Shown: piece after piece, positions 1-64,000 of the stretch
Layout of the letters: the number at the start of each line of letters is the position of its first letter
Position numbering within the stretch: position 1 is the first letter of the stretch
NCBI RefSeq assembly: GCF_013391105.1
Contig: NZ_CP058335.1
Span: forward strand, 1,116,001 to 1,180,000
DNA from: Natronomonas salina
GTDB lineage: Archaea; Halobacteriota; Halobacteria; Halobacteriales; Haloarculaceae
Reading direction: 5' to 3'
DNA length: 64,000 bases
Program-made: the position numbers and the translations under genes
Notes under the pieces: model-generated
What the model saw: the letters and a program-made list of their open reading frames with translations, nothing else
What the model was told of the DNA's origin: nothing
Databases searched by the model: none

Positions 1-166
1 CGACGACGCCGACGAGCGCGCCGCCCTGGAAGCCGCCGCCCGGCGAGTCGGCGCCGTGGAACGTCATGAAGAGGCCGTACGTGAGGACGAACGGCGTGAC
101 GAACCTGACGGTGGTCATGATTATCTCGCTTTCCGTGTACGGGGCGTCGGTATCCGGCTGACTCAT
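1..166 (-). CDS. mnhB: Mrp/Mnh antiporter subunit B (partial)
   Basis: This is the N-terminal 55 residues of a MnhB/MrpB-type subunit of the multisubunit Na+/H+ antiporter in the cytoplasmic membrane; the rest lies beyond the left edge. It begins MSQPDTDAPYTESEII, then a hydrophobic helix, then GADSPGGGFQGGALVG, which matches the conserved P-G-G-G-FQGG segment of MnhB. Its ATG overlaps the stop of the DUF4040 gene as ATGA, indicating translational coupling and one polycistronic operon. The family call is firm; the extent of the gene is not visible. Confidence 0.9.
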   Translation of the reverse strand, partial: MSQPDTDAPYTESEIIMTTVRFVTPFVLTYGLFMTFHGADSPGGGFQGGALVGVV

Positions 167-705
167 ATGAATTCCTCCCGCTGCAGGACGACGAGGACGG
201 CGACGCCGGCGGCGAAGACCACCACGGCCTCGCCGAAGGTGTCGAAGCCGCGGTAGGCCGCCAGCACCGCCGTCACGGTGTTGTGCACGTGCGTCTCGTG
301 GTACGATTCCGCGAGGTAGTGGCCGGTCACCTCGGGGTTGCCGGTGACCGGCGTCAGGCCGCCGGCGAAGTTCTCGACGGGCATCGCGCCGACGGTGTAC
401 AGCATCACGCCGGCCAGGCCGGCGCAGACGAACGCCGCGGGCCAGTCGACACGCTCGAGGACGCGGTCGGTCGCCGGCCGCGTCGTCTTCGCCATGGTGA
501 CCAACAGCAGGACCGTCGTGACGCCGGCGCCGATTGCCGCCTCGGTGATGGCGACGTCCGGCGCGAGCAGGAGCGTGTAGAACAGCGCCATCCCGAGGCT
601 GTAGGCGGCGAAGACGACGATGGCCGCCAGCGTGTCCCGGAGGGCGGCGGTCGCGAGTGCGGTCGCGACGACGAACGCGGCCAGCGCGTACCCGACTGCG
701 CTCAT
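163..705 (-). CDS. DUF4040-type antiporter subunit (MrpA C-terminal/MbhD-like)
   Basis: The product is a 180-residue membrane protein carrying APDVAITEAAIGAGVTTVLLL (about residues 50-70), the signature of the DUF4040/MbhD region found at the C-terminus of MrpA in bacteria and as a separate subunit in archaea. The tail (YRGFDTFGEAVVVFAAG) resembles the MbhE/MrpB N-terminal segment, so the protein probably spans both pieces. I chose the ATG at 705 because it overlaps the mnhG stop as ATGA; a longer reading to 1026 runs through mnhG in another frame and is not credible. It should form part of the ion-translocating core with MnhB, E, F and G. Confidence 0.88.
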   Translation of the reverse strand: MSAVGYALAAFVVATALATAALRDTLAAIVVFAAYSLGMALFYTLLLAPDVAITEAAIGAGVTTVLLLVTMAKTTRPATDRVLERVDWPAAFVCAGLAGVMLYTVGAMPVENFAGGLTPVTGNPEVTGHYLAESYHETHVHNTVTAVLAAYRGFDTFGEAVVVFAAGVAVLVVLQREEFI

Positions 706-1016
706 CGTCGCTCGTCCCCCTCCGTCCACGGTTCGACTCCCTCCGCGTACGCGGCGCGGGCGACGGCGTGGGCCGCCGTCGGGTTCGTCACGAAGATGAA
801 CACGAGGAGCAACAGCGCCTTGATGACCTCCGTCTCGAAGCCGTAGGCGACGACCACGGCAGCGACGACGAGCCCGGCGCCGAGCGTGTCCGTCTGGGAG
901 GCCGTGTGCGCCCGGGCGTAGACGTCCGGCAGCCGCAGGACGCCGACGGCGGAGACGAACGTGAAGAAGACGCCGCCGGCCAGCAGCGCGACGACGGCCA
1001 CCTCCTGGACGTTCAT
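702..1016 (-). CDS. mnhG: Mrp/Mnh antiporter subunit G
   Basis: The 104-residue protein has three hydrophobic segments and the MnhG signature: GVLRLPDVYARAHTASQTDTLG near residues 24-45, followed by the IKALLLLVFIFVTNPTAAHA helix. It is a small subunit of the cation/proton antiporter that exchanges cytoplasmic Na+ for external protons. It overlaps mnhF upstream and the DUF4040 gene downstream by 4 nt each. Length and motif are ordinary for the family. Confidence 0.93.
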   Translation of the reverse strand: MNVQEVAVVALLAGGVFFTFVSAVGVLRLPDVYARAHTASQTDTLGAGLVVAAVVVAYGFETEVIKALLLLVFIFVTNPTAAHAVARAAYAEGVEPWTEGDERR

Positions 1017-1282
1017 ATGACGTCACCCCGCTTGACGGTGAACTTGGAGATGGCGACGGCCATCACGAAGTTCAACAGCGCGTAGACGAGCGCGATGTCG
1101 AGGAACGACTGGCTGTCCAGCGCGACCGCCAGCACCGCGAGGATGACGACCGTGTTCGTCCCCAGGACGTTGACGGCGATGACGCGGTCCTGCGTCGTCG
1201 GGCCCTTGACCGCGCGGTAGAGCACGAGGATGGCGAGGACCGCCAGCGCCGTCGCCGTGGCCAGGAACGCCTCCGTCAGCAT
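1013..1282 (-). CDS. mnhF: Mrp/Mnh antiporter subunit F
   Basis: This 89-residue, three-helix protein has the MnhF core VKGPTTQDRVIAVNVLGTNTV (about 25-45; family consensus GP...DR..A.D...) and ends in a charged tail. MnhF is a small structural subunit of the Mrp antiporter. Its ATG directly adjoins the mnhE stop and its stop overlaps the mnhG start by 4 nt. Confidence 0.92.
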   Translation of the reverse strand: MLTEAFLATATALAVLAILVLYRAVKGPTTQDRVIAVNVLGTNTVVILAVLAVALDSQSFLDIALVYALLNFVMAVAISKFTVKRGDVI

Positions 1283-2358
1283 CAGTCCTCACCCTCCTGG
1301 AGCACTTCGGCATCGTCCCGCTCCTCGGGCGAGGCGACCGGCAGCGAGCCGCGGCCGTAGAAGAGGAACCGCGTGGCCCGCTCCAGTCCCCCGTCGAACA
1401 GCCCCTCGCGGGCGCCCGCGAACAGCGAGTGGACGTAGAGGTCCTGGCCCTCCGTCTTGACCGTCAGCGTCCCGGGCGTCAGCGTGATGCTGTTCGCCAG
1501 CGTCGTGATCGGCGACGACCCCCACACGACGGCGCGCACCCGGGTCATCCGGGGTTCGATCGGCAGCTTCGGGTGCAGGATGATGTACGTCACCTGGAGG
1601 TTCGCGACGACGATCTCGTAGAGGAGGTACGGCACGAACAGCAGGAGCCGCGCCGCGATGCCGAACCAGCGGCGGACCCCCGGGCGGCGCGCGAGCGTGA
1701 TGCGGTGGAGCGCACCGGCGACCACCGCGGCGGCGAACCCGCCGGTGATCAGTTCGTAGTAGAAGTCGTAGGCCTCGCCGGTCAGGATGGTGAAGCCGCC
1801 GAGAAGCTGGTAGAACAGAAAGGAGAGGCCGAACAGCGCGCCGAACTGCAGGGCACCCCCGGCCCGTTCCAGGCGCGGCGCGCGGACCGGCGTCTCGACG
1901 GGCGCCTCCTCGACGGCGAGGCCGCGCCGCGCGAGGTCGACCTCCATCGGCCGGAGCAGCGGGACGTTGCCGCCCGGGCTGTACTCGGGGTCGACGACGA
2001 CCCGTTCGAGGCCGTGCGCGTCGGCGTACTCCGCGATGACGCGCGCGTAGTCGTCCGGGCTGAACAGGTACTCGTCGGCGCCGATGACGGCCGTCTCGAC
2101 CGACAGGTCGGCGTCGCCGGCGTCCTCGCGGGCCCAGACGTCGACCCGCTCGAGCAGGTCCTCGGTCTCCTCGCGGGCCGGGTCGGAGACGCCGTCGTAC
2201 TCGTCCCACGCGACCGGCGCCACGAAGTGGACGGCCGGGTCGTCGCCCTCGATGGCCGTCTCGACCGCGTAGGCGACCGTGTTCCGCAGTGAGACCGACT
2301 CCCCCACTGGGACGAGCACCGCACCGCCCGGGTCCGTCTCGGAAGCTGGGTCAGACAC
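1282..2358 (-). CDS. mnhE: Mrp/Mnh antiporter subunit E with N-terminal USP-like domain
   Basis: The 358-residue protein is about twice the length of a standard MnhE (roughly 160 residues). Residues about 12-150 resemble a universal-stress-protein fold (VLVPVGESVSLRNTVAYAVE at the start, ending ERVVVDPEYSPGG). Residues about 165-335 are the membrane MnhE domain, with LLLFVPYLLYEIVVANLQV and ITLTPGTLTV as family hallmarks. The start is a GTG at 2358; the upstream 160 nt are shared with the divergent pantoate kinase gene. The cytoplasmic USP-like part may sense nucleotides and tune the antiporter, which is inference. Confidence 0.9.
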   Translation of the reverse strand: MSDPASETDPGGAVLVPVGESVSLRNTVAYAVETAIEGDDPAVHFVAPVAWDEYDGVSDPAREETEDLLERVDVWAREDAGDADLSVETAVIGADEYLFSPDDYARVIAEYADAHGLERVVVDPEYSPGGNVPLLRPMEVDLARRGLAVEEAPVETPVRAPRLERAGGALQFGALFGLSFLFYQLLGGFTILTGEAYDFYYELITGGFAAAVVAGALHRITLARRPGVRRWFGIAARLLLFVPYLLYEIVVANLQVTYIILHPKLPIEPRMTRVRAVVWGSSPITTLANSITLTPGTLTVKTEGQDLYVHSLFAGAREGLFDGGLERATRFLFYGRGSLPVASPEERDDAEVLQEGED

Positions 2359-2521
2359 GGCTTGTCACTATCCCCTATTCGCCCACCACGCATCAAAACG
2401 GTTTATCTTCCGGTCCGTCGGGCCGGCCGCCGTCGGGCGGCGCCCCGCGGGATGGAGGCCGGCCGCCGGGAGCGCGCTCCAGGCAAGAACCCTTAACTCG
2501 GCGGGCGTCGCAGGCGGTCCC

Positions 2522-3343
2522 ATGACAGAGTCGGCGCGCGCGTTCGTCCCCGGTCACGTGACCGGGTTCTTCAGCGCCCACCCCGACGACGACCCCACGA
2601 AGGCCGGCTCCCGGGGCGCCGGCGTCGCCCTGAGCGACGGCGTGACCGTCCGCGTCGAACCCGGCGACGGACTCGAACTCGACGGCGAGTCCGTAGCCGT
2701 GGAGCCGGTCGACCGCGTGCTCGAGGCCCTCCGGGTCGACGCCCGCGTCGTCGCCGAGACGGAGGTCCCCGTCGGCGCCGGCTTCGGCGTCTCGGGGGCG
2801 CTGGCCCTCGGGACGGCGCTTGCCGCCAACGAGGTCTTCGACCGCGGCCTCTCGGAGAACGAACTCGTCACCGTCGCCCATGGCGCCGAGGTCCAGTCGG
2901 GGACCGGCCTCGGCGACGTCGTCGGGCAGGCCCGCGGCGGCTTCCCGGTCCGCCTGGACCCCGGCGCGCCCGCGTACGGGACCATGGACGGCGTCCCCGC
3001 CGCCGGCCAGGTGGAGTACCTCTCCTTCGGCGAGCTCTCGACGGAGGAGGTCATCACCGGCGACACCGAGCAGCTGACCCTCGCCGGGAAGCAGTCGCTG
3101 TCGACGCTCGTCGCCGACCCGACGCTGGAGACGTTCATGCAGGCCTCCCGCCGGTTCGCCCGGGAGGCCGACCTGCTGACCCCGCGGCTCCGCGAGGCGA
3201 TACAGGACGTCGCCGACGCGGGCGGCGAGGCGTCGATGGCGATGCTCGGCGAGACGGTCTTCGCGCTCGGGACCGGGCTCTCCGACGCCGGCTACGACGC
3301 CGATCGCTGCGACGTCCACCTCGCCGGCGGCCACCTCCGCTGA
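2522..3343 (+). CDS. pantoate kinase (archaeal CoA pathway)
   Basis: A GHMP-family kinase of 273 residues that phosphorylates pantoate to 4-phosphopantoate, the archaeal entry into coenzyme A synthesis. The N-terminus (ARAFVPGHVTGFFSAHP) and the GHMP phosphate loop VPVGAGFGVSGALALGTALA (about 83-102) are typical of archaeal PoK (COG1829). The ATG at 2522 fits the family start; longer in-frame readings to 2279 run into the mnhE promoter. The next pathway enzyme, phosphopantothenate synthetase, lies 1.9 kb downstream on the same strand. Confidence 0.9.
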   Translation: MTESARAFVPGHVTGFFSAHPDDDPTKAGSRGAGVALSDGVTVRVEPGDGLELDGESVAVEPVDRVLEALRVDARVVAETEVPVGAGFGVSGALALGTALAANEVFDRGLSENELVTVAHGAEVQSGTGLGDVVGQARGGFPVRLDPGAPAYGTMDGVPAAGQVEYLSFGELSTEEVITGDTEQLTLAGKQSLSTLVADPTLETFMQASRRFAREADLLTPRLREAIQDVADAGGEASMAMLGETVFALGTGLSDAGYDADRCDVHLAGGHLR

Positions 3344-3424
3344 GGCGAGCCCGGACGAGCCTCCCATACGAGGAGTTCGACTTACCGTTTCTGCCGTTCC
3401 GATGCTCCTGCAAGGAACAGGTCG

Positions 3425-4741
3425 ATGGCTCGAACAGTGCCCTTCACGCCGATCGACGAGGCGGTGTACAACCTCGAGCGGAAGTCGATGCCGTGGAACG
3501 TCCAGTTCGAGGTCGCGTCGACCGCGTCCATCGACGTCGGGACGCTCCGCGAGGCGGCCCGCGACGCTGCGGCGACCCACCCCCTCGCGCGGGCCAGGCG
3601 GCGGCACCACCACGGCTGGGACAGCCAGTACCGCTGGGCGATCCCGGACGAGGTCGACGACGTCCCGGTCCGGACGGTCGCCGTCGACGACGAGGCGGAC
3701 CTCGCCGCGGCGCGGACCGACTTCTTCGGCGAGCCCTTCGACCTCACCGAACCGGCGCCGCCGTTCCGCCTGCTGGTCGCCCAGGGCGCCGGCGCCGACG
3801 GGGGCGACCGGTTGCTCCTGTGCCACAGTCACGTCGCGGCCGACGGCGTCGGGGGACTGCGGTTGCTGCGGTCCATCTGCAGCGCCTACCGCGGCGAGGA
3901 CCTCGAGCGCGCCGTCGACCTCGAGACCGCCCACGCGGCGCTGGAGGACCGGCGGCCATCGTCGATCGCCGGCCGCCTCAACCGCGTCGGGGAGGCCGCC
4001 GGCCACCTCCGGAACGCGGTGGAACCACCCTCCCGACTCGCCCCGGTCGAGGGCGCCGACGAGTCCGGCTGGGGCTTCCTCACCCGGCGGGTCCCCAACG
4101 ACCTCGCCACGCGGCTGGTCGAGGACCGCCCCGAGGGCGTCTCGGTCAACGACGTCCTGCTCGCCGCGCTGCACCTCGCCATCGGCCGCTGGAACGCCGA
4201 CCGGGGCGACCCCGCCGACAAGATCAGCCTGATGATGCCGGTGAACCTCCGGCCGGCGGAGTGGCGCTACGACGCGGTGGGGATGTACGCGCTGTTCGAG
4301 AGCGTCACGACGCGCGACGACGACAGGCGGGACCCGGACGCGACCGTCGAGCGCGTCGCCGAGCAGACGGCGGAGCTGAAGGAGCCCGACCGGGCGGCCG
4401 CGTTCCTCGAATCCCTGGAACTCATCCCGACCGGAACGCCGGTCGGCCTCAAGCAGCAGCTCCCGGCGTTCCTGCGCGGTCCCGGAGAGGGGTTGCTCGA
4501 CACGGCGATGCTGTCGAACCTCGGGCGCGTCCCCGAACCGCTACCGGCCCTGGAGGGGACGGAACCGGGGTCGGTGTGGTTCTCGCCGCCGGCCTGGAGA
4601 CCGACCCCGCTGGGCGTCGGCGTCGTCACCGTCGGTGAGACGATCCACCTGTGCTTCCGGTACGTCCGGTCGACCTTCGACGGGGAGGCCGCGGTCGCGT
4701 TCGCGGACCTGTACCTCGACCGGCTCGCGGCGGTCGCGTGA
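3425..4741 (+). CDS. condensation-domain/acyltransferase-like protein
   Basis: The 438-residue cytosolic protein has the fold signature of the condensation/WES/PapA5/alcohol acetyltransferase superfamily. FTPIDEAVYNLE opens the protein; CHSHVAADGVGG (H136, D140, G141) corresponds to the HHxxxDG active site; VSVNDVLLAALHLAIGRW near 250 and an N-P-F-type LSNLGRVP segment near 370 follow. The first His of the HH pair is Ser here, but the catalytic second His is kept. Substrates are unknown; an acyl-CoA donor is the family norm. An AAGGA element lies about 9 nt before the ATG. It sits between the two CoA synthesis genes. Confidence 0.75.
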   Translation: MARTVPFTPIDEAVYNLERKSMPWNVQFEVASTASIDVGTLREAARDAAATHPLARARRRHHHGWDSQYRWAIPDEVDDVPVRTVAVDDEADLAAARTDFFGEPFDLTEPAPPFRLLVAQGAGADGGDRLLLCHSHVAADGVGGLRLLRSICSAYRGEDLERAVDLETAHAALEDRRPSSIAGRLNRVGEAAGHLRNAVEPPSRLAPVEGADESGWGFLTRRVPNDLATRLVEDRPEGVSVNDVLLAALHLAIGRWNADRGDPADKISLMMPVNLRPAEWRYDAVGMYALFESVTTRDDDRRDPDATVERVAEQTAELKEPDRAAAFLESLELIPTGTPVGLKQQLPAFLRGPGEGLLDTAMLSNLGRVPEPLPALEGTEPGSVWFSPPAWRPTPLGVGVVTVGETIHLCFRYVRSTFDGEAAVAFADLYLDRLAAVA

Positions 4742-4757
4742 CCGTCGAATTCGACGG
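4742..4757. repeat. 16-bp perfect palindrome after the acyltransferase stop
   Basis: CCGTCGAATTCGACGG is a perfect 16-bp palindrome starting at the base after the TGA. It lies in the 93-bp gap between two converging genes, so it could act as a transcription end site or a protein-binding site. No T-run follows it. Confidence 0.5.
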
Positions 4758-4834
4758 AACGTCCGACCGTAGAGGGTCGACGTCACGCCGAACGCGTCGC
4801 TATCGGAGCGGAGAGATCGGTAGGAATACCCGCT

Positions 4835-5092
4835 TCAGAGGCGCTTGGCCTCGATCCGACCGTCGCTCGTCAGGGTGACCCGGCAGTCGAAGTACTCGAA
4901 CGAGAGCGCGCCGTTGACGACGCGGCCCTCGCCGACCTCGGTGCCCCACAGCGACGAGAGGCTGTCGGGGTCGACGACCTCGCTGAGCTGCTCGTCGACG
5001 TCGCGCGGCTCGATGCCGTGACAGTCGGCGACGGCGCGGACCACGTCGTAACACACGCTGTCAGTCCGTTCGGTTCGATGAGTGACTGCCAT
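4835..5092 (-). CDS. HalOD1 output-domain protein
   Basis: An 85-residue soluble protein with the HalOD1 pattern: a helical VVRAVADCHGIEP segment, then VVDPDSLSSLW, then a beta-rich LSFEYFDCRVTLTSDGRIEA tail. HalOD1 is a haloarchaeal putative output domain found alone or on response regulators; its biochemical role is unknown. A TATTTACG element lies about 27 nt upstream of the ATG, which supports a leaderless transcript. A second HalOD1 gene is at 6088-6396. Confidence 0.82.
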   Translation of the reverse strand: MAVTHRTERTDSVCYDVVRAVADCHGIEPRDVDEQLSEVVDPDSLSSLWGTEVGEGRVVNGALSFEYFDCRVTLTSDGRIEAKRL

Positions 5093-5274
5093 GTACCAAT
5101 CATGATGTTAGAGACACGTAAATACATTCTCCTGATTTCAGCCGGTAAACCACGTACGAGTCCGCTCCCCGGAGAACGCGACGGGGCGTCCCGTTCATTT
5201 ATAAGCGAAGACGGTTCTTCGCTCCCGGCCGCCAGAGCGGGAGCCTTTTAGGAACCGGTCGCACACCGACGCGT

Positions 5275-6018
5275 ATGACCGGTCCGGACATCCCCGAGTC
5301 CCACCCCCGCTACGAGTCGCTGCTGACGCGGCACCGCATCGAGGAGGGCGTCGACCTCGGCATCACCTCCCGGCAGGGCCTCATCGCGCAGGGCCGCGGC
5401 GAGGCCTTCGACTACCTGCTCGGCGAGGAGACGCTGCCGAGCGCCGACGAGGCCGAGCGCGTCGCGGCCGCCCACCTGCTCCGCGCCGACCACGCCGTCC
5501 TCTCGATCAACGGCAACGTCGCGGCGCTGGCGCCCGGCGAGATGGTCGAACTCGCCGCGGCGACCGGCGCCGACCTCGAGGTGAACCTGTTCAACCGGAC
5601 CGAAGAGCGGATGGAGAAGATCGCCGCGCACCTCCGCGAGCACGGCGCCGAGGCGGTCAAGGGACTCACTGCCGACGGCCGCATCCCGGGGCTGGACCAC
5701 GAGCGCGCGAAGGTGGACGCCGACGGCATCGGCAGCGCCGACGTCGTGCTCGTCCCCCTCGAGGACGGCGACCGGGCCGAGGCCCTCGCCGAGATGGGCA
5801 AGACCGAACTCGTGATCGACCTCAACCCGCTGTCGCGGTCGGCACAGACCGCGACCGTCCCCATCGTCGACAACCTGATCCGGGCGGTGCCGAACATCAC
5901 GGCGCACGCCCGCGACCTGGCCGACGCGAGCGAGGAGGAACTGGCAGAAATCGTCGAGGGGTTCGACGCCGCGGCAGCGCTGGAGGACGCGGAGCGGGCG
6001 ATCCGATCGATGGAGTGA
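5275..6018 (+). CDS. 4-phosphopantoate--beta-alanine ligase (phosphopantothenate synthetase)
   Basis: The 247-residue protein matches archaeal phosphopantothenate synthetase, which joins 4-phosphopantoate and beta-alanine using ATP. Characteristic stretches are IPESHPRYESLLTRHRIEEG at the start, LSINGNVAALAPGEMVELA (about 75-93), LFNRTEER, and the C-terminal DLNPLSRSAQTATVPIVDN. It follows pantoate kinase in the pathway. A CTTTTAGG element at 5245-5252 gives a leaderless-type promoter; a second TATA (ATTTATAAG near 5197) lies further upstream. Confidence 0.92.
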   Translation: MTGPDIPESHPRYESLLTRHRIEEGVDLGITSRQGLIAQGRGEAFDYLLGEETLPSADEAERVAAAHLLRADHAVLSINGNVAALAPGEMVELAAATGADLEVNLFNRTEERMEKIAAHLREHGAEAVKGLTADGRIPGLDHERAKVDADGIGSADVVLVPLEDGDRAEALAEMGKTELVIDLNPLSRSAQTATVPIVDNLIRAVPNITAHARDLADASEEELAEIVEGFDAAAALEDAERAIRSME

Positions 6019-6087
6019 CCGGACGGACCGGTCCCGACAGACGGAACGGGGACGGAGCGAAGAGGATACGGGGCGAGCGGTGTCCGA

Positions 6088-6396
6088 CTACGCTTCCTGG
6101 GGGCCGACAGAAGATCCGACGTTGGCGGTCTCCTCGGCCGGTTCGACGTCGACCGAGACGCCGTCCTTCGCGGAGACGACCGTGACGAGGTACTCCCGGT
6201 AGGTGAACTCGACCTGGCCCTGCTTCCGCCGTTCGTCGTACTGCGGGTCGAACATCGAGTCGAGGGCGTCGGGGTCGACGACATCGCCCAGCGGGACCTC
6301 GAACTCCAGGGGGTCGACGCCTTCCTGGTCGGCGATCGCCTCGATCACGAGCTCGCTCGTCCGGTTCTCCTCGGGGGTTGGGTCCGCGTGAGTCAT
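6088..6396 (-). CDS. HalOD1 output-domain protein
   Basis: A 102-residue acidic protein with the HalOD1 layout: VIEAIADQEGVDPLEFE, GDVVDPDALDSMFDP, then VEFTYREYLVTVVSAKDGVSVDVE. The ATG at 6396 was chosen because a TTATGTGG element lies about 30 nt upstream and the family starts there; a longer reading to 6594 has no support. Its role is unknown, possibly protein-protein output in signalling. Confidence 0.82.
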   Translation of the reverse strand: MTHADPTPEENRTSELVIEAIADQEGVDPLEFEVPLGDVVDPDALDSMFDPQYDERRKQGQVEFTYREYLVTVVSAKDGVSVDVEPAEETANVGSSVGPQEA

Positions 6397-6665
6397 TGGG
6401 GAATCCCATACGCTGCGGCCACATAAGTCCCGCGGATGTGCATCCTCGAAACCCTCGAAATAACCGCCTAGCGACCGAGAGAAAGCATTATCCGGTGATA
6501 GTAGAGAGATATTATTTACCGATACCATGAATATCACGTAACCCCAGGAAATCTCTGACACATCTCTGCCGGCCCGGCGGGCGCGCGCGCGCACCGCCGA
6601 GCGGCGGCGGTCGTCTTGCGGACGTCTGACGTAGTGTTTTGTGTGTCGGGCGGTAAGCCCCCGGC

Positions 6666-7652
6666 ATGACGAGCCTCACGGAGGTCTACGAGGGAGGCAA
6701 CGGGGCCGGCCTCCGGCGGCTGTACGTCGGCGTCGCGCTGTTCGCTGTCGGCGCGGCCCTCCTCATCGCCGGTCTGCTAGTCGCGTCGACCGACGTCGGG
6801 GCCCGGTTCGGCCTCGACCTGTACGACGCCCGCGAGGTGGCGGGCGTCCTCGGCGGGGTCGGGTTCCCGACGGTCCTCGTCGGGACGATGACGGTCCTGC
6901 CGCGGGCGTCGCGTCGCGTCCAGACGGCCGGCGTCGCCGGCGCCGCGATCTGTCTCGCCGGTGTCGTGATGTTCCGGCACTGGTACCCGGTCCACTGGAT
7001 GGGCGGGTCGGGCAACACCACGATGACGCTGGTCGTCGCGGGCACGTACTTCGGCGGCGCCATCGTCTCGACGTGGTGTCTGTTCACCGCCGTCGCGAAC
7101 TTCAAGGCGCGCAACGACCCCGGTGGCACCGTCAAGCTCGAGATCACGAAGGGCGGGGAGACGCGCGTCGTCGAGGTCTCGAACGACAACCTCCGCGGGC
7201 GGCTCGGCGGCATCGGCCTCCTCGGCGGGACGCCGGACGACCACGTCGAGACGCAGACGAACCGCGCCGGCGGGACCGGTGGCGGGTCGACGTCGTCGAC
7301 ACCGCGGTCCTCCGCCTCGAGTACGACCCGGAAACGCTCGACCCAATCCTCGAACCGCTCGGCCGCTGGCGGTCTCGGGTCCCCCAGCCCCGGCGTCACC
7401 GACGGCGGCGCGGCCAGCGACGACGGCATCCGCGAGCCCACGGGCACCGACGACGGCATCCGCGAGCCCACGGGCACCGACGACGCCGAACTCCTGGACG
7501 AGAAGCCCACCTCCGTCGGCGACACCTACTGCGGCAACTGCGCGCACTTCCGGTACGTCCGCACCGACGACGGGATGGTCCCCTACTGCGGCTTCCACAG
7601 CGAGGCCATGGACGACATGGACGCCTGCCAGGAGTGGACCCCTAACAACTGA
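6666..7652 (+). CDS. four-helix membrane protein with C-terminal Cys-rich domain
   Basis: The 328-residue protein has four predicted membrane helices in the first 150 residues (about 17-42, 60-78, 90-108, 118-142). A short soluble domain (GGTVKLEITKGGETRVVEV, about 155-175), a Ser/Thr/Gly-rich linker and a C-terminal Cys module follow. The module is CGNCAHFRY ... PYCGFHSEAMDDMDACQEW and probably binds zinc or a metal cluster on the cytoplasmic side. The linker holds a tandem DDGIREPTGT duplication. Similar proteins occur across haloarchaea without assigned function. Confidence 0.75.
   Translation: MTSLTEVYEGGNGAGLRRLYVGVALFAVGAALLIAGLLVASTDVGARFGLDLYDAREVAGVLGGVGFPTVLVGTMTVLPRASRRVQTAGVAGAAICLAGVVMFRHWYPVHWMGGSGNTTMTLVVAGTYFGGAIVSTWCLFTAVANFKARNDPGGTVKLEITKGGETRVVEVSNDNLRGRLGGIGLLGGTPDDHVETQTNRAGGTGGGSTSSTPRSSASSTTRKRSTQSSNRSAAGGLGSPSPGVTDGGAASDDGIREPTGTDDGIREPTGTDDAELLDEKPTSVGDTYCGNCAHFRYVRTDDGMVPYCGFHSEAMDDMDACQEWTPNN
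7418..7477 (+). repeat. 30-bp perfect tandem duplication inside the membrane protein gene
   Basis: Two identical 30-bp copies abut and encode the repeated decapeptide DDGIREPTGT in the linker of the membrane protein. Perfect identity suggests recent slippage or a length-variable linker. Confidence 0.9.
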
Positions 7653-7719
7653 CGACGCCGTCCTCTGGGCCTGCAATTGCAGGCTCCGCCTCCTTCCGAC
7701 GACCGCCCGTCTAGGTTCC

Positions 7720-9228
7720 ATGCCGATCCGACCGCCGACTGCGGACGCCCTCCAGGAACTCGGCGACGACCTCTACCTCGACCTCACCGACGAGGAACTC
7801 GCCATCTACGAGGAGCTGGCCGAAGACCGGATCGAGTCCTTCGAGACGGTCCTGTCCTACGACCCTGAGTCGCGGCTCGGCGGGACCGAGCCACGCGAGC
7901 GGAGCGCCGGCGCCCGCGTGCCGGACGAGGCCGACCCCTACAACGCCTGGGTCTCCGACTGCCACGTCGAGGGCGACCCGGGCGGCGACCTCGACGGCTG
8001 GCGCGTCGGCATGAAGGACAACGTCTGCGTCGCCGGCGTCGAGATGACCTGCGGCTCCCAGGTCGTCGAGGGGTACGTCCCCGACCGTGACGCCACCGTC
8101 GTGACCCGCGTGCTCGAGGCCGGCGCCGACGTCGTCGGGAAGACGAACATGGACGACATGGCGATGACGACGACGGGCCACAGCGCCTTCGGCCCGATCC
8201 TGAACCCTCACGACGAGGGGCACCTGGCGGGCGGCTCCAGCGGCGGCAGCGCCGTCGCCGTCGCGACCGGGGACGTCGACGCCGCCATTGGCTCCGACCA
8301 GGGCGGCAGCGTCCGCATCCCGGCCGCGTTCTGCGGCGTCGTCGGCCACAAGCCGACCTACGGGCTGGTCCCCTACACCGGCTGTATCGGCATCGAACAC
8401 GTCATCGACCACCCGGGGCCAATCGGCCCCGACGTCGAGAGTGTCGCCAGGGTCCTCTCGGCGATCGCCGGCAGCAACGAGCGGGCCATCAGGGACCACG
8501 CGCCGGTCCCCGTCGAGCGGTACGAGGACGCCCTGGACGGCGACGTCGACGGCCTCACGGTCGGCGTCCTCGACGAGGGGTTCGACCGCGACGGCGCCGA
8601 AGCCCCCGTCGTGGAGCGGGCGAGCGCGGCCGTCGACGAACTCGCCGACGCCGGCGCGACCGTGGAGTCGGTCTCGGAGCCGATGCACCTCGACGCCGAC
8701 GACATCCACTCGGTCGCCTCCTCCGAGGGGATGCTCGACGCGATGCTGGGCGAGGGGCTCGGCCACGGCTGGAAGGCGTGGTACAACACCTCCTGGATCG
8801 AGTCCTTCGGGAAGTTCCGCCGCGCCCAGAGCGACGACTTCCCCGCCGCCCTGAAATTGCCGCTGCTCGTCGGCGCCTACACCAACCAGCGGTACCACTC
8901 GCGGTACTACGCCCGTGCGATGAACCTCACGGTGGAGATGACCGAACGCTACGACGCGCTCCTCGACGAGGTCGACCTGCTGGCGATGCCGACGACGGTG
9001 ACCCGGCCGCCGGAGCGCGACCCCGACCGCGACCAGTACGACTGGCTCCGGGCGGAGCCGGTCGTCGACAACACCACGCCCTTCAACCGCACCGGCCACC
9101 CCGCGGTCAGCGTCCCCGCCGGTCGCGTGGACGGACTGCCCGTGGGACTGATGCTCGTCGGCGAGCGGTTCGACGACGCGACGGTGCTGAACGCCGCTTC
9201 CGTGCTGGAGTCCGCTCTCGCGTCGTAG
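7720..9228 (+). CDS. amidase (amidase signature family)
   Basis: A 502-residue Ser-cisSer-Lys hydrolase that cleaves a carboxamide. Visible catalytic parts are Lys99 in MKDNVCVAG, the GGSSGGS loop (171-177) with the cis-Ser, and the nucleophile Ser197 in GSDQGGSVRIPAAFCG. The about 95-residue N-terminal helical region (LQELGDDLYLDLTDEELAIYEEL) resembles that of nitrile-pathway and aryl-acyl amidases rather than GatA. No gatB or gatC is adjacent, so a role in Glu-tRNA amidation is unlikely. The substrate is unknown. Confidence 0.88.
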   Translation: MPIRPPTADALQELGDDLYLDLTDEELAIYEELAEDRIESFETVLSYDPESRLGGTEPRERSAGARVPDEADPYNAWVSDCHVEGDPGGDLDGWRVGMKDNVCVAGVEMTCGSQVVEGYVPDRDATVVTRVLEAGADVVGKTNMDDMAMTTTGHSAFGPILNPHDEGHLAGGSSGGSAVAVATGDVDAAIGSDQGGSVRIPAAFCGVVGHKPTYGLVPYTGCIGIEHVIDHPGPIGPDVESVARVLSAIAGSNERAIRDHAPVPVERYEDALDGDVDGLTVGVLDEGFDRDGAEAPVVERASAAVDELADAGATVESVSEPMHLDADDIHSVASSEGMLDAMLGEGLGHGWKAWYNTSWIESFGKFRRAQSDDFPAALKLPLLVGAYTNQRYHSRYYARAMNLTVEMTERYDALLDEVDLLAMPTTVTRPPERDPDRDQYDWLRAEPVVDNTTPFNRTGHPAVSVPAGRVDGLPVGLMLVGERFDDATVLNAASVLESALAS

Positions 9229-9230
9229 CC

Positions 9231-9722
9231 CTACTCGAGGACGCGTCGCATCCGGTCCCAGTGGCTGCCCCGCCAGAAGACCTGCCCGCAGTCGCGACAG
9301 CGCCAGCAGTCCGTCTCCGCGGGGCCGGGGGCGTACTCGGGTGTCGATTCCCTCCCGGGGACCGGTTCGAGTCGCCCGTTGCATCGCCCGCAGCGCACGG
9401 GCCGGTCGGCGACCTCGAGTTCGACCCCGGCCTCGCGGAGTTCGGTCAGTTGCGCTTCGACCGCCCGCTCGGTGAGCAGGACCGATCGGTCGGCCCTGCC
9501 CGCCAACTGTACGTCGCGCGTCACGAGAATCCGATCCTCCTCGCCCGCTATCTCGAACAACCGGTCGTCGGCCTCGACGCCGAGGTCGCCGGCGTAGGCC
9601 GCGTCGTACCCGCAGAGCCGGAGGTAGACCGGGAGTTTGCCGAGCATGACGTCGAGGAGGAGCCGGTGCTCGTCTGGTCGGATAGAATCGACGCCATCCT
9701 TCTCGTCGTCGTGCTCGTCCAC
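9231..9722 (-). CDS. Mut7-C RNase-domain protein (PIN-like) with zinc ribbon
   Basis: The 163-residue protein has the Mut7-C (DUF5615-like, PIN-fold) core: LLLDVMLGKLPVYLRLCGYDAAY, then EEDRILVTRDVQLA with conserved acidic residues, then a treble-clef/zinc-ribbon tail with CGRC ... CWRCRDC. Mut7-C proteins are presumed ribonucleases. Start is the GTG at 9722, the only start between an in-frame stop and the conserved core. It lies convergent to the amidase gene and downstream of polX on the same strand. Confidence 0.85.
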   Translation of the reverse strand: MDEHDDEKDGVDSIRPDEHRLLLDVMLGKLPVYLRLCGYDAAYAGDLGVEADDRLFEIAGEEDRILVTRDVQLAGRADRSVLLTERAVEAQLTELREAGVELEVADRPVRCGRCNGRLEPVPGRESTPEYAPGPAETDCWRCRDCGQVFWRGSHWDRMRRVLE

Positions 9723-9796
9723 GCCTCACTCACCCCGGAGCGGAGAGGGCGCTCGCCGTCCAGTTCCGCCGACGGGCGTCAAGGAGCCGACGGGCA

Positions 9797-11548
9797 TCAG
9801 AGCCCGAGGAACGACCCGAGGCCGTCGGCGTCGCGGCAGTTGAGCACGTCCTCGGGCTCGGCCCAGCCGCGGCGAGCGGTGTGGACGCCGTACCGGATAA
9901 GCTCGTAGGACGCCGGGCGGTGGGCGTCGGTGTTGATGCTGATGGTCGCGCCGGCATCGACGGCGACCTTGACGTAGGAGGAGCGGAGGTCCAGGCGGTT
10001 CGGGTTCGCGTTGATCTCCAGGGCCGTCTCGTGCTCGGCGGCCGCGTCGACGACGCGCTGGATGTCGATATCGTGACCGGGACGCTGGTTCAGCATCCGG
10101 CCGGTCGGGTGGCCGACGACGTCGACCTCGGGGTGTTCGATGGCGGCGACGATGCGGTCGGTGCCGTCGCCCTCGAGGCCGCTGTGCGGCGAGGCGACGA
10201 CGCAATCGAGTTCGGCGAGGACGTCGTCGCCGACGCTGATCTCGCCCTCGGTGCCGATGTTCGCCTCGACGCCCGCGAACACGTCGACCGGCGCGTCGTC
10301 GGCGACCTCGCGGACCTCGGCGATCTGCTCGCGGAGTTCCTCGTCCTCGAGACCGACGCCGCCGACCATCCCGGGACCGGTGGCGTGGTCGGCGACAGAA
10401 ATGTAGTCGTGGCCGAACTCGGCGGCCGCCTCGGCCATCCGCTCGATCGTCGTCTCGCCGTCGGACCACCGCGTGTGGAGGTGGAGGTCGCCGCGGACGT
10501 CGTCGGCGGTGAGGAGGTCCGGGAGCGCGGCTTCGCCCTCGACGGCGGCCTCGACCTCCCCGCGGTTCTCCCGGAGTTCCGGCGGCGTCCAGGCCATCCC
10601 GATGGCCCCGTAGACGTCCGCCTCGGTCTCGCCGGCGATGCGCTCGCCGACCCGCTGGCCGGCATCGGGGTCCTCGACCTCGCTCACGTCGAAGACGCCG
10701 TACTCGTTGACCTTCAGACCCTGCTCGATGGCGCGGTTCCGCATCTTCACGTTGTGGTCCTTGCTGCCGGTGAAGTACTGGAGGGCGGCGCCGAACTCCG
10801 CCGGGACGACCACCCGGAGGTCGACGCGCATCCCCCGGGACCGCACGCTCGCCTTGCTCTCGCCGGCCTCGATGACATCGTCGGCGTCCGCCCAGCCCTC
10901 GAAGTGGTCGACGACGGCCTGGGCGTCGTCGCTGGCGACGAGGACGTCCACGTCGCCGATGGTCGGCCGCCAGCGACGGAGCGACCCCGCGACGTCGACG
11001 CGCTCGACGGCCGGGCTCTCCTCGAGGAACCCGACGACGCGGTCGGCGACCGGCCGCGCCTCCCCGAGCAGGCTGCGCTTCCTGGCCTCCCTGGCGAAGG
11101 GGATCTTCTCGAGGATGTTCTGCTCGGTCTTCTCGCCGAAGCCCTTGACCTCCCGGATCTCCCCGGCCTCGGCGGCGGCCTCGAGTTCGTCCAGCGTCTC
11201 GACGCCGAGGGCGTCGTAGAGGTCCTTGACGGTCCTCGGGCCGACGCCCTCGACGGCGGTGAGGGCGTCCATCTCGACCGGCAGCTCCGCTTGGAGCTCC
11301 TCGAGCTCCTCGATCGTCCCGGTCTCGAGGTACTCGACGGTCTTCGAGGCGAAGGCCTCGCCGACGTCCTCGATCTCCAGCAGGGCCTCCTCGCCGCCCT
11401 CCTCGTAGAGCTTGCCGACGCCGACCGGCTGGGCCCGAATGCTGTCGGCCGCGCGGCGGTACGTGATCGGCTTGTAGTCGACGCCGCGGGCCTCGAGGTG
11501 GTCGGCCATCTCCTCCAGCAGCGCCGCGACCTCGGCGTTCTCGCTCAC
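9797..11548 (-). CDS. polX: DNA polymerase X / PHP phosphoesterase (PolX)
   Basis: The 583-residue protein has the bacterial/archaeal PolX layout. An N-terminal helix-hairpin-helix 8-kDa region comes first (EVAALLEEMADHLEARG; VEGVGPRTV), then the nucleotidyltransferase palm with metal Asp residues in GDVDVLVAS and MRVDLRVV, then a C-terminal PHP domain (DLHLHTRWSDG, HATGPGM, ASPHSGL, INTDAH) with exonuclease/phosphoesterase metal ligands. It fills short gaps in base excision repair. It begins 4 nt after the DUF5788-like gene, so the two are probably co-transcribed. Confidence 0.95.
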   Translation of the reverse strand: MSENAEVAALLEEMADHLEARGVDYKPITYRRAADSIRAQPVGVGKLYEEGGEEALLEIEDVGEAFASKTVEYLETGTIEELEELQAELPVEMDALTAVEGVGPRTVKDLYDALGVETLDELEAAAEAGEIREVKGFGEKTEQNILEKIPFAREARKRSLLGEARPVADRVVGFLEESPAVERVDVAGSLRRWRPTIGDVDVLVASDDAQAVVDHFEGWADADDVIEAGESKASVRSRGMRVDLRVVVPAEFGAALQYFTGSKDHNVKMRNRAIEQGLKVNEYGVFDVSEVEDPDAGQRVGERIAGETEADVYGAIGMAWTPPELRENRGEVEAAVEGEAALPDLLTADDVRGDLHLHTRWSDGETTIERMAEAAAEFGHDYISVADHATGPGMVGGVGLEDEELREQIAEVREVADDAPVDVFAGVEANIGTEGEISVGDDVLAELDCVVASPHSGLEGDGTDRIVAAIEHPEVDVVGHPTGRMLNQRPGHDIDIQRVVDAAAEHETALEINANPNRLDLRSSYVKVAVDAGATISINTDAHRPASYELIRYGVHTARRGWAEPEDVLNCRDADGLGSFLGL

Positions 11549-11552
11549 GGCG

Positions 11553-11993
11553 TCACCGCCCCCGGACCTGCGGGCCGTCCTCGTCGCGGCCGAGCGCCTG
11601 CTTCAGGAAGTCCATCCAGCGCTTCGTGTCCATCGCTTCCTGGCGCTGCGCCTCGGCCTCGATGTCCTCGTGGCCGAGGTTCTGGAGGCCCTCCAGGGCC
11701 CGGTCGATGCCGACGATGGCGTCGGCCTCCCGGTCGCCCTCCTCGTAGGAGATCTCCCCCTCCTCGATGCGGCGCTTGCGCTCCAGCCGCTCCCGACGGA
11801 GGTTCTTCTTGGCCTCCTCGACCCGCTCTCGCTCGCCCGCCGGGACCGTCTCCCGGCGCTTGATCTCGAAGACGAACTCCCGGAGCTCGACCGTCTCGCC
11901 CTGGATGTCGATGCGCTCGGGGATGTCCACGCCGAGCGTCGCGCTCTCCCGGTCGATGCGCTCGAGGAGCTGTTTGCGTTCGTACTCCTGCAC
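11553..11993 (-). CDS. DUF5788-like coiled-coil protein
   Basis: A 146-residue charged, helical protein (VQEYERKQLLERIDRES ... RVEEAKKNLRRERLERKRRIEEG) matching a haloarchaea-restricted family I recall as DUF5788. The GTG at 11993 is preferred: a TTATTT element sits 26 nt upstream on this strand, as expected for a leaderless mRNA, and homologues start with the ..EYER motif. The ATG at 12053 would lie upstream of that TATA box. It precedes polX by 4 nt, which suggests a role in DNA repair, but no function is known. Confidence 0.8.
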   Translation of the reverse strand: MQEYERKQLLERIDRESATLGVDIPERIDIQGETVELREFVFEIKRRETVPAGERERVEEAKKNLRRERLERKRRIEEGEISYEEGDREADAIVGIDRALEGLQNLGHEDIEAEAQRQEAMDTKRWMDFLKQALGRDEDGPQVRGR

Positions 11994-12018
11994 GCCCACG
12001 CCTTCGGACCGGAGGCGC

Positions 12019-12024
12019 AAATAA
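12019..12024 (-). promoter_or_regulatory. TATA element of the DUF5788-polX operon
   Basis: TTATTT on the minus strand lies 26 nt before the GTG at 11993. This is the standard haloarchaeal spacing for a leaderless transcript and settles the start codon. Confidence 0.6.
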
Positions 12025-12093
12025 CAATCGCCGGCCGGCCGGGACCGCGACATATCCCAACGACTTTGCCGGCTGACGGGCTACGAGTGGCCA

Positions 12094-13008
12094 ATGGCGA
12101 AGTGCGACGCGTGCGGCGCCCACGAGAACATGCCGTACAACTGCCGGCACTGCGGCGGCACGTTCTGCAGCGAACACCGGCTGCCGGAGAACCACGGCTG
12201 CCCAGGGCTCGACCAGTGGAACGACCCCGACGGCGTTTTCGACAGTGGCTTCGACGACTCGGTGAGCGGTCGCGGCGGCTCCGGCAGCCTCCTCGACCGC
12301 ATCCCCGGGACCGGCGCCGGCGGCCCGCTGGGCTACTTCCGCGGCAACGTCTCCTACCTCTTCCTCGGGATCATCTTCATCGTCTTCCTGCTGGAGTTCG
12401 TCGTCTACGCAGTGGCTCCCCAGTACTTCGAGGCGCTGTTCATCCTCTCCTCGGAGAACCCCGAGTACGTCTGGACGTGGGTCACGTCCGTCTTCTCCCA
12501 CGACCCCGGCGGCATCTGGCACATCTTCGGGAACGGCATCGTGCTGTTCTTCTTCGGGCCCGTCGTCGAGCGCCAGATCGGCTCCCGGAAGTTCGCCGCG
12601 CTGTTCCTGATCAGCGGGATGGCCGCCGGCCTCGGCCAGATCGCCTTCGGGTTCGCCATCGGCAACCCCGTCGGCGGCGTCCTCGGCGCCTCGGGCGCCA
12701 TCATGGCCATCCTCGGCGTCCTGACGATGACGAGTCCGGACATGAAGGTCCTGCTGTACTTCTTCATCCCGGTCCCCATCTGGCTGCTGACCCTCGGCTA
12801 CGCGGGACTGTCGGTCGCCGGCGCGCTCTCGGTCGGCGGCATCATGGACAACGTCGCCCACGTCGCCCACCTCGTCGGCCTGCTCATCGGCCTCTGGTAC
12901 GGCCAGCGCGTCAAGGACCGCATCGGACGCGGTCCCCAGCGCCTCCAGCTCGGCGGCGGCCGCGGTCCCGGCGGCCCGGGCGGCCCCGGTGGCCCCGGGC
13001 GACCCTGA
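12094..13008 (+). CDS. rhomboid intramembrane protease with N-terminal AN1 zinc finger
   Basis: Residues about 4-36 form an AN1-type zinc finger (CDACGAHENMPYNCRHCGGTFC..HR). Six or more membrane helices of a rhomboid serine protease follow. The catalytic Ser200 is in GASGA, His259 is in VAHLVGLLIG, and H143/N147 supply the HxxxN oxyanion motif. The C-terminus is a Gly/Pro-rich tail. It would cleave membrane-anchored substrates within the bilayer; the zinc finger may recruit cytoplasmic partners. The endonuclease V gene starts 2 nt after the stop, so the two share a transcript. Confidence 0.92.
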   Translation: MAKCDACGAHENMPYNCRHCGGTFCSEHRLPENHGCPGLDQWNDPDGVFDSGFDDSVSGRGGSGSLLDRIPGTGAGGPLGYFRGNVSYLFLGIIFIVFLLEFVVYAVAPQYFEALFILSSENPEYVWTWVTSVFSHDPGGIWHIFGNGIVLFFFGPVVERQIGSRKFAALFLISGMAAGLGQIAFGFAIGNPVGGVLGASGAIMAILGVLTMTSPDMKVLLYFFIPVPIWLLTLGYAGLSVAGALSVGGIMDNVAHVAHLVGLLIGLWYGQRVKDRIGRGPQRLQLGGGRGPGGPGGPGGPGRP

Positions 13009-13010
13009 CG

Positions 13011-13748
13011 ATGGAGGTCGTCCACCCGCGCTTCCTCCCCGACGGCTCGCTCTCCCGGGAGGAGATGGAGGCGATGCAGCACGAGATCGGCGACGTCGCC
13101 GTCTTCGAGGACGACCTCGACTTCGCGGCGACGGACATCCCCTTCGAGGACGTCCTCGTCGCCGGCGTCGACCAGGCGTTCCTCGACGAGCGCGCCCTCT
13201 CGGCGGTCGTCGTCCTGAAGAACGGCAACGTCGTCGAGCGCGCCCACGCCGTGACCGACCTCTCGATCCCCTACATCCCCGGGCTGCTCTCCTTCCGCGA
13301 GGGCGAGCCCATCGTCGCGGCGCTTGAGGCCCTCGAGACCGACCCCGACCTCCTGCTGCTGGACGGCAGCGGGCGCATCCACTTCCGGGAGGCCGGCATC
13401 GCGACGCACGTGGGCGTCCTCTTCGACACGCCGTCGGTCGGCGTCGCCAAGAGCCTGCTCTGCGGGACGCCCGTCGGGCCGACCGACGGCCTCTCGCAGG
13501 GCACCCGGGTCGCCGTCGAGGCCGACGACTCGATGACCGCGCCCGACGGCGAGGTCGTCGGCTACGCCTACCAGAGCCGGCAGTACCCCGACTCCCGGTC
13601 GATCAACCCGCTGTACGTCTCCCCCGGCCACCGCGTCTCCGCGGGGACCGCCGTCGACTGCGTCGAGGCCTGCGGCGGCGAGTACAAGCTGCCGCGGCCG
13701 ACGCGGCTCGCCGACAAGTACGCCGACGACCTGAAGGACGACCTGTAG
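13011..13748 (+). CDS. nfi: endonuclease V
   Basis: The 245-residue protein has the endonuclease V motifs. Catalytic Asp54 lies in GVDQAF, followed by PYIPGLLSFREGEP, DGSGRIHFREAGIATHVGV and SVGVAKSLLCG. The enzyme nicks DNA (or RNA) 3' to deaminated bases such as inosine. Start ATG is 2 nt after the rhomboid stop. With polX and Mut7-C nearby it makes a loose nucleic-acid maintenance neighbourhood. Confidence 0.94.
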   Translation: MEVVHPRFLPDGSLSREEMEAMQHEIGDVAVFEDDLDFAATDIPFEDVLVAGVDQAFLDERALSAVVVLKNGNVVERAHAVTDLSIPYIPGLLSFREGEPIVAALEALETDPDLLLLDGSGRIHFREAGIATHVGVLFDTPSVGVAKSLLCGTPVGPTDGLSQGTRVAVEADDSMTAPDGEVVGYAYQSRQYPDSRSINPLYVSPGHRVSAGTAVDCVEACGGEYKLPRPTRLADKYADDLKDDL

Positions 13749-13836
13749 GACGCTGCTGCCTTCCGGTAGTGACTCCGGCGACGCGTTCCGATGACGGATA
13801 GCAACGGCCCGGTAGAAGGAGTCGAGCGGGGTCGTC

Positions 13837-15048
13837 TCAGAGCGAATACGTCGAACTGAGGTAGACGTGCCGCTCGCCGGTCTCCATCGAGAACTCCCCG
13901 CTGGTGTCGCCGAAGACGCCCTCGACGTCGGACTCGCTCGGGACGTCGTCGGCCGACTCGTACCCCAGCGCCACGTGCGCGACCAGCTCCGACTCGTCCG
14001 TCGGCTCGAGGCTCGAGGCGTACGCCGTCGCGTCGGAGGCGACGCGGTCGATGTCGTCGAACGCCGCGGCCATCTCCGGGTCGACGAGTTCGCTGGTACT
14101 GTCGGTTCCGTTCTCGGCCCCGGAGCCGCCGGTCGAGTCGTCGCCCGTGGAGGGGGAGACGTCGGTGGCCTCGTCCTCCGGCGTCAGGTCCTGGTCGCCG
14201 AAGGCGACGGCGCCGAAGGCCCCGTGGCCCGCCGCGCGGAACGCCCAGTCCGCGTCGCCGTCGGCTTCGGCCGCGTTCTGTTCGCCGCCCGATACCACGT
14301 CGATCATCCGGTCGATCAGCTCGTGGCCCCGCTCGGGGTCGGGCGTGGAGCCGACGTCCTCGCCGGTGTCCGGGAACGGGACGAGGACCGCCTCCGAACT
14401 CGCCGCGAAGGTTAGCCCCTCGGACAGCGAGAAGCCGTAGTCGTCGCCGTCGTCCGCGCCGGCCTCGAAGATCTCGAAGCCCTCGCGGCTGTCGACGGCG
14501 GCGAACGACTCGGCCGACTCGGACACTGCGTTGACGTCGTAGTCGCCGACGAAGGCGAAGCCGAACGAGGTGACGACGCCGACGTCGGTCTCGAGGTCGG
14601 TCGACCCGCTCCCGTCGTCGGTCGACCCGTCGAACGACGGCACGAGCGCGTCCGTGAACGGGTAACCGACGAGGCCGAACATGGAGAGGGCGTAGGCAAC
14701 GAGCCCGACGGTCGGCGTGGCGAAGAACGCCGCGTCGCCCGGCTTCGTCTCGTCGATCGACTCGGTCGGGTCGAAGTCGCCGTCCCCGACGAGCCCGTCG
14801 AGGTCCGCCAGCGCCCGGAAGTCGACGAAGATCGCCGTCGACCCGAAGGCGGCCTCCTCCGAGGAGAACACCCCCTCGCCCGGGACGTACGGCGCGTACG
14901 CGGGCCGGTCGCGGTCCGGCCCCGGTCGGTCGGCTTCCTCCTCTCCGCCGACGAAGTCGGTGCAGCCGGCGAACGAGACTCCGAGCAATCCGGTCGCCGT
15001 CGCCGACGTCTGCAGGAAGCGACGGCGCGGCAGGTCTTCGGGCGGCAT
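13837..15048 (-). CDS. Tat-exported lipoprotein of unknown function
   Basis: The 403-residue acidic protein begins MPPEDLPRRRFLQTSATATG with a twin-arginine motif and a lipobox ending SFAGC at about residue 29, so it should be exported folded and anchored by a lipid-modified Cys. The mature part shows no catalytic motif I recognise and carries a Ser/Asp/Gly/Glu-rich disordered insert (about 295-330). The ATG at 15048 fits the signal peptide; a longer reading to 15192 has none. Confidence 0.78.
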   Translation of the reverse strand: MPPEDLPRRRFLQTSATATGLLGVSFAGCTDFVGGEEEADRPGPDRDRPAYAPYVPGEGVFSSEEAAFGSTAIFVDFRALADLDGLVGDGDFDPTESIDETKPGDAAFFATPTVGLVAYALSMFGLVGYPFTDALVPSFDGSTDDGSGSTDLETDVGVVTSFGFAFVGDYDVNAVSESAESFAAVDSREGFEIFEAGADDGDDYGFSLSEGLTFAASSEAVLVPFPDTGEDVGSTPDPERGHELIDRMIDVVSGGEQNAAEADGDADWAFRAAGHGAFGAVAFGDQDLTPEDEATDVSPSTGDDSTGGSGAENGTDSTSELVDPEMAAAFDDIDRVASDATAYASSLEPTDESELVAHVALGYESADDVPSESDVEGVFGDTSGEFSMETGERHVYLSSTYSL

Positions 15049-15223
15049 GCTGGCCTCCGATACCGCGCTCCGCGGGATAAATGCGGTCGCCGTTTCACGG
15101 CACGATACCGGGGTTCCGCGGGACGTGGACGGTACCAGACCGGGATTCCGTCTTCGCCGACCATCGCGGCCGCGGGAGCGCCGATACCTCAACCACTAAC
15201 TGTCGGCCCGTCGATGGCACCGT

Positions 15224-16051
15224 ATGAGCAATCGGACGGTCCTCATCACCGGCTGTTCGTCCGGCATCGGTCGCGCGACGGCGTACGCCTTCCTCGACGA
15301 GGAGTGGCAGGTCTACGCGACGGCGCGGAACCCGGCCGACATCGAGAAGCTCGGCGACGCCGGCTGCGACATCGGCACCATCGACGTCCGCGACACCGGC
15401 GACGTCGAGCGCGTCGTCGACCGGATACTCGAGGAGGAGGGGCGCATCGACGCGCTGGTGAACAACGCCGGCTACGGCCAGCACGGCCCGCTCGAGGACG
15501 TCGACGAGGACCGCTTCCAGAAGCAGTTCGACGTCAACGTCTTCGGCCCCCACCGGCTGGTCCGGGAGGTGCTCCCGCACATGCGCGAGCGCGAGGACGG
15601 CACCATCGTCAACGTCTCCTCGGTCGCCGGCCGCCTGGCCGCCCCGGGGATGGGCGCCTACGCCGCCTCCAAGCACGCCATCGAGGGATACAGCGACGCC
15701 CTGCGCCTGGAGGTCGAGCCGTTCGGCGTCGACGTCAGCGTCGTCCAGCCCGGCCCCGTCCAGTCGAGCTTCCGGGACCGCGTCGACGACGAACTCGGCC
15801 GGCTGGAGCGGACCCGCGACTACGAGGACCTCTACGAGTTCCAGGAGGACGCCTCGCTGTTCGGCGCCGACAGCCCGATCGCCGTCCACCCCGCCGAGGT
15901 CGCCGAAGCGATCGTCGAGGCATCGGTCACGCCCGACCCCGACCCCCGGTACGTCGTCGGCCGCGCCGCCCAGTGGCTCATCTACGCGAGCTACCTGCCG
16001 GACACCCTCAGCGACCACGTCTTCGAGGCCGTCCGCCGGTTCGCGACGTAG
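15224..16051 (+). CDS. SDR family oxidoreductase
   Basis: A classical short-chain dehydrogenase of 275 residues. It has the TGCSSGIG nucleotide loop (about 9-16), NNAGYG, catalytic Ser in VNVSSVAG, and YAASK active site near 145-149, then QPGPVQS. It should reduce or oxidise a carbonyl/alcohol with NAD(P)H; the substrate is not evident. A glycerate kinase gene follows after 1 nt, hinting at a shared transcript. Confidence 0.92.
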   Translation: MSNRTVLITGCSSGIGRATAYAFLDEEWQVYATARNPADIEKLGDAGCDIGTIDVRDTGDVERVVDRILEEEGRIDALVNNAGYGQHGPLEDVDEDRFQKQFDVNVFGPHRLVREVLPHMREREDGTIVNVSSVAGRLAAPGMGAYAASKHAIEGYSDALRLEVEPFGVDVSVVQPGPVQSSFRDRVDDELGRLERTRDYEDLYEFQEDASLFGADSPIAVHPAEVAEAIVEASVTPDPDPRYVVGRAAQWLIYASYLPDTLSDHVFEAVRRFAT

Positions 16052-16052
16052 C

Positions 16053-17366
16053 GTGTTCGCCGACCGCGGCGCCCTCGCGGACTCGCCCGCCCACGATCTC
16101 GCGCTGGACTGCCTCGCGGCCGGCATCGAGGCCGGGCGGCCGGCCCGCGCCGTCGAGCGCAACTGCTCGGTAGACGGCGACGTTCTCCGGATCCGCGACG
16201 CGGAGTACGACCTCTCGGCGTTCGACGAGGTCGTCCTCCTTGGCGGCGGGAAGGCCGCCGACGGCCTCGCCGCGGCACTCGAGAATTTGCTCGGCGACCG
16301 CATCTCCGGAGGCGTCGTCGTCACGCACGAACCGACGGCCGACCCAGAGCGGGTGACCGTCCGCGAGGGCGAACACCCTGAGCCGGGGGAGGGGAGCGTT
16401 GCGGGGGCGTCGGCGGTCCTGGAGCGGGCGGCCGCGGCCGACGAGCGGACGCTCGTCCTCGCGGCGATCACCGGCGGCGGCAGCGCGCTCCTCTGTGCGC
16501 CGGCCGAGGGGCTGTCGGTCCGGGACCTCCGGGCGGTCACCCGGGAACTGCTCGACGCGGGGGCCGCGATCGACGAGGTCAACGCGGTCCGGCGGACGTG
16601 TTCGGGGGTCAAGGGCGGCGGCCTCGCTGCTGCCGCCGCGCCCGCCGCAATCGTCGGCCTGCTGATGAGCGACGTGGTCGACGACGACCCGGCGGTGATC
16701 GCCAGCGGTCCGACCGTCCCCACAGAAACCGACCCGGAGGTCGCACTCGCCGTTCTCGACCGCTACGGCGTCGATCTCCCCACTGTCGGGGCGTGGCTTC
16801 GGGACGCCTCGACGACGTCGGCGCCGGACGTCGACGTCGACAACCACGTCCTCGCGTCGGGCCGGGACGCCGTCGACGCGGCCCGCGACCTCGCCGCCGA
16901 TCGGGGGTACGAACCCTGCGTCCTCGCGAGGCGACTCGGGGGCGAGGCGAGCGAGGCGGGCCGGTTCCACGCAGCCGTCGCGCGTGAGCTCGCCGAGAGC
17001 GGCGACCCCGTCGAACCGCCCGCCGTGCTGCTCTCCGGCGGCGAGACGACCGTCAGCGTGACGGGAGACGGCGACGGCGGCCCGAACCTGGAGTTCGCGC
17101 TCGCCGGCGCGGCGGCCCTCCCGGACGGCGCCGTCCTCGGGGCGGTCGACACGGACGGCAGCGACGGGAGCACCGACGCCGCCGGCGCCCTCGTCGACGC
17201 CGGGACGGTCGGTGACGCCGACGCGGACGCGGCGTCCCGTGCGCTCGCGGAGAACGACAGCTACGCGTTCCTCGACGAGCGCGGGGCGCTGCTCAGGACC
17301 GGCGCGACCGGAACGAACGTCGACGACCTCCGGGTTCTCGTGGTCGAACGGCCGGTACGGTTTTGA
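16053..17366 (+). CDS. glycerate 2-kinase (DUF4147/MOFRL family)
   Basis: The 437-residue protein matches class I glycerate kinases: VVLLGGGKAADGLA near 55, HPEPGEGSVAGA near 110, ITGGGSALLCAPAEG, NAVRRTCSGVKGGGLA, LMSDVVDDDPAVIASGPTVP, and a C-terminal MOFRL region (LSGGETTVSV, DTDGSDGSTDAAGA). It makes 2-phosphoglycerate from glycerate with ATP. Start is the GTG just after the SDR stop, giving the usual N-terminal length. Confidence 0.9.
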   Translation: MFADRGALADSPAHDLALDCLAAGIEAGRPARAVERNCSVDGDVLRIRDAEYDLSAFDEVVLLGGGKAADGLAAALENLLGDRISGGVVVTHEPTADPERVTVREGEHPEPGEGSVAGASAVLERAAAADERTLVLAAITGGGSALLCAPAEGLSVRDLRAVTRELLDAGAAIDEVNAVRRTCSGVKGGGLAAAAAPAAIVGLLMSDVVDDDPAVIASGPTVPTETDPEVALAVLDRYGVDLPTVGAWLRDASTTSAPDVDVDNHVLASGRDAVDAARDLAADRGYEPCVLARRLGGEASEAGRFHAAVARELAESGDPVEPPAVLLSGGETTVSVTGDGDGGPNLEFALAGAAALPDGAVLGAVDTDGSDGSTDAAGALVDAGTVGDADADAASRALAENDSYAFLDERGALLRTGATGTNVDDLRVLVVERPVRF

Positions 17367-17388
17367 CGCGACCGCAGCAACGGGGGGT

Positions 17389-17559
17389 GTGGAACCACGC
17401 TTCGTCGCCATCGTGGCGGTGCACCTCGTCGGCGCGCTGGCGTTCGCGGCGATGGCGGTCCGCGCAGCTCTGCTCGGCGACCCGGTCTTCGCGGTGATGC
17501 AGGGCGTGCTCGCGGCGCTGATCGTCGCGCTCGGCGTCGGTATCGTCCGCGCCGTCTGA
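17389..17559 (+). CDS. small two-helix membrane protein
   Basis: A 56-residue protein starting from GTG (MEPRFVAIVAVHLVGALAF) with two hydrophobic helices separated by RAALLGDPVFAVM. It is too short for ordinary ORF thresholds but has strong GC3 bias and a clear hydrophobic pattern. A TTTTGA stretch lies about 25 nt upstream. Function unknown; it may be co-transcribed with the glycerate kinase gene, which ends 22 nt earlier. Confidence 0.55.
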   Translation: MEPRFVAIVAVHLVGALAFAAMAVRAALLGDPVFAVMQGVLAALIVALGVGIVRAV

Positions 17560-17568
17560 TTCCGCCCG

Positions 17569-18711
17569 CTAGTCGAGACACGCGGCGACGACGCCGAGCA
17601 TCGCCTCGCCGTGGACCGGCTCGGCGAACAGCGGCACCCGCTTGACGTCCCGCCCCCGGAACAGCGTCTGGGCGCGCTGGAGGGCGTCGCGCTGGACCTC
17701 CCATCGGCGCTGGCAGAACTCGCAGTGCTCCGTATCCGGCGCGACGAACCAGTCCTCGTCGAACCCCGCTACCCCGGCCAGGTCCTCGCTGACCCTGTTG
17801 ACGACGACCGTCCTGACGGGGATGCCGAATCCCTCCAGGCGGTCGATCAGTCGCTCGCTCTCGACGACGCTCATCTCCTCGGGGACCATCACGACCCGGA
17901 AGTCCGTCCGGCCGGGATCGCGGAGCGCCTCGCGCAACCGCTTGATCTTCTCGGAGAGTTCGCGGAGGTCGTTGACGCCCTCCTCGGGGTCGGCGTCCTC
18001 GCCGCCGAACAGCCCGCCGAGGTTCCCGAGGCTCCCCACCATCCCCGAGAGCTTCTCGCGGAACGCCATCATCTTCCCGACCATCGAGTCCATCACGTCC
18101 GGCAGTTCGAGCAGCCGCAGGGTGTGGCCGGTCGGCGCCGTGTCGACGACCACGCGGTCGAACCGCGGGTCGTCGAGGTACTCCAGCAGCAACTGCATCG
18201 CGGCGGCCTCGTCGGCGCCCGGCATCGCGCCCCCGGCCAGCGGGTGCCCGCCGCCCCCCAGCAGTTCCTCCATCCCGCCGAGGTCCATCCCGCCCATCGG
18301 CCCGGCGCCCTCGGCACCCGGTCCTTGCTGGGAACCGTCGGCAGACGGCCCCTCGGCGTCGGGACCGAAATCTCCCTCCGCGTCGGCCGCGCCCGTGCCA
18401 CCGGTGAACGGTCCCTCCGGCGCGGCCTCGGGGTCGATCTCCACCGCGAACAGCGGGATCTCCTCGCGGATCCGGGTCGGCTCCGCCGGGATGTCCGTAT
18501 CGAGGGTGTCCGACAGCGAGTGGGCCGGGTCCGTCGAGACGACCAACGTCGCCGTCCCGTCGCGGGCGCTGGCCAGCCCCGTCGCCGCCGCGCAGGTCGT
18601 CTTGCCGACGCCGCCCTTCCCGCCGTAGAGGACGTACTCCGGGGCGTCGACGCCCGCCGGAACCTCGACGTCGTCGACCGACTCCACCGGCTCGACGCTG
18701 AGTTCGCTCAT
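17569..18711 (-). CDS. ArsA/Get3 family ATPase
   Basis: The 380-residue protein has the deviant Walker A YGGKGGVGKTT (29-39), the switch I region VVSTDPAHSLSDTL, switch II VVDTAPTGHTLRLLELP, and a CEFC pair near 330 like the Get3 zinc-binding CxxC. Archaeal Get3 homologues are candidates for handling tail-anchored membrane proteins; ArsA activity is an alternative, but no arsenic genes are present. A Gly/Ala/Met-rich insert (about 105-165) resembles the hydrophobic client-binding region. Start ATG 18711 is directly before the conserved part. Confidence 0.88.
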   Translation of the reverse strand: MSELSVEPVESVDDVEVPAGVDAPEYVLYGGKGGVGKTTCAAATGLASARDGTATLVVSTDPAHSLSDTLDTDIPAEPTRIREEIPLFAVEIDPEAAPEGPFTGGTGAADAEGDFGPDAEGPSADGSQQGPGAEGAGPMGGMDLGGMEELLGGGGHPLAGGAMPGADEAAAMQLLLEYLDDPRFDRVVVDTAPTGHTLRLLELPDVMDSMVGKMMAFREKLSGMVGSLGNLGGLFGGEDADPEEGVNDLRELSEKIKRLREALRDPGRTDFRVVMVPEEMSVVESERLIDRLEGFGIPVRTVVVNRVSEDLAGVAGFDEDWFVAPDTEHCEFCQRRWEVQRDALQRAQTLFRGRDVKRVPLFAEPVHGEAMLGVVAACLD

Positions 18712-18941
18712 ACCGAGGCTGGGTCTTCGCGGCTTGTGTACCCGTCGATGCAGGTTCTCGACCGTCGACACGGGCGACTCGCACCGTTCGGGGACGGCCG
18801 CCAGCCGACCCCACCGTTCAAGTACGATGCCGGGACCAGACGGCGTGGACGCCGTCGGTCGGACGAGGAAGCGAGCGGTATCCGACCGACCGTGGACGAT
18901 CCCCGTCCGCGAGTCCGGCTACGCTCGAGAGGGCCGCGAAT

Positions 18942-20048
18942 TCAGCCGAAGTACTCGGCCAGCCGTGCGGCCGCCTCCTCCGCCCGGGGCGTCACGAGGG
19001 CGAAGCGGAGCCAGTCGGCCCTGGACCGACCGAAGGCGTCGCCCGGCATGCCGGCGACGCCGGCCTCGTCGATCAGCCGCTCGACGTTCTCGAGGGTGCC
19101 GGGGTAGCCGTCGAAGCGCGCCATCACGTAGAAGCTCCCCTGCGGTCGCGTGTACTCCGCGCCCGCCTCGTCGAGGGCATCGCAGAAGGCGTCGATGCGG
19201 GACTCGAGCATCCGGCGGTTCTCCTCGTAGTACTCCGCGGGCGTCTCCCGGAGCGCCTCCAGCACCGCGTACTGCGAGGGGCGGGGACCGGCGACGTTGA
19301 CCAGCATGTGCCGGGTCCTGACGTCGTCGACGAGCCACTCTGGGAAGACCGCGTAGCCGACGCGGAACCCGGTGATGGCCATCGACTTCGAGAAGGCGTT
19401 CGTGACGACCGTCCGCTCGGAGTCGAACTCCAGGGCCGACGCGAAGGCGCCCTCCTCGTAGACGAAGTGGTCGTACACCTCGTCGGAGACTAGCAGGGCG
19501 TCGTGCTCCTCGGCGACGGCGACCAGCTCGCGCTTCGTCTCGCGGCCATAGACCCCGCCAGTCGGGTTGTTCGGCGAGTTGATCACGATCAAGGCGGTGT
19601 CGTCGCTGGCGACCTCCCGGACGGCGTCGGCGTCGAGGGTGCCGTCCGGCTCCGCGGCGACCAGCCGCGGCGTCGCGTCGAGCATCTCCGTCCGGTTGTA
19701 GTAGTACGGGTAGACGGGGTCTGCGAGGACCACCTCGTCGCCGTCGAGCGCCCGCAGCGCGCAGGCCATCGCGAGGTAGTTCGCCTCGCCGGCGCCGTTG
19801 GTGACGACCACGCGCTCGACGTCGACGCCGCGACGGGCGGCGATCTCCTCGCGGAGCTCCGTCAGCCCCTCGCTCGGGGGGTACTGGAACTCGTCGACTG
19901 GGGCGTCGGCGTACTCCCGCAGCCCCTCGCGGAGCGCCGCCGGGGCCTCCCAGTCGGGGTTGCCCGAGACCATGTCGACCACGTCGCGGTCCGCCGCGTC
20001 GGCGTACGCCATCAGGTGGAAGAACACCGGGCGGTCGTACTCGTTCAT
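18942..20048 (-). CDS. PLP-dependent aminotransferase, class I/II
   Basis: The 368-residue protein has the fold type I aminotransferase motifs: DMVSGNPDWEAP, VVVTNGAGEANYLAMA, SPNNPTGGVY, SDEVYDHFVYEE, and the PLP lysine in NAFSKSMAITGFRVGY. It transfers an amino group between an amino acid and a 2-oxo acid; the exact substrate (aspartate, aromatic or alanine) cannot be fixed from sequence alone. Start ATG 20048. The gene is divergent from cinA. Confidence 0.92.
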   Translation of the reverse strand: MNEYDRPVFFHLMAYADAADRDVVDMVSGNPDWEAPAALREGLREYADAPVDEFQYPPSEGLTELREEIAARRGVDVERVVVTNGAGEANYLAMACALRALDGDEVVLADPVYPYYYNRTEMLDATPRLVAAEPDGTLDADAVREVASDDTALIVINSPNNPTGGVYGRETKRELVAVAEEHDALLVSDEVYDHFVYEEGAFASALEFDSERTVVTNAFSKSMAITGFRVGYAVFPEWLVDDVRTRHMLVNVAGPRPSQYAVLEALRETPAEYYEENRRMLESRIDAFCDALDEAGAEYTRPQGSFYVMARFDGYPGTLENVERLIDEAGVAGMPGDAFGRSRADWLRFALVTPRAEEAAARLAEYFG

Positions 20049-20157
20049 ACCGGCCCTCCGAGCGGCGGCCACGTCGGTCTGTCGCTTCCCGCGACCGCCG
20101 TCGCCGCGCCGGGAGAACGGGGACCGGATTGAAGGTCGTCGCTGCCCTCCACCAGAC

Positions 20158-20667
20158 ATGGCAATCGAGGAACGCGTCGGCGACGTGCTCCGCGACCGCG
20201 GGGAGTACGTCGCGACCGCGGAGTCGTGTACCGGGGGGCTGATCGGCTCGCTGCTCACGGACGTCTCGGGCTCGAGCGACTACTTCGACCGGTCGTACGT
20301 CACCTACAGCTACGACGCCAAGCTCGAGGAACTCGGCGTCGCCCGCGAGACCCTCGACGCCGAGGGCGCGGTCTGCGAGCCGGTCGCCCGACAGATGGCC
20401 CGCGGCGCCCGCGACGGCGCGGGCGTGACCTGGGGCCTCGCCACCACCGGCATCGCGGGGCCGACCGGCGGCACCGACGAGAAGCCCGTCGGCACGGTGT
20501 ACGTCGGAGTCGCCCGCGCCGGCGAGTGGGGCAGCGGCGACTCCCGGTGCGACGTCGAGCGGTACGTCTTCGACGGCTCCCGGACCGAGATCAAACGACA
20601 GATCGCCGAGCAGGCCCTGGAGGACCTCGCGGCCGCCGCGGAGTCGGCGCCCAGCACCGACGCGTAG
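20158..20667 (+). CDS. CinA C-terminal family protein (NMN deamidase-like)
   Basis: The 169-residue protein is a stand-alone CinA C-terminal domain: TAESCTGGLIGSLLTDVSGSS, VTYSYDAKLEELGV, then TTGIAGPTGGTDEKPVGTVYVGV. In bacteria the domain deamidates nicotinamide mononucleotide in pyridine-nucleotide salvage. The N-terminal MoCo-like domain of full CinA is absent, as in many archaea. Start ATG 20158. Confidence 0.92.
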   Translation: MAIEERVGDVLRDRGEYVATAESCTGGLIGSLLTDVSGSSDYFDRSYVTYSYDAKLEELGVARETLDAEGAVCEPVARQMARGARDGAGVTWGLATTGIAGPTGGTDEKPVGTVYVGVARAGEWGSGDSRCDVERYVFDGSRTEIKRQIAEQALEDLAAAAESAPSTDA

Positions 20668-20755
20668 CCTCAGCAGGGTTCGCGGGTTCCGTCCCGCCGC
20701 AGGCGTCGACCTAAATGATTAGCCAACCAACATACCTGCGGCGCGGTTCTACAAT

Positions 20756-21061
20756 ATGGAAATGAATCCCGACGACCTCTTCGACGTGCTGGCCGACCGC
20801 GAGCGCCGCCGCGTCCTCGAGCAGCTGGTCGAGCGGAACGCCGCCTCCCACGTGGGGCTGCTGAAGGACCGCTGTGACGTCAACGGGACGCTCCTGCGGC
20901 ACGTCCACCTCCCGAAGATGGACAAGGCCGGGCTCGTCGACTACGACCCCCGGACGGGCGACGTGGCGCTGACCGACGACGGCACGGACGTGAAGCTGTT
21001 CCTCGAGGCGCTCGACGAGATGCGGACCACCGGCGACCTGCCGACGCCGACGGCGTTCTGA
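20756..21061 (+). CDS. winged-helix DNA-binding protein (ArsR-like)
   Basis: A 101-residue acidic protein starting MEMNPDDLFDVLADRERRRVLEQLVE, the helix pattern seen at the front of haloarchaeal DUF7344/ArsR-like regulators, followed by a recognition-helix region (LLKDRCDVNGTLLRHVHLPKMDKAGLVDY) and a wing (GDVALTDDG). It probably binds DNA as a dimer; no target is visible. TAAATGATTAG at 20711-20722 may be its TATA region, about 40 nt upstream. The second Met (20762) is an alternative start. Confidence 0.78.
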   Translation: MEMNPDDLFDVLADRERRRVLEQLVERNAASHVGLLKDRCDVNGTLLRHVHLPKMDKAGLVDYDPRTGDVALTDDGTDVKLFLEALDEMRTTGDLPTPTAF

Positions 21062-21067
21062 CGGGCG

Positions 21068-21823
21068 TCAGTAGACGCTGACGCCGTCGAACCGACCGCC
21101 GTAGGCGATGTGGTCCGGATGGGTCGGTTCCGTCCCGGAGAGGAAGAGCCGGTCGATCTTCTCCCAGCTGTTCTCGTAGAAGAGGTGGCCGAACTCCGCC
21201 GCGCAGCGCAGCCGGTGGTCGGCCCCGTCACGGTGGTAGACCCGACGCGGGGCGCCGTCCTTCAGCGCCGCGACGAGCTCGTCGGCCGTCCGGAGGGGCT
21301 CCTCGAAGCTCGTCCACACCTCCCCGACCGTCCCCCGGAGGTGGGCATACGACGACCCGAACGCCGGCAGGTCGAACTCGCCGGCGAGCTCGCGGGCGCG
21401 CTCGTTGTGCTCCGACCAGTGCTTGGGGTTGTACACCTCGATGCCGTGGATCTGGTCCCGGTGAGCCCGCAGGTCGTGGGCCTCCAGGCTCACCGTCGCG
21501 AACTCCGGGTGCGGCGCGAGGACGGCGGCGCCCTGCCGGTCGAACTCGGCCATCGCGCCCTCCAGGGAGATGAAGTCCGGCACCGGCTCCGAGAGGCCGA
21601 CCGCGAGGACGTGCTTGCGGTTCCGCCAGTCGCCGGTGAACACCTCGCGGGCGGGGACGACGAGCAGTTCGTCGTCGCTGAACCGCTCGGCCTCGGCCTC
21701 GATGTCCGGCAGCCGCGTGAAGTGCGGCGCGTACACCAGCGCGTCGATGTCGCGCGACTTCGCCCGTTCGACCACGCGCTCGTCGAGGACCTTCACGTGG
21801 GCGTCGACGCGGAACTCGTCCAT
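21068..21823 (-). CDS. PHP domain metal-dependent phosphoesterase-like protein
   Basis: The 251-residue protein resembles stand-alone PHP proteins: RVDAHVKVLDE, DALVYAPHFTRLPDI, VVPAREVFTGDW, VLAPHPEFATVSLEA and FGSSYAHL. The usual HxH start (H.H in PHP) is reduced to DAHVK and several His ligands are changed, so metal binding may differ. The closing PHP-associated segment is present. Function unknown; a phosphoesterase role is inference from the family. Confidence 0.78.
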   Translation of the reverse strand: MDEFRVDAHVKVLDERVVERAKSRDIDALVYAPHFTRLPDIEAEAERFSDDELLVVPAREVFTGDWRNRKHVLAVGLSEPVPDFISLEGAMAEFDRQGAAVLAPHPEFATVSLEAHDLRAHRDQIHGIEVYNPKHWSEHNERARELAGEFDLPAFGSSYAHLRGTVGEVWTSFEEPLRTADELVAALKDGAPRRVYHRDGADHRLRCAAEFGHLFYENSWEKIDRLFLSGTEPTHPDHIAYGGRFDGVSVY

Positions 21824-21903
21824 ATCCCGGCTTCCCCCGCGGGGCTGTTATCCGTTCTGATTCCGCGGGAACCCTTTTGTCGCGGCGTTCCGAGGGACCG
21901 ACT

Positions 21904-22203
21904 ATGTGGGAGTGTGCAATCTCGCAGTGCGACTTCGACTCGGACGACGCCGAGGAGCTGCTCGTCCACCAGGCCGAAGCCCACGAGCGACACCAGTGTT
22001 CGATCTGCGGGACCGTCATCCCGGACGGCTACTTCGCCATCCGGCACGCCTTCTCGGAGCACTCGCGGGCCGAGTACCTCCGGAACTACGAGGCAGACAC
22101 CGACGACATCCGCGTCCGCGAGGAGGTCCTCAAGGAGGTCGAGGCGGAGGCGGACGTCCAGGCGGTCATCGAGCGGCTGGGCGGGAACCCGGCGCAGACG
22201 TAG
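21904..22203 (+). CDS. small zinc-finger protein
   Basis: A 99-residue protein with two C2H2-like fingers: CAISQCDFDSDDAEELLVHQAEAH (C-x4-C...H...H) and CSICGTVIPDGYFAIRHAFSEH (C-x2-C...H...H), then a charged helical tail. Such haloarchaeal proteins are presumed nucleic-acid or protein binders. The ATG at 21904 begins the first finger directly; a longer reading (21877) adds only a poor leader. Confidence 0.75.
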   Translation: MWECAISQCDFDSDDAEELLVHQAEAHERHQCSICGTVIPDGYFAIRHAFSEHSRAEYLRNYEADTDDIRVREEVLKEVEAEADVQAVIERLGGNPAQT

Positions 22204-22304
22204 CGCTCGTCGTATCGGCGTCGAAGAACCGAGTCAGCTCCTTCTCTCGAATCCGATTTCGCCTGCGGCGTAATGAGTTGTTCGCGCTGCGCCAGGAACG
22301 AGTT

Positions 22305-22742
22305 TTATCGCTCTTCGGAGTCGAGGACGCGGATCTGGTCGCCGCGGACGGTGACCGGGATCGGGACCGTCGCCTCGTACAGCTCGACGGTGACCTGGTC
22401 CTTCCCCTCGTCGATCCGCTGGACCTGCGCCTTCTCGCCCTTGAACGGGCCGGCGATGAGCTCGACGATGTCGCCCTCGGCGATCCCCTCGACGTCCGGT
22501 TTCGGGCTGAGGAAGTGCTCGACCTCGGCGATCGAGGACTCGCCGGGGACGAGGCTGCGGGCGTGCGGGATGTCCTCGAGGGCTCGCTCGATGGCGGCGG
22601 GGCCGTCGGCCTCCACCATCACGTAGCTGGTCAGCGAGTCCGGCGCGAGGGCGGCGTGGATGTCCTGCTCCTCGCGGGTGATGATCATGTCCGCGACGGT
22701 GCGCTCCTGGCTGGCCGTCGTCTTCACGGCGTAGACTGACAT
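22305..22742 (-). CDS. spt5: transcription elongation factor Spt5 (NusG family)
   Basis: The 145-residue protein has an NGN domain ([20 protein letters not shown] ... [16 protein letters not shown]) and a C-terminal KOW domain ([25 protein letters not shown]). Spt5 with Spt4 clamps RNA polymerase for processive elongation and links to ribosomes. Its ATG overlaps the secE stop (ATGA), and a GGAGG lies 5 nt upstream inside secE, so translation is coupled. Confidence 0.97.
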
Positions 22743-22915
22743 CAGGGCCCTCCGGGGATGAAGGTCATGATCGCGAAGATGATGAATCCGATGAACCCTA
22801 CGAGGACGATGCCGAGCCCTGCGATGGTCGACACCTTCGAGAACTCGTCCCACGACGGCGTACTCGCCAGTTTGAGGACGCGGATGTAGGACGTGAGGTC
22901 GGTCGGCGTGTTCAT
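22742..22915 (-). CDS. secE: preprotein translocase subunit SecE
   Basis: A 57-residue single-helix protein: [20 protein letters not shown], then [21 protein letters not shown] and a membrane helix ending FIPGGP. The amphipathic segment plus one transmembrane helix is the archaeal SecE (Sec61 gamma) design, and the ftsZ1-secE-spt5 order is conserved in haloarchaea. Below common ORF cut-offs. It has a GTAGAAAAG element about 24 nt upstream, and a CGGCCG-gttaa-CGGCCG hairpin at 22973-22989 further up. Confidence 0.95.
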
Positions 22916-23148
22916 ACGCGCAGGTTTCCGCCTCGGGGCTTTTCTACCTGTTGGTTAGGTCGTTTCCTGCGTCGGCCGGTTAACGGCCGGTATTCGGGGT
23001 CTCCGCATGCACCTGCAAGCGTCGTCACTCTCGACTGGTAGCGATGGGAAACAGTCGCCGGACGAGAATCAGCAGCGAACGGGAAGACGAACCGAGTTCG
23101 GGCGTACCTCGATCATCGATCGGACGCCCGGACCGCGACCGCGGGTCG

Positions 23149-24339
23149 TTACTCGACGTAGTCGATGTCGTCGCCGCCGCCGCTCTCGGCGACGGCGCGT
23201 TCCTCCTCGACCTCGCTCTTGCCGTAGATCTGCGGGCTGTCGACGCCCGTGACGACGATCATCGTCTCCATCTTGCTCTCGAAGTCGGGGTTGACCGAGG
23301 CGCCCCAGATGATGCGGGCGTCGGGGTCGATGCGGTCGTAGATCTCCTCGACGACGCCCTCGGCCTCCTCGATGGACATGTCGGGGCCGCCGACGACGTT
23401 GACGAGGGCGCTGTTGGCGCCGTCGAACTCGACGTCGAGCAGCGGCGAGCGGAGCGCCGACCGGATGGAGTCCTGGGCCTTGTTCTCGGAGTCGGACTCG
23501 CCGAGTCCGATCATCGCGACGCCGCCGTTCTCCATGATGGTCTTGACGTCGGCGAAGTCGACGTTGACGAGGCCGGGCTTGGTGATCAGCTCCGTCATGC
23601 CCTTCACGGAGCGCATGAGGACGCGGTCGCAGATCTTGAAGGCGTCCTGCAGCGGCATGTTCGGCGCGTAGTCGAGCAGCCGGTCGTTCGGGATCACGAT
23701 GACGGTGTCGGCGACGGCGCGGAGGCGCTCGAGGCCGGCGTCGGCGTTGGCGCGGCGGCGCTCGCCCTCCGCGGTGAACGGGATGGTGACGATGGCGATG
23801 GTGAGGGCGCCCTGGTCCTGGGCGGCCTGGGCGACGACGGGGGCGGAGCCGGTACCGGTGCCGCCGCCGAGGCCGGCCGTGATGAACACCATGTCGGAGT
23901 CGTCGATGGAGTTCGTGATGTCCTCGATGTTCTCCTGGGCGGCCTCCTCGCCGATCTTCGGGACGGAGCCGGCACCGCGGCCGCCGGTGCGTTGGCGGCC
24001 GATGAGGATCTTCTCGTCGGCGTCGACCTCGTCGGCGAGGTGCTGGGCGTCGGTGTTGGCGGCGACGAGCTTGGCGCCGTGGATGCCCGCCTCGGACATC
24101 CGGGTGACGGTGTTGCCGCCGGCGCCGCCGCAGCCGACGACGGTGATCTTGGTCTCGAGGTCCTTGACGACGCTCGCCAGTTCCTCGTCGGTCATGGTAC
24201 CGGAGCCCTTCACGTCGGCCTGCGAGCCGCCGTCCGTCGCGCCGCTGGTTCCGTTCGTGTCGGCCGACGCCGGCTCCCCAGCCGACGCCTCCCCATCCTC
24301 TTCGGCTTCGCCGATGGCGTCATCGATGATCGAGTCCAT
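23149..24339 (-). CDS. ftsZ1: cell division GTPase FtsZ1
   Basis: The 396-residue tubulin-superfamily GTPase has [12 protein letters not shown] (about 67-78), the tubulin signature [12 protein letters not shown], the FTAEG switch, and NPDF.. near the end. The about 55-residue acidic N-terminal extension and short acidic tail ([10 protein letters not shown]) fit haloarchaeal FtsZ1, which builds the division ring with FtsZ2. The ATG has a GATACTTTACC element about 25 nt upstream; additional TATA-like sites occur near 24465. Confidence 0.97.
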
Positions 24340-24478
24340 TATAGTGGCGGCTCAGGCGTACGCGGGTAAAGTATCTTTCCCCGGCGTCAGACGCCCGGCA
24401 TACGAATTGCGGCTGGCACGACGGCTGAGTCGCGTATCGAGAATAAACCCCAGACGACGATATAAAAGCGGTTCCCGG

Positions 24479-25804
24479 TCAGAACGGGAAGCGCCGCTCG
24501 CGCGCGCTCCGGACGTCCGCCGGTTCGACGGTCTCCTCGCCGACGCTCACGGCCTCGCCGGCGGAGAGCCGGCCGAACTCCGGCCCCTCCTCGACGCCGG
24601 CCTCGCGGGCCAGATCGGGGTCGAAGGCCTCCCGCCGGGCGACGACCTCGCCGTCGTCGACCGCGACGGAGTCGTACTTCGCCTCGAGCACCGCCGCGAG
24701 TTCCTCGACGATCCGTCGGTAGTCGCCGGCGGCCGCCAGCGCGACGGAACCGGCCGCGAGGGACCCGCCGTCGAGGGTCTCGTAGGCGAGCGCCCGGTCG
24801 GCGACCGCGGCGAGTGTGGCCGGCCGGTCGACACCGTTGGCCTCGTCGAGCAGGTCCGCCGGCAGTTCCTCGACGGCGAACTCGCCGTCGTACCCCCGGG
24901 CCGACTCCCCGAACCGGAGGCCGTCGTCGACGGGTGAGAGGGCTCGTTCCGCCCGCTGGACGAGTTCGAGCGGCACGCCGGTCGCCTCCCGGAGCCACGT
25001 CTCGGAGACCGTCTCGAACCCGAGGTCCTCGATCACCGACTCCAGGTCCGGGTAGTCGCCGTCGAGCAGCGCGAACTCGGTGCCGCTGTTGCGGAACGCC
25101 TTCGCGACGACGGCACGGGCCTCCTGTGGGTCGCCCATGTCGTCTAGCGCCCAGTCGGCCGCGACGTGGCCGACACACCAGTCCGTCTCGGTGAGGATCC
25201 GGTCGAACCGCGGGGCGTAGTGGCCGCCGCCGAAGCCGACGACGGTCCGGTACGCGGAAGGCTCGACGTCCCTGAGGTCGAGGATCGAACGAGCGACCGC
25301 CTCGGCGCCCACGGGGTCGGCCCACTCGGCCTCGCCGCTGCCGAGTTCGACGAACAGGGACGGACAGCCGACGGTGCTCGGACCGTGGTGGGTGGCCTCG
25401 ATGCCGGCGTCGTACCCCTCCGGGGCGTGGTCGTCGAAGGCCCGACGGACCGCCCGGAGCGCGTTCGGCGCGGCGCGGGCGAGCGAACCCTCGCCGCCGC
25501 CGTACTCGGCGGGGCCGAAGTTGCCGGTCGCGTGGGCGGTGAGCAGCGGACCGGTGTCCCCGGAGTGGCGCGAGGCGAAGACGAGCAGGTCCGGGTCGTC
25601 GAACGCGGCCGCGGCGCCGTCGAGGTACAGGTGCAGGTCGTCGAAGGTCCGGAGTTCGACGCCGTCGCTCCGGTAGTAGGTCCCGCCGCCGTCAGCGTCG
25701 GAGCGGGACTCGTCCTGGCGTTCGGTCCAGGACTCGAGTTCGAGCAGGTGTTCGCCGATGTGTTCGGATGCCTCGTCGGCCCGGGAGACGACGACTGCGA
25801 GCAT
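24479..25804 (-). CDS. dtdA: archaeal D-aminoacyl-tRNA deacylase
   Basis: The 441-residue protein matches the archaeal/plant DtdA (GEK1) family that hydrolyses D-aminoacyl-tRNA: LLVFASRHSGDTGPLLTAHATGNFGPAEYGG, GIEATHHGPSTVGCPSLFVELG and VVGFGGGHYAPRF. The first about 290 residues are the deacylase; a C-terminal extension (about 150 residues, GYDGEFAVEELPADLLDEA...) is a common haloarchaeal addition. A CTTTAGCC element lies about 30 nt before the ATG. Confidence 0.92.
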   Translation of the reverse strand: MLAVVVSRADEASEHIGEHLLELESWTERQDESRSDADGGGTYYRSDGVELRTFDDLHLYLDGAAAAFDDPDLLVFASRHSGDTGPLLTAHATGNFGPAEYGGGEGSLARAAPNALRAVRRAFDDHAPEGYDAGIEATHHGPSTVGCPSLFVELGSGEAEWADPVGAEAVARSILDLRDVEPSAYRTVVGFGGGHYAPRFDRILTETDWCVGHVAADWALDDMGDPQEARAVVAKAFRNSGTEFALLDGDYPDLESVIEDLGFETVSETWLREATGVPLELVQRAERALSPVDDGLRFGESARGYDGEFAVEELPADLLDEANGVDRPATLAAVADRALAYETLDGGSLAAGSVALAAAGDYRRIVEELAAVLEAKYDSVAVDDGEVVARREAFDPDLAREAGVEEGPEFGRLSAGEAVSVGEETVEPADVRSARERRFPF

Positions 25805-25963
25805 ACCCCGGACTGGTCGTTCGCGGGCTAAAGGCGGTCCGGTCGGCGGTAACCTCCTCGAGGTGACGGACCCAGTTCTACTGCGATAGAGAGCGACCGG
25901 GTCGCCGTCGGGACCGCCTTCGACTCGCTCGCCTGCGTCGAAATCGCGGGTGCGTCGACCCGG

Positions 25964-27262
25964 TCAGCCGACCAGGTCGGACATCGTCACGACCTCGACG
26001 TCGGCCGAATTGATGTACTCCAGCAGCGCACGGAAGTCCGCCTCGGTGATGTCGGCTTCCGGGCTGTCGCCGATGGAGTGCCACATCGGGGCGACCAGCT
26101 GGTTGTACTTCTCGGCGAGGTCGATGTACCGCTGGATCGCATCGAGGTTCGTGCCGTTGACGCGGCCGACCGTGTGCGGATCGGTCACCGGGAGGCCGAT
26201 GTTGCCGCCGCCGTAGCTGATCGACGCCTCGTGGTACTCCCGGAGGAGCTCCATGTTCGTGGCGTCACGCGTGTTCCCTGGGGCGATGTAGTACTGGGCA
26301 CCCTCCTCGAAGCCGCGGGTCTCCAGCCAGTTCTTCGAGTTCTCGATGATCTCGCGCTGCTCGCTCTCCGACCAGTTCTCCTCGGTCAGCACCGCACTGC
26401 CGCTGCCCTGGGGATGGGGGTGGGAGACGATGTCCCAGCCGCTGGAGTTCATCTGCCGGAGCTGTCCCGTATCCAGCCGCGAGCTCGCGCCGACGGCGTG
26501 GGTGATGACCCCGTCGACGCCCGCGAACCCGAACTCCTCCATAATCTCGAAGGCACGGGCGTGGCTCTGGTGGCAGTCGTCCCACGTCAGCATGACCTTG
26601 CCCGTATCGGGGGCGTCGAGGACGCGGATTTGGTCGATGGCCATGTCGATAGTCTGTCCCTGGCTGCGCTGGCGGCCGATCAGGCGGAGCTCGTAGACCT
26701 CGCTGAGATCCGGGTCGCCGCGCTCGCCGGTCGCGCCCATATCGAGGTTCATCCAGTGTCCCAGCGGCCCCGTGTTCGTCCGGTTGAGCCGGAGGAGGTT
26801 CCCCTGGTCGGGCGCGACCGGCTGGACCTCCAGCCGGTGGTTCTGGGGGCTCATCGCCATGAACGACACCGACAGGGACTTCCCCCGGAGGTCGATCGGC
26901 TCGGAGAACGCCGTGACCGCCCCGACGTACGGCTCGTCCTCGCCGGCGGTCAGGCGGATGCCCTGCTCGCCGTTCCGGACCTCACTGATCGCCTCGAAGG
27001 AGCCGTAGGAGTCCAGATCGTACCAGTCCTCTACGCCGTTCGAGAAGTCCACGAGCACTTCACCTTCCTGACCGTCGTCGGTCGGCGTCGACTCGTCCGT
27101 TTCCTGCGTCGAGTTGTTCCCGGTTCCGTTCCCGTTGCCGTCGTCGGGGGAGTCGCTTCCCCCCAGATAGCTCTCGAGTTCCCCTACACAGCCGGTGAGT
27201 CCGACGGCGATTCCTGTTGCGCCCGCACCTTTCAGAAAGCGGCGGCGGTTCGTTCCTCGCAT
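25964..27262 (-). CDS. Tat lipoprotein with polysaccharide-deacetylase-like domain
   Basis: The 432-residue protein starts MRGTNRRRFLKGAGATG with a Tat motif and a lipobox ending LTGC (about residue 25). An Asn/Gly/Thr-rich linker follows, then a beta-sandwich region (about 70-220, VEDWYDLDSYGSFEAISE ...) and a NodB-like domain from about 225 (VMLTWDDCHQSH, then VSHPHPQGSG, YYIAPGNTRD). The canonical TFDDG is TWDDC here, and the zinc His motif is HPHP, so activity is uncertain. It is predicted to act outside the cell on surface glycans. Its promoter holds a TATA and an inverted repeat. Confidence 0.82.
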   Translation of the reverse strand: MRGTNRRRFLKGAGATGIAVGLTGCVGELESYLGGSDSPDDGNGNGTGNNSTQETDESTPTDDGQEGEVLVDFSNGVEDWYDLDSYGSFEAISEVRNGEQGIRLTAGEDEPYVGAVTAFSEPIDLRGKSLSVSFMAMSPQNHRLEVQPVAPDQGNLLRLNRTNTGPLGHWMNLDMGATGERGDPDLSEVYELRLIGRQRSQGQTIDMAIDQIRVLDAPDTGKVMLTWDDCHQSHARAFEIMEEFGFAGVDGVITHAVGASSRLDTGQLRQMNSSGWDIVSHPHPQGSGSAVLTEENWSESEQREIIENSKNWLETRGFEEGAQYYIAPGNTRDATNMELLREYHEASISYGGGNIGLPVTDPHTVGRVNGTNLDAIQRYIDLAEKYNQLVAPMWHSIGDSPEADITEADFRALLEYINSADVEVVTMSDLVG

Positions 27263-27294
27263 TACGACTCGACACCTCGGGACCCTCCTACTTT

Positions 27295-27303
27295 CTTATA
27301 AAC
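27295..27303 (-). promoter_or_regulatory. TATA box of the deacetylase lipoprotein gene
   Basis: GTTTATAAG on the minus strand lies about 33-41 nt upstream of the ATG at 27262, predicting a very short leader. Confidence 0.6.
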
Positions 27304-27307
27304 TCCT

Positions 27308-27330
27308 TAACACTCCGTAGAGTCGTGTTA
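27308..27330. promoter_or_regulatory. inverted repeat next to the TATA box
   Basis: TAACAC-N11-GTGTTA is a perfect 6-bp inverted repeat immediately upstream of the minus-strand TATA box. The position suits an activator or a repressor that blocks TFB. Confidence 0.4.
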
Positions 27331-27706
27331 CGATGGAGCAAGGGTTCGAGGGGTGACACTACCGGGTTCGCGTCGGTCGATTTCGCATCCTCGCGAGAGA
27401 ACGAGCCGTTGGCGAAGGCCGGCCCCCTGGTGTTCGAACTCGTGGTCGACAGCATCATCGGATGGGGACAGCTATCTCGCGAGGACGAATCGTGGACGGT
27501 GACGAACCAGGATTTTCGAGGTCGGCAGCGGATTGGGACGCCCTCACGACCTCCTGGAGACCCCCATTTAAGTATCAGAACCGCCCCACGGTAGTCGATT
27601 GTTTATATGTCGATCGCCGGCCACACCCCGGAGATTCGCTATCGCGACATACGATTTATCGGCCGTTCGGCAACCCTTTTCACCCGCGGCGGAGTCAGGA
27701 CCGCTC

Positions 27707-28504
27707 ATGCAGGTTTTCGGGCTCATCGGCGACCCGGTCGGCCACTCGGTGTCGCCGCCGATGCACGAGGCGGCCTACGAGGCGCTCGGGATGGACGCCC
27801 GCTACGTGACGTTCGAGCCGTCGTCGGACGCGCTGGCGGCGGCGCTCGACGGCGCTGACGCCCTCGGGATCCGGGGGCTGAACGTGACGATCCCCTACAA
27901 GGAGGACGTCCTCCCGCTGGTCGACCCCGACCCCCTCGCCGAGCGCATCGGTGCCGTCAACACGATCGACTTCTCGGGGGAGCCGACCGGGCACAACACG
28001 GACGCCGCGGGCGTCACGCGCGCGCTCGGTCACCACGACGTCACCCTGTCCGGTACGGCAGTGGTCGTCGGCGCCGGCGGCGCCGGCCGGGCGGCGTCGT
28101 TCGCGCTGGCCGACGAGGGGATGGACGTCCGCATCGCCAACCGGACGGTCGCCAGGGCGGAGTCCCTCGCCGGTGACGTCCCGGCCGCGACCGCCCACGG
28201 CCTCGACGACCTCGAGACGCTGCTCGCCGACGCCGACGTCCTGGTCAACGCCACCAGCGTCGGGATGGAGGCCCCCGAGGAGTCGCCGGTGCCGCGAGAG
28301 GCGCTCCACGGTGGACTCGCGGTCCTCGACGCCGTCTACGACCCCCTGGAGACGCGACTCCTCCGGGAGGCCGAGGCCGCCGGGGCGACGACCGTCGACG
28401 GGGCGTGGATGCTGCTCTTCCAGGGCGTCGAGGCGTTCGAACTCTGGACGGGTCGCGACGCGCCGGTGGAGACGATGGACCGAGCGCTCAGATCGGCTCT
28501 CTGA
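27707..28504 (+). CDS. aroE: shikimate dehydrogenase
   Basis: The 265-residue enzyme reduces 3-dehydroshikimate with NADPH. Key motifs: [21 protein letters not shown] at the N-terminus (substrate S-x-S), [16 protein letters not shown] with the catalytic Lys, [29 protein letters not shown] (nucleotide loop), NRT and NATSVGM. Start ATG 27707 is fixed by the family N-terminus. It feeds chorismate to the pab operon nearby. Confidence 0.96.
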
Positions 28505-28577
28505 AGCGTACACGCGCGTAGCGTCGGTTTGCCCGATTGGACGGGGTTTAAGTGAACTCCGGCACCTAGCGACACGT

Positions 28578-29216
28578 ATGCCAATAGCCAAACTCATTCG
28601 ATCCGTTCTGGGCCTGGGCAGTTCGGACGGCGAGTCGGCTGAATCGACCAGCGTCACGGTCGAGCGCGAACCCGACGACGAGCCCGAGACGGACGCGTCC
28701 GCGGAGGCGTCCTCGTCGGAACCGGAACCGGAACCGGAACTCGACGAGGAGGGGACGGATGCGGAGTCCGACGTGGGCGACGAACCCGATATCGAAGACG
28801 CGACAGACTCCGACGAGGCCGAGGAGGTCTCCACGGACGACGACGTCGAGGAGGCGGCCGCCGCGGGCACGTCGGCCAGCGCCTCGACCGACTCGATGAC
28901 GCAGGAGCCGCCGGAGGAGGCCGACGCCGCCGAAGACGCGGAGGTCACCGGCGAGGTCACCGACCACAGCGGGACCGACACGCCCGCGACGGAAGACGCC
29001 GAGGCGGCCGGCCCCGTCGAGGAGGAACCCGACGAGGGCAGCGAGCCCGTCGACAACGTCAGCGGCATCGGCCCCGCGTACGCGGAGCGACTCAACGACG
29101 CCGGCATCGATACCGTCCAGGAACTCCTCGACGCCGACCCCGACGAACTGGCGGGCCAGATCGACGTCTCCGAGAAGCGCATCGGGCGCTGGCAGGAGAG
29201 CGCGGAAGACCTGTAA
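28578..29216 (+). CDS. acidic protein with C-terminal helix-hairpin-helix domain
   Basis: A 212-residue, extremely acidic protein. The first about 155 residues are low-complexity Asp/Glu/Ser/Thr, starting MPIAKLIRSVLGLGSSDGES. The last about 50 are a helix-hairpin-helix: VSGIGPAYAERLNDAGIDTVQELLDADPDELAG. Such HHH domains bind DNA backbones or proteins non-specifically. The stop codon lies within a perfect hairpin shared with the pab promoter region. Confidence 0.82.
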   Translation: MPIAKLIRSVLGLGSSDGESAESTSVTVEREPDDEPETDASAEASSSEPEPEPELDEEGTDAESDVGDEPDIEDATDSDEAEEVSTDDDVEEAAAAGTSASASTDSMTQEPPEEADAAEDAEVTGEVTDHSGTDTPATEDAEAAGPVEEEPDEGSEPVDNVSGIGPAYAERLNDAGIDTVQELLDADPDELAGQIDVSEKRIGRWQESAEDL

Positions 29217-29230
29217 CCGCAAAGCGGTTA
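29214..29230 (+). terminator. 7-bp hairpin between the HHH gene and pabB
   Basis: TAACCGC-aaa-GCGGTTA is a perfect 7-bp stem with a 3-nt loop that starts at the HHH stop codon and ends 25 nt before the pabB ATG. It may end the upstream transcript or act on the pab operon. No long T-run follows. Confidence 0.4.
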
Positions 29231-29255
29231 GTTCTCGGTCGCTTCTCCACCGGTG

Positions 29256-30803
29256 ATGCGAGTCGTCACCGACCGGTCGAGCTTCGCCGCGACGGCGGCC
29301 GACGCGCCGCCGGACGCGCGCGTGCCGGTCGAACTCCGGGTCCGCGTGGCCGACCCCTTCGAGGCCTACCGCCGGGCGCGCCGCGGCGACGGCGGCGACG
29401 TCTACCTCGAGACGACCGGCGGCCAGTCCGGGTGGGGCTACTTCGCGACCGACCCCGTCGAGCGGGTGACCGTCGGCGCCGACGCCGAACCGATCGACGA
29501 GGGCGGGTCGCCGTCGCTGTCTCACGACTCACCCAGTTCGTCGTTCGACGGTTCCGAGGGCTCCCCCCGGTCGCCCTCGCTGGCGACGCTCGATGCGATT
29601 CTGGAGAACGAGACCCTCGAGCGCGGCGACTGCGACGTCCCGTACCCCTGCGGGGCCTTCGGCTGGCTCTCCTACGACGTCGCCCGCGAACTGGAGGACA
29701 TACCCGAGACGACGACTGACGACCGCGGGCTCCCCCGCCTGCAGCTCGCGACGTACGACCGCGTGGCCGCGTGGGCGGAACCCTGGACCGGCGAGGCGAC
29801 CCTCCGGGTGACCGCCTGCCCGCGGCTCTCGGACCACGACGCCGTCGACGACGCCTACGAGTGTGGGGTCGGCCACGCCCGGGACCTCGTCGCCCGCGCC
29901 GTCGCCGGCGACCGGTCGGTCGGGCGCGCCCCCGCGGAGGCACGGCGCGCGACGTTCGACGCAGGTTGCACCCGCGCCGAGTTCGCCGACCGCGTCCGGC
30001 GCGTCAAGGCCGCCATCCGCGACGGCGACACCTTCCAGGCGAACGTCTCCCAGCGGCTCTCTGCGCCCGCCGCAGTCCACCCCGTCGACGCCTACGCCGC
30101 GCTCCGACGGGTGAACCCGGCGCCGTACTCGGCGCTGCTGGAGTTCCCCGGCGTCGACCTGGTGAGCGCGAGCCCGGAACTGCTGCTCGACGTCGACGGC
30201 GACCGGCTGCTGACCGAACCCATCGCGGGGACGCGCCCGCGCGGGGAGACGCGCGAGGAGGACGAGGCGCTGGCGGCCGACCTGCGCTCCGACGAGAAGG
30301 AACGGGCCGAGCACGCGATGCTGGTCGACCTCGAGCGCAACGACCTCGGGAAGGTCAGCGAGTACGGCTCCGTCGACGTCCGCGAGTACCGCCGCGTCGA
30401 CCGCTACTCGGAGGTCATGCACCTCGTGAGCCTCGTCGAGGGGCGCCGCCGCGAGGGCTGCTCGGTGGCCGGCGCCGTGGCCGCGGTCTTCCCCGGCGGC
30501 ACCATCACCGGCGCGCCGAAGCCGCGGACGATGGCGATAATCGACGCGGTCGAGCGGACCCGCCGGGGACCCTACACCGGCGCCGTCGGCGTCTTCGGCT
30601 TCGACGACCGGGCGACGCTGAACATCGTCATCCGGACGCTCGTCCGCACCGGCGAACGGTACGACCTGCGGGTCGGCGCCGGCATCGTCCACGACTCGGA
30701 CCCGGACAGCGAGTACGACGAGACCCTGGACAAGGGCCGCGCGCTGGTCAACGCCATCGACGCCGCCCTCGACCGGGAGACGTTCGCCCTGGAGGCCGAC
30801 TGA
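29256..30803 (+). CDS. pabB: aminodeoxychorismate/anthranilate synthase component I
   Basis: The 515-residue protein is a chorismate-utilising enzyme: [19 protein letters not shown], then the C-terminal chorismate-binding domain with [97 protein letters not shown]. The operon (glutamine amidotransferase, then class IV aminotransferase) indicates p-aminobenzoate synthesis. However residue 324 is Ala (PIAGT), as in TrpE, where most PabB have Lys. Start: ATG 29256 preferred over the adjacent GTG 29253. pabA follows with a 1-nt overlap. Confidence 0.85.
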
Positions 30804-31381
30804 TGGTCCGGATGCTCGTCGTCGACAACTACGACTCGTTCGTCTACAACCTCGTCCAGTACGTCGGCACGCACGCCGACGTCGAGGTCCGCCGGAACGA
30901 CGCCGTCACCGTCGACGAGATCCGCGAACTGGACCCGGACGGCATCGTCGTCTCGCCCGGGCCGGGAACCCCGCAGGAGGCCGGCGTCTCCGTCCCCGTC
31001 TTCGAGGAACTCGACTACCCGACGCTGGGCGTCTGCCTCGGCCACCAGGCGCTGTGCGCGGCCAACGGCGCGACGGTCGGTCACGCGCCCGACGTCGTCC
31101 ACGGCAAGCCTTCAGCGATAACCCACGACGGCGAGGGGGTCTTCGCGGGTCTCCCCGAGCGCTTCGAGGTCGGCCGGTACCACTCGCTGGCCGTCGACCC
31201 GGAGACGCTGCCCGAGACGCTGGAGCGGACGGCCCGCACGGACGACGACCGGGGCGTCGTGATGGGCGTCCGCCACCGCGGGAAGCCCCACGAGGGCGTC
31301 CAGTTCCACCCGGAGAGCATCCTCACCGACACCGGTGAGCGCATGATCGAGACCTTCTGTGACAGATGCAGTACCACGTAG
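30803..31381 (+). CDS. pabA: glutamine amidotransferase component II
   Basis: The 192-residue class I glutamine amidotransferase supplies ammonia to component I. Catalytic Cys78 is in GVCLGHQ, and His169 and Glu171 are in QFHPESI; MLVVDNYDSFVYNLVQY is the family start. Its ATG overlaps the pabB TGA by one base, with GGAGG 7 nt upstream. Its 3' end overlaps the next gene by 16 nt. It may equally serve anthranilate synthase. Confidence 0.93.
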   Translation: MVRMLVVDNYDSFVYNLVQYVGTHADVEVRRNDAVTVDEIRELDPDGIVVSPGPGTPQEAGVSVPVFEELDYPTLGVCLGHQALCAANGATVGHAPDVVHGKPSAITHDGEGVFAGLPERFEVGRYHSLAVDPETLPETLERTARTDDDRGVVMGVRHRGKPHEGVQFHPESILTDTGERMIETFCDRCSTT

Positions 31382-32235
31382 ACGGCGAGCTGGTCGACCG
31401 CGAGAATGCCACGGTGAGCGTCGACGACCGGGGGTTCCGCTACGGCGACGCCGCCTTCGAGACCTGCCGCGCCTACGGCGGCGAGGTGTTCGCGTGGGAT
31501 CGGCACCTCGAGCGCCTGGAGCGAACCTGCGCGACCCTCGGGATGGAGGGCGTTGTGCCAGAGGACATCGCCGACCGCGTCGACGAGACGCTCGCGGCGA
31601 ACGACCTCGAGGACGCGTACGTCCGGGTCTCCATCTCCCGGGGCGTCCAGCCCGGGAAGCTGACGCCGCAGTCCGAGGTCGACCCCACCGTCGTGGTCTA
31701 CGCGAAGCCGCTGCCCCGGGGCGGCGTCGACGGGAAGGCGGTCTGGGAGGACCCCGCCGTCGTGCAGTCGGTGAAGACCCGGCGGGTGCCGGACGCGGCG
31801 CTGCCGGCGGACGCGAAGACGCACAACTACCTCAACGGGATCCTGGCGCGCCTCGAACTCCGGCGGGCGACCAACGAGGGCTACCGGCCGGACGAGGCGC
31901 TCATGCGCGACACCGACGGGAACCTCGCCGAGGGGGCGACGAGCAACCTCTTCTTCGTCGACGACGGCGTGCTGAAGACGCCCGCCGAGGGGTCGCTGCT
32001 GCCCGGCATCACCCGGGAGGTCGTGATGGAGATCGCCGAGGCGGAGGAGTTCCCGGTCGAGGAGGGCCGCTACGCGGTCGACGACCTCCGGACGGCCGAC
32101 GAGGCGTTCCTGACGAACACGACCTGGGAGGTCCGGCCGGTCGAGAGCGTCGACGGCATCGCGGTCGGCGGCGGCCCGATGACGGAGCTGCTGGGACGGC
32201 TCTACTCGCGGCGGGTCGAAGAACGCTGCTACTGA
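31366..32235 (+). CDS. pabC: class IV aminotransferase / aminodeoxychorismate lyase
   Basis: The 289-residue PLP fold type IV enzyme has MQYHVDGELVDRENATVSVDDRGFRYGDAAFET at the front, the PLP Lys151 in KTHNYLNGILARLE, ALMRDTDGNLAEGATSNLFFV, and FLTNTTWEVRPVESVDG. In the operon with PabB and PabA it most likely releases p-aminobenzoate and pyruvate from aminodeoxychorismate, for folate or tetrahydromethanopterin-type cofactors. Branched-chain aminotransferase is the main alternative. Confidence 0.88.
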   Translation: MQYHVDGELVDRENATVSVDDRGFRYGDAAFETCRAYGGEVFAWDRHLERLERTCATLGMEGVVPEDIADRVDETLAANDLEDAYVRVSISRGVQPGKLTPQSEVDPTVVVYAKPLPRGGVDGKAVWEDPAVVQSVKTRRVPDAALPADAKTHNYLNGILARLELRRATNEGYRPDEALMRDTDGNLAEGATSNLFFVDDGVLKTPAEGSLLPGITREVVMEIAEAEEFPVEEGRYAVDDLRTADEAFLTNTTWEVRPVESVDGIAVGGGPMTELLGRLYSRRVEERCY

Positions 32236-32252
32236 GGCCGACGGAGCGCTGG

Positions 32253-32666
32253 TTAGTTGCCGCTGAAGCCGATCCGACCGGAAGAGAGGTCGCGGTCGGA
32301 CTTCGGGCCGACGTGGTCGAACTCGTAGTCGTCGTCGGTGAGGTAGACCGCGCCGTCCTCGACGGCGACGTCGACCTCCTCCAGGTAGGCGCCCTCGCAG
32401 GGGCCGTGGGAGCACTCGCCCGTCCCGGGTTCGAAGGTCGCCGCGTGGCGCGTGCAGACGAGTTCGCCGCCCCGGAACTCCGCGCCGCTGCCCTTGTCCA
32501 GGCGGACGTCGGTCCAGTGGGGGCAGTAGTTCCGCCAGGCGGCGATGCCGTCGGCGAGACGGACGAGCAGGACCTCCTTCTCGTCGAACCCCTCGCGGAC
32601 GGTGAACAGCAGCGTCGAGTCGTCGGGGACCTCCTCGACGTCGACGATTCGGCGGTCGGGATCCAT
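32253..32666 (-). CDS. Rieske [2Fe-2S] domain protein
   Basis: The 137-residue soluble protein has Rieske ligands C48-x-H50 (NYCPHWTDV) and C71-x2-H74 (LVCTRHAATFEPGTGEC), like the ferredoxin components of dioxygenases or NirD-like proteins. It probably transfers electrons to an unknown partner. ATG 32666 is preferred over GTG 32669. It converges with pabC. Confidence 0.92.
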   Translation of the reverse strand: MDPDRRIVDVEEVPDDSTLLFTVREGFDEKEVLLVRLADGIAAWRNYCPHWTDVRLDKGSGAEFRGGELVCTRHAATFEPGTGECSHGPCEGAYLEEVDVAVEDGAVYLTDDDYEFDHVGPKSDRDLSSGRIGFSGN

Positions 32667-32813
32667 CACCGGTCGCTACCGGCCGGCGCCGTTTAGCCTT
32701 GTACGTTGCGGCCCGCCTTGTGCCGGCGTCCCACGCCGGCCACAGCCACCTCGCCACTACGTTTGAAGTCCCCGTGGACCGTTACCAACAGGCGTACGGA
32801 CTGGTGACATCAG

Positions 32814-33023
32814 ATGGGTTCCACTTCTACAGCGCCGGTCGAGAGCGGCGAGACGCACCACGTCGAGATCGAGGAGCTCGGCGAGGAGGGCGACGGCATC
32901 GCGTACGTCGAGGGGTTCGTGGTCTTCGTCCCCGACACCGAGCTGACGGAGGCCGTGGACGTCGAGATCGAATCGGTCCGCGACTCGTTCGCGGTCGGCG
33001 AGGTCGTCGAGCGCCACGAGTGA
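32814..33023 (+). CDS. TRAM domain protein
   Basis: A 69-residue stand-alone TRAM domain: VEIEELGEEGDGIAYVEGFVVFVPDTELTEAVDVEIESV... . TRAM domains are small beta-barrels that bind RNA; stand-alone archaeal forms are suggested RNA chaperones. A GTTTGAAGTCC stretch lies upstream near 32760, so a leader of some length is possible. Confidence 0.93.
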   Translation: MGSTSTAPVESGETHHVEIEELGEEGDGIAYVEGFVVFVPDTELTEAVDVEIESVRDSFAVGEVVERHE

Positions 33024-33177
33024 CCGCCGTCCGCCCGCGACGCCGACCCGCGGTTCGGCAGCTCCGTGGCCGCACAGCGGGCCTCCGAGTCCCGCCGGCC
33101 GACACCCGGCCCGGGGATTCTTCACGTCGTCGTCCGTTAGCACACGGGAGCATGAATCCCAGGAGAGGGGAGCGCGG

Positions 33178-34152
33178 ATGACGCGGGGACCGGTCGAGTC
33201 GGTCCTGGAGACGGTCGGGAACACGCCGCTCGTCCGGGTCGAAGCCGCCCCCGAGGAGGTGCCGGTCTACGCCAAGCTCGAGTCGTTCAACCCCGGCGCG
33301 AGCGTCAAGGACCGCATCGGCGCGTACATCTGCGAGCAGCTGATCGAGCGGGGCGAGCTCGAAGAAGGCGGCACCATCGTCGAGCCGACGGCCGGGAACA
33401 CCGGCATCGGGCTGGCCATCGCGGCCAACCAGCTGGACCTCGAGGCGGTCTTCGTCGTCCCGGAGCGGTTCAGCGTCGAGAAGCAGACGCTCATGCGCGC
33501 CCTCGGCGCCGAGGTGGTCAACACGCCGACAGAGGACGCGATGGGCGGCGCCATCGAGCGCGCCCGCGAGATCGCCGACGGCCGGGAGGACGCGGTCGTC
33601 CCCCAGCAGTTCGCGAACCCGCTGAACGTCGAGGCCCACGAGCGGACGACAGGCCCCGAGATCTACGACGCGCTGGACGGCGAGGTCGGCGCGGTCGTCG
33701 TCGGCTGCGGCACCTGCGGCACCCTCGTCGGCGTCGCGCGGTACGTCCTCGAGCGCGAACCGGACGTCCACGTCGTCGCCGTCGAGCCCGAGGGATCGGT
33801 GTTCGCGCGGGCGCTCGGCGCGGATGTCGACGAGGACGAGTACACCATCGAGGGCATCGGCACCCACGAACTCGAGCGGAACGAGCTGTTCGACCCCGAG
33901 GTGGTCGACGAGGTGCTCCAGGTCGGCGACCGGGCCGCTCACGACGAGCTGCAGCGGCTCGCCCGCGAGGAGGGCCACCTCGTGGCGTCGAGCTCCGGCG
34001 CGGCGAGCGTCGGCGCCCGGCGGGTGGCGGAGCGCATCCGCGACGGCGACCTCGACGTCCCCCACGACGCGGTCGCGACGGTCTTCCCGGACTCCAGCGA
34101 GCGGTACCTCTCGAAGCACATCTACGGCGACTTCGAAGATTGGCAGCCATGA
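33178..34152 (+). CDS. PLP-dependent cysteine/cystathionine beta-synthase family
   Basis: The 324-residue fold type II PLP enzyme has NTPLVRVE, the PLP lysine K44 in NPGASVKDRIG, the EPTAGNTGIGLA loop, and the phosphate-binding VGCGTCGTLVG. It may make cysteine from O-acetyl/phosphoserine and sulfide, or cystathionine from homocysteine. The C-terminal CBS regulatory domain is absent. The next gene overlaps by 4 nt and is a cystathionine gamma-synthase/lyase relative, which points to a transsulfuration operon. AGGAGAGGGGAG lies just upstream of the ATG. Confidence 0.9.
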   Translation: MTRGPVESVLETVGNTPLVRVEAAPEEVPVYAKLESFNPGASVKDRIGAYICEQLIERGELEEGGTIVEPTAGNTGIGLAIAANQLDLEAVFVVPERFSVEKQTLMRALGAEVVNTPTEDAMGGAIERAREIADGREDAVVPQQFANPLNVEAHERTTGPEIYDALDGEVGAVVVGCGTCGTLVGVARYVLEREPDVHVVAVEPEGSVFARALGADVDEDEYTIEGIGTHELERNELFDPEVVDEVLQVGDRAAHDELQRLAREEGHLVASSSGAASVGARRVAERIRDGDLDVPHDAVATVFPDSSERYLSKHIYGDFEDWQP

Positions 34153-35333
34153 CACACGACGACACACCCGACGACGCGGCCGACGGACGCATCGAGACCC
34201 GAGCCATCCACGCCGGCCAGGACCCGGACGAGGAGACGGGCGCCATCATGACGCCCATCTACGCCTCCTCGACGTACGTCCAGGACGGGCCCGGCGACCA
34301 CCGCGGCTACGAGTACTCCCGGACGGGCAACCCGACGCGGTCCGCCCTCGAGGCCAACCTCGCGGACCTGGAGGGCGGCGAGTACGGCCGCGCCTTCGCC
34401 AGCGGGATGGCCGGCATCAACACCGTCCTGAACCTACTGGAGTCCGGCGACCACGTGCTGGCCGGCGAGGACGTCTACGGCGGCACCCACCGACTGTTCG
34501 AGCAGGTCTACGAGGACTACGACCTCGAGTTCTCCTTCGTCGACACGACCGACCTCGAGGCGGTCGAGGCCGCCGTCCGGCCGAACACCGAGCTGGTGTG
34601 GGTCGAGACGCCGACGAACCCCCTGCTGCGGGTCAACGATATCGCGGCGCTCGCCGACCTCGCCCACGAGCACGACGCGCTCTGTGCGGTCGACAACACC
34701 TTCGCGACGCCGTACCTCCAGCAGCCGCTGGACCTCGGCGCCGACGTCGTCTCCCACTCGCTGACGAAGTACCTCGGCGGCCACTCGGACCTCGTCGCCG
34801 GCGCGCTCGTCACGGACGACCCCGACCTCGACGAGCGGTTCGGCTTCTACCAGAACTCGGTTGGGGCGACGCCCGGCCCGTTCGACTGCTTCCTGGTCCT
34901 CCGGGGGACCAAGACGCTCCCCGTCCGGATGGACCGCCACTGCGAGAACGCGCGGGCGCTCGCCCGGTGGCTCGACGACCACCCCGACGTCTCGGACGTC
35001 TACTACCCCGGCCTCGAGTCCCACCCCCAGCACGACCTCGCGGCCGAGCAGATGGCCGACTTCGGCGGCATGCTGAGCTTCGAACTCGACGCCTCCCTGG
35101 AGGAGGCCGCCGAGGTCGTCTCCTCGACGGACGTGTTCACGCTCGCGGAGAGCCTCGGGGGCGTCGAGAGCCTCATCGAACAGCCGGCGACGATGACCCA
35201 CGCGGCCATCCCGGCCGAACGGCGCCGCGAGGCCGGCCTCACCGACGGCCTCGTCCGCGTCAGCGTCGGACTGGAGCACGTCGACGACCTGCGGACGGAC
35301 CTCGAGTCGGCCTTCGACACCGCCCTCGAGTGA
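34149..35333 (+). CDS. cystathionine gamma-synthase/lyase family protein
   Basis: The 394-residue Cys/Met metabolism PLP enzyme has ETRAIHAGQDPDEETGAIMTPIY, YEYSRTGNPTRSALE, FASGMAGI, ETPTNPLLRV, VDNTFATPYLQQP, and the PLP Lys207 in SHSLTKYLGGHSD. SLGGVESLIEQPATMTHA closes the active site. It either forms cystathionine or cleaves it to cysteine; with the preceding synthase, cleavage to cysteine is plausible. ATGA overlap with the upstream gene indicates coupling. Confidence 0.92.
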   Translation: MTHDDTPDDAADGRIETRAIHAGQDPDEETGAIMTPIYASSTYVQDGPGDHRGYEYSRTGNPTRSALEANLADLEGGEYGRAFASGMAGINTVLNLLESGDHVLAGEDVYGGTHRLFEQVYEDYDLEFSFVDTTDLEAVEAAVRPNTELVWVETPTNPLLRVNDIAALADLAHEHDALCAVDNTFATPYLQQPLDLGADVVSHSLTKYLGGHSDLVAGALVTDDPDLDERFGFYQNSVGATPGPFDCFLVLRGTKTLPVRMDRHCENARALARWLDDHPDVSDVYYPGLESHPQHDLAAEQMADFGGMLSFELDASLEEAAEVVSSTDVFTLAESLGGVESLIEQPATMTHAAIPAERRREAGLTDGLVRVSVGLEHVDDLRTDLESAFDTALE

Positions 35334-35345
35334 GGACGGTCGCGC

Positions 35346-36299
35346 CTAGCGCGACGCCAGGAACTCGGCGGCGCGGGCCCGCCCCCGGTCCATCAGGTCC
35401 TCGACGAAGGCCGGCGAGCGGTCGACCTTCGAGGAGTGTTCGAGGTTGTCACGTAGCTGGACGCGGTGGATCTCGGTCCGGCTGAACCGCTCCTCGGAGA
35501 GGTGGCCCTCGTCGATCCACCGGTTGACGCGCTCGATGAACCCCAGCTCCTGGTTCAGCGAGATGTTACCGGACAGCTCGTTGCGGCGGTCGGTGATCTC
35601 CTCGAGGGACGTCGGCTCCTCCTCGCGGGCCTGCGGCTCGATCTGGACGACCCACAGCTCGTCCGGCTGCCGCTCCTCGGGCGCGGTCACGAGGTCGTGG
35701 ACGGGCGGGTTCTGGCTGAAGAGGCCGTCCCAGTGGTAGTGGCCGTCGATCTCGACGGCGCGGAACAGCGTCGGCACCGCCGCAGAGGCCAGCACCGCGT
35801 CGGCGGTCACCTCGCGGTTCGTGAACGTCTCGAACTCGCCGGCGTTGACGTCCACGGTGCCGACGACCAGTTCCGGGCGCTCGGGGTCGTCGGCCAGCGC
35901 ACGGATCGCCTCGAAGTCGACGTGCCGTTCGACGAGCGCGCGGAACTCTCGCTCCCGCCACGGCGACGTCGGCCGGAAGTAGGGGCTGACCTGGGGGACC
36001 GGGAAGCCGCTAGCCTCGACCCGTCTCGTCCAGACGAACGCGGCGTTGGCCATCCGGTCTGCCGGGCCTCCGGCGGCGACGTCGTCCCAGACGTCGTCCA
36101 GCAGTTCGACGGCCCGCTCCCGGCCCTCGGTCACCAGCCCGTACCACGCGACGACGGCGTTGAGCGCGCCGCCGGAGGTGCCGGAGAGCCCGACCAGTTC
36201 GTCGTCCTCGTCCCAGTTCTCGAGGGCGTGCTGCAGGACGCCGGCGGTGAACGCGGTGTGGCTGCCGCCGCCCTGGCAGGCGATGGCGACGTTGCTCAT
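35346..36299 (-). CDS. patatin-like phospholipase
   Basis: The 317-residue protein has the patatin oxyanion loop ACQGGGSHTAF (about 7-17), nucleophile Ser42 in GTSGG, and the Asp-Gly dyad in HYHWDGLFSQNPP. Patatins are Ser-Asp dyad lipid acyl hydrolases. No signal peptide. ATG 36299 sits at the family start; a reading extended to 36557 adds unrelated sequence. It converges with the cystathionine gene. Confidence 0.92.
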   Translation of the reverse strand: MSNVAIACQGGGSHTAFTAGVLQHALENWDEDDELVGLSGTSGGALNAVVAWYGLVTEGRERAVELLDDVWDDVAAGGPADRMANAAFVWTRRVEASGFPVPQVSPYFRPTSPWREREFRALVERHVDFEAIRALADDPERPELVVGTVDVNAGEFETFTNREVTADAVLASAAVPTLFRAVEIDGHYHWDGLFSQNPPVHDLVTAPEERQPDELWVVQIEPQAREEEPTSLEEITDRRNELSGNISLNQELGFIERVNRWIDEGHLSEERFSRTEIHRVQLRDNLEHSSKVDRSPAFVEDLMDRGRARAAEFLASR

Positions 36300-36531
36300 G
36301 TCGACTCCGCGCGGAGCCGACCGCGGTTGGGCGTCACGATACCCTCGCCGCGACGTTCGCTCGACCCGCCGGACACGTACCTCGGTGGTTCCTCCAGTCA
36401 TCGGGTGAGTGGACGCACTCCGGACGGGAAGCCCTTCTGTCGCCGTCCGAGATGAGCCGACAGATGCGAACACTCTACCAGCAATAAACTCCTGTTCTTT
36501 TCCGAGCGCTACCACCTCGTTCCTGTCGCCG

Positions 36532-36651
36532 TTAGCCGGTTTCCATCTCGAAGTCACTCACGACGGGCGAGATCTCCACGGCAACCGTGAGGCCGACTCT
36601 CTGCGCCGGATACCAGCGCTCCGCGTCGATGTGTTCCGTGTTCCGCGCCAT
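36532..36651 (-). CDS. possible 39-residue protein
   Basis: A short open frame starts ATG at 36651 and encodes MARNTEHIDAERWYPAQRVG followed by a beta-like LTVAVEISPVV and an acidic end. Third codon positions are mostly G/C, as in real genes here. It lies alone in an otherwise empty 590-bp region. No family recognised and no clear promoter; it could be a gene remnant. Confidence 0.25.
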   Translation of the reverse strand: MARNTEHIDAERWYPAQRVGLTVAVEISPVVSDFEMETG

Positions 36652-36747
36652 CACCCGTCACACTTACCAGCAATCTTGACCGGTTCGTGGTAGCCTCGTC
36701 GGATATCACCGTGAAGAGCAGGTCCATGGAGACGCGTGCCTAGACTA

Positions 36748-36768
36748 TCTATATGACTGTGTTAGTCA
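36748..36768 (+). promoter_or_regulatory. TATA box with overlapping inverted repeat (reductase operon)
   Basis: TCTATATG (36748-36755) is a good TATA element; the transcript would start near 36777. TGACT-gtgtt-AGTCA (36754-36768) is a perfect 5-bp inverted repeat lying between TATA and the predicted start site, the classic place for a repressor operator. Confidence 0.5.
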
Positions 36769-36776
36769 ATCACTCG

Positions 36777-36891
36777 CTCAGACCAGGAGGACCGCTACAC
36801 CGTCGGAGCTGCCCTGCCGGGCGGTGGTCGTCGTGAACGCCGAAGCAGCCCTGCAGCTTCGAGCAGGTGTTCGTCGAAGGAGGTGGCTCCC
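36777..36891 (+). promoter_or_regulatory. structured 5' leader of the reductase operon
   Basis: The predicted leader is about 115 nt, unusual beside the leaderless genes around it. Two hairpins overlap and exclude each other: CGAAGC (36841-36846) with GCTTCG (36856-36861), or CTTCGA (36857-36862) with TCGAAG (36874-36879). The second covers the first bases of the Shine-Dalgarno AGGAGGTG (36878-36885). A third local option pairs GGAG (36879-36882) with CTCC (36887-36890). The layout resembles a translational riboswitch or attenuator; the ligand is unknown. Confidence 0.45.
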
Positions 36892-38598
36892 ATGAATACG
36901 GTCGAGCGGTGGAAACAGGAGAAGCATCCCCTCGACGTCGTCGAAGACGTCCGGCGGTACGCCGACGAGGAGATGACCTTCGAGGAGATCGAGGCGGAGG
37001 CCGGCCACGGCGAGTGGGAGCGGCTCAAGTGGGCCGGGATGTACGCCCACGGCAACCACGACGACTACTTCATGGTGCGGACGAAGGTCCCCGGCGGTCG
37101 CCTGACGCCCGAGCAGGCCGAGGTCGTCGGCGAGGTGGCCGACGAGTACGCCACCGCCCCCGAGGAGTTCGGCGGCAGCGAGCAGAACCCGATCTGGGGC
37201 GACGCCTTCCTCGACGTCACCACGCGACAGGACGTCCAGATGCACTGGATCGAGGTCGAGGACGTCCCGGAGATCTGGGACCGCTACGACGAGGTCGGCC
37301 TGACCACGATCCAGGGGTGCGGCGACTCGGCGCGGAACGTCCTCGGTTGTCCCGCGGCGGGGTTGGACGACCACGAGTGCTTCGACGCCCAACCGGTCGT
37401 CGACGCCGTCTCGGAGTTCTTCACCGAGAACCGGGAGTACGCCAACCTGCCGCGGAAGTTCAAGATGACCGTCACCGGCTGCCGGCAGGACTGCGCGCAG
37501 TCCCAGATCAACGACGTCGGGCTCGTGCCGGCCCGCAAGTCGATCGGCGACGACGATTACTACGGCTTCCACGCCCGCGTCGGCGGCGGCCTCTCGGACG
37601 GGCCGCGGATGGCCTCGACGCTGGACGTCTTCGTCCGGCCGGAGGACGCCGTGGAGTTCTGCCGCGCCATCGCCCAGACGTTCAAGGAACTCGGCGACCG
37701 GCACAACCGCGGCGTCTGTCGGATGCGCTACCTCGTCGAGCAGATGGGCCCCGAGAAGTTCGAGGCGGCGGTCCGGGACCGCTGTGCCGTCGACCTCCGG
37801 GAGCGGGGCGTCGACCTCACCGAGGGGTACGCCGGCGACCACGTCGGCGTCCACGACCAGCGCGAGGACGGACTGCAGTACGTCGGGTTCAACGTCATCG
37901 GCGGCCGGATGGGCGGCGAGGAGTTCGCACAGGCGGCCCGCGCCGCTCGCGAGCACGGCACCGAGGCGTCGACGGTCCGACTCGCCACCGACCAGAACTT
38001 CCTCGTCACGCACGTCCCCGAGGAGAACGTCGACGACCTGCTCGCCGAGCCGTGGGCGCGGGACTATCAGCCCGACCCCGGACCGTTCTCCCGGGGCGCC
38101 GTCGGCTGTACCGGCTCGGAGTTCTGCAACTACGGCATCATCGAGACGAAGAACCGCGTCCGCCGGTGGGCGAAGGAACTCGACGAGCGCATCGACACGC
38201 CCGACGACCTCGAGGTCGTCCGGATGCACATGTCGGGCTGTTCGGCCTCCTGCGCGCAGCCCCAGATCGCAGATATCGGCTTCCGCGGCGAGACAGTCAA
38301 AGTCGAAACCGAGGACAACGCGGACGACGACATCGTCGAGGGGATGGACTTCGGGCTCGGCGGCTCGCTCGGCGCCGACAACGAGTTCCTCAACTGGGTC
38401 GAGGCGGCGGTCCCCGCGGAGTCGGTCATCCCCGCGATGGAGCAACTGTTCGAGGCGTACGCCGACGAGCGCGAGGACGGCGAACGGTTCTACGAGTGGT
38501 GCCGACGGGTCGACGACGCCCGACTGCGGGACGTGATGCAGCGGGCGGAAGCGAACGTCGCCGGCGGCGTCGCGGCGGAGGTGGCCAATGACGACTGA
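36892..38598 (+). CDS. siroheme sulfite/nitrite reductase (assimilatory)
   Basis: The 568-residue protein has the duplicated NiR/SiR fold. The siroheme/[4Fe-4S] ligands are C406, C412 (CTGSEFC) and C450, C454 (GCSASC). It performs a six-electron reduction of sulfite to sulfide or nitrite to ammonia. The ATG at 36892 is set by a perfect AGGAGGTG ribosome site 6 nt upstream; a GTG at 36883 would sit inside it. It overlaps the FrhB-like gene by 11 nt. Nearby cysteine genes and no nitrate genes favour sulfite, but motifs do not decide. Confidence 0.88.
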   Translation: MNTVERWKQEKHPLDVVEDVRRYADEEMTFEEIEAEAGHGEWERLKWAGMYAHGNHDDYFMVRTKVPGGRLTPEQAEVVGEVADEYATAPEEFGGSEQNPIWGDAFLDVTTRQDVQMHWIEVEDVPEIWDRYDEVGLTTIQGCGDSARNVLGCPAAGLDDHECFDAQPVVDAVSEFFTENREYANLPRKFKMTVTGCRQDCAQSQINDVGLVPARKSIGDDDYYGFHARVGGGLSDGPRMASTLDVFVRPEDAVEFCRAIAQTFKELGDRHNRGVCRMRYLVEQMGPEKFEAAVRDRCAVDLRERGVDLTEGYAGDHVGVHDQREDGLQYVGFNVIGGRMGGEEFAQAARAAREHGTEASTVRLATDQNFLVTHVPEENVDDLLAEPWARDYQPDPGPFSRGAVGCTGSEFCNYGIIETKNRVRRWAKELDERIDTPDDLEVVRMHMSGCSASCAQPQIADIGFRGETVKVETEDNADDDIVEGMDFGLGGSLGADNEFLNWVEAAVPAESVIPAMEQLFEAYADEREDGERFYEWCRRVDDARLRDVMQRAEANVAGGVAAEVANDD

Positions 38599-40270
38599 GA
38601 AAAATACCGACGTGCCGGCCGACGCCGCGCCGGAATTGCACGAGGACCTAGAGGACGACGAGGACCCGCTCCCCGGCGTCCCGGACGTCGGCAAGCACGA
38701 CGGCGTCGGCGTCCCGCCGGTCAGCGGCCAGTCGCCGGGCCACGACCCGGACCCGGGCAAGCCCATCCGGTACGTCCAGCGGCCGGCCGACGGCGGCGAC
38801 GAAAACGACGACTGCTGCGACGGCGGCTGCACGTGTGGAGGGGAGGGCACCGCTGCGCCGAAGCCGGCTGCTGCCGGCGGCGACGGACCACGTCCTTCAG
38901 TACGTCGGGCGTCGCCCGACGGAGGGACGACTCCCGCGAACGTCGACAGCGACGGCAGCCTCGGGGACGTGGAGTTCACGGAACCGCAAGCGGACGTCAG
39001 CCAGGACGTCGACAGCGGCGCGCCGGACGAGCGCGTCGACCCGCCGGAGGGCGTCGACCTCGACACGCCGGGGTACTCGATCCGCGAGGAGATGAACGAC
39101 ATCGAGACGCCGGACGAGAAGACCTGGTTCATGGAACTCGACGAGGCCGTCATCGACGACGGCCGGTGCATCCAGTGTGGGACCTGCGTCGCGTCCTGCC
39201 CGTCGGACTCCATCGGCATCGGCGACGACGGCCTGCCCGAACTGGTGAAGATGTGCACCGGCTGCTCGCTGTGCTGGGACTTCTGCCCGCGCGGCGGGCT
39301 CCGCTACGAACGGCAGTGGAAGATCACCGGCGGCGACGACAACGTGAAGGGCGCCGGCGACCCGATTACGGAGTTCTCCGCGAAGGTCGGCGAGGCCTGG
39401 CAGCGGAACGCCCAGGACGGCGGCGTCGTGACGGCGGTGCTCTCGAAGCTCCTCGAGGAGGGCGAGATCGACGGCGCCCTGATCGCCACCGAGAGCGACG
39501 AGGAGCCCTGGAAGGCGGAGTCGTTCCTCGCGACGACGCACGGGGAGCTGGTCGCCAACGCCGGGAGCTTCTACAACCAGACGATGGCGCTCGGCAACCT
39601 CGACCTCCAGCAGTGGGAGCACAAGCTCGACGGGCCAGTGGAGGAGGCCTCCCTGGCCCTGGTCGGCACGCCCTGCGAGATCGAGGGCATCCGCGCGCTG
39701 CAGGACTTCGAGTGGGAGTACGGCAGTCAGGAGGCGGGCGTCTGCGCCATCGACTACACGGTCGCGCTGATGTGCACGAAGAACTTCAACTACTACCGGC
39801 TCATCGGCGAGCAACTGGAGGCGAAGCGCGGCGTCTCGCCGGACGAGATCGGCAAGATGGACGTCCTCGACGGGCGGATGATGGTCTACGACCACGACGG
39901 CGACATGCTCGTCGACGAGAACGTCGAGAACTTCCACGACGCGGCGCTGAAGGGCTGCAACGAGTGCGCCGACTTCACGGGCTACTGTGCGGACCTGACG
40001 GTCGGCTCGGTCGGCTCCAGCGACGAGTACTCCAGCGTCATCGTCCGGACCGAGCGGGGTCTGAACGCGTGGGAACTGGTCGAACCGGAGCTCGACTACC
40101 ACGACCTGGAGGACCGCAGCGCGGTCGGCAAGCTCCAGGGCTGGGACAAGAAGAACGCCTTCGAGTCGCTCGAACGGCCGTTCGACCCCGACGCACCGCG
40201 GTTCGTCGACTACACCGACCACGCGGAGAACTACGGGACGACGCTGAATCCACACGACAGCGACCACTGA
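38588..40270 (+). CDS. FrhB/FpoF-like coenzyme F420 oxidoreductase iron-sulfur subunit
   Basis: The 560-residue protein has two [4Fe-4S] ferredoxin motifs (C194, C197, C200, C204 and C223, C226, C229, C233), then an FrhB/FdhB-type N and C domain (EAWQRNAQDGGVVTAVLSKLLE; LVGTPCEIEGIRAL; CNECADFTGYCADLTVGSVG). This family oxidises F420H2 with FAD and passes electrons through the clusters. The first about 170 residues are a disordered acidic extension with an odd Cys knot (C76, C77, C81, C83). GGAGGTG lies 4 nt before the ATG. Together with the reductase it could form an F420H2-driven sulfite or nitrite reductase. Confidence 0.85.
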   Translation: MTTEKNTDVPADAAPELHEDLEDDEDPLPGVPDVGKHDGVGVPPVSGQSPGHDPDPGKPIRYVQRPADGGDENDDCCDGGCTCGGEGTAAPKPAAAGGDGPRPSVRRASPDGGTTPANVDSDGSLGDVEFTEPQADVSQDVDSGAPDERVDPPEGVDLDTPGYSIREEMNDIETPDEKTWFMELDEAVIDDGRCIQCGTCVASCPSDSIGIGDDGLPELVKMCTGCSLCWDFCPRGGLRYERQWKITGGDDNVKGAGDPITEFSAKVGEAWQRNAQDGGVVTAVLSKLLEEGEIDGALIATESDEEPWKAESFLATTHGELVANAGSFYNQTMALGNLDLQQWEHKLDGPVEEASLALVGTPCEIEGIRALQDFEWEYGSQEAGVCAIDYTVALMCTKNFNYYRLIGEQLEAKRGVSPDEIGKMDVLDGRMMVYDHDGDMLVDENVENFHDAALKGCNECADFTGYCADLTVGSVGSSDEYSSVIVRTERGLNAWELVEPELDYHDLEDRSAVGKLQGWDKKNAFESLERPFDPDAPRFVDYTDHAENYGTTLNPHDSDH

Positions 40271-40294
40271 TCGCGCCGTCGGAGTCCGTCGAGA

Positions 40295-40474
40295 TCAGAC
40301 GAGGGCGTCGCGGCTGTAGTAGAGGTCGGCCTGGATCCACGCGTCCTCCTCGTCGACGTCGTAGACGAGCAGTTCCCCCTCGTGGGTCGTGACGTCCGCG
40401 TAGCGCTGCAGCGCGGCGTCGGCGGCGTCGGTCGGAGGGCGATCCCCCGTGGGGGCGGCGGTTTCAGTTCCCAT
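40295..40474 (-). CDS. small haloarchaeal protein (DUF7331-like)
   Basis: A 59-residue protein starting MGTETAAPTGDRPPTDAADA and containing YADVTTHEGELLVYDVDEEDAWIQ, a pattern shared by short haloarchaeal proteins of unknown role. It has a GTTTATAAAC element (40498-40507) with leaderless spacing. Confidence 0.75.
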   Translation of the reverse strand: MGTETAAPTGDRPPTDAADAALQRYADVTTHEGELLVYDVDEEDAWIQADLYYSRDALV

Positions 40475-40806
40475 GAGTCTCGGGGTTGTCGACGGGTGTT
40501 TATAAACTTCTTGGACGTTCGAACGGCGCGCTGACCAGTAAGTTCGCCCGCCTCCGGGTCGATCCCCGGTAAGGACTACGGCCCGGGAGGTCGTCCCGAG
40601 GTCGTCCGTGCCTACCGCCGGAACCGCTCTTGGAGCGGCCCGGTACGCGTGCGGGCGCTTAGCAGGGACATAACTACGCCGAACGACCGTGTTTCGTCTC
40701 CGATGACACCGCCACGTCCGTCCCCTGCTCGCCGCGCGATTCCGACGGGCCGAGAGACTCCGACCCGCACCGTGACGCGAACAGCCGGTCCTGAATCGGG
40801 GGGAAC
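40475..40806. other. 332-bp intergenic region with an imperfect nested hairpin
   Basis: Apart from the promoter at the left end, the notable part is 40568-40616. GGTA...TACC, GGAC...GTCC and an inner CGGGA-ggtcg-TCCCG can form a nested stem-loop. No gene or tRNA fits. The histidine kinase gene starts at the right edge with no obvious TATA box. Confidence 0.4.
40498..40507 (-). promoter_or_regulatory. TATA element, palindromic GTTTATAAAC
   Basis: A 10-bp palindrome centred about 28 nt upstream of the ATG at 40474. It is symmetric, so it could also drive plus-strand transcription. Confidence 0.55.
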
Positions 40807-41601
40807 GTGACCGTGACGGGGGGCCACGAGACCGGCGGGGGGTTCCATCCAGAAGACGCGGATGCGTCCGATTGCGACACGTCGGCGAGCGGGGCGGATC
40901 GCGACCGCACCATCGACGGGCGGATACGGGAACTCGAACGCGAGAACGAACGGCTCTCGGAGCTCCTCGACGTCCTGGGCCACGACCTCCGGAACCACCT
41001 CGCGGTGGCGAAGGGCCGGCTCGAACTGGCGCGGGAGGGCCGGGACGACGAGGACCTCGCCAGCGTCGCCCGCTCGCACGAACGCATGGAGGAGCTCCTC
41101 GAGGACCTCCTCGGCGCCAGGGACGATGGGTTCGCCGTCCGCGACGGCGAACCGGTGTCGCTGGAAACCTGCGCTCGACGAGCCTGGGAGACCGTCGAGG
41201 ACGAGAACGCCGACCTGGAAGTCGGGTCGGACCTGGAGTTCCGCGCCGACCGAGGCCGCCTCGTCCAGCTCCTCGAGAACCTGTTCCGCAACGCCGTCGA
41301 ACACGGAACGATACACCCACAGTTGCCGCTGACGGTCACCGTCGGGCGGCTCGCCGACGAGACCGGGTTCTACGTCGAGGACGACGGCCGTGGCCTCCCA
41401 TCGAATCGCGAACGGGTCTTCGACGAGGGGTTCACGACCGCCGAGGACGGCACCGGTCTGGGTCTCGCCATCGTCTCCGACGTCGCCGCCGGCCACGACT
41501 GGACGGTCCGGGCCACGGAGGGGTCGGCCGGCGGGGCCAGGTTCGAGATCGGCGGCGTCGACCGGACGGTGACGCCCGTCGACGCCTACCAGTTCGAGTA
41601 G
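40807..41601 (+). CDS. soluble sensor histidine kinase
   Basis: The 264-residue protein has the complete kinase core: phospho-acceptor His59 in LGHDLRNHLAVAKG, N-box LFRNAVEHG, G1 VEDDGRGLP and G2 GTGLGLAIV. A short helical linker precedes it, and there is no sensor or membrane domain, so the signal must come from a partner. No response regulator is adjacent. The start GTG at 40807 is the earliest; one a few codons later is possible. Confidence 0.88.
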   Translation: MTVTGGHETGGGFHPEDADASDCDTSASGADRDRTIDGRIRELERENERLSELLDVLGHDLRNHLAVAKGRLELAREGRDDEDLASVARSHERMEELLEDLLGARDDGFAVRDGEPVSLETCARRAWETVEDENADLEVGSDLEFRADRGRLVQLLENLFRNAVEHGTIHPQLPLTVTVGRLADETGFYVEDDGRGLPSNRERVFDEGFTTAEDGTGLGLAIVSDVAAGHDWTVRATEGSAGGARFEIGGVDRTVTPVDAYQFE

Positions 41602-41782
41602 GGGCTCTGTAGACGAGGCACGATTTCGACGCTACCGCTCGTTCAGGGCCTAGCTGACCCCTAGAACCGGAAACCTGTCCATACCGTTTCCTGAAATCCG
41701 GGCGACATTACCGCGAGAACGAGCGGCTTACCTCGACGCTAACATTAAAATAACAAAGCGGGGGAGGGATCAACCTCCGGCG

Positions 41783-42292
41783 ATGCCGAAGTCACCAGAA
41801 GCGCACATCGATGGGGGAAATCGGACGGTGGAACTCTTCGTGAGGTCGCTGACGCCGCGGGCGACGCGCGGGCGCCTCGAGGAACTGATAGAGCACCTCG
41901 AGTCGCTCGAGACCCGGGGACACATCCAGGCGTTCGAGGTGCACGTGTGGGGCTCGCGCATCGACCGCACCTCGGCCGCCGCGCGGACGGATTTCGGCCA
42001 GTTCGTCACCGAGCGCGTCGAGGCCTTCTCCGAGTGGGCCTGCGAGACCGACCACTCTCTGGGCTCGTTCTTCGAGGAGGAGCCCGTCGAATCCGTCATC
42101 ACCGACGAGGAGTACACCGTGACGACGCTCCCGACGGCCACCCTCGCGGAGTACGTCGACGGGGAACTCTCGTTCGTCGCGCCCTGCTCGGACGGCGAGT
42201 CGATGTTCACCATCGAGGACCGCCTCGAAGCCCTCCAGAACGACGGCCGGTCGATGGACCCCGGGGCGGCGATGCAGACGCAGACCAACTGA
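41783..42292 (+). CDS. haloarchaeal HTH-domain protein
   Basis: The 169-residue protein matches a haloarchaeal family often annotated as HTH domain: RTVELFVRSLTPRATRGRLEELIEHL, then IQAFEVHVWGSRID, AARTDFGQFVTERVEAF, and LAEYVDGELSFVAPCSDGESMFTI. It is likely a regulator, but the DNA-binding assignment rests on annotation habit rather than a clear recognition helix. A TATA element ATTAAAATAAC lies at 41744-41754, about 30 nt upstream. Confidence 0.72.
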   Translation: MPKSPEAHIDGGNRTVELFVRSLTPRATRGRLEELIEHLESLETRGHIQAFEVHVWGSRIDRTSAAARTDFGQFVTERVEAFSEWACETDHSLGSFFEEEPVESVITDEEYTVTTLPTATLAEYVDGELSFVAPCSDGESMFTIEDRLEALQNDGRSMDPGAAMQTQTN

Positions 42293-42365
42293 TCGCTGCG
42301 GTCGACCGGCACTGCCCTCCACGGCCGGTCTGAGACCGTCTTCTTCGAACGTGCTCGACTGGGCG

Positions 42366-42371
42366 AAAAAA
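42366..42371 (-). terminator. T-run downstream of the DUF4397 gene
   Basis: TTTTTT on the minus strand lies about 56 nt after the stop of the DUF4397 lipoprotein gene, inside a GC-rich context. Archaeal termination commonly uses such U-tracts. Confidence 0.4.
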
Positions 42372-42426
42372 GATCGAACGGTAGCCGGCCGCCTGCGGGC
42401 CGATCGTCCGTCGAGACCCGACCCGG

Positions 42427-43509
42427 TCAGGCCGAGGACGTCTCCGTCTCGTCGCCCATCGACGACTCGTTGGTCCAGTCGTCGTCCATCGACGACTCGT
42501 TACCGGCGGTCTCGTTGCCGGTGCCGCCCGACGACGCCCCGCCGGACCCCTCCTCGGTCCCGTCGACAGCCGCGACCAGCTGCAGCGCCTCGTCGCTGGA
42601 GTCGGCGGCTCCCGCGTACCCCATCGCGTAGGCGGTGTGAGCGCGCCCCTCCTGGAAGTCGGCGTCGACGTCGGTCAGGGCCTCGTCCTCCCCGGCCGCC
42701 CGGACCTCGACGGTCTGGACGCCGGCCTCGACAGCGCCGTAATCCGAGAGTTCACCGTACGCCAGATCGGTGACGAGCGGTTCGTCGGCGTCCGCCAGGG
42801 AGACGTCCACCGCGTCCGCGTCGGGAGAGGCGTGGAACGCCCGGACCTGCGTGTCCTCGCCCGACGCGACCTCGTCGTCGAGGGAGACGACCTGCAGGCC
42901 GCCGGCCGAGGAACCGCCAGCGGGTGTCGCGGGCTCGCCCCCTCCGGAGCCGGTATCGTTCTCCTGGGTGGCCGTCGCGTTCGTCTGCGTGTTCTCGGTC
43001 GGGGTCGAATCTTCGGCCGAGGTCCCGGACCCGTATTCCCCGAAGGCGACGACGCTGTAGCTCCCCCCGTCCTCGACGTCGAGTTCGTTCTCGAAGAGCG
43101 CCCGGTCGTCGCCGGCGGCGGTGACCCGCACCTGCGCGGTCCCGGAATCGATGGGTTCGTAGCTGGTGACGTCCGTGTACGAGACCCCCTCGAAGGCGGG
43201 TTCGTCGTCGACGTAGACGTCCACGTCGGGGGCGCCGACGAGGGCGTGGACCGCCCTGACCTGCAGGGCGTTCTCGTCGACGGGCTCCTCCGTCCCCTCC
43301 TCGGTCGGGGACGTCTCCCCGCCGTCGGACTCCCCACCGTCGGTCGGCGAGCCCCCGTCGCCGTTCCCGTTCCCGCCGTTCCCGTTCCCGCCGTTCCCGT
43401 TCCCGCCGTTCCCGTTGCCACCGAGACCGCCGCAGCCGGCGAGCCCGATGCCGCCTGCGGCTGTCAGACTCCCCACGAACGTGCGTCGCGTGACGCGGTC
43501 GGATACCAT
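42427..43509 (-). CDS. Tat lipoprotein with two DUF4397 domains
   Basis: The 360-residue protein starts MVSDRVTRRTFVGSLTAAGG with a Tat motif and lipobox LAGC (about residue 26). A GGNGN repeat linker follows, then two DUF4397 modules (LQVRAVHALVGAPDVDVYVDD at about 90 and TQVRAFHASPDADAVDVSLAD at about 225) and an acidic tail. DUF4397 is an Ig-like extracellular domain of unknown role. The ATG at 43509 matches the signal peptide. Confidence 0.88.
   Translation of the reverse strand: MVSDRVTRRTFVGSLTAAGGIGLAGCGGLGGNGNGGNGNGGNGNGGNGNGDGGSPTDGGESDGGETSPTEEGTEEPVDENALQVRAVHALVGAPDVDVYVDDEPAFEGVSYTDVTSYEPIDSGTAQVRVTAAGDDRALFENELDVEDGGSYSVVAFGEYGSGTSAEDSTPTENTQTNATATQENDTGSGGGEPATPAGGSSAGGLQVVSLDDEVASGEDTQVRAFHASPDADAVDVSLADADEPLVTDLAYGELSDYGAVEAGVQTVEVRAAGEDEALTDVDADFQEGRAHTAYAMGYAGAADSSDEALQLVAAVDGTEEGSGGASSGGTGNETAGNESSMDDDWTNESSMGDETETSSA
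43361..43425. repeat. 15-bp tandem repeats coding GGNGN
   Basis: About four copies of a 15-bp unit encode the GGNGN linker after the lipobox. Copy number probably varies by slippage. Confidence 0.85.
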
Positions 43510-43982
43510 GTTTCCACGACCGGCCAGCGGCCACAAACCGGTATCCACCACGTAGGTGCTACTATCTACGGTTGAGTATCATTGGTTGTCCGCTCGACGT
43601 CGGCTCGACGATGGTTCCCAGCAGGTGCCGAAAAATCCCGGAGAGCGACGAACCGGGACACGGGTTGTGTCCGCGGGTCGCCACGCCCGGACGAACGTGG
43701 TGGGTGGGGGTGTGCGCAGGCCGGAACGGCCAACGCAGGGTGGGGTGGGTGGGGGCAGGCGGAAGCCGGTTCGGCTTCCGCACGTGTCGCTATCGTCGTC
43801 GGGAGGTTAGTTATTCGTCCGTTGCGGCTGGTATACGGCGGTTATCGGATTCGGAACGCTGAAACGGTCCGCAGGCCGCCGCGAGGACTCGGGCCACCGG
43901 AGTCGTAGCGGGCCACGGCGGGTACTCTCCGTATCCAGGCTCGATCGACGAACCGTCCGGCTGACGTCCCAGACGACCGGGT
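43510..43982. other. 473-bp intergenic region containing a G-rich structured element
   Basis: No convincing gene: overlapping open frames on both strands (for example 43556-43908) have no family features. It contains the element at 43699-43781. The left end must hold the promoter of the DUF4397 gene (CCGGTTTGTGG near 43525-43540 on the minus strand is the best TATA-like match). Confidence 0.5.
43699..43781 (+). ncRNA. candidate structured element: G-quadruplex tract and two hairpins
   Basis: The 12-mer GGTGGGTGGGGG occurs at 43699-43710 and 43744-43755, and each copy is followed by a hairpin. The first is TGCG-ca-GGCCG-gaa-CGGCC-aa-CGCA (43713-43737). The second is GCGGAAGCCG-gtt-CGGCTTCCGC (43759-43781), a perfect 10-bp stem. 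Between them GGGTGGGGTGGGTGGGGG (43738-43755) has four G-runs with single-T loops, the tightest G-quadruplex form. It could be an RNA, a terminator for the minus-strand gene at 43983-44165, or a DNA structure. Confidence 0.4.
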
Positions 43983-44165
43983 TCAGACCTCCCGGTCCGG
44001 TTCGGAGGCCTCCCCGTCGAACAGCTGCTTCGAGGAGAGGCAGTCGATGCAGCCGTACACCGACCGCCCCTTGCCGAACACCCGGACGAACCGGGGCGAC
44101 ACCGACGCGCCGCAGCGTTCGCACTCCCAGTTCGTCCGTTGCCCCGCCGCCTTGCGACCGTCCAT
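43983..44165 (-). CDS. small zinc-ribbon protein (DUF7563-like)
   Basis: A 60-residue protein, MDGRKAAGQRTNWECERCGA.., with CERCGASVSPRFVRVFG and CIDCLSSKQLFDG, i.e. two CxxC pairs that should bind one zinc. Short haloarchaeal proteins of this kind are common and unassigned. ATG 44165 is preferred to longer readings because a TTACAAAG element lies about 30 nt upstream. Confidence 0.7.
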   Translation of the reverse strand: MDGRKAAGQRTNWECERCGASVSPRFVRVFGKGRSVYGCIDCLSSKQLFDGEASEPDREV

Positions 44166-44303
44166 AGTTTGCAGGGAAGCTGCCTCGTACTTTGTAATGA
44201 GCCGCAAATGCACGGTAACGCACCCCACATCGGGAGCGATTCGATCGGGCGCGCCGCTACGACCCGATTAACCAAACAGTCGGGTCTCCGAGGTGCGGTC
44301 GTG

Positions 44304-44669
44304 ATGTCGGCCCGCAGTCGCGTCCTCCCGCGGCCCCAGAACGACCAGCAGTTCGTCGCCATCGCGGCGCTGGTCGCCGCCCAGGGGCTCGACGTCGCGA
44401 CGACCCTCTACGGGCTGCGGTCCGCTGGCTTGGTGGAGCTGAATCCCGTCGCTGCCACCGCGATGGCCAGCCTCGGCCGGCTCCCCGGACTCCTCTGTCT
44501 GGCGTCTCTCACGGTGCTCGCCGCGGTCGCGGTCACCGAGACGACCACCAGCCGCTTCGGCGGCGCGTGGCTCCCGTCGAACCGGGTCCGCTGGCTCGGC
44601 TACGCGCCGCACGTCCTCATCTCGGCCGTTGCGGCGCTGCACAACCTCATCGTCGCCGGCGCCGTCTGA
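44304..44669 (+). CDS. DUF5658-like membrane protein
   Basis: The 121-residue protein has four hydrophobic helices and the pattern AAQGLDVATTLYGLRSAGLVELNPVAATAM, typical of DUF5658 proteins (QxxDxxTT...ExNP). Function unknown. ATG 44304 (or the overlapping GTG 44301) matches the family start. It converges with glmS. Confidence 0.75.
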   Translation: MSARSRVLPRPQNDQQFVAIAALVAAQGLDVATTLYGLRSAGLVELNPVAATAMASLGRLPGLLCLASLTVLAAVAVTETTTSRFGGAWLPSNRVRWLGYAPHVLISAVAALHNLIVAGAV

Positions 44670-44690
44670 GACGCGACGGCCCGTGGTCCG

Positions 44691-46502
44691 TCACTCGACC
44701 GTGACGCTCTTCGCGAGGTTCCGCGGCTTGTCGATCGGGCGGTCCCGGAGGTCCGCCGCGTGGTACGACAGGAGCTGCAGGACGACGTTCGAGAGCAGCC
44801 CGGACAGCTCCTCTGGCGCGTCGGGGATCTCCACGACGTCGTCGACGGCGCGGTGGACCTCCGTCGCCGACTCCGGGGCGACCGCCACGACGGGCGCGCC
44901 GCGGCTCTGGACCTCCCGGACGTTGTGGAGCGTCTTCTCGTCGTTCTCGCCGGTGAACACGGCGACGACCACGGTCTCGGTGGTGACCAGGGCGAGCGGC
45001 CCGTGTTTCAGCTCGCCGGCGGCGAACCCTTCAGCGTGCTCGTAGGTGATCTCCTTGAACTTCAGCGCCCCCTCCAGGGCGACCGGATAGCCGATGCCCC
45101 GGCCGATGAAGAAGTACGAGTCCATCCCGGCGTAGCTGTCGGCGATCCGCTCCGTACGATTGGCCTCGAGGATGCTGTCGACCGCGTCCGGGAGCCGTTC
45201 GAGCCCGCGGAGGAACGCCTCGTCCGGCGGCTCGCCGTCGCCGACGTCGCCGCGGAGGCGCTCGGCCAGGACGCCGAGCGTCGCCACCTGCGAGGAGAAC
45301 GTCTTCGTCGCGGCGACGCCGATCTCGGGGCCGGCCCGGATGTAGCAGACGTCGTCGACCTCGCGGGCCGCCGTCGACCCGACGACGTTGGTGACCGCGA
45401 GCGTGCGGGCGCCGGCCCGGTCGGCCTCGCGGAGCGCGGCCAGGGTGTCGGCCGTCTCGCCGCTCTGGGTGACGGCGACGACGAGCGTCGACTCGTCGAG
45501 GGGCATCGGCTCGTTGGCGAACTCGCTGGCCAGCGACGTCGAGGCGGCCACGCCGCGGCGCTGTAACAGCGACGTCGCGTACATCGCAGCGTGGTAGGAC
45601 GTCCCGCAGGCTACGAACAGGACCCGCTCGACGTCGTCGAAGGTCCCCGGCGGGAGGTCCTCGAGGTCGATCTCCCTGGCGCCGGGGTCGGTCCGCCCCT
45701 CGACCGCCTGGCGGAGTGCGACGGGCTGCTCGTTGATCTCCTTGAGCATGTAGTGGTTGTAGCCGCTCTTCTCGGCGTCGCCGGCCGCCCAGTCGACCGT
45801 CTGGGGCTCGCGGACGATCGGGCGGCCGTCGACGTCGGTGAACCGGACGTCGTCGGGGCCGACCACGGCGACCTCGTCGTCCTCGAGGTAGACGACCCGG
45901 TCGGTGAACTCCAGGAACGCCGGGATGTCGCTGGCGAGGTAGTTGGCCTCCTGGCCGATGCCGACGACGAGCGGCGACCCGTTTCGGGTCGCGTACACGA
46001 CGTCGTCGTCCTCGACGGCGAGGGCGACCGCGTAGCTCCCCTCCAGGACGTCGACGACCTCGCGGAACGCCGCCTCCGGGTCCCGCCCGGCGTCCAGTCG
46101 CTCCTCGATCAGGTGCGGGACGACCTCGGTGTCGGTGTCGCTCGTGAACTCGTGGCCGCGCGACCGCAGTTCGGTCCGGAGGGACTCGTAGTTCTCGATG
46201 ATGCCGTTGTGGACGACGGCCACGCGGTCGGAGCAACCCGTGTGAGGGTGGGCGTTCTCGTCGGTCGGCGGGCCGTGGGTGCTCCAGCGGGTGTGGCCCA
46301 GGCCGATCGGACCCGACGGCCGCCGCGATTCGACCGCGGCCCGGAGGTCGTCGGTCTCGCCCTCGCACTTGCAGACGTCGAGGTCGCCGTCGAGCAGCGC
46401 GACCCCCGCCGAGTCGTACCCACGGTACTCGAGGTTCGAGAGGCTGGTCAGGAGTTCCTCGAGCGCGTCGTCGGTGCCGACGCGTGCGGTGATGCCGCAC
46501 AT
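44691..46502 (-). CDS. glmS: glutamine--fructose-6-phosphate aminotransferase (isomerizing)
   Basis: The 603-residue enzyme makes glucosamine-6-phosphate, the first step to UDP-N-acetylhexosamines. It has an N-terminal glutaminase with Cys2 nucleophile (MCGITARVG, LGHTRWSTHG, VVHNGIIEN) and two SIS sugar isomerase domains (VACGTSYHAAMYA, TQSGETADTLAALREA, LKFKEITYEHAEGFAAGELKHG). Full length for GlmS. It may supply the glycan region at 48-64 kb. Confidence 0.97.
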   Translation of the reverse strand: MCGITARVGTDDALEELLTSLSNLEYRGYDSAGVALLDGDLDVCKCEGETDDLRAAVESRRPSGPIGLGHTRWSTHGPPTDENAHPHTGCSDRVAVVHNGIIENYESLRTELRSRGHEFTSDTDTEVVPHLIEERLDAGRDPEAAFREVVDVLEGSYAVALAVEDDDVVYATRNGSPLVVGIGQEANYLASDIPAFLEFTDRVVYLEDDEVAVVGPDDVRFTDVDGRPIVREPQTVDWAAGDAEKSGYNHYMLKEINEQPVALRQAVEGRTDPGAREIDLEDLPPGTFDDVERVLFVACGTSYHAAMYATSLLQRRGVAASTSLASEFANEPMPLDESTLVVAVTQSGETADTLAALREADRAGARTLAVTNVVGSTAAREVDDVCYIRAGPEIGVAATKTFSSQVATLGVLAERLRGDVGDGEPPDEAFLRGLERLPDAVDSILEANRTERIADSYAGMDSYFFIGRGIGYPVALEGALKFKEITYEHAEGFAAGELKHGPLALVTTETVVVAVFTGENDEKTLHNVREVQSRGAPVVAVAPESATEVHRAVDDVVEIPDAPEELSGLLSNVVLQLLSYHAADLRDRPIDKPRNLAKSVTVE

Positions 46503-46722
46503 CGTCAGTGCTCCCCCCAGAGCGCCCCTGTAGCTGTCCGTCCCACGCGAATCGTGCGGCGTGTGTGGCGTCGGTTCATGGTGTCACCAACCCGCCGAGT
46601 GGTCGGCGGCTGATACCGGTGTCGACGCTTCTGACGGCTTTGTTATGCCCCGGTATTCGAGCCGAAGGTCTGACAACAGTCGAGGAGAAGACAGGTATCG
46701 GCTGGCCTAGGACCGGGTCCGG

Positions 46723-47295
46723 TCAGTCCTCCGACTGGACGGTGTGGACGAGCGCTAACGCCGCGAATCCGACGATAGACAGCCCGAAGAGCGCGGTCGT
46801 CAACTGCGAGACGAACAGCAGTGACGCCGCGATGGCCGCGATACTGACAGCAGAGAAGGTGAGGTAGTACGTACTCCAGGGTCGGGGGTTCGGTTCCGAC
46901 TGTTCGAGGTACTCGTAGAACTGGTCGATGTTCTGTCCGGGTTCGACCGTCCCGCGGTTCTTGTCGAAGTCGATGGCGCCGCTGTCGGCCATCCGGGGGA
47001 GGTGACACTGGTAGAGGCCGACGTAGACGCGCTTGCGCTCCTGGGAGCCGAGCTCGTTCGCGGGCTTGTCGTTCTCGATCGAGGCGATGTGTTCGGCGAG
47101 ATCGCTGAGCGACGTCCCCGAGTCCGTCTCCGCCATGAACTTGAGGACGAGCCGCCGTCGTTCGTTCTTCAGGATACCGAAGACGACGTCGAGGGGGACC
47201 GACTGCGGCGGCGCCTCCTCGGCCGGCGGCTCTTCGTCGGCGGCGTCGGGCGACGCCTCCGGGGTCGACTGCTGCTGTGTTGGGACTGATGTCAT
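46723..47295 (-). CDS. membrane-anchored winged-helix regulator (DUF7344-like)
   Basis: The 190-residue protein has an acidic N-terminus, a winged-helix domain (VFGILKNERRRLVLKFMAETDSG ... LYQCHLPRMADSGAIDFDKNRGTVEPG, about 37-125), and two C-terminal membrane helices. The design suits a DNA-binding protein tethered to the membrane. TTTAATATAC (about 47506-47516, minus) is a likely TATA box, which would give a leader of roughly 185 nt. Confidence 0.8.
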   Translation of the reverse strand: MTSVPTQQQSTPEASPDAADEEPPAEEAPPQSVPLDVVFGILKNERRRLVLKFMAETDSGTSLSDLAEHIASIENDKPANELGSQERKRVYVGLYQCHLPRMADSGAIDFDKNRGTVEPGQNIDQFYEYLEQSEPNPRPWSTYYLTFSAVSIAAIAASLLFVSQLTTALFGLSIVGFAALALVHTVQSED

Positions 47296-48001
47296 GTTTA
47301 CTTCGTTCCTACCGAACCTGTGATTCCTGCGACGCGGTACACTCGCGAGCAGCCGCGGGATTACGGTCTCCCTGAGCGACCCACCGCTGCCCCACCGTCC
47401 ACGACGTGGCCCCCGACCGCCGGGTCGCCGAAAATTCAGGCGCCACCGTGGGTTTGTTCAATCGGGTCATGGCTCGTGTTGAGTGGGGAGAACGTATCCT
47501 ACCTCGTATATTAAAATCCTCGTCCGTCCATCCAGGTAAGCACCACGTATCAGCCGTCCAGATACCTCCAGCGGTCTTCTCGGCCAAGCAGAACCAGCTA
47601 TCCGGACAGTCGGTTTCGGCGCGCGTATAGAACGCTGCTTAGCCCCATTATTTCGCTGTTAAGCAGGCGGGGGTCCAGGGGGTCGATTCGCTAGCCTGCT
47701 GGCGGTTTTCGGGGTCGAAGCCATCCCTTACGACGGTCGCACGAACGATTCCTCGGCCGGGGACCGATCCGTCGCGCGCGGATTCGCCAGAAGAGGGTTT
47801 ATATGTGGTTCTCGGACGTCGTTCCGCCCCGCCTCCCGGGAGGGCGCGGTCGACAGCCCGTCTCAACACCGCTCGCAAGTCTCACCTAGAAGGAGCCCGC
47901 CCGCCGGGGGCTGAACGACGGACGAACGGCGACCGACGTCGGGGAATCGTAAGCGATAGAATACGCTTCCTACGCGAGTGCAGCGAGGGGTGGTACTCCG
48001 G
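47296..48001. other. 706-bp intergenic region with competing inverted repeats
   Basis: No convincing gene on either strand. It has TATA-like elements at 47506-47516 (TATATTAAAAT, best on the minus strand) and 47797-47805 (GTTTATATG; the minus strand reads CATATAAAC). Between them CTGCTTAGC (47635-47643) can pair with GTTAAGCAG (47658-47666), or AGCAGGC (47662-47668) can pair with GCCTGCT (47694-47700). The two stems share bases and exclude each other. Confidence 0.5.
47506..47516 (-). promoter_or_regulatory. candidate TATA box of the DUF7344-like gene
   Basis: The minus strand reads ATTTTAATATA here, the best TATA match upstream of the regulator gene at 47295. Confidence 0.45.
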
Positions 48002-48970
48002 TCACCCCTCGACTACGTTGATCCAGATCTGGAGCGTCTGGTCGGCGGTCCCCGAACTCGGGTCGTTAGGGGCGCCCCCCTTGTACAGGAGGAGCTGCAG
48101 TCGGATCCGCTCTCCGACCAGCGTCGGCGCGACCTCCCGTTCGACGGTGGTGTTCTCTCCGTGCGCCAGGTCGGCCTCGAAGCGGTCGACCTGCTGTTGC
48201 ATGACCACCGACCCGTCGTCGCCGATGGCCTGCGCCTGCATTACCACCTCGTAGGACGTCGGCTCGTGCTCCCGGTTCTCGAGGCCGACGTAGAGGGTCT
48301 GTCCCTCGCCGGAGACGAACGTCTGGGGGTACTCCTGTGCGGTCAGGGTACCGTTCCCGTCCTCCGAGAGGACGTAGAACTCGGTGTAGGAGTCCCCCTG
48401 CGGGGGCGCCGCGGCCGTGACCGCGAGCGTGGCGACGAGCAGGAGCAGCGCGAAGATCGCGACGCCGTTCTGGAAGTTCGACCCGCTGGAGAGACGCCCC
48501 CAGAACCGGCTCTCGTCGCCGAACGGCATCGCCCGCTCCGCCGGGTCGGCGCGGAGCCGCCTGACGGCCGCGATCGCCACGCCGAACAGCGTGACCGCGC
48601 TGATGGCCACGACGGAGGGCCCGAGCCTGATGGCCGACCCGATGCTCAGGACGACGCCGACCAGAGCGAGCACCACCGCGCTCACCACCAGCGAGAGCGC
48701 GATCCGGACGAGGTGGTCCGGTTCGTGCCACGGCTGGGCCACCTCGGAGCGGCGGACCCGACCGGTGTCGACCGGGAACACCGCCGAGACGATGGCGTAC
48801 CCCGGCAGCACCAGCAGGAACGGGACGCCTAGCAGCCAGACGACCGGCTCGGGCGCGTCCACGCCGAACAGCACCAGGTTCGTCATCGCGACGAGCGCGA
48901 CGACCAGCCCGAGGTCCCGCGCCCAGCCGGCGTTGCTGGCGCGGCGACCGCGCGAGGACCGTCCCCTCAT
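48002..48970 (-). CDS. DUF1616 membrane protein
   Basis: The 322-residue protein has about five membrane helices (28-50, 53-68 with FLLVLPGYAIVSAVFP, 90-110, 112-132, 170-190) and an external beta-sandwich C-terminus (YTEFYVLSEDGNGTLTAQEYPQTFVSGEGQTLYVGLENREHE), the DUF1616 architecture. In archaea these often sit beside glycosyltransferase-like membrane proteins, as here. It overlaps the upstream membrane protein gene by 4 nt, so it is coupled to it. Confidence 0.85.
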   Translation of the reverse strand: MRGRSSRGRRASNAGWARDLGLVVALVAMTNLVLFGVDAPEPVVWLLGVPFLLVLPGYAIVSAVFPVDTGRVRRSEVAQPWHEPDHLVRIALSLVVSAVVLALVGVVLSIGSAIRLGPSVVAISAVTLFGVAIAAVRRLRADPAERAMPFGDESRFWGRLSSGSNFQNGVAIFALLLLVATLAVTAAAPPQGDSYTEFYVLSEDGNGTLTAQEYPQTFVSGEGQTLYVGLENREHEPTSYEVVMQAQAIGDDGSVVMQQQVDRFEADLAHGENTTVEREVAPTLVGERIRLQLLLYKGGAPNDPSSGTADQTLQIWINVVEG

Positions 48971-50940
48971 GCGTCACCACCTCCGGTCACCGGCGAGGCG
49001 GTGCATATCTTGACGTCGCTGTTCCCGTAGACGTGGTTCCGGGTCTCCGGGCAGATCTGCGACGGTCCGGAGAACGAGTTCGTCCGCCTGTTGGTCGGCG
49101 GGTCGCCCTCCTCCTGGACTACCGCGGGTGCCGTCCGCTGGTAGTCGCGGTAGACGGTCGGGGCGTCGTTGATCGGCCCCTGCTCGTTCAGCACGGCCGG
49201 CTCGGAGTTGAACCCGCCGTAGCGATCGTATATCGTCTGGTAGGGGTGGTCGGTCCGTATCTCCTCGGTCGTCCCGGGCGGGTGGATGACCGCCGCCGTC
49301 TCGACGGCCGCGATCTCGGCTTCGCTGTAGGAGAGCCGCGGGTACTCGTCGTCGAAGGCCGGACTGTCGAGCGTGGCCTTCTCGGTGATGACCATCGTCG
49401 TCGGATAGCCGAACGCCAGCAAGACGAAGACGGCCAGGATGACCTTCCGGGACGCGTTCTGGGAGATGTAGTAGAGGCCGACGGCGCCGATGATGGCCAT
49501 CGGGGCGTACATGAAGGCGTTCCAGCGGCCGGGCAGCAGCGTCCGGATGCCGAACAGGGTGAGGCCGAAGACGATGACGAACATCACGCCCGCGGTGAGG
49601 ATGTAGGTCATCGCGATGTCGGTCGGTTCGTCCTTCCGGAGCATCACCAGCCCGCCGAGGACGGTGATCAGCAGCAGCAGCGCGAAGCCGAACTCCTCGA
49701 TGTAGGGGATGAGCTCCGCGATGAGCCCGGTCGTCTGGCCGGCCCGACCGGCCTCCGGTGTGCCCCCGGAGCCCCCGGCGAGGTTGAGGAAGCCGGCCGA
49801 CTCGGTCAGCGTCATCCACAGGAAGTCGAGCATCCGCCACAGGAAGATGCTCCCGCCGGACCACGGCGTGACGGCCCACGTGACGAGCGTGACGACCACG
49901 CTGATACCGAAGGTACCCACGAGCGCGGGGGTGCTGTTCGCGGTGGCGTCGGCGGGCCGGTTGCCCGTCACGCTCAGGGACGCGGAGACGAACGCCGCGA
50001 TGCCCAGCAACACGAGGACGATGGCCGTCGAGACCTGGTGGGTGAAGATCGTCGCCAGGCTGAACAGCAGCATGAGGGCGACGATCCGGCGGTCGTCGGT
50101 GAAGAACACCTTCGTGACACAGTACAGCGTCCCGAGGAAGAAGACCAGCCCGAGGCCGGTCGGGATGACGTGGATGCCCCAGCGGATGAACTGGTCGGAG
50201 AACGCGTAGAGGGCGGTCGCGAGCAGCGCCCACCGCGCGGGAATCAGCAGCTTCGCCGTCCCGTAGACGAGCATCGACGAGAGCGGGATCAGGAGTCCGA
50301 CCGTCAGGTAGGTTCCGGCCCGCGGGGTCCCGAATACCGTCGCGCCGACGGCGCCGATGGCGTGGTAGAACGGGGCGAGGATGTACTTGGTTCCCTCCAT
50401 CGAGGCGATGGTGCCGGACTCGGCGATACTCGCGACGAGGTTGGGGATGTGCGTCCAGCCGTCGACGCCGATGTAGCCGGGCGTCATGAACAGCACCGAC
50501 ATCCGGATGACGACGGCCGCGACGAGGATCTGGAACAGCACCTGCCCGGGGGCGATCCGGCCGTCCTCGGCGAGCAGTATCTGTACCAGGATGAGCGCGC
50601 CGACGAGGCCGGTCAGGAGGTAGACGACCCCCGTCCGGTGGCCCGCGATCCGAATCCCGGCGACGATCACGGCCAGGCCGAGGAAGACGAACGCTGGGAA
50701 GTACCCGATGACCCCGCCGGGTAAGGCCGGGAAGGCCAGCGCCCTCGATCGCCGACGGCGGGTGGCGACGTAGATCGTACACGCGGTCCCCGCGGCCAGG
50801 GGGATGACGAGGAGCAGTACCTGGGAGGCGAACAGGCGGAGGCCCAACAGCAGGAGACAGAAGACGATCCCGAGCTTCGCGAGCGTGAGGTCGATGTTGT
50901 CCGTACTGAGGAACCGCTGGAGGCGGCTCTGGGTGCTCAT
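48967..50940 (-). CDS. large polytopic membrane protein, GT-C glycosyltransferase-like
   Basis: The 657-residue protein has roughly 13 membrane helices and a soluble C-terminal tail of about 130 residues. MTPGYIGVDGWTHIPNLVASI after the fifth helix resembles the acidic first-loop segment of GT-C (PMT/ArnT/STT3-like) enzymes, where an Asp binds the lipid-phosphate donor. This is a resemblance, not proof. A TATA-like GGATATAACAATC lies at 51082-51094, about 140 nt upstream, so a long leader is possible. It forms an operon with the DUF1616 gene. Confidence 0.75.
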   Translation of the reverse strand: MSTQSRLQRFLSTDNIDLTLAKLGIVFCLLLLGLRLFASQVLLLVIPLAAGTACTIYVATRRRRSRALAFPALPGGVIGYFPAFVFLGLAVIVAGIRIAGHRTGVVYLLTGLVGALILVQILLAEDGRIAPGQVLFQILVAAVVIRMSVLFMTPGYIGVDGWTHIPNLVASIAESGTIASMEGTKYILAPFYHAIGAVGATVFGTPRAGTYLTVGLLIPLSSMLVYGTAKLLIPARWALLATALYAFSDQFIRWGIHVIPTGLGLVFFLGTLYCVTKVFFTDDRRIVALMLLFSLATIFTHQVSTAIVLVLLGIAAFVSASLSVTGNRPADATANSTPALVGTFGISVVVTLVTWAVTPWSGGSIFLWRMLDFLWMTLTESAGFLNLAGGSGGTPEAGRAGQTTGLIAELIPYIEEFGFALLLLITVLGGLVMLRKDEPTDIAMTYILTAGVMFVIVFGLTLFGIRTLLPGRWNAFMYAPMAIIGAVGLYYISQNASRKVILAVFVLLAFGYPTTMVITEKATLDSPAFDDEYPRLSYSEAEIAAVETAAVIHPPGTTEEIRTDHPYQTIYDRYGGFNSEPAVLNEQGPINDAPTVYRDYQRTAPAVVQEEGDPPTNRRTNSFSGPSQICPETRNHVYGNSDVKICTASPVTGGGDA

Positions 50941-51538
50941 CGCGGGCGCCCCCGTCCGAGCGCGAGACGGTTCGTCGGAGGAGCGGATACAGAGCGGGCC
51001 CCGAGAGTAGCGTGGGGACGTTCGTCAGATAGCATCGTACATTCTCACCACTGTCTTTCCCCGACGTAGAGCCAAGGCGGTGATTGTTATATCCGACCTA
51101 TTTCCGGCCGGGGCCGGAGTGGAAGTCCACCTGGCGACGGCAACCGACGGATTACCGAGTCAGGCGTTGACACACCCGCGAACGGGGGAGTTCCCTGTTC
51201 GGTTCCGGATCGGCCAATGCTGGACTCCGTCCGCGCGGGAGTCGGGCCCGAGCACGAGGGCGGCCAGCACTCGGGCTCAGCATGGGGTTCGGCGGCCGCG
51301 CGCGATCAGGCTGGGAAGTCATCTGGTTGACGATTCGCTCCCGATTCCGCCGGTAAGATGTTCTTACTCGGCGGTAAACGCCGGTACAGCCGTCGAAGGG
51401 GACGATAGTGCCACCCGGCAAAACGCGACAGTAACCACCACGTAACCCGACGGAAAGTGAGCTACCCGGTCGGTTTCCCTCACTATCGGCACCCATGCCG
51501 TGAAAACCGGTTTATGAGTAAGGTATAGATACCGCCCC
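50941..51538. other. 598-bp intergenic region, divergent promoters
   Basis: No gene. The minus-strand TATA GGATATAACAATC (51082-51094) faces the membrane-protein operon; the plus-strand promoter of the beta-helix gene is at the right edge. The middle (51120-51480) has open frames but no recognisable protein. Confidence 0.6.
51511..51518 (+). promoter_or_regulatory. TATA box of beta-helix gene A
   Basis: TTTATGAG lies 20-28 nt before the ATG at 51539. The block from 51500 to the ATG aligns without gaps to that of the paralogue at 53038. Confidence 0.6.
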
Positions 51539-52678
51539 ATGCCAGTACGGCAGGATACCAGTAAGGACGTAACGGCGACCGTAAACGAAGGGGCAGCCGG
51601 CCGGTTCAGCCGGAGGCGGATGCTGCAGCTCTCGGGGACGGCCCTCGCGGCCGGCGCAGTTGCCTCCGGCACCGCCTCGGCGGACGACCACGCCGGGGAC
51701 AGTGCTGAAGAGGCGACGGCGGACGGCGGGCCGCTCGGGGGCGGCGACGGCTACGACGCGGTCGTTCCCCCGGAGGCGGCCGACGTCGTGGTCGACACCC
51801 GTGAGGAACTGGACCAGGCACTGGCGTCGGCGACCAGCGGCGACGTCGTGTACGTCGATGGCGACGCGAGCATCGACCTCGCCGACCACACCTTCACGGT
51901 CCCCGACGGCGTCACCCTGGCTTCGGACCGTGGCATCGACGGCGCGGCCGGCGGCCACCTGCACACCGATTCCGAGACGGACGTCGTCGACGTCGAGGAC
52001 GACGCTCGGGTGACCGGCCTCCGACTGGAGGGTCCCTTCGACGAGTTCTTCGATCCCAGCTGGTACGCACGGGGATCTGGCCTCCGCGCCCTCGGAGAGG
52101 ACGTCGTGATCGACAACTGCGAGGTCTGGGGGTTCGCCTACGCGGCCATCTACGCGCGCGGCGACGCCCACGTCCACCACAATCACGTCCACCACAACGC
52201 GCGCGACGGACTCGGGTACGGCGTGGTCACCGTGGACGGCCACCCGATCATCGAGTGGAACTACTTCGAGTACAACCGTCACTCGGTGGCCTCGTCGGGC
52301 GACCACCACGGCTACACCGTCCGGTACAACCACTTCGGCAGCGGCGCCGCCGGCATCGCCATCGACGTCCACAGACCCGGCGGCGTCCGCTCGACGGTCC
52401 ACAACAACATCGTCGAGGCGGTCGACGACATCCGGGGTCGTCACGGCCCGCTGCAGGCCATCCAGGTCCGCGGCGTCCCGGACGAGTCCTACGACGTCCG
52501 CGAGAACTGGTTCTTCAACCCGAACGAGCCGCACAGCAGTCCCGCCGGCTCCTGGACCGCGGAGGCGATCATCCAGCCGACCGAGACGGCGTGGCGGAAC
52601 GTCTCGTTCCGGGACAACTTCTACGGCGAGGACGCCGCCGTCGAAGCCGACGACGTCATCCCGGGCTACGTTATCTGA
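51539..52678 (+). CDS. Tat-exported right-handed beta-helix protein A
   Basis: The 379-residue protein has a Tat signal (SRRRMLQLSGTALAAGAVASG, cleavage near TASA-DD) and no lipobox Cys. The mature part is a right-handed parallel beta-helix: GDVVYVDGDASIDLADHTFTVPDGVTLASDRGID, then repeated VIDNCEVWGFAYAAIYARGDAHVHHNHVHHN rungs rich in N-H-V-H. Such folds usually bind or cleave polysaccharide. It is a paralogue of the C-terminal half of the next gene. Confidence 0.85.
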   Translation: MPVRQDTSKDVTATVNEGAAGRFSRRRMLQLSGTALAAGAVASGTASADDHAGDSAEEATADGGPLGGGDGYDAVVPPEAADVVVDTREELDQALASATSGDVVYVDGDASIDLADHTFTVPDGVTLASDRGIDGAAGGHLHTDSETDVVDVEDDARVTGLRLEGPFDEFFDPSWYARGSGLRALGEDVVIDNCEVWGFAYAAIYARGDAHVHHNHVHHNARDGLGYGVVTVDGHPIIEWNYFEYNRHSVASSGDHHGYTVRYNHFGSGAAGIAIDVHRPGGVRSTVHNNIVEAVDDIRGRHGPLQAIQVRGVPDESYDVRENWFFNPNEPHSSPAGSWTAEAIIQPTETAWRNVSFRDNFYGEDAAVEADDVIPGYVI

Positions 52679-53037
52679 GGGGTCGAGCGGGCTCCCTTCT
52701 CGCTTCGGTCCGACAGCCACTCTGTCGTTCTCGCCGTCACGTTCGGTCACCACACCGTCGGCACACTCCATCGTCGACCGACGGGCGCGTCCCCCCGCGC
52801 ACCGGGTCAGATGACCACCTATCGAGACCACTTGCTCGCGCTATACGCCCGGTAATGAGTCCTTAACCCGGGCGAAATCGGCGATATCGCGCGGGCGGCT
52901 GCTCTCTAGCCAATCACACGTAAATGACATCAACTAGAAGTAAGTAATACACATATCAATCTTCGCCACACGTGTATCTACTAATATCTCGTTATTCCGT
53001 AAAAATCGGTTTAAAGGTAAGTCCTCGATACCGCGCC
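52679..53037. other. 359-bp intergenic region with AT-rich promoter of beta-helix gene B
   Basis: No gene. The last 120 bp are AT-rich for this genome, with TATA TTTAAAGG (53010-53017), an 8-bp palindrome ACACGTGT near 52968, and several short A/T tracts. Confidence 0.6.
53010..53017 (+). promoter_or_regulatory. TATA box of beta-helix gene B
   Basis: TTTAAAGG sits at the same distance from the ATG (53038) as the TATA of gene A. Confidence 0.6.
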
Positions 53038-55632
53038 ATGCCAGAACGGAATGGTAACAATAACGGGAGCGAGGAACAAGCAGCTGGTGACGGGGGGCGT
53101 CTGAGCAGGCGTCGGATGATCCAGCTTACGGGAGCAGGGATCGTCGCCGGCGCAGGTGCCGGCGCGGCCGGTGGGGCGGCCGCAACCGGGGACTACCCGA
53201 ACAAGATCACCTTCGACGGGACCGTCTCGAACGGGAAGTCCACCTACGAGTTCGAGGTCTCCGGGGGCGTCGACCCCGAACAGGGAGCGGCCACGCAGGA
53301 GCGGAACGACTCGGTCACCGACGGCCGCGTCAGAGGGTCCGTCCACCGCGACGCGGACGTCTACCACTTCGCCGGCAGCCTCACCTACCTCGACGTCAAG
53401 GGCGACGCCGGGGTCTCGATCGAGTACGGCGACGAGGGCGACGTCGCGGCCGACCGCCTCGAGATCGTCTCCGCCAGCGAGGTCGAGTACTCCTTCACCG
53501 CCTCCGACCGCGTCGAGAAGGTCACCGGCGACGGCGACAACGCCGCGGAGGCGTACAACGACTCCGTCGTCGAGAACGACGACGGTAGCTGGACCGCGTC
53601 GGGCTACACGGGGAACGGCTACGGCGACGCCTACGACTTCTGGGGGGAGCCCCTGGAGTTCCAGCCCGTCGAGGGCGAGTACACGCTGTTCCTCAACGGC
53701 GAGGAGGTCACGCTGACGGAGCTGACCGGGCAGGAACCCCCACAGCAGGTCGAACCCAGCGTCTTCCAGATCGCGTCGAACGCCGACACCCCGGCGATGT
53801 ACTACGAGTTCGCCGTCGAGGGTGAGGTCATCCCCCACGACAGCGTCGAAGACCACGACAACATCACCCAGGACGGCGACCTCTACCGCGTCAAAGGACA
53901 GGTCGGCCCCAAGGGGACCGACTCCTACGAGGTCCCGGGGAAGCTCGTCGAGTGGAACGCCGTCGACGCGAACGACGACTACGTCTCGGAGTCCCGCTTC
54001 GACCTCTACTGGGACGGTGAGGCGGTGGGCCTCGACGACGTGCTGATCGGCGGCAAGACGTACGTCCTCGGCGTCCACTCCACCGAGGAGACTCCGGCGA
54101 TGTACTACGAGTTCGCCGTCGAGGGCGAGGTCACCCCCCACGACAGCGTCGAAGACCACGACAACATCACCCAGGACGGCGACCTCTACCGCGTCAAAGG
54201 ACAGGTCGGCCCCAAGGGCGCCGACTCCTACACGGTCGCCGGCAAGCTCGTCGAGTGGAACGCCGTCGACACCGGCGACCACTACGTCCCCGAGACGGAC
54301 TTCCGGCTCACCTGGAACGGCTCCGACACCGGCCTGGAGGACGTCCTCCAGGGCGAGAAGCCGACCCGACGACTCGAGATCTACGCGCCGGAGAACGCCG
54401 AGATCGACTACACCTTCAAGACGACCGACACCGTCGAGCCCGTCACCGACAACGGCGACAACTCCGCGGAACCGAACTACGACGCCATCAGCGAGAACCA
54501 CGACGGTAGCTGCACCGTCGACGGGCTCACGGGCAACGACTACGGCGACGCCTTCGACTTCAAGGGCGGCGTCGAGGAGTTCTGGCCCCAGGAGGGCGAG
54601 TTCGCGCTCTACCTCGACGACGAGCAGGTCACGGCCTGGGAGCTCGTCGGCGAGGACGAACCGCAGACCCGCGACATCGTCGAGGGCGGTCCCGTCGGCG
54701 GCGGTCGAGGGTACGACTCGCTCGTCGGCCGGAGCCAGGCGGACTACGTCGTCGACACCAAGTCCGAGCTCGGCAACGCGCTGTCCTCGGCCTCCAGCGG
54801 TGACATCGTCTACGTCGCCGGCAACGCCACCATCGACATCGGAGGGTCGACGTTCACGGTGCCCAGCGGCGTGACGCTGGCCTCCAACCGCGGTATCGAC
54901 GACGCGCCGGGCGGCCTCATCCGGACCGACCGGGAGACCAAGATGATCAACGTCCGCCGGGGCGGTCGGGTGACCGGCCTCCGCATCCAGGGCAAGTACT
55001 ACAGCTACTTCGACCCGCGCGGCGACGACTCCTACCCCACCGGCACGGGCGTCAGGGTCACCGGCAGCGACGTCGAGGTGGACAACTGCGAGATCTGGGG
55101 CTTCGCCTACGCCGGCGTGAACGCCAGCTCGAACACCCCGCACATCCACCACAACCACATCCACCACACGCCCCGGGCCGGCCTCGGCTACGGCGTCGTG
55201 ATGAGCGGCGGACACCCCGTCATCGAGTGGAACTACTTCAACTACAACCGCCACGCCATCGCCGGCTCGGGCGGCGGCGGGTACACCGCCCGCTACAACC
55301 ACGTCGGACCGGACACGATCGGCCACATCTTCGACATGCACCGGCCGGGCGGCGACCGCATCCACATCTACCGGAACACGGTCGAGGCCGTCGGCCACGT
55401 CAACGGCGGGTCCAAGGAGTTCCCCGCGGTCGTGATCCGCGGCGTCCCGAGCGACGTCGCGCTCATCGAGGACAACTGGTTCTACAACCCGAACCCGCCG
55501 CGGGACGACCCCGCGAACTTCACCGACGAGGCGATCGTCCAGGCGTACGTCGACGACTGGCAGAACATGGAGTGGTCGAACAACCACCTCGGTAGCAGCG
55601 AGCCGGCCAGCGACATCGGCTGCCCCCGGTAA
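53038..55632 (+). CDS. Tat-exported beta-helix protein B with repeated N-terminal modules
   Basis: The 864-residue protein has a Tat signal (LSRRRMIQLTGAGIVAG). Five related beta-rich modules follow, with approximate bounds 40-138, 140-228, 242-336, 342-438 and 444-538. Modules share Y-x-F, a D-G...G turn and an end in dG..V.L.dL. The C-terminal 320 residues (545-864) form a right-handed beta-helix closely like protein A (GDIVYVAGNATIDI, VDNCEIWGFAYAG, HIHHNHIHH). Modules 3 and 4 are nearly identical. It is probably a large cell-surface protein acting on glycans. The ATG at 53038 is set by the promoter spacing. Confidence 0.85.
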   Translation: MPERNGNNNGSEEQAAGDGGRLSRRRMIQLTGAGIVAGAGAGAAGGAAATGDYPNKITFDGTVSNGKSTYEFEVSGGVDPEQGAATQERNDSVTDGRVRGSVHRDADVYHFAGSLTYLDVKGDAGVSIEYGDEGDVAADRLEIVSASEVEYSFTASDRVEKVTGDGDNAAEAYNDSVVENDDGSWTASGYTGNGYGDAYDFWGEPLEFQPVEGEYTLFLNGEEVTLTELTGQEPPQQVEPSVFQIASNADTPAMYYEFAVEGEVIPHDSVEDHDNITQDGDLYRVKGQVGPKGTDSYEVPGKLVEWNAVDANDDYVSESRFDLYWDGEAVGLDDVLIGGKTYVLGVHSTEETPAMYYEFAVEGEVTPHDSVEDHDNITQDGDLYRVKGQVGPKGADSYTVAGKLVEWNAVDTGDHYVPETDFRLTWNGSDTGLEDVLQGEKPTRRLEIYAPENAEIDYTFKTTDTVEPVTDNGDNSAEPNYDAISENHDGSCTVDGLTGNDYGDAFDFKGGVEEFWPQEGEFALYLDDEQVTAWELVGEDEPQTRDIVEGGPVGGGRGYDSLVGRSQADYVVDTKSELGNALSSASSGDIVYVAGNATIDIGGSTFTVPSGVTLASNRGIDDAPGGLIRTDRETKMINVRRGGRVTGLRIQGKYYSYFDPRGDDSYPTGTGVRVTGSDVEVDNCEIWGFAYAGVNASSNTPHIHHNHIHHTPRAGLGYGVVMSGGHPVIEWNYFNYNRHAIAGSGGGGYTARYNHVGPDTIGHIFDMHRPGGDRIHIYRNTVEAVGHVNGGSKEFPAVVIRGVPSDVALIEDNWFYNPNPPRDDPANFTDEAIVQAYVDDWQNMEWSNNHLGSSEPASDIGCPR
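53791..54218 (+). repeat. near-identical 125-bp internal duplication
   Basis: 53791-53915 and 54094-54218 differ at only about two positions, with a 303-bp offset (101 codons). They encode modules 3 and 4 of beta-helix protein B. Confidence 0.9.
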
Positions 55633-55720
55633 CGCGACACCGGAGCAGTCCCGGTCACACTCGGGTATCGCCCCGAACTCTTCTTCGCAACACCTCGCGG
55701 GCAGGCGGTCATAGGACGGA

Positions 55721-55730
55721 CATAACAATC
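55721..55730 (+). promoter_or_regulatory. TATA element of the GT2 gene
   Basis: CATAACAATC ends 25 nt before the ATG at 55756, a leaderless arrangement shared with other glycan genes here. Confidence 0.6.
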
Positions 55731-55755
55731 ACTGCAGGCCACCCGGTCCCGATAG

Positions 55756-56799
55756 ATGGAGCGTACATCCGGAGCGCCGCTCACGCAGGGGGACGCGGCC
55801 ACGGATCGCGATGCCGACGAGGTGTCGCTCTCGGTCGTCGTCCCGACCTACAACGAGGAAGACCACGTCGAAGCGTGCCTGGAGTCCGTCTTCCGGGCGT
55901 GCGCGTCGACGGACGCGGTCGGGACCTACGAGGTGATCCTGGTCGACTCGAACTCCACGGACGCGACGGTCGAACTGGCGGCCGACTACCCTGTCACGGT
56001 GCTGCAGATCCCCGATGAGGACCTGTGTACGCCCGCCGCTGGCCGATACGTGGGGACCCACCACGCCGACGGCGACGCGCTCCTCTTCGTCGACGGCGAC
56101 ATGGAGGTCGCCGCCGACTGGCTCCCGGAGGCGGTCGCCCACCTCCGCGAGGAGGACGTCGCCGCCGTCGACGGCCACCTCGACGAGGTGCCCGAGAACG
56201 CCACCCTGGTGGAGCGCGAGTCGGTCCGGGGCGTCGCCCTCTACGACGCCGACGCGCTCGCGGCCGTCGGCGGCTTCGACCCGTACCTCGAGTCCCTCGA
56301 GGACGTCCAGCTCGGTCTCGAGCTGAACGCCGCGGGCTACCGTCTGCTGCGGGTTCCGACGGTCTCCGCCCGCCACCCGGGCTCCGACGTCATCACGGAG
56401 ACGCTCCGCCGCTGGCGGAACGGCTACTCCCGCGGCAACGGCCAGGCCATCAGGCGGTCGCTCTCCTCGCCGCAGCTGGTGGCCAAACACGTCTACCGGA
56501 TGCGCTTCCGGCTCGTCATCGGCGGCTGGCTGGGTCTCGGCGTCCTCTCGCTGGCGACCGGCGTCGGCGTGCTGCCGTGGCTCCTCGGCTCGGCGCTCGG
56601 GTTCCGGAAGATCGCCTCGGAGCGCGACGGCGTCGTCGACGCCGCCGGCTACGTCCTCTACAAGCTCACGTTGCTGGTCGGGCTGGTCCTCGGGCTGCTG
56701 GAGCGGCCGACGTCCCCGGAACAGTTCCCTCTGGAGCGTGTCGAGCGGGTGAGGGAGGCCGGCGTCCACCAGGGGATTCCGTCGGACCTGCAGTTCTGA
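55756..56799 (+). CDS. glycosyltransferase family 2
   Basis: The 347-residue enzyme has the GT-A start LSVVVPTYNEEDHVEACLESV, a donor site VILVDSNSTDAT, the metal-binding DxD in LLFVDGDMEV, and a C-terminal pair of membrane helices (about 255-285 and 300-320). It should transfer a nucleotide-activated sugar to a lipid or glycan at the cytoplasmic face of the membrane. The acceptor is unknown. Confidence 0.92.
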   Translation: MERTSGAPLTQGDAATDRDADEVSLSVVVPTYNEEDHVEACLESVFRACASTDAVGTYEVILVDSNSTDATVELAADYPVTVLQIPDEDLCTPAAGRYVGTHHADGDALLFVDGDMEVAADWLPEAVAHLREEDVAAVDGHLDEVPENATLVERESVRGVALYDADALAAVGGFDPYLESLEDVQLGLELNAAGYRLLRVPTVSARHPGSDVITETLRRWRNGYSRGNGQAIRRSLSSPQLVAKHVYRMRFRLVIGGWLGLGVLSLATGVGVLPWLLGSALGFRKIASERDGVVDAAGYVLYKLTLLVGLVLGLLERPTSPEQFPLERVERVREAGVHQGIPSDLQF

Positions 56800-56817
56800 A
56801 CCTGCGGCCGAGCCTCG

Positions 56818-58317
56818 CTACGACCGTCGCGCCCGGGCGACCCGGCCCACGGGGCCGGGGACCTTGGACAGCAGGTCGATCGTCTCGTCGTAGCTCAGTG
56901 CCCCGGTGGCCAGCGCGACCCCCAGGTAGGTGACCCCGCCGAGGATCGGGACCACGGCCAGCGAGACGATGTCGCCGGCGATGAGGTGATCGGCAGCGAA
57001 GATGACCGGCGCGGAGACGGCCACCGTCGCGACGATCCGCGGCGCCCGGAAGTCGGCCAGCGGGTCGTAGCCGATGCGCCAGGCCGCCCAGACGAACAGC
57101 AGGAACATCGACCCGTAGCTCGCGCTGGTCGCGGCGGCCGCCCCTCGCATGCCGAACAGCGGGATGAGCAGTCCGTTCAGGACCAGGTTCGACCCGGCCG
57201 CAACGGCGGTGGCGACGATGAGCGTCCGGAGCTGTCCGGAGCCCTGGCTGATCGCCTGGAGCGGGCGCGCGATGGCGAAGCCGACGGTACCCGGGAGCAG
57301 CAGGAGCAGGGGGACGACCGACACGGAGAACTCGTCGCCGTAGTACAGCGGGACGAACGAGTCGGCGAGCGCGGCGAGGCCGATGGCCATCACCGCCACC
57401 AGCAACAGCGTGTACCGCGTCACCCGGGTCGCGATCTCGGTGATCTGCTCGGTCCGGTCCTCGCTCCAGAGGTTCGACGTCGAGTGGAGCAGCAGCGTCT
57501 GGAGGACGATGGGGACGAACCAGACGTACTCCGCCAGCTGCAGGGCCGCCTTGTAGTAGCCGGTCGTCTCGCTGTCGACGAGCGTCCGGAGCATGATGAC
57601 GTCGACGTGGAACAGCGACATCACCAGCGTCACGAGGACGATGTTGAGGCCGTTGAACGAGAGGACCTCGCGGTAGGGGAACGAGGACGGCGTCCCCTTC
57701 AGGATCGCCGACAGCGACACCTTCCGGACGACCACGATGCCGGCGGCGACGGCGACGAGCAGGCTCGAGACGATGTGGCCGAGGAGCATCCCCGTCACGC
57801 CGAAGCCGGCGGCGACGAGGCCGAGCCCGAGCCCGACGAGGACGAGCTTCTTCGTGACCTTCAGGGACTCGGAGATCGGCTCGAGGCCGAACCCGAGGAC
57901 GGTGCGCATCGACATCGAACTGAACTGCGTCACCAGCACCATCGTCGCCAGCAGATTGAAGTACAGCGTGAACCCCTCGCCGAAGATCCGGCGGGGGATC
58001 CCCAGGGCGTTGACCACGAGCAGGACCCCAACTCCGACGAGTCCGATGGCGGTGGCGAACCCGAGGTAGAACCGGATGACGCCCCCTCGCCAGTTCTCCG
58101 TCTCCCGCTGCTCCGCGACGAACTTCTGGATCCCCTCCGTGACCCCGGAGCTGACGGGGATCATGTAGAGGCTGAAGATCGAGAGGAGGACCGCGTAGTT
58201 CCCGTAGTCCTCGGCGCCCAGGAACCGGACGATGAGCGGCGTGGAGACGATGGCCGTGATCGTCGTTATCACCTTCGCGCCGAAGATGGAGAAGAACCGC
58301 TGGAAGACGTTGTCCAT
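56818..58317 (-). CDS. oligosaccharide flippase (polysaccharide biosynthesis/MOP family)
   Basis: The 499-residue protein has about 14 membrane helices and the Wzx-type opening FQRFFSIFGAKVITTITAIVSTPLIVRFLGAEDYGNYA. It should flip a lipid-linked oligosaccharide outward. ATG 58317 (MDNVF) is preferred; the in-frame GTG at 58335 is an alternative. It converges with the GT2 gene and is part of the glycan region. Confidence 0.92.
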   Translation of the reverse strand: MDNVFQRFFSIFGAKVITTITAIVSTPLIVRFLGAEDYGNYAVLLSIFSLYMIPVSSGVTEGIQKFVAEQRETENWRGGVIRFYLGFATAIGLVGVGVLLVVNALGIPRRIFGEGFTLYFNLLATMVLVTQFSSMSMRTVLGFGLEPISESLKVTKKLVLVGLGLGLVAAGFGVTGMLLGHIVSSLLVAVAAGIVVVRKVSLSAILKGTPSSFPYREVLSFNGLNIVLVTLVMSLFHVDVIMLRTLVDSETTGYYKAALQLAEYVWFVPIVLQTLLLHSTSNLWSEDRTEQITEIATRVTRYTLLLVAVMAIGLAALADSFVPLYYGDEFSVSVVPLLLLLPGTVGFAIARPLQAISQGSGQLRTLIVATAVAAGSNLVLNGLLIPLFGMRGAAAATSASYGSMFLLFVWAAWRIGYDPLADFRAPRIVATVAVSAPVIFAADHLIAGDIVSLAVVPILGGVTYLGVALATGALSYDETIDLLSKVPGPVGRVARARRS

Positions 58318-58533
58318 GCCGCTCACGCCGACCACCCGCCGCGTAGTGGACGTTCGAACGCCGACGGCAGCAGAGGCTCCTGACCGGCCGATCGGTGCGG
58401 CGACCGACGTCGCCTCGCCTCGGCTGGACGCACGTCACCGAACCACGCGGCACCCCCGGCCGCATCGAACCCCGGACGGCAGGACCGTGACACGGGTGGG
58501 ACGTACGCGCTGGCGGACGTAGTTAGTGGTCCC

Positions 58534-59481
58534 TTAGGCCCGGGGGACGGGGACGCGGTCGGCGACCATCGTCTCGAGTCCCTCCCGGAGGTCGATCCGG
58601 GGTTCGAACCCGAGGTGCCGCTTCGCGCGGTCGATCCGGGCCTCGCTGTGGCGGATGTCCCCGGGTCGGGCGGGCCCGTGCTCGATGGGCGCGTCCGCGT
58701 CGACGAGGTCGACCACCACCTCCGCCAGCTCCCGGACGCTCACGCTCCGGCCCGAGCCGACGTTGTAGGCGACGCCGGTGTGGTCGGTCGTTCCGGCCGC
58801 GAGGTTCGCACGGACGACGTCGTCGACGTGGACGAAGTCCCGCGTCTGCTCGCCGTCGCCGTGGACGACGAGCGGTTCGTCCGCCATGGCCCGGCTCAGG
58901 AAGGCGTCGACGACGCCGCTGTACTCGGGGTTCTGCCCGGAGCCGTAGACGTTGAAGTACCGGAGGGGGACCACCTGCAGGTCGTAGGCGTCGGCGTAGA
59001 TCCGGGCGTAGTTGTCGGCCGCGAGCTTGTCGGCCCCGAAGGGCGACGTCGGCTCCTTCTCCGCGTCCTCCGATATCGCCTCGTCGGTCGCGTCGCCGTA
59101 GATCGCGGCGCTCGAGGCCGTGACGACCCGGACGTCGTACCGTCGGGCGGCCTCCAGGACCTGGACGGTGCCGCCGACGTTGACGTCGCTGCTCGCGCCC
59201 GGCGACCCGAGGGACCCCGGGACCCCGACGAGGCCGGCCAGGTGGTAGACGAGGTCGACGCCGTCCATCGCGTCGACGACGGTCGACCCGTCGCGGACGT
59301 TCCCCTCGAGGACGTCGGCGTCCGGCGGCACGTTGGCCCGCGAGCCGGTCGAGAAGTTGTCGAGGACGCGCACCTCGTTCCGCGAGGTGAGTGCTTCGGC
59401 GAGTCGGCTGCCGACGAATCCCGCACCGCCGGTGACGAGTACCGTCCGGTCCGTCGGCATCCGATCGGTGTCGATCTCCAT
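58534..59481 (-). CDS. NAD-dependent epimerase/dehydratase (GalE-like)
   Basis: The 315-residue extended SDR has VLVTGGAGFVGSRLAEAL, VLDNFSTGS, VYHLAGLVGVPGSL, SSAAIYGD and LRYFNVYGSGQNPEY. The usual catalytic YxxxK reads FGADK in SPFGADKLAADNY, i.e. Phe for Tyr, so redox epimerase activity is doubtful. ATG 59481 is supported by an ATTACAAAG element about 25 nt upstream; the ATG at 59460 is also possible. Confidence 0.88.
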   Translation of the reverse strand: MEIDTDRMPTDRTVLVTGGAGFVGSRLAEALTSRNEVRVLDNFSTGSRANVPPDADVLEGNVRDGSTVVDAMDGVDLVYHLAGLVGVPGSLGSPGASSDVNVGGTVQVLEAARRYDVRVVTASSAAIYGDATDEAISEDAEKEPTSPFGADKLAADNYARIYADAYDLQVVPLRYFNVYGSGQNPEYSGVVDAFLSRAMADEPLVVHGDGEQTRDFVHVDDVVRANLAAGTTDHTGVAYNVGSGRSVSVRELAEVVVDLVDADAPIEHGPARPGDIRHSEARIDRAKRHLGFEPRIDLREGLETMVADRVPVPRA

Positions 59482-59505
59482 ACCCCAAAAGAGCGTGATT
59501 GGAGC

Positions 59506-59514
59506 CTTTGTAAT
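59506..59514 (-). promoter_or_regulatory. TATA element of the epimerase gene
   Basis: ATTACAAAG on the minus strand ends 24 nt before the ATG at 59481. Confidence 0.55.
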
Positions 59515-59539
59515 AGCATTCCTACCACTTACCGTCTCC

Positions 59540-59544
59540 AAAAA
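59540..59544 (-). terminator. GGGGGTTTTT after the deacetylase-like gene
   Basis: The minus strand reads GGGGGTTTTT just after the stop of the gene ending at 59552, a plausible archaeal terminator. Confidence 0.4.
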
Positions 59545-59551
59545 CCCCCGA

Positions 59552-60292
59552 TTAATCGACCGACGGCGACGAGGCGACCGACTCGAAGTACTCGTCGACC
59601 CGCTCGTAGGCGGCCTGGCGGTAGTCGGATCGTATCTCGGATTCGCTCCGCTCGACCGGGTGCCACAGCCCGGGCCGAACCAGCAGACGGAACCGCTCCG
59701 GGACGCCCTCGCGGAACGGGTCGCGTTCCTTCCAGTCGCGATCGGTGACGCAGCGGTACTCGGAGACCCCCTCGGGCGGGGAGGCGGCGTTGACCGCCCC
59801 GTCGAGCTCGAGGGTCCGGAGCCGCTCTGTCGGCTGCTGGAAGGAGACGACCTCGACCGGCCGGTCCAGCAACCGAGACAGGACCTCCCTGCGGTCGTGG
59901 ATCCGTCGGCGGATGGCCGCGTCGCCCGGGAGATCGTCCCAGTGGAGGTGCGGCTGGAACTGCAGGCCGACGTCGTGGCCGAGCTGCGAGAGCGTCCGGA
60001 CAGTCTGGGCGAACGTCACCGAGGCCGTGGTGTGGACCGGCGCGTCCAGGGGGACGCAGTACGTCGCCTCGATGCGGAGCGTCGCCTCGAGCCGTGCCAT
60101 CGCGAGGGCGCGATCCAGGGAGAGCACCACGTCGTGGTGGAGCGTGACCCCCTGCTCCCGGTCGTCGAAGGTGACGAACCCCCGTCCAGCGTCCCGCACC
60201 CGCCGGAGCAGCCGCTCGTAGCTCGACGTGTCGAACCGGACTGCCCTGTCTGCGTCGACCGCTGACGAAGCGTCGGACGGTGACCCCTCCAT
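59552..60292 (-). CDS. polysaccharide-deacetylase-like protein
   Basis: The 246-residue protein resembles a NodB-type family of haloarchaea and bacteria: VTLHHDVVLSLDRALAMARLEATLRIEATYCVPLDAP, then LGHDVGLQFQPHLHWDD. The family motif is normally RHDVD; here it is HHDVV, losing one Asp. It may deacetylate a glycan intermediate or be inactive. Leaderless promoter at 60318-60328. Confidence 0.75.
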   Translation of the reverse strand: MEGSPSDASSAVDADRAVRFDTSSYERLLRRVRDAGRGFVTFDDREQGVTLHHDVVLSLDRALAMARLEATLRIEATYCVPLDAPVHTTASVTFAQTVRTLSQLGHDVGLQFQPHLHWDDLPGDAAIRRRIHDRREVLSRLLDRPVEVVSFQQPTERLRTLELDGAVNAASPPEGVSEYRCVTDRDWKERDPFREGVPERFRLLVRPGLWHPVERSESEIRSDYRQAAYERVDEYFESVASSPSVD

Positions 60293-60317
60293 GCCGGTCT
60301 TCGAGTCCGTCGGCGGA

Positions 60318-60328
60318 CTTCGTTATAG
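60318..60328 (-). promoter_or_regulatory. TATA element overlapping the upstream gene's end region
   Basis: CTATAACGAAG (minus strand) ends 25 nt before the ATG at 60292 and directly abuts the end of the GT4 gene. Confidence 0.6.
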
Positions 60329-60329
60329 A

Positions 60330-61268
60330 TTAACTATCGTCCACCGCCCGCTGGTAGATCCGGTGGAGTTCGTCGACCTGCGACTCCAGGTCGTACTGCT
60401 CGATGATGCGTCGTCCGTTGGATCGCTCGCCGCCCGAGAGCACGTCGACGAGCCCGTCCACGAGTTCCTCGTCGTGGTCGGAGACGACCGAGGGCTCGAC
60501 GTCCCGGAGGTGCATCTCCGCGTTGCCCACGTCGGTGGCCACCACCGGCAGGTTGCAGGCCATGGCCTCCTGGACCGCGTTGGGGCCGCCCTCCCGCTTC
60601 GACGTCAGCAGGAGCGCGTCGGCCGCGTTCATGTACAGCGGCATCCGTTCGTGGGGCACGCCGGTGATCGTCTGGAGTTCGACCGGCCTCTCGAGGCGCT
60701 CGTCGGCCGCCTCGACGATCCGTTCGGCGCGCGGGTAGTCCTTGACGTCGCGGTCGGGCGAGTAGGGGAACAGGACCTGGTAGCGGTCCTGGTCCCAGCC
60801 TATCGCCTCGCGGGACTCCGTTCGGTCCATCGGCTCGAACCGTTCGGTGTCGATGCCGTGCGGGAGGATCGTACATGACCGGCCGAGCTTCTCGGCCATC
60901 TCCGTCGACTGGACGATCACCTCGTCGGCGCCGCGCGCACAGAGCCAGCTCAGGGGCGCGATGTGGCCCAGCATGTCGCTGCCCCACAGCGTCAGCACGA
61001 CCGGGAGGTTCGGCTGGAGGACCGCCGGCGGCGCCGTCAGCCCGTAGCTGGCGTGGAGGAGGTCGTAGTCGTCGAACGACCGGCGGAACACGTCGGCGTA
61101 GAACCGGACGTAGTTCGCCGGCGAGCGCCGCTCGGGGTTGTCGGTGTGCTCCGGGCGGTTCCCGGGGATCTCCACGGAGTCGACCTCGACGCCGCGTTCG
61201 CGGAGGCCGCGGACCTGCTGCTTGTAGAACCGCGCCTCGCCGTTCGTCACGATGCTGAGTACCCGCAT
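60330..61268 (-). CDS. glycosyltransferase family 4
   Basis: The 312-residue GT-B enzyme has RVLSIVTNGEARFYKQQVRGL, LPVVLTLWGSDML, VIVQSTEMAEKLG, ILPHGIDTERFEP, VLFPYSPDRDVKDYPRA and the donor motif LLTSKREGGPNAVQEAMACNLPVVATDVG with the E-x7-E pattern. It should add a sugar to a lipid-linked glycan. ATG 61268 leaves a 5-nt gap to the previous gene; GTG 61277 would overlap its stop. Confidence 0.93.
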   Translation of the reverse strand: MRVLSIVTNGEARFYKQQVRGLRERGVEVDSVEIPGNRPEHTDNPERRSPANYVRFYADVFRRSFDDYDLLHASYGLTAPPAVLQPNLPVVLTLWGSDMLGHIAPLSWLCARGADEVIVQSTEMAEKLGRSCTILPHGIDTERFEPMDRTESREAIGWDQDRYQVLFPYSPDRDVKDYPRAERIVEAADERLERPVELQTITGVPHERMPLYMNAADALLLTSKREGGPNAVQEAMACNLPVVATDVGNAEMHLRDVEPSVVSDHDEELVDGLVDVLSGGERSNGRRIIEQYDLESQVDELHRIYQRAVDDS

Positions 61269-61273
61269 GGATC

Positions 61274-62290
61274 TCACCTTGCGACCAGTTCGTAGGCCTT
61301 CTTCGCCGCGGCCATCTTGACGCCCCCGGTCTCGACGCGGTAGTACGGCGTCAGCTCGGAGCCGAACTTGGCCTTGTACTTGCAGAGCCGCTCGGTGTTG
61401 GCGCCCAGCAGGTCGTAGGTGTCCACCGAGTCACGCGGCGGGTCCTCGGCGATGTCCTCGACGATGTTCCAGTGGACGAGGCTGTTGATGGCGACGCCCT
61501 CGTGGATGCTGCGGACGCCACCCTGCCAGAAGTAGGCGGCGTCGTTGGAGTACATGGCGGTGATGCCGGTGAGGAACCGGCCCTCGGCGTCGCGGGCGAC
61601 GTAGACCCGGGCCCGGTCGTTCTCGAGCATCGCCTCGACCATGTCGCTCACGTAGTCCCAGGAGAGCGAGAGCGTGCGGCCCTGTTCGGCGTAGCGCTTC
61701 CGGGTCTCCTCGTAGACGCTGCGGGCGCCGTCGAGGTCGTCTTCCTCCCGCTGGACGGTGACGTCGAGGTCCCGGGCGTCGCCGATCTCCCGCCGCAGGC
61801 TCTTGCTGGCGTCCTTCAGCAGCGAGTCGGGCGACTGGTCGCCGACGTCGAGGCGGTAGGTCCACAGCGTCTCGACGTCGTAGTCCGCCCAGACGTAGGG
61901 CCGCGGGTCGCTGAACTCGGTGTTGCCGGTCATCCGCAGCAGCGTCGTCGAGTCCTCTGCGTCCAGTTCCTCGAGGACGAGCTCCGCGAACTCGCGGTTG
62001 AGCTTCTCGTGTTTGCTCCGCTTGGGGCTCGCCGGCATCAGGACCGGGCCGAGCCGCGAGACCGACCGCCCGGGCGGCGGCGAGACGAGCGCCCGGCCGA
62101 CGGACTTCGTCTGCTCGAAGATCGGCAGGAGCGCGACCGGCCGGTCGCCCTTGAAGGCGCCCAGCAAGAGGAGATCGCCGGCGACGTGGTCGTCGAGGAC
62201 GTCGAGGGCCTCCGGCGCGTGGAACGGCTCGAAACCCCGATCCGGGAGGGAATCCCCCCACTCGGAGAGCGACAGTCGTTCGAGTTGCAT
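61274..62290 (-). CDS. FemAB/BioF2-like GNAT transferase
   Basis: The 338-residue protein has a FemAB-type pair of GNAT folds: PVALLPIFEQTKSVGRALVSPP, then DSLLKDASKSLRREIGDAR, VYEETRKRYAEQG, and AAYFWQGGVRSIHEGVAINSLVHWNIVEDIA. Such proteins in polysaccharide clusters are thought to transfer amino-acyl or acyl groups to glycans. The TATA box at 62316-62324 makes it the first gene of a two-gene unit with the GT4. Confidence 0.85.
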   Translation of the reverse strand: MQLERLSLSEWGDSLPDRGFEPFHAPEALDVLDDHVAGDLLLLGAFKGDRPVALLPIFEQTKSVGRALVSPPPGRSVSRLGPVLMPASPKRSKHEKLNREFAELVLEELDAEDSTTLLRMTGNTEFSDPRPYVWADYDVETLWTYRLDVGDQSPDSLLKDASKSLRREIGDARDLDVTVQREEDDLDGARSVYEETRKRYAEQGRTLSLSWDYVSDMVEAMLENDRARVYVARDAEGRFLTGITAMYSNDAAYFWQGGVRSIHEGVAINSLVHWNIVEDIAEDPPRDSVDTYDLLGANTERLCKYKAKFGSELTPYYRVETGGVKMAAAKKAYELVAR

Positions 62291-62315
62291 CTGGCGGTCG
62301 GAGTCGACCTGTCCT

Positions 62316-62324
62316 ATTCGTTAT
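62316..62324 (-). promoter_or_regulatory. TATA element of the FemAB-GT4 unit
   Basis: ATAACGAAT (minus strand) ends 25 nt before the ATG at 62290. Confidence 0.6.
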
Positions 62325-62362
62325 CTCCCTCCTGCGGAACCGCACCGGCCGTTAGGGGTCGA

Positions 62363-63481
62363 TTAGAGGACGTCGTAGGCGGTTAACCGCCAGCTCGCCG
62401 GCGATTCCGGGAGGTCGCGGTCGGCGAAGTCGGGCGGCCACATCATGTACTCGGTGCCGAGGCTGACCCAGTTCGAACCGGGGCGGCGCTCCGAGCAGGC
62501 GACGATCACGTCGGCGCCGGCCCGGCGAGCGTCGGTCTCGAGTCGTTCGAAGAGGCGTGTCGCCGCCGCCGGGTCCGACCACGTCTGCTCGACGACCCGG
62601 TACTCCGTGAAGCCGTCCTTCCGGAGGGCGCCCGCCACGAGGAAGTCCCGGAGGTCGCCGTCGGCGTCGCGGGCGACGTAGACGCTGGCGTCCGGGTAGC
62701 GCCCGGCGTGGCGGATGGTCTCGGCCGACCGCCGGAAGTGGTACGGCACGTCGATATCGTCCCGCAGGTGTGCCGCGAGCTCCTCGACGAGGTCGTCGGG
62801 GAGGCTGCGCCCGTCGACGACCGAGACTTCGAACCGTCCTTCGGACCCCGGCGTCGAGGCTCCGGCGGTACTCTCGTCACCGCCGGGTTGATCCACGTCA
62901 CCGCTGCCGTACACGACGTCGGCCGCCCTCGCCATGAGCTTCGAGACGGCGTCCGACCGGGTCAACCGCCGGTCCAGCGGGGCGACGTAGTCCGCGGCCG
63001 TCCTCGCGAGGTCGCGGTCCAGCACGTAGTGGGCGAGGACGCGCGACGGCGAGAGCACCCGCGTGTGGACTGGCAGCGTCACCTTCCGCCAGCCGTTCTT
63101 CTCGTGGTGCTCCGTCGTGATCTTGCCGGCCCGGTTGAACGTGACGACGTGGTCGGCGTGCTCGCGGCTGTGGGCCATCGACCGCTCGAGCAGCTCCGAG
63201 TAGTGGCCGCGGCCGCGGTAGGGTTCGTCGACGGCGGTGCCGCCGTGGACGTGGACCGTCGCCGTCCCCGATGGCGTCCGGAGCTCCCGCTGGAAGACTC
63301 GGCGGGCGGCCACGACCTCGCCGTCGTCGTTCGTGACGACGAAGTTGTCGGTCGCCGGGTCGTACCCCGGGAAGTCGCCGTACTTCCAGTCGAAGTACGC
63401 CGCGGACCCCCAGCCGTCGAACGCGCGGTTCAGGAGGGCGAGCAGTTCGTCGTCGTCCGGGTCGGTCGTCTCGGTAGCCAT
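62363..63481 (-). CDS. GNAT family N-acetyltransferase (two-domain)
   Basis: The 372-residue protein has an N-terminal GNAT fold (EVVAARRVFQREL, VHVHGGTAVDEPYRGRGHYSELLERSM with the acetyl-CoA loop RGRGHYS) and a second GNAT-like half (ASVYVARDADGDLRDFLVAGALRKDGFTEYRVVEQTW). It probably acylates a sugar or peptide in the glycan pathway. The following gene starts 10 nt away on the same strand. Confidence 0.85.
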   Translation of the reverse strand: MATETTDPDDDELLALLNRAFDGWGSAAYFDWKYGDFPGYDPATDNFVVTNDDGEVVAARRVFQRELRTPSGTATVHVHGGTAVDEPYRGRGHYSELLERSMAHSREHADHVVTFNRAGKITTEHHEKNGWRKVTLPVHTRVLSPSRVLAHYVLDRDLARTAADYVAPLDRRLTRSDAVSKLMARAADVVYGSGDVDQPGGDESTAGASTPGSEGRFEVSVVDGRSLPDDLVEELAAHLRDDIDVPYHFRRSAETIRHAGRYPDASVYVARDADGDLRDFLVAGALRKDGFTEYRVVEQTWSDPAAATRLFERLETDARRAGADVIVACSERRPGSNWVSLGTEYMMWPPDFADRDLPESPASWRLTAYDVL

Positions 63482-63491
63482 GGTCGATCCC

Positions 63492-64000
63492 TCACCCCCG
63501 TCCGCCGTCGACCGCCCCAGCCTCGACCGTCGGATCGTCGGTCGCGGGGTGGTCGAGCGTCTCGTACAGTTCGCCGGGCGGGCCGACCCAGGCGCCCATC
63601 TCGAGGGCGCGCTCCACGAGCCGGCAGTACAGCGTCCGGTAGTTCGGGAAGTCCCGCTCGCTGAACGACCGCGGGTGCCAGTCGACGGACATCACGGCGT
63701 CGTTCTCGCGGGCCTCCTCCAGGAGGGCCTCGCAGGTCTCCCAGGCGCCCGCCAGGTCCCCCTCGCTCGGGAGCGCGACGTCCATCAGGTTCACGGGGAA
63801 GACGACGAACTCGTCGTCGAAGGGGCGCTGGACGGTGTAGCCGTGCTCGAAGCCGGGGTCGGTCGCGGTGCCGAGCGAGGCGTCGTACTCCAGGCCCGCC
63901 TCGCGCTGGAGGTACCAGGTCTCCGGGACGTCGAGGTTGAGGTAGTGCTGGCGGGTGCCGACGACCTCGCGGCCCAGGACCCCCTCGAGGCGGCGCTTCT
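63492..64000 (-). CDS. polysaccharide deacetylase family protein (partial)
   Basis: Only the C-terminal 169 residues are inside the window. They contain GTRQHYLNLDVPETW, AGLEYDASLGTATDPGFEHG, VFPVNLMDVAL and VMSVDWHPRSFSERDFPNY, the end of a NodB-type deacetylase as seen in surface-polysaccharide clusters. The upstream part and start lie beyond the right edge. It reads in the same direction as the GNAT gene and probably precedes it in an operon. Confidence 0.82.
   Translation of the reverse strand, partial: KRRLEGVLGREVVGTRQHYLNLDVPETWYLQREAGLEYDASLGTATDPGFEHGYTVQRPFDDEFVVFPVNLMDVALPSEGDLAGAWETCEALLEEARENDAVMSVDWHPRSFSERDFPNYRTLYCRLVERALEMGAWVGPPGELYETLDHPATDDPTVEAGAVDGGRG

Follow-up and report, generated by a model that had tools for sequence, protein, structure and literature searches.

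What reaction would be served by a siroheme reductase whose gene overlaps that of an F420H2 dehydrogenase-type subunit? The question arises from a 64-kb window of the Natronomonas salina genome (the window being the whole stretch of DNA analysed), in a lineage, the haloarchaea, that makes F420 but for which the physiological role of this coenzyme has been stated as undetermined (PMC8498797) and called "enigmatic" (PMC8305020). The pair is another copy of one to which Susanti and Mukhopadhyay (2012), in the portion of their paper considered here (PMC3448663), gave the name aFsr, proposing it as an F420H2-dependent assimilatory sulfite reductase: the two subunits, their pairing and the lineage are the same, and beta likewise consists of FrhB with two N-terminal 4Fe-4S motifs. 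The idea is thus not new, since these authors had already put it forward as a prediction, and our literature search found no experimental report on aFsr, including any of F420H2-dependent sulfite reduction. Relative to that portion of the paper, the evidence from active-site residues, from alternation with SirA, from nasA and from a rhodanese-type clade is new, and this comparative evidence strengthens the earlier prediction.

An overlapping gene pair and its cofactor ligands

Both genes lie on the + strand. The upstream gene, aFsr-alpha (P0001; 36892..38598), encodes a NirA/SirA-family siroheme/[4Fe-4S] assimilatory-type reductase of 568 aa, assigned from Pfam, AlphaFold and Foldseek; the downstream gene, aFsr-beta (P0002; 38588..40270), encodes an F420H2 dehydrogenase-type subunit of 560 aa with two ferredoxin-like clusters and an FrhB domain, assigned from Pfam and PDB matches. 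Their coordinates overlap by 11 nt (38588..38598, + strand), with the beta start inside the end of alpha. The first-pass annotation had called these same two genes in this order with this overlap, and coordinates and Pfam matches agree that both are real. Among the 80 homologous loci kept, all of them haloarchaeal, a reductase gene lies directly upstream on the same strand in 79, and in the aFsr pairs examined (~77) a start codon gives an overlap of 8 or 11 nt. This pairing is far beyond chance, and the coupling is as directly established as the genes themselves. The FrhB-type gene beside the reductase is the only one in the N. salina genome.

Alpha matches NIR_SIR (1.7e-55) and NIR_SIR_ferr (1.3e-30). 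Its AlphaFold model (pLDDT 87) has as best Foldseek match 1zj8, the M. tuberculosis NirA, which PMC11237513, citing Schnell 2005, gives as reported to be a sulfite reductase; the TM score is 0.82 to 1zj8 vs 0.36 to Fsr, the F420H2-dependent sulfite reductase of methanogens. The closest sequence matches are plant nitrite reductases (2e-81), while Fsr scores only 7e-9. The four siroheme-[4Fe-4S] ligands are established directly: C406-X5-C412 (38107..38127, + strand) and C450-X3-C454 (38239..38253, + strand) stand where the first-pass annotation had placed them and are invariant in the 78 aligned aFsr homologues, as is the first half of the motif in 14 rhodanese-type homologues.

Sulfite reductases share a conserved Arg/Arg/Lys/Lys substrate pocket (PMC10229431). 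R63, R148, K189 and K191 of alpha are conserved, both Arg being assigned by alignment only, and K189-F190-K191 (37456..37464, + strand) aligns with the pocket Lys-Lys. Nitrite reductases have Asn in place of the second Lys (Asn226 in tobacco Nii3). We found K191 in 77/77 aFsr-alpha and 11/11 SirA sequences, whereas NirA has Asn in 10/10; similarly, Cys143 (codon 37318..37320, + strand) is present in 78/78 aFsr-alpha and 11/11 SirA sequences and replaced by Gly in 10/10 NirA sequences, a comparison set of 10 that is mostly nasA-associated. Haloarchaeal NirA, which together with plant ferredoxin-nitrite reductase belongs to the same superfamily and is ~40% identical to alpha, differs from aFsr-alpha in both residues and in its nasA neighbours. 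From sequence positions alone, Y59 and C143 sit at plausible places for the covalent Tyr-Cys bond in the active site of SirA/M. tuberculosis NirA-type sulfite reductases. Lys-Lys and Cys143 are shared with the SirA clade, although aFsr-alpha and SirA form separate, fully supported clades in our tree and neither SirA nor M. tuberculosis NirA has an F420 subunit attached. Judged by its sequence, alpha falls within the NirA/SirA branch of siroheme-superfamily proteins and carries active-site residues of the sulfite-reductase type. Public records annotate it as "ferredoxin--nitrite reductase", a label that would be corrected if the aFsr reading is true.

Beta matches FrhB_FdhB_C (1.9e-31) and FrhB_FdhB_N (1.9e-19) and carries two 4Fe-4S motifs, which bears out the FrhB-type assignment made at first pass. 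The motifs, C194-x2-C197-x2-C200-x3-C204 and C223-x2-C226-x2-C229-x3-C233 (39167..39286, + strand), keep all eight Cys in 80/80 beta and 14/14 rhodanese-type homologues. They follow an acidic N-terminal extension of ~160 residues (38588..39067, + strand; C81-x-C83) that has low model confidence and is absent in the rhodanese-type clade. By comparison with known FrhB residues (PMC3591093) and alignment to 3zfs, the FrhB domain (39380..40084, + strand) contains the flavin loop QDGG (276-279), the third-cluster ligands C363, C396, C457 and C460 (FrhB C104, C134, C192 and C195) and the F420-side loop GSVGS (473-477), including S474-V475 (FrhB S209-V210); each of these is kept in 80/80 homologues. 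Two other FrhB features differ: Lys75, near FAD, is F/V/I in the beta homologues, and the F420 loop 163-IGKGK reads VLDGR. The structure model of beta is poor overall (pLDDT 55), its usable part being the FrhB core. By sequence and fold the closest solved relatives are F420 enzymes, namely the CODH zeta subunit of an ethanotroph (8riu, the best sequence match), Fsr (7np8/7npa) and FrhB (3zfs), and the ferredoxin-dependent HCAR ranks behind them. The N. salina genome encodes CofD and Fno, both over cut-off.

These relatives place the pair among known systems. Group I Fsr of methanogens (7np8, 7npa) and aFsr share the cluster layout of the F420H2 oxidase and the siroheme motif CX5C...CX3C, but Fsr is a single polypeptide with the F420 half first, whereas aFsr comprises two genes in the reverse order. 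The first-pass annotation described the pair as the functions of Fsr, split and reversed; separation and order hold, but alpha does not correspond to the siroheme half of Fsr, which is Dsr-type. Since alpha is of the NirA/SirA branch, aFsr is not simply Fsr cut in two, and sequence matches and fold search led us to reject a split or degraded Fsr. A parallel to beta is provided by the F420 modules of ethanotroph CODH (zeta, 8riu) and Fwd (8rja), in which a free-standing FrhB with a two-cluster ferredoxin domain acts as adaptor; there, unlike in the proposed aFsr complex, the partner is CODH or Fwd and the direction is F420 reduction.

Gene context and distribution

Upstream of the pair are two + strand genes outside the system, a cysK/cysM-like PLP enzyme gene (33178..34152) and a cystathionine gamma-synthase-like gene (34149..35333; PRK07811 above cut-off), the latter ending 1.56 kb away, in line with the ~1.6 kb first noted. 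The - strand gene of a patatin-like phospholipase (35346..36401) sits in between, so the cysteine genes and the aFsr pair are not one operon. Their proximity had been taken as an argument for the role of the pair; however, cysK is near only 1-2 of the 80 loci and cgs near none, so this local, unconserved neighbourhood was dropped as evidence. The absence of nitrate genes fared better: there is no nasA or nirA in the 64-kb window (both are ~275 kb away), nor within ~8 kb of the pair at any of the 80 loci searched. The commonest neighbours, at ~40 loci, are SRP54/FtsY/prefoldin-type housekeeping genes, as assigned by reading unscanned sequences.

We recognised no Sat-type ATP sulfurylase in the N. 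salina genome and nothing over cut-off for CysN. This echoes the report that the usual sulfate pathway could not be located in haloarchaeal genomes, though at least one haloarchaeon grows on sulfate (PMC3402447). Two candidate lines of evidence were set aside. A CysH/CysD-like gene (L088), considered as a sulfate-assimilation marker, is uninformative because it occurs in nearly all genomes tested, even those lacking any siroheme reductase, and the N. salina APS kinase gene adjoins a sulfotransferase-like gene in an apparent surface-modification locus.

aFsr occurs in 118/391 Halobacteria-class genomes, a patchy distribution that includes several copies on megaplasmids. The pair is also present in Haloferax mediterranei ATCC 33500, a possible test host, where it lies on pHME505 (E6P09_RS15580/RS15575). 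In one family (f3), SirA is absent from 45/68 aFsr carriers vs 5/26 of the non-carriers listed (odds ratio 8.2, in counts that ignore phylogeny). In 17/118 carrier genomes no other siroheme reductase of this type accompanies aFsr, and 15 of these 17 have no nasA; among other SirA-less carriers, 39/41 have nasA and a second reductase. Sole occurrence in 17 genomes and alternation in f3 suggest a basic function interchangeable with that of SirA. N. salina itself encodes SirA besides aFsr, which leaves no obvious need for aFsr in assimilation there.

A probable F420H2-dependent sulfite reductase and its alternatives

We infer a two-protein complex, its electron donor, its substrate and its role from this evidence: aFsr is probably an F420H2-dependent assimilatory sulfite reductase. 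This was also the first-pass proposal, and among the readings considered it is the best supported, by active-site residues, F420-enzyme relatives, F420 genes, SirA alternation and the lack of a nasA link; its cysteine-gene argument fell away. In the complex, beta would oxidise F420H2, supplied from NADPH by Fno, at bound FAD. From there the electrons would travel via the cluster that belongs to beta itself (C363/C396/C457/C460) and the two ferredoxin-like clusters to the siroheme-[4Fe-4S] centre in alpha, where sulfite would undergo six-electron reduction to sulfide. This sulfide would feed the synthesis of cysteine and methionine, and the enzyme would probably clear toxic sulfite as well. aFsr would be an alternative to stand-alone SirA, able to replace it. 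If true, a soluble two-subunit F420H2:sulfite reductase bears on the role of F420 and the origin of sulfide in haloarchaea. It would also mean that F420-oxidase modules became linked to siroheme enzymes at least twice, the methanogen partner being Dsr-type and the haloarchaeal one of the NirA/SirA type.

Other donors and substrates have to be weighed. Ferredoxin is abundant in haloarchaea, and SirA and NirA need no FrhB-type subunit. Beta could have given up F420, as in plant HCAR, and serve as a flavin adaptor in a ferredoxin-fed sulfite reductase; HCAR belongs to the same fold family, and the departures at Lys75 and the GKGK loop fit this. We consider it unlikely, since the nearest solved relatives of beta are all F420 enzymes, GSVGS is invariant, CofD and Fno are present, and the F420-active CODH zeta subunit likewise departs at Lys75 (N) and at the first loop Lys (IGEGK). 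About equally improbable is that the pair reduces nitrite with F420H2, whether to assimilate nitrate or to detoxify nitrite. This would accord with the public label of alpha, its closeness to plant enzymes, nitrite reduction by Fsr (PMC10229431, PMC10202398) and FsrII among its relatives (also PMC9295563), a nasA orthologue without NirA in two genomes (G107 and G193) and the nosZ gene that adjoins one rhodanese-type pair. However, every aFsr copy has Lys at the Asn226 position, N. salina has a separate NirA with Asn at the K191 position beside nasA, and nasA is missing both from the vicinity of the pair and from most genomes in which aFsr is the sole siroheme reductase.

A more serious possibility, though still doubtful, keeps the F420H2-dependent chemistry and assigns it to sulfite detoxification or occasional use of sulfite or thiosulfate rather than routine sulfate assimilation. 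Patchiness, megaplasmid copies, the SirA of N. salina, the lack of recognisable sulfate-to-sulfite genes (in the N. salina genome; PMC3402447) and sulfite detoxification by methanogen Fsr (PMC10229431) favour such a role, against which stands the apparent interchangeability with SirA. That alpha and beta are merely co-transcribed and not one enzyme is very improbable: beta orphans without alpha do occur (L074, L112, L113), but they are rare, and adjacency at 79/80 loci, the conserved 8/11-nt overlap and recurrence of the pairing in the separate rhodanese-type clade argue for a joint enzyme.

A rhodanese-type clade

In this second F420-linked clade (14 homologues aligned), the siroheme protein is 44-51% identical to P0001 and has the Lys-Lys; it is set apart from aFsr by an N-terminal two-domain rhodanese and a shorter FrhB-type partner. 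Natronococcus occultus is one carrier of such a pair. Rhodanese-NirA fusions of Halobacteria are known (PMC11237513), and we found no description in the literature of their pairing with an FrhB-type subunit. Tentatively, the haloarchaeal F420-linked siroheme reductases might form a two-branched family able to replace SirA, with aFsr acting on sulfite and the rhodanese branch on thiosulfate sulfur, where the rhodanese would free sulfite for reduction by the siroheme domain with electrons from F420H2. Such a family, if true, would be the first case in which a physiological role of F420 is defined for aerobic halophiles, and would supply part of their route to sulfide.

The P0001/P0002 gene pair

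Judged from its sequence, the pair in the window is an ordinary, intact-looking member of a predicted enzyme class, aFsr, the putative F420H2-dependent assimilatory sulfite reductase of haloarchaea. P0001 is a siroheme/[4Fe-4S] reductase (36892–38598, + strand; Pfam NIR_SIR, NIR_SIR_ferr), and P0002 (38588–40270, + strand) carries FrhB_FdhB_N and FrhB_FdhB_C domains with two 4Fe-4S motifs ahead of both. Susanti & Mukhopadhyay 2012 (PMC3448663) described exactly this pairing as "putative", naming the assimilatory-type sulfite reductase aFsr-alpha and the F420H2 dehydrogenase aFsr-beta, so the idea is already published. The enzyme was still termed putative in 2022 (PMC9295563), and we found no experimental paper on it in the literature searched, with subscription journals mostly outside coverage. 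aFsr bears on open questions of F420 and sulfide in haloarchaea; a 2021 review of F420 (PMC8498797) mentions Fsr in methanogens alone and describes what F420 does in halophiles as undetermined.

The 11-nt overlap of the two genes and the four siroheme-cluster cysteines of P0001, both reported in the first-pass annotation, were recovered here. That annotation also placed cysteine/cystathionine genes nearby and saw no nitrate genes; indeed, the pair starts 1.56 kb beyond the end of a cystathionine gamma-synthase-like gene (the order toward the pair being cysK-like, cystathionine gamma-synthase-like, then an opposite-strand patatin gene), and neither nasA nor nirA occurs within the 64-kb window. 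A scan of public genomes yielded 80 haloarchaeal loci (L003 and L008 incomplete, L074 an orphan beta), and in 79 of them the reductase and FrhB-type genes share a strand, with the reductase immediately 5′. In the roughly 77 aFsr pairs examined, a start codon is placed so that the genes overlap by 8 or 11 nt, and the only FrhB-type gene in the N. salina genome is the one adjoining P0001. Near-constant adjacency, the kept overlap, and the single FrhB-type gene are as expected, though not proof, for two subunits of one enzyme.

Orphan beta copies (L074, L112, L113; 69–71% identity) have no siroheme reductase alongside. aFsr-beta matches fall in two pieces in G136 (C1:1325922–1327679) and G226 (C3:640476–642188), possibly reflecting an insertion, a frameshift, or a low-similarity stretch. 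P0002 begins with an acidic, low-complexity stretch; this beta extension (38588–39067) holds a CxC motif (C81, C83) in about 66/80 homologues, possibly an extra metal or cluster site.

Electron donor and substrate

Among solved structures, P0002 comes nearest in sequence to 8riu, the F420-reductase zeta subunit of an ethanotroph CODH (1.3e-39), followed by Fsr and FrhB; Foldseek ranks them likewise, with ferredoxin-dependent HCAR weaker (poor model, FrhB core alone usable). All 80 of 80 beta homologues keep FrhB's four cluster cysteines, the F420-side GSVGS loop, and the flavin loop QDGG, while Lys75 and the IGKGK loop (numbered as in FrhB, PMC3591093) are not conserved. These losses are compatible with F420, because the zeta subunit, which reduces F420 (PMC11493965), also aligns without Lys75 and the first Lys of IGKGK. 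CofD and Fno are both over cut-off in the N. salina genome.

P0001 is closest by sequence to plant nitrite reductases (2e-81) and closest by fold to Mycobacterium tuberculosis NirA, which, despite its name, is reported to be a sulfite reductase and to carry a Cys-Tyr bond (Schnell 2005, as cited in PMC11237513). An Arg/Arg/Lys/Lys pocket is common to sulfite reductases (PMC10229431), and tobacco nitrite reductase has Asn226 at the last Lys position; fold-search matches of P0001 include 3vlx, its N226K mutant. Among the three siroheme reductases of N. salina, NirA, which adjoins nasA, has Asn at the Lys191 position, while P0001 and the stand-alone SirA have Lys. Lys191 is also kept in 77/77 aligned aFsr-alpha and 14/14 rhodanese-type relatives; aFsr-alpha and SirA share an invariant Cys143, where NirA has Gly. 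F420H2-dependent sulfite reduction is a probable, still putative, biochemical reading of the pair; assimilation rather than detoxification as its main role is less certain.

Distribution and nitrate assimilation

Window-type aFsr-beta occurs in 118/391 Halobacteria-class genomes. SirA, scored from the top-match E-value in searches with a SirA sequence (a clearly two-peaked distribution), is absent from 58/118 carriers vs 66/273 other genomes (raw counts, ancestry ignored), and in one family, f3, from 45/68 carriers vs 5/26 others (odds ratio 8.2; listed genomes, ancestry ignored). aFsr-alpha is the sole reductase found in 17 carriers, 15 without a nasA orthologue. SirA-less carriers with a second reductase have a nasA orthologue in 39/41 cases, and nasA loci from ten of these include a NirA-type reductase in nine, all with Asn. 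The nasA-free aFsr-only carriers and the Asn-type NirA at nasA loci together indicate that aFsr is untied from nitrate assimilation. Two genomes, G107 and G193, have a nasA orthologue (L118, L119) and no NirA-type reductase, aFsr-alpha being their only siroheme reductase; there aFsr might serve nitrite. The aFsr-alpha on Haloferax mediterranei pHME505 (pair at L158 7221–10641) is annotated as ferredoxin--nitrite reductase.

Source of sulfite and the rhodanese-type clade

In the N. salina genome, Sat-type ATP sulfurylase was not found and CysN had no match over cut-off. A CysH/CysD-like protein (L088 1216–2184) is near-universal in Halobacteria tested, including genomes without a detected siroheme reductase. 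At L133 (6950–10046) an APS-kinase-like domain is fused to a nucleotidyltransferase-like domain beside a sulfotransferase-like gene, a locus that looks like surface sulfation, not assimilation. The sulfate-to-sulfide route was reported absent from haloarchaeal genomes in 2012, yet Natrinema sp. J7-2 grows on sulfate; thiosulfate, rhodanese, and sulfite reductase were proposed instead (PMC3402447).

A maximum-likelihood tree resolves four clades: aFsr, rhodanese-type, SirA, and NirA. The two FrhB-linked clades split from SirA plus NirA with full support (midpoint root); given that root and the program's long-branch warning, the tree does no more than suggest that the F420 link arose once. The rhodanese-type clade (L101–L111, L114–L116, L159, L161) pairs a two-domain rhodanese-siroheme protein (about 800 aa) with a following, shorter FrhB-type subunit (roughly 400 aa); Lys-Lys is kept in 14/14 and Cys143 is variable. 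Rhodanese-NirA fusions were already noted in PMC11237513, whose passage on them does not mention the F420 subunit. The clade fits the thiosulfate proposal, and at L108 (9812–15454) the pair adjoins CysH/CysD-like and siroheme-synthesis genes (SirC-like, uroporphyrinogen methyltransferase). On Natronococcus occultus plasmid 2 (L161 4568–10384), however, nosZ and accessory genes directly follow the pair, which points the other way. Two Natronomonas genomes (G049, G099) also carry a rhodanese-type pair.
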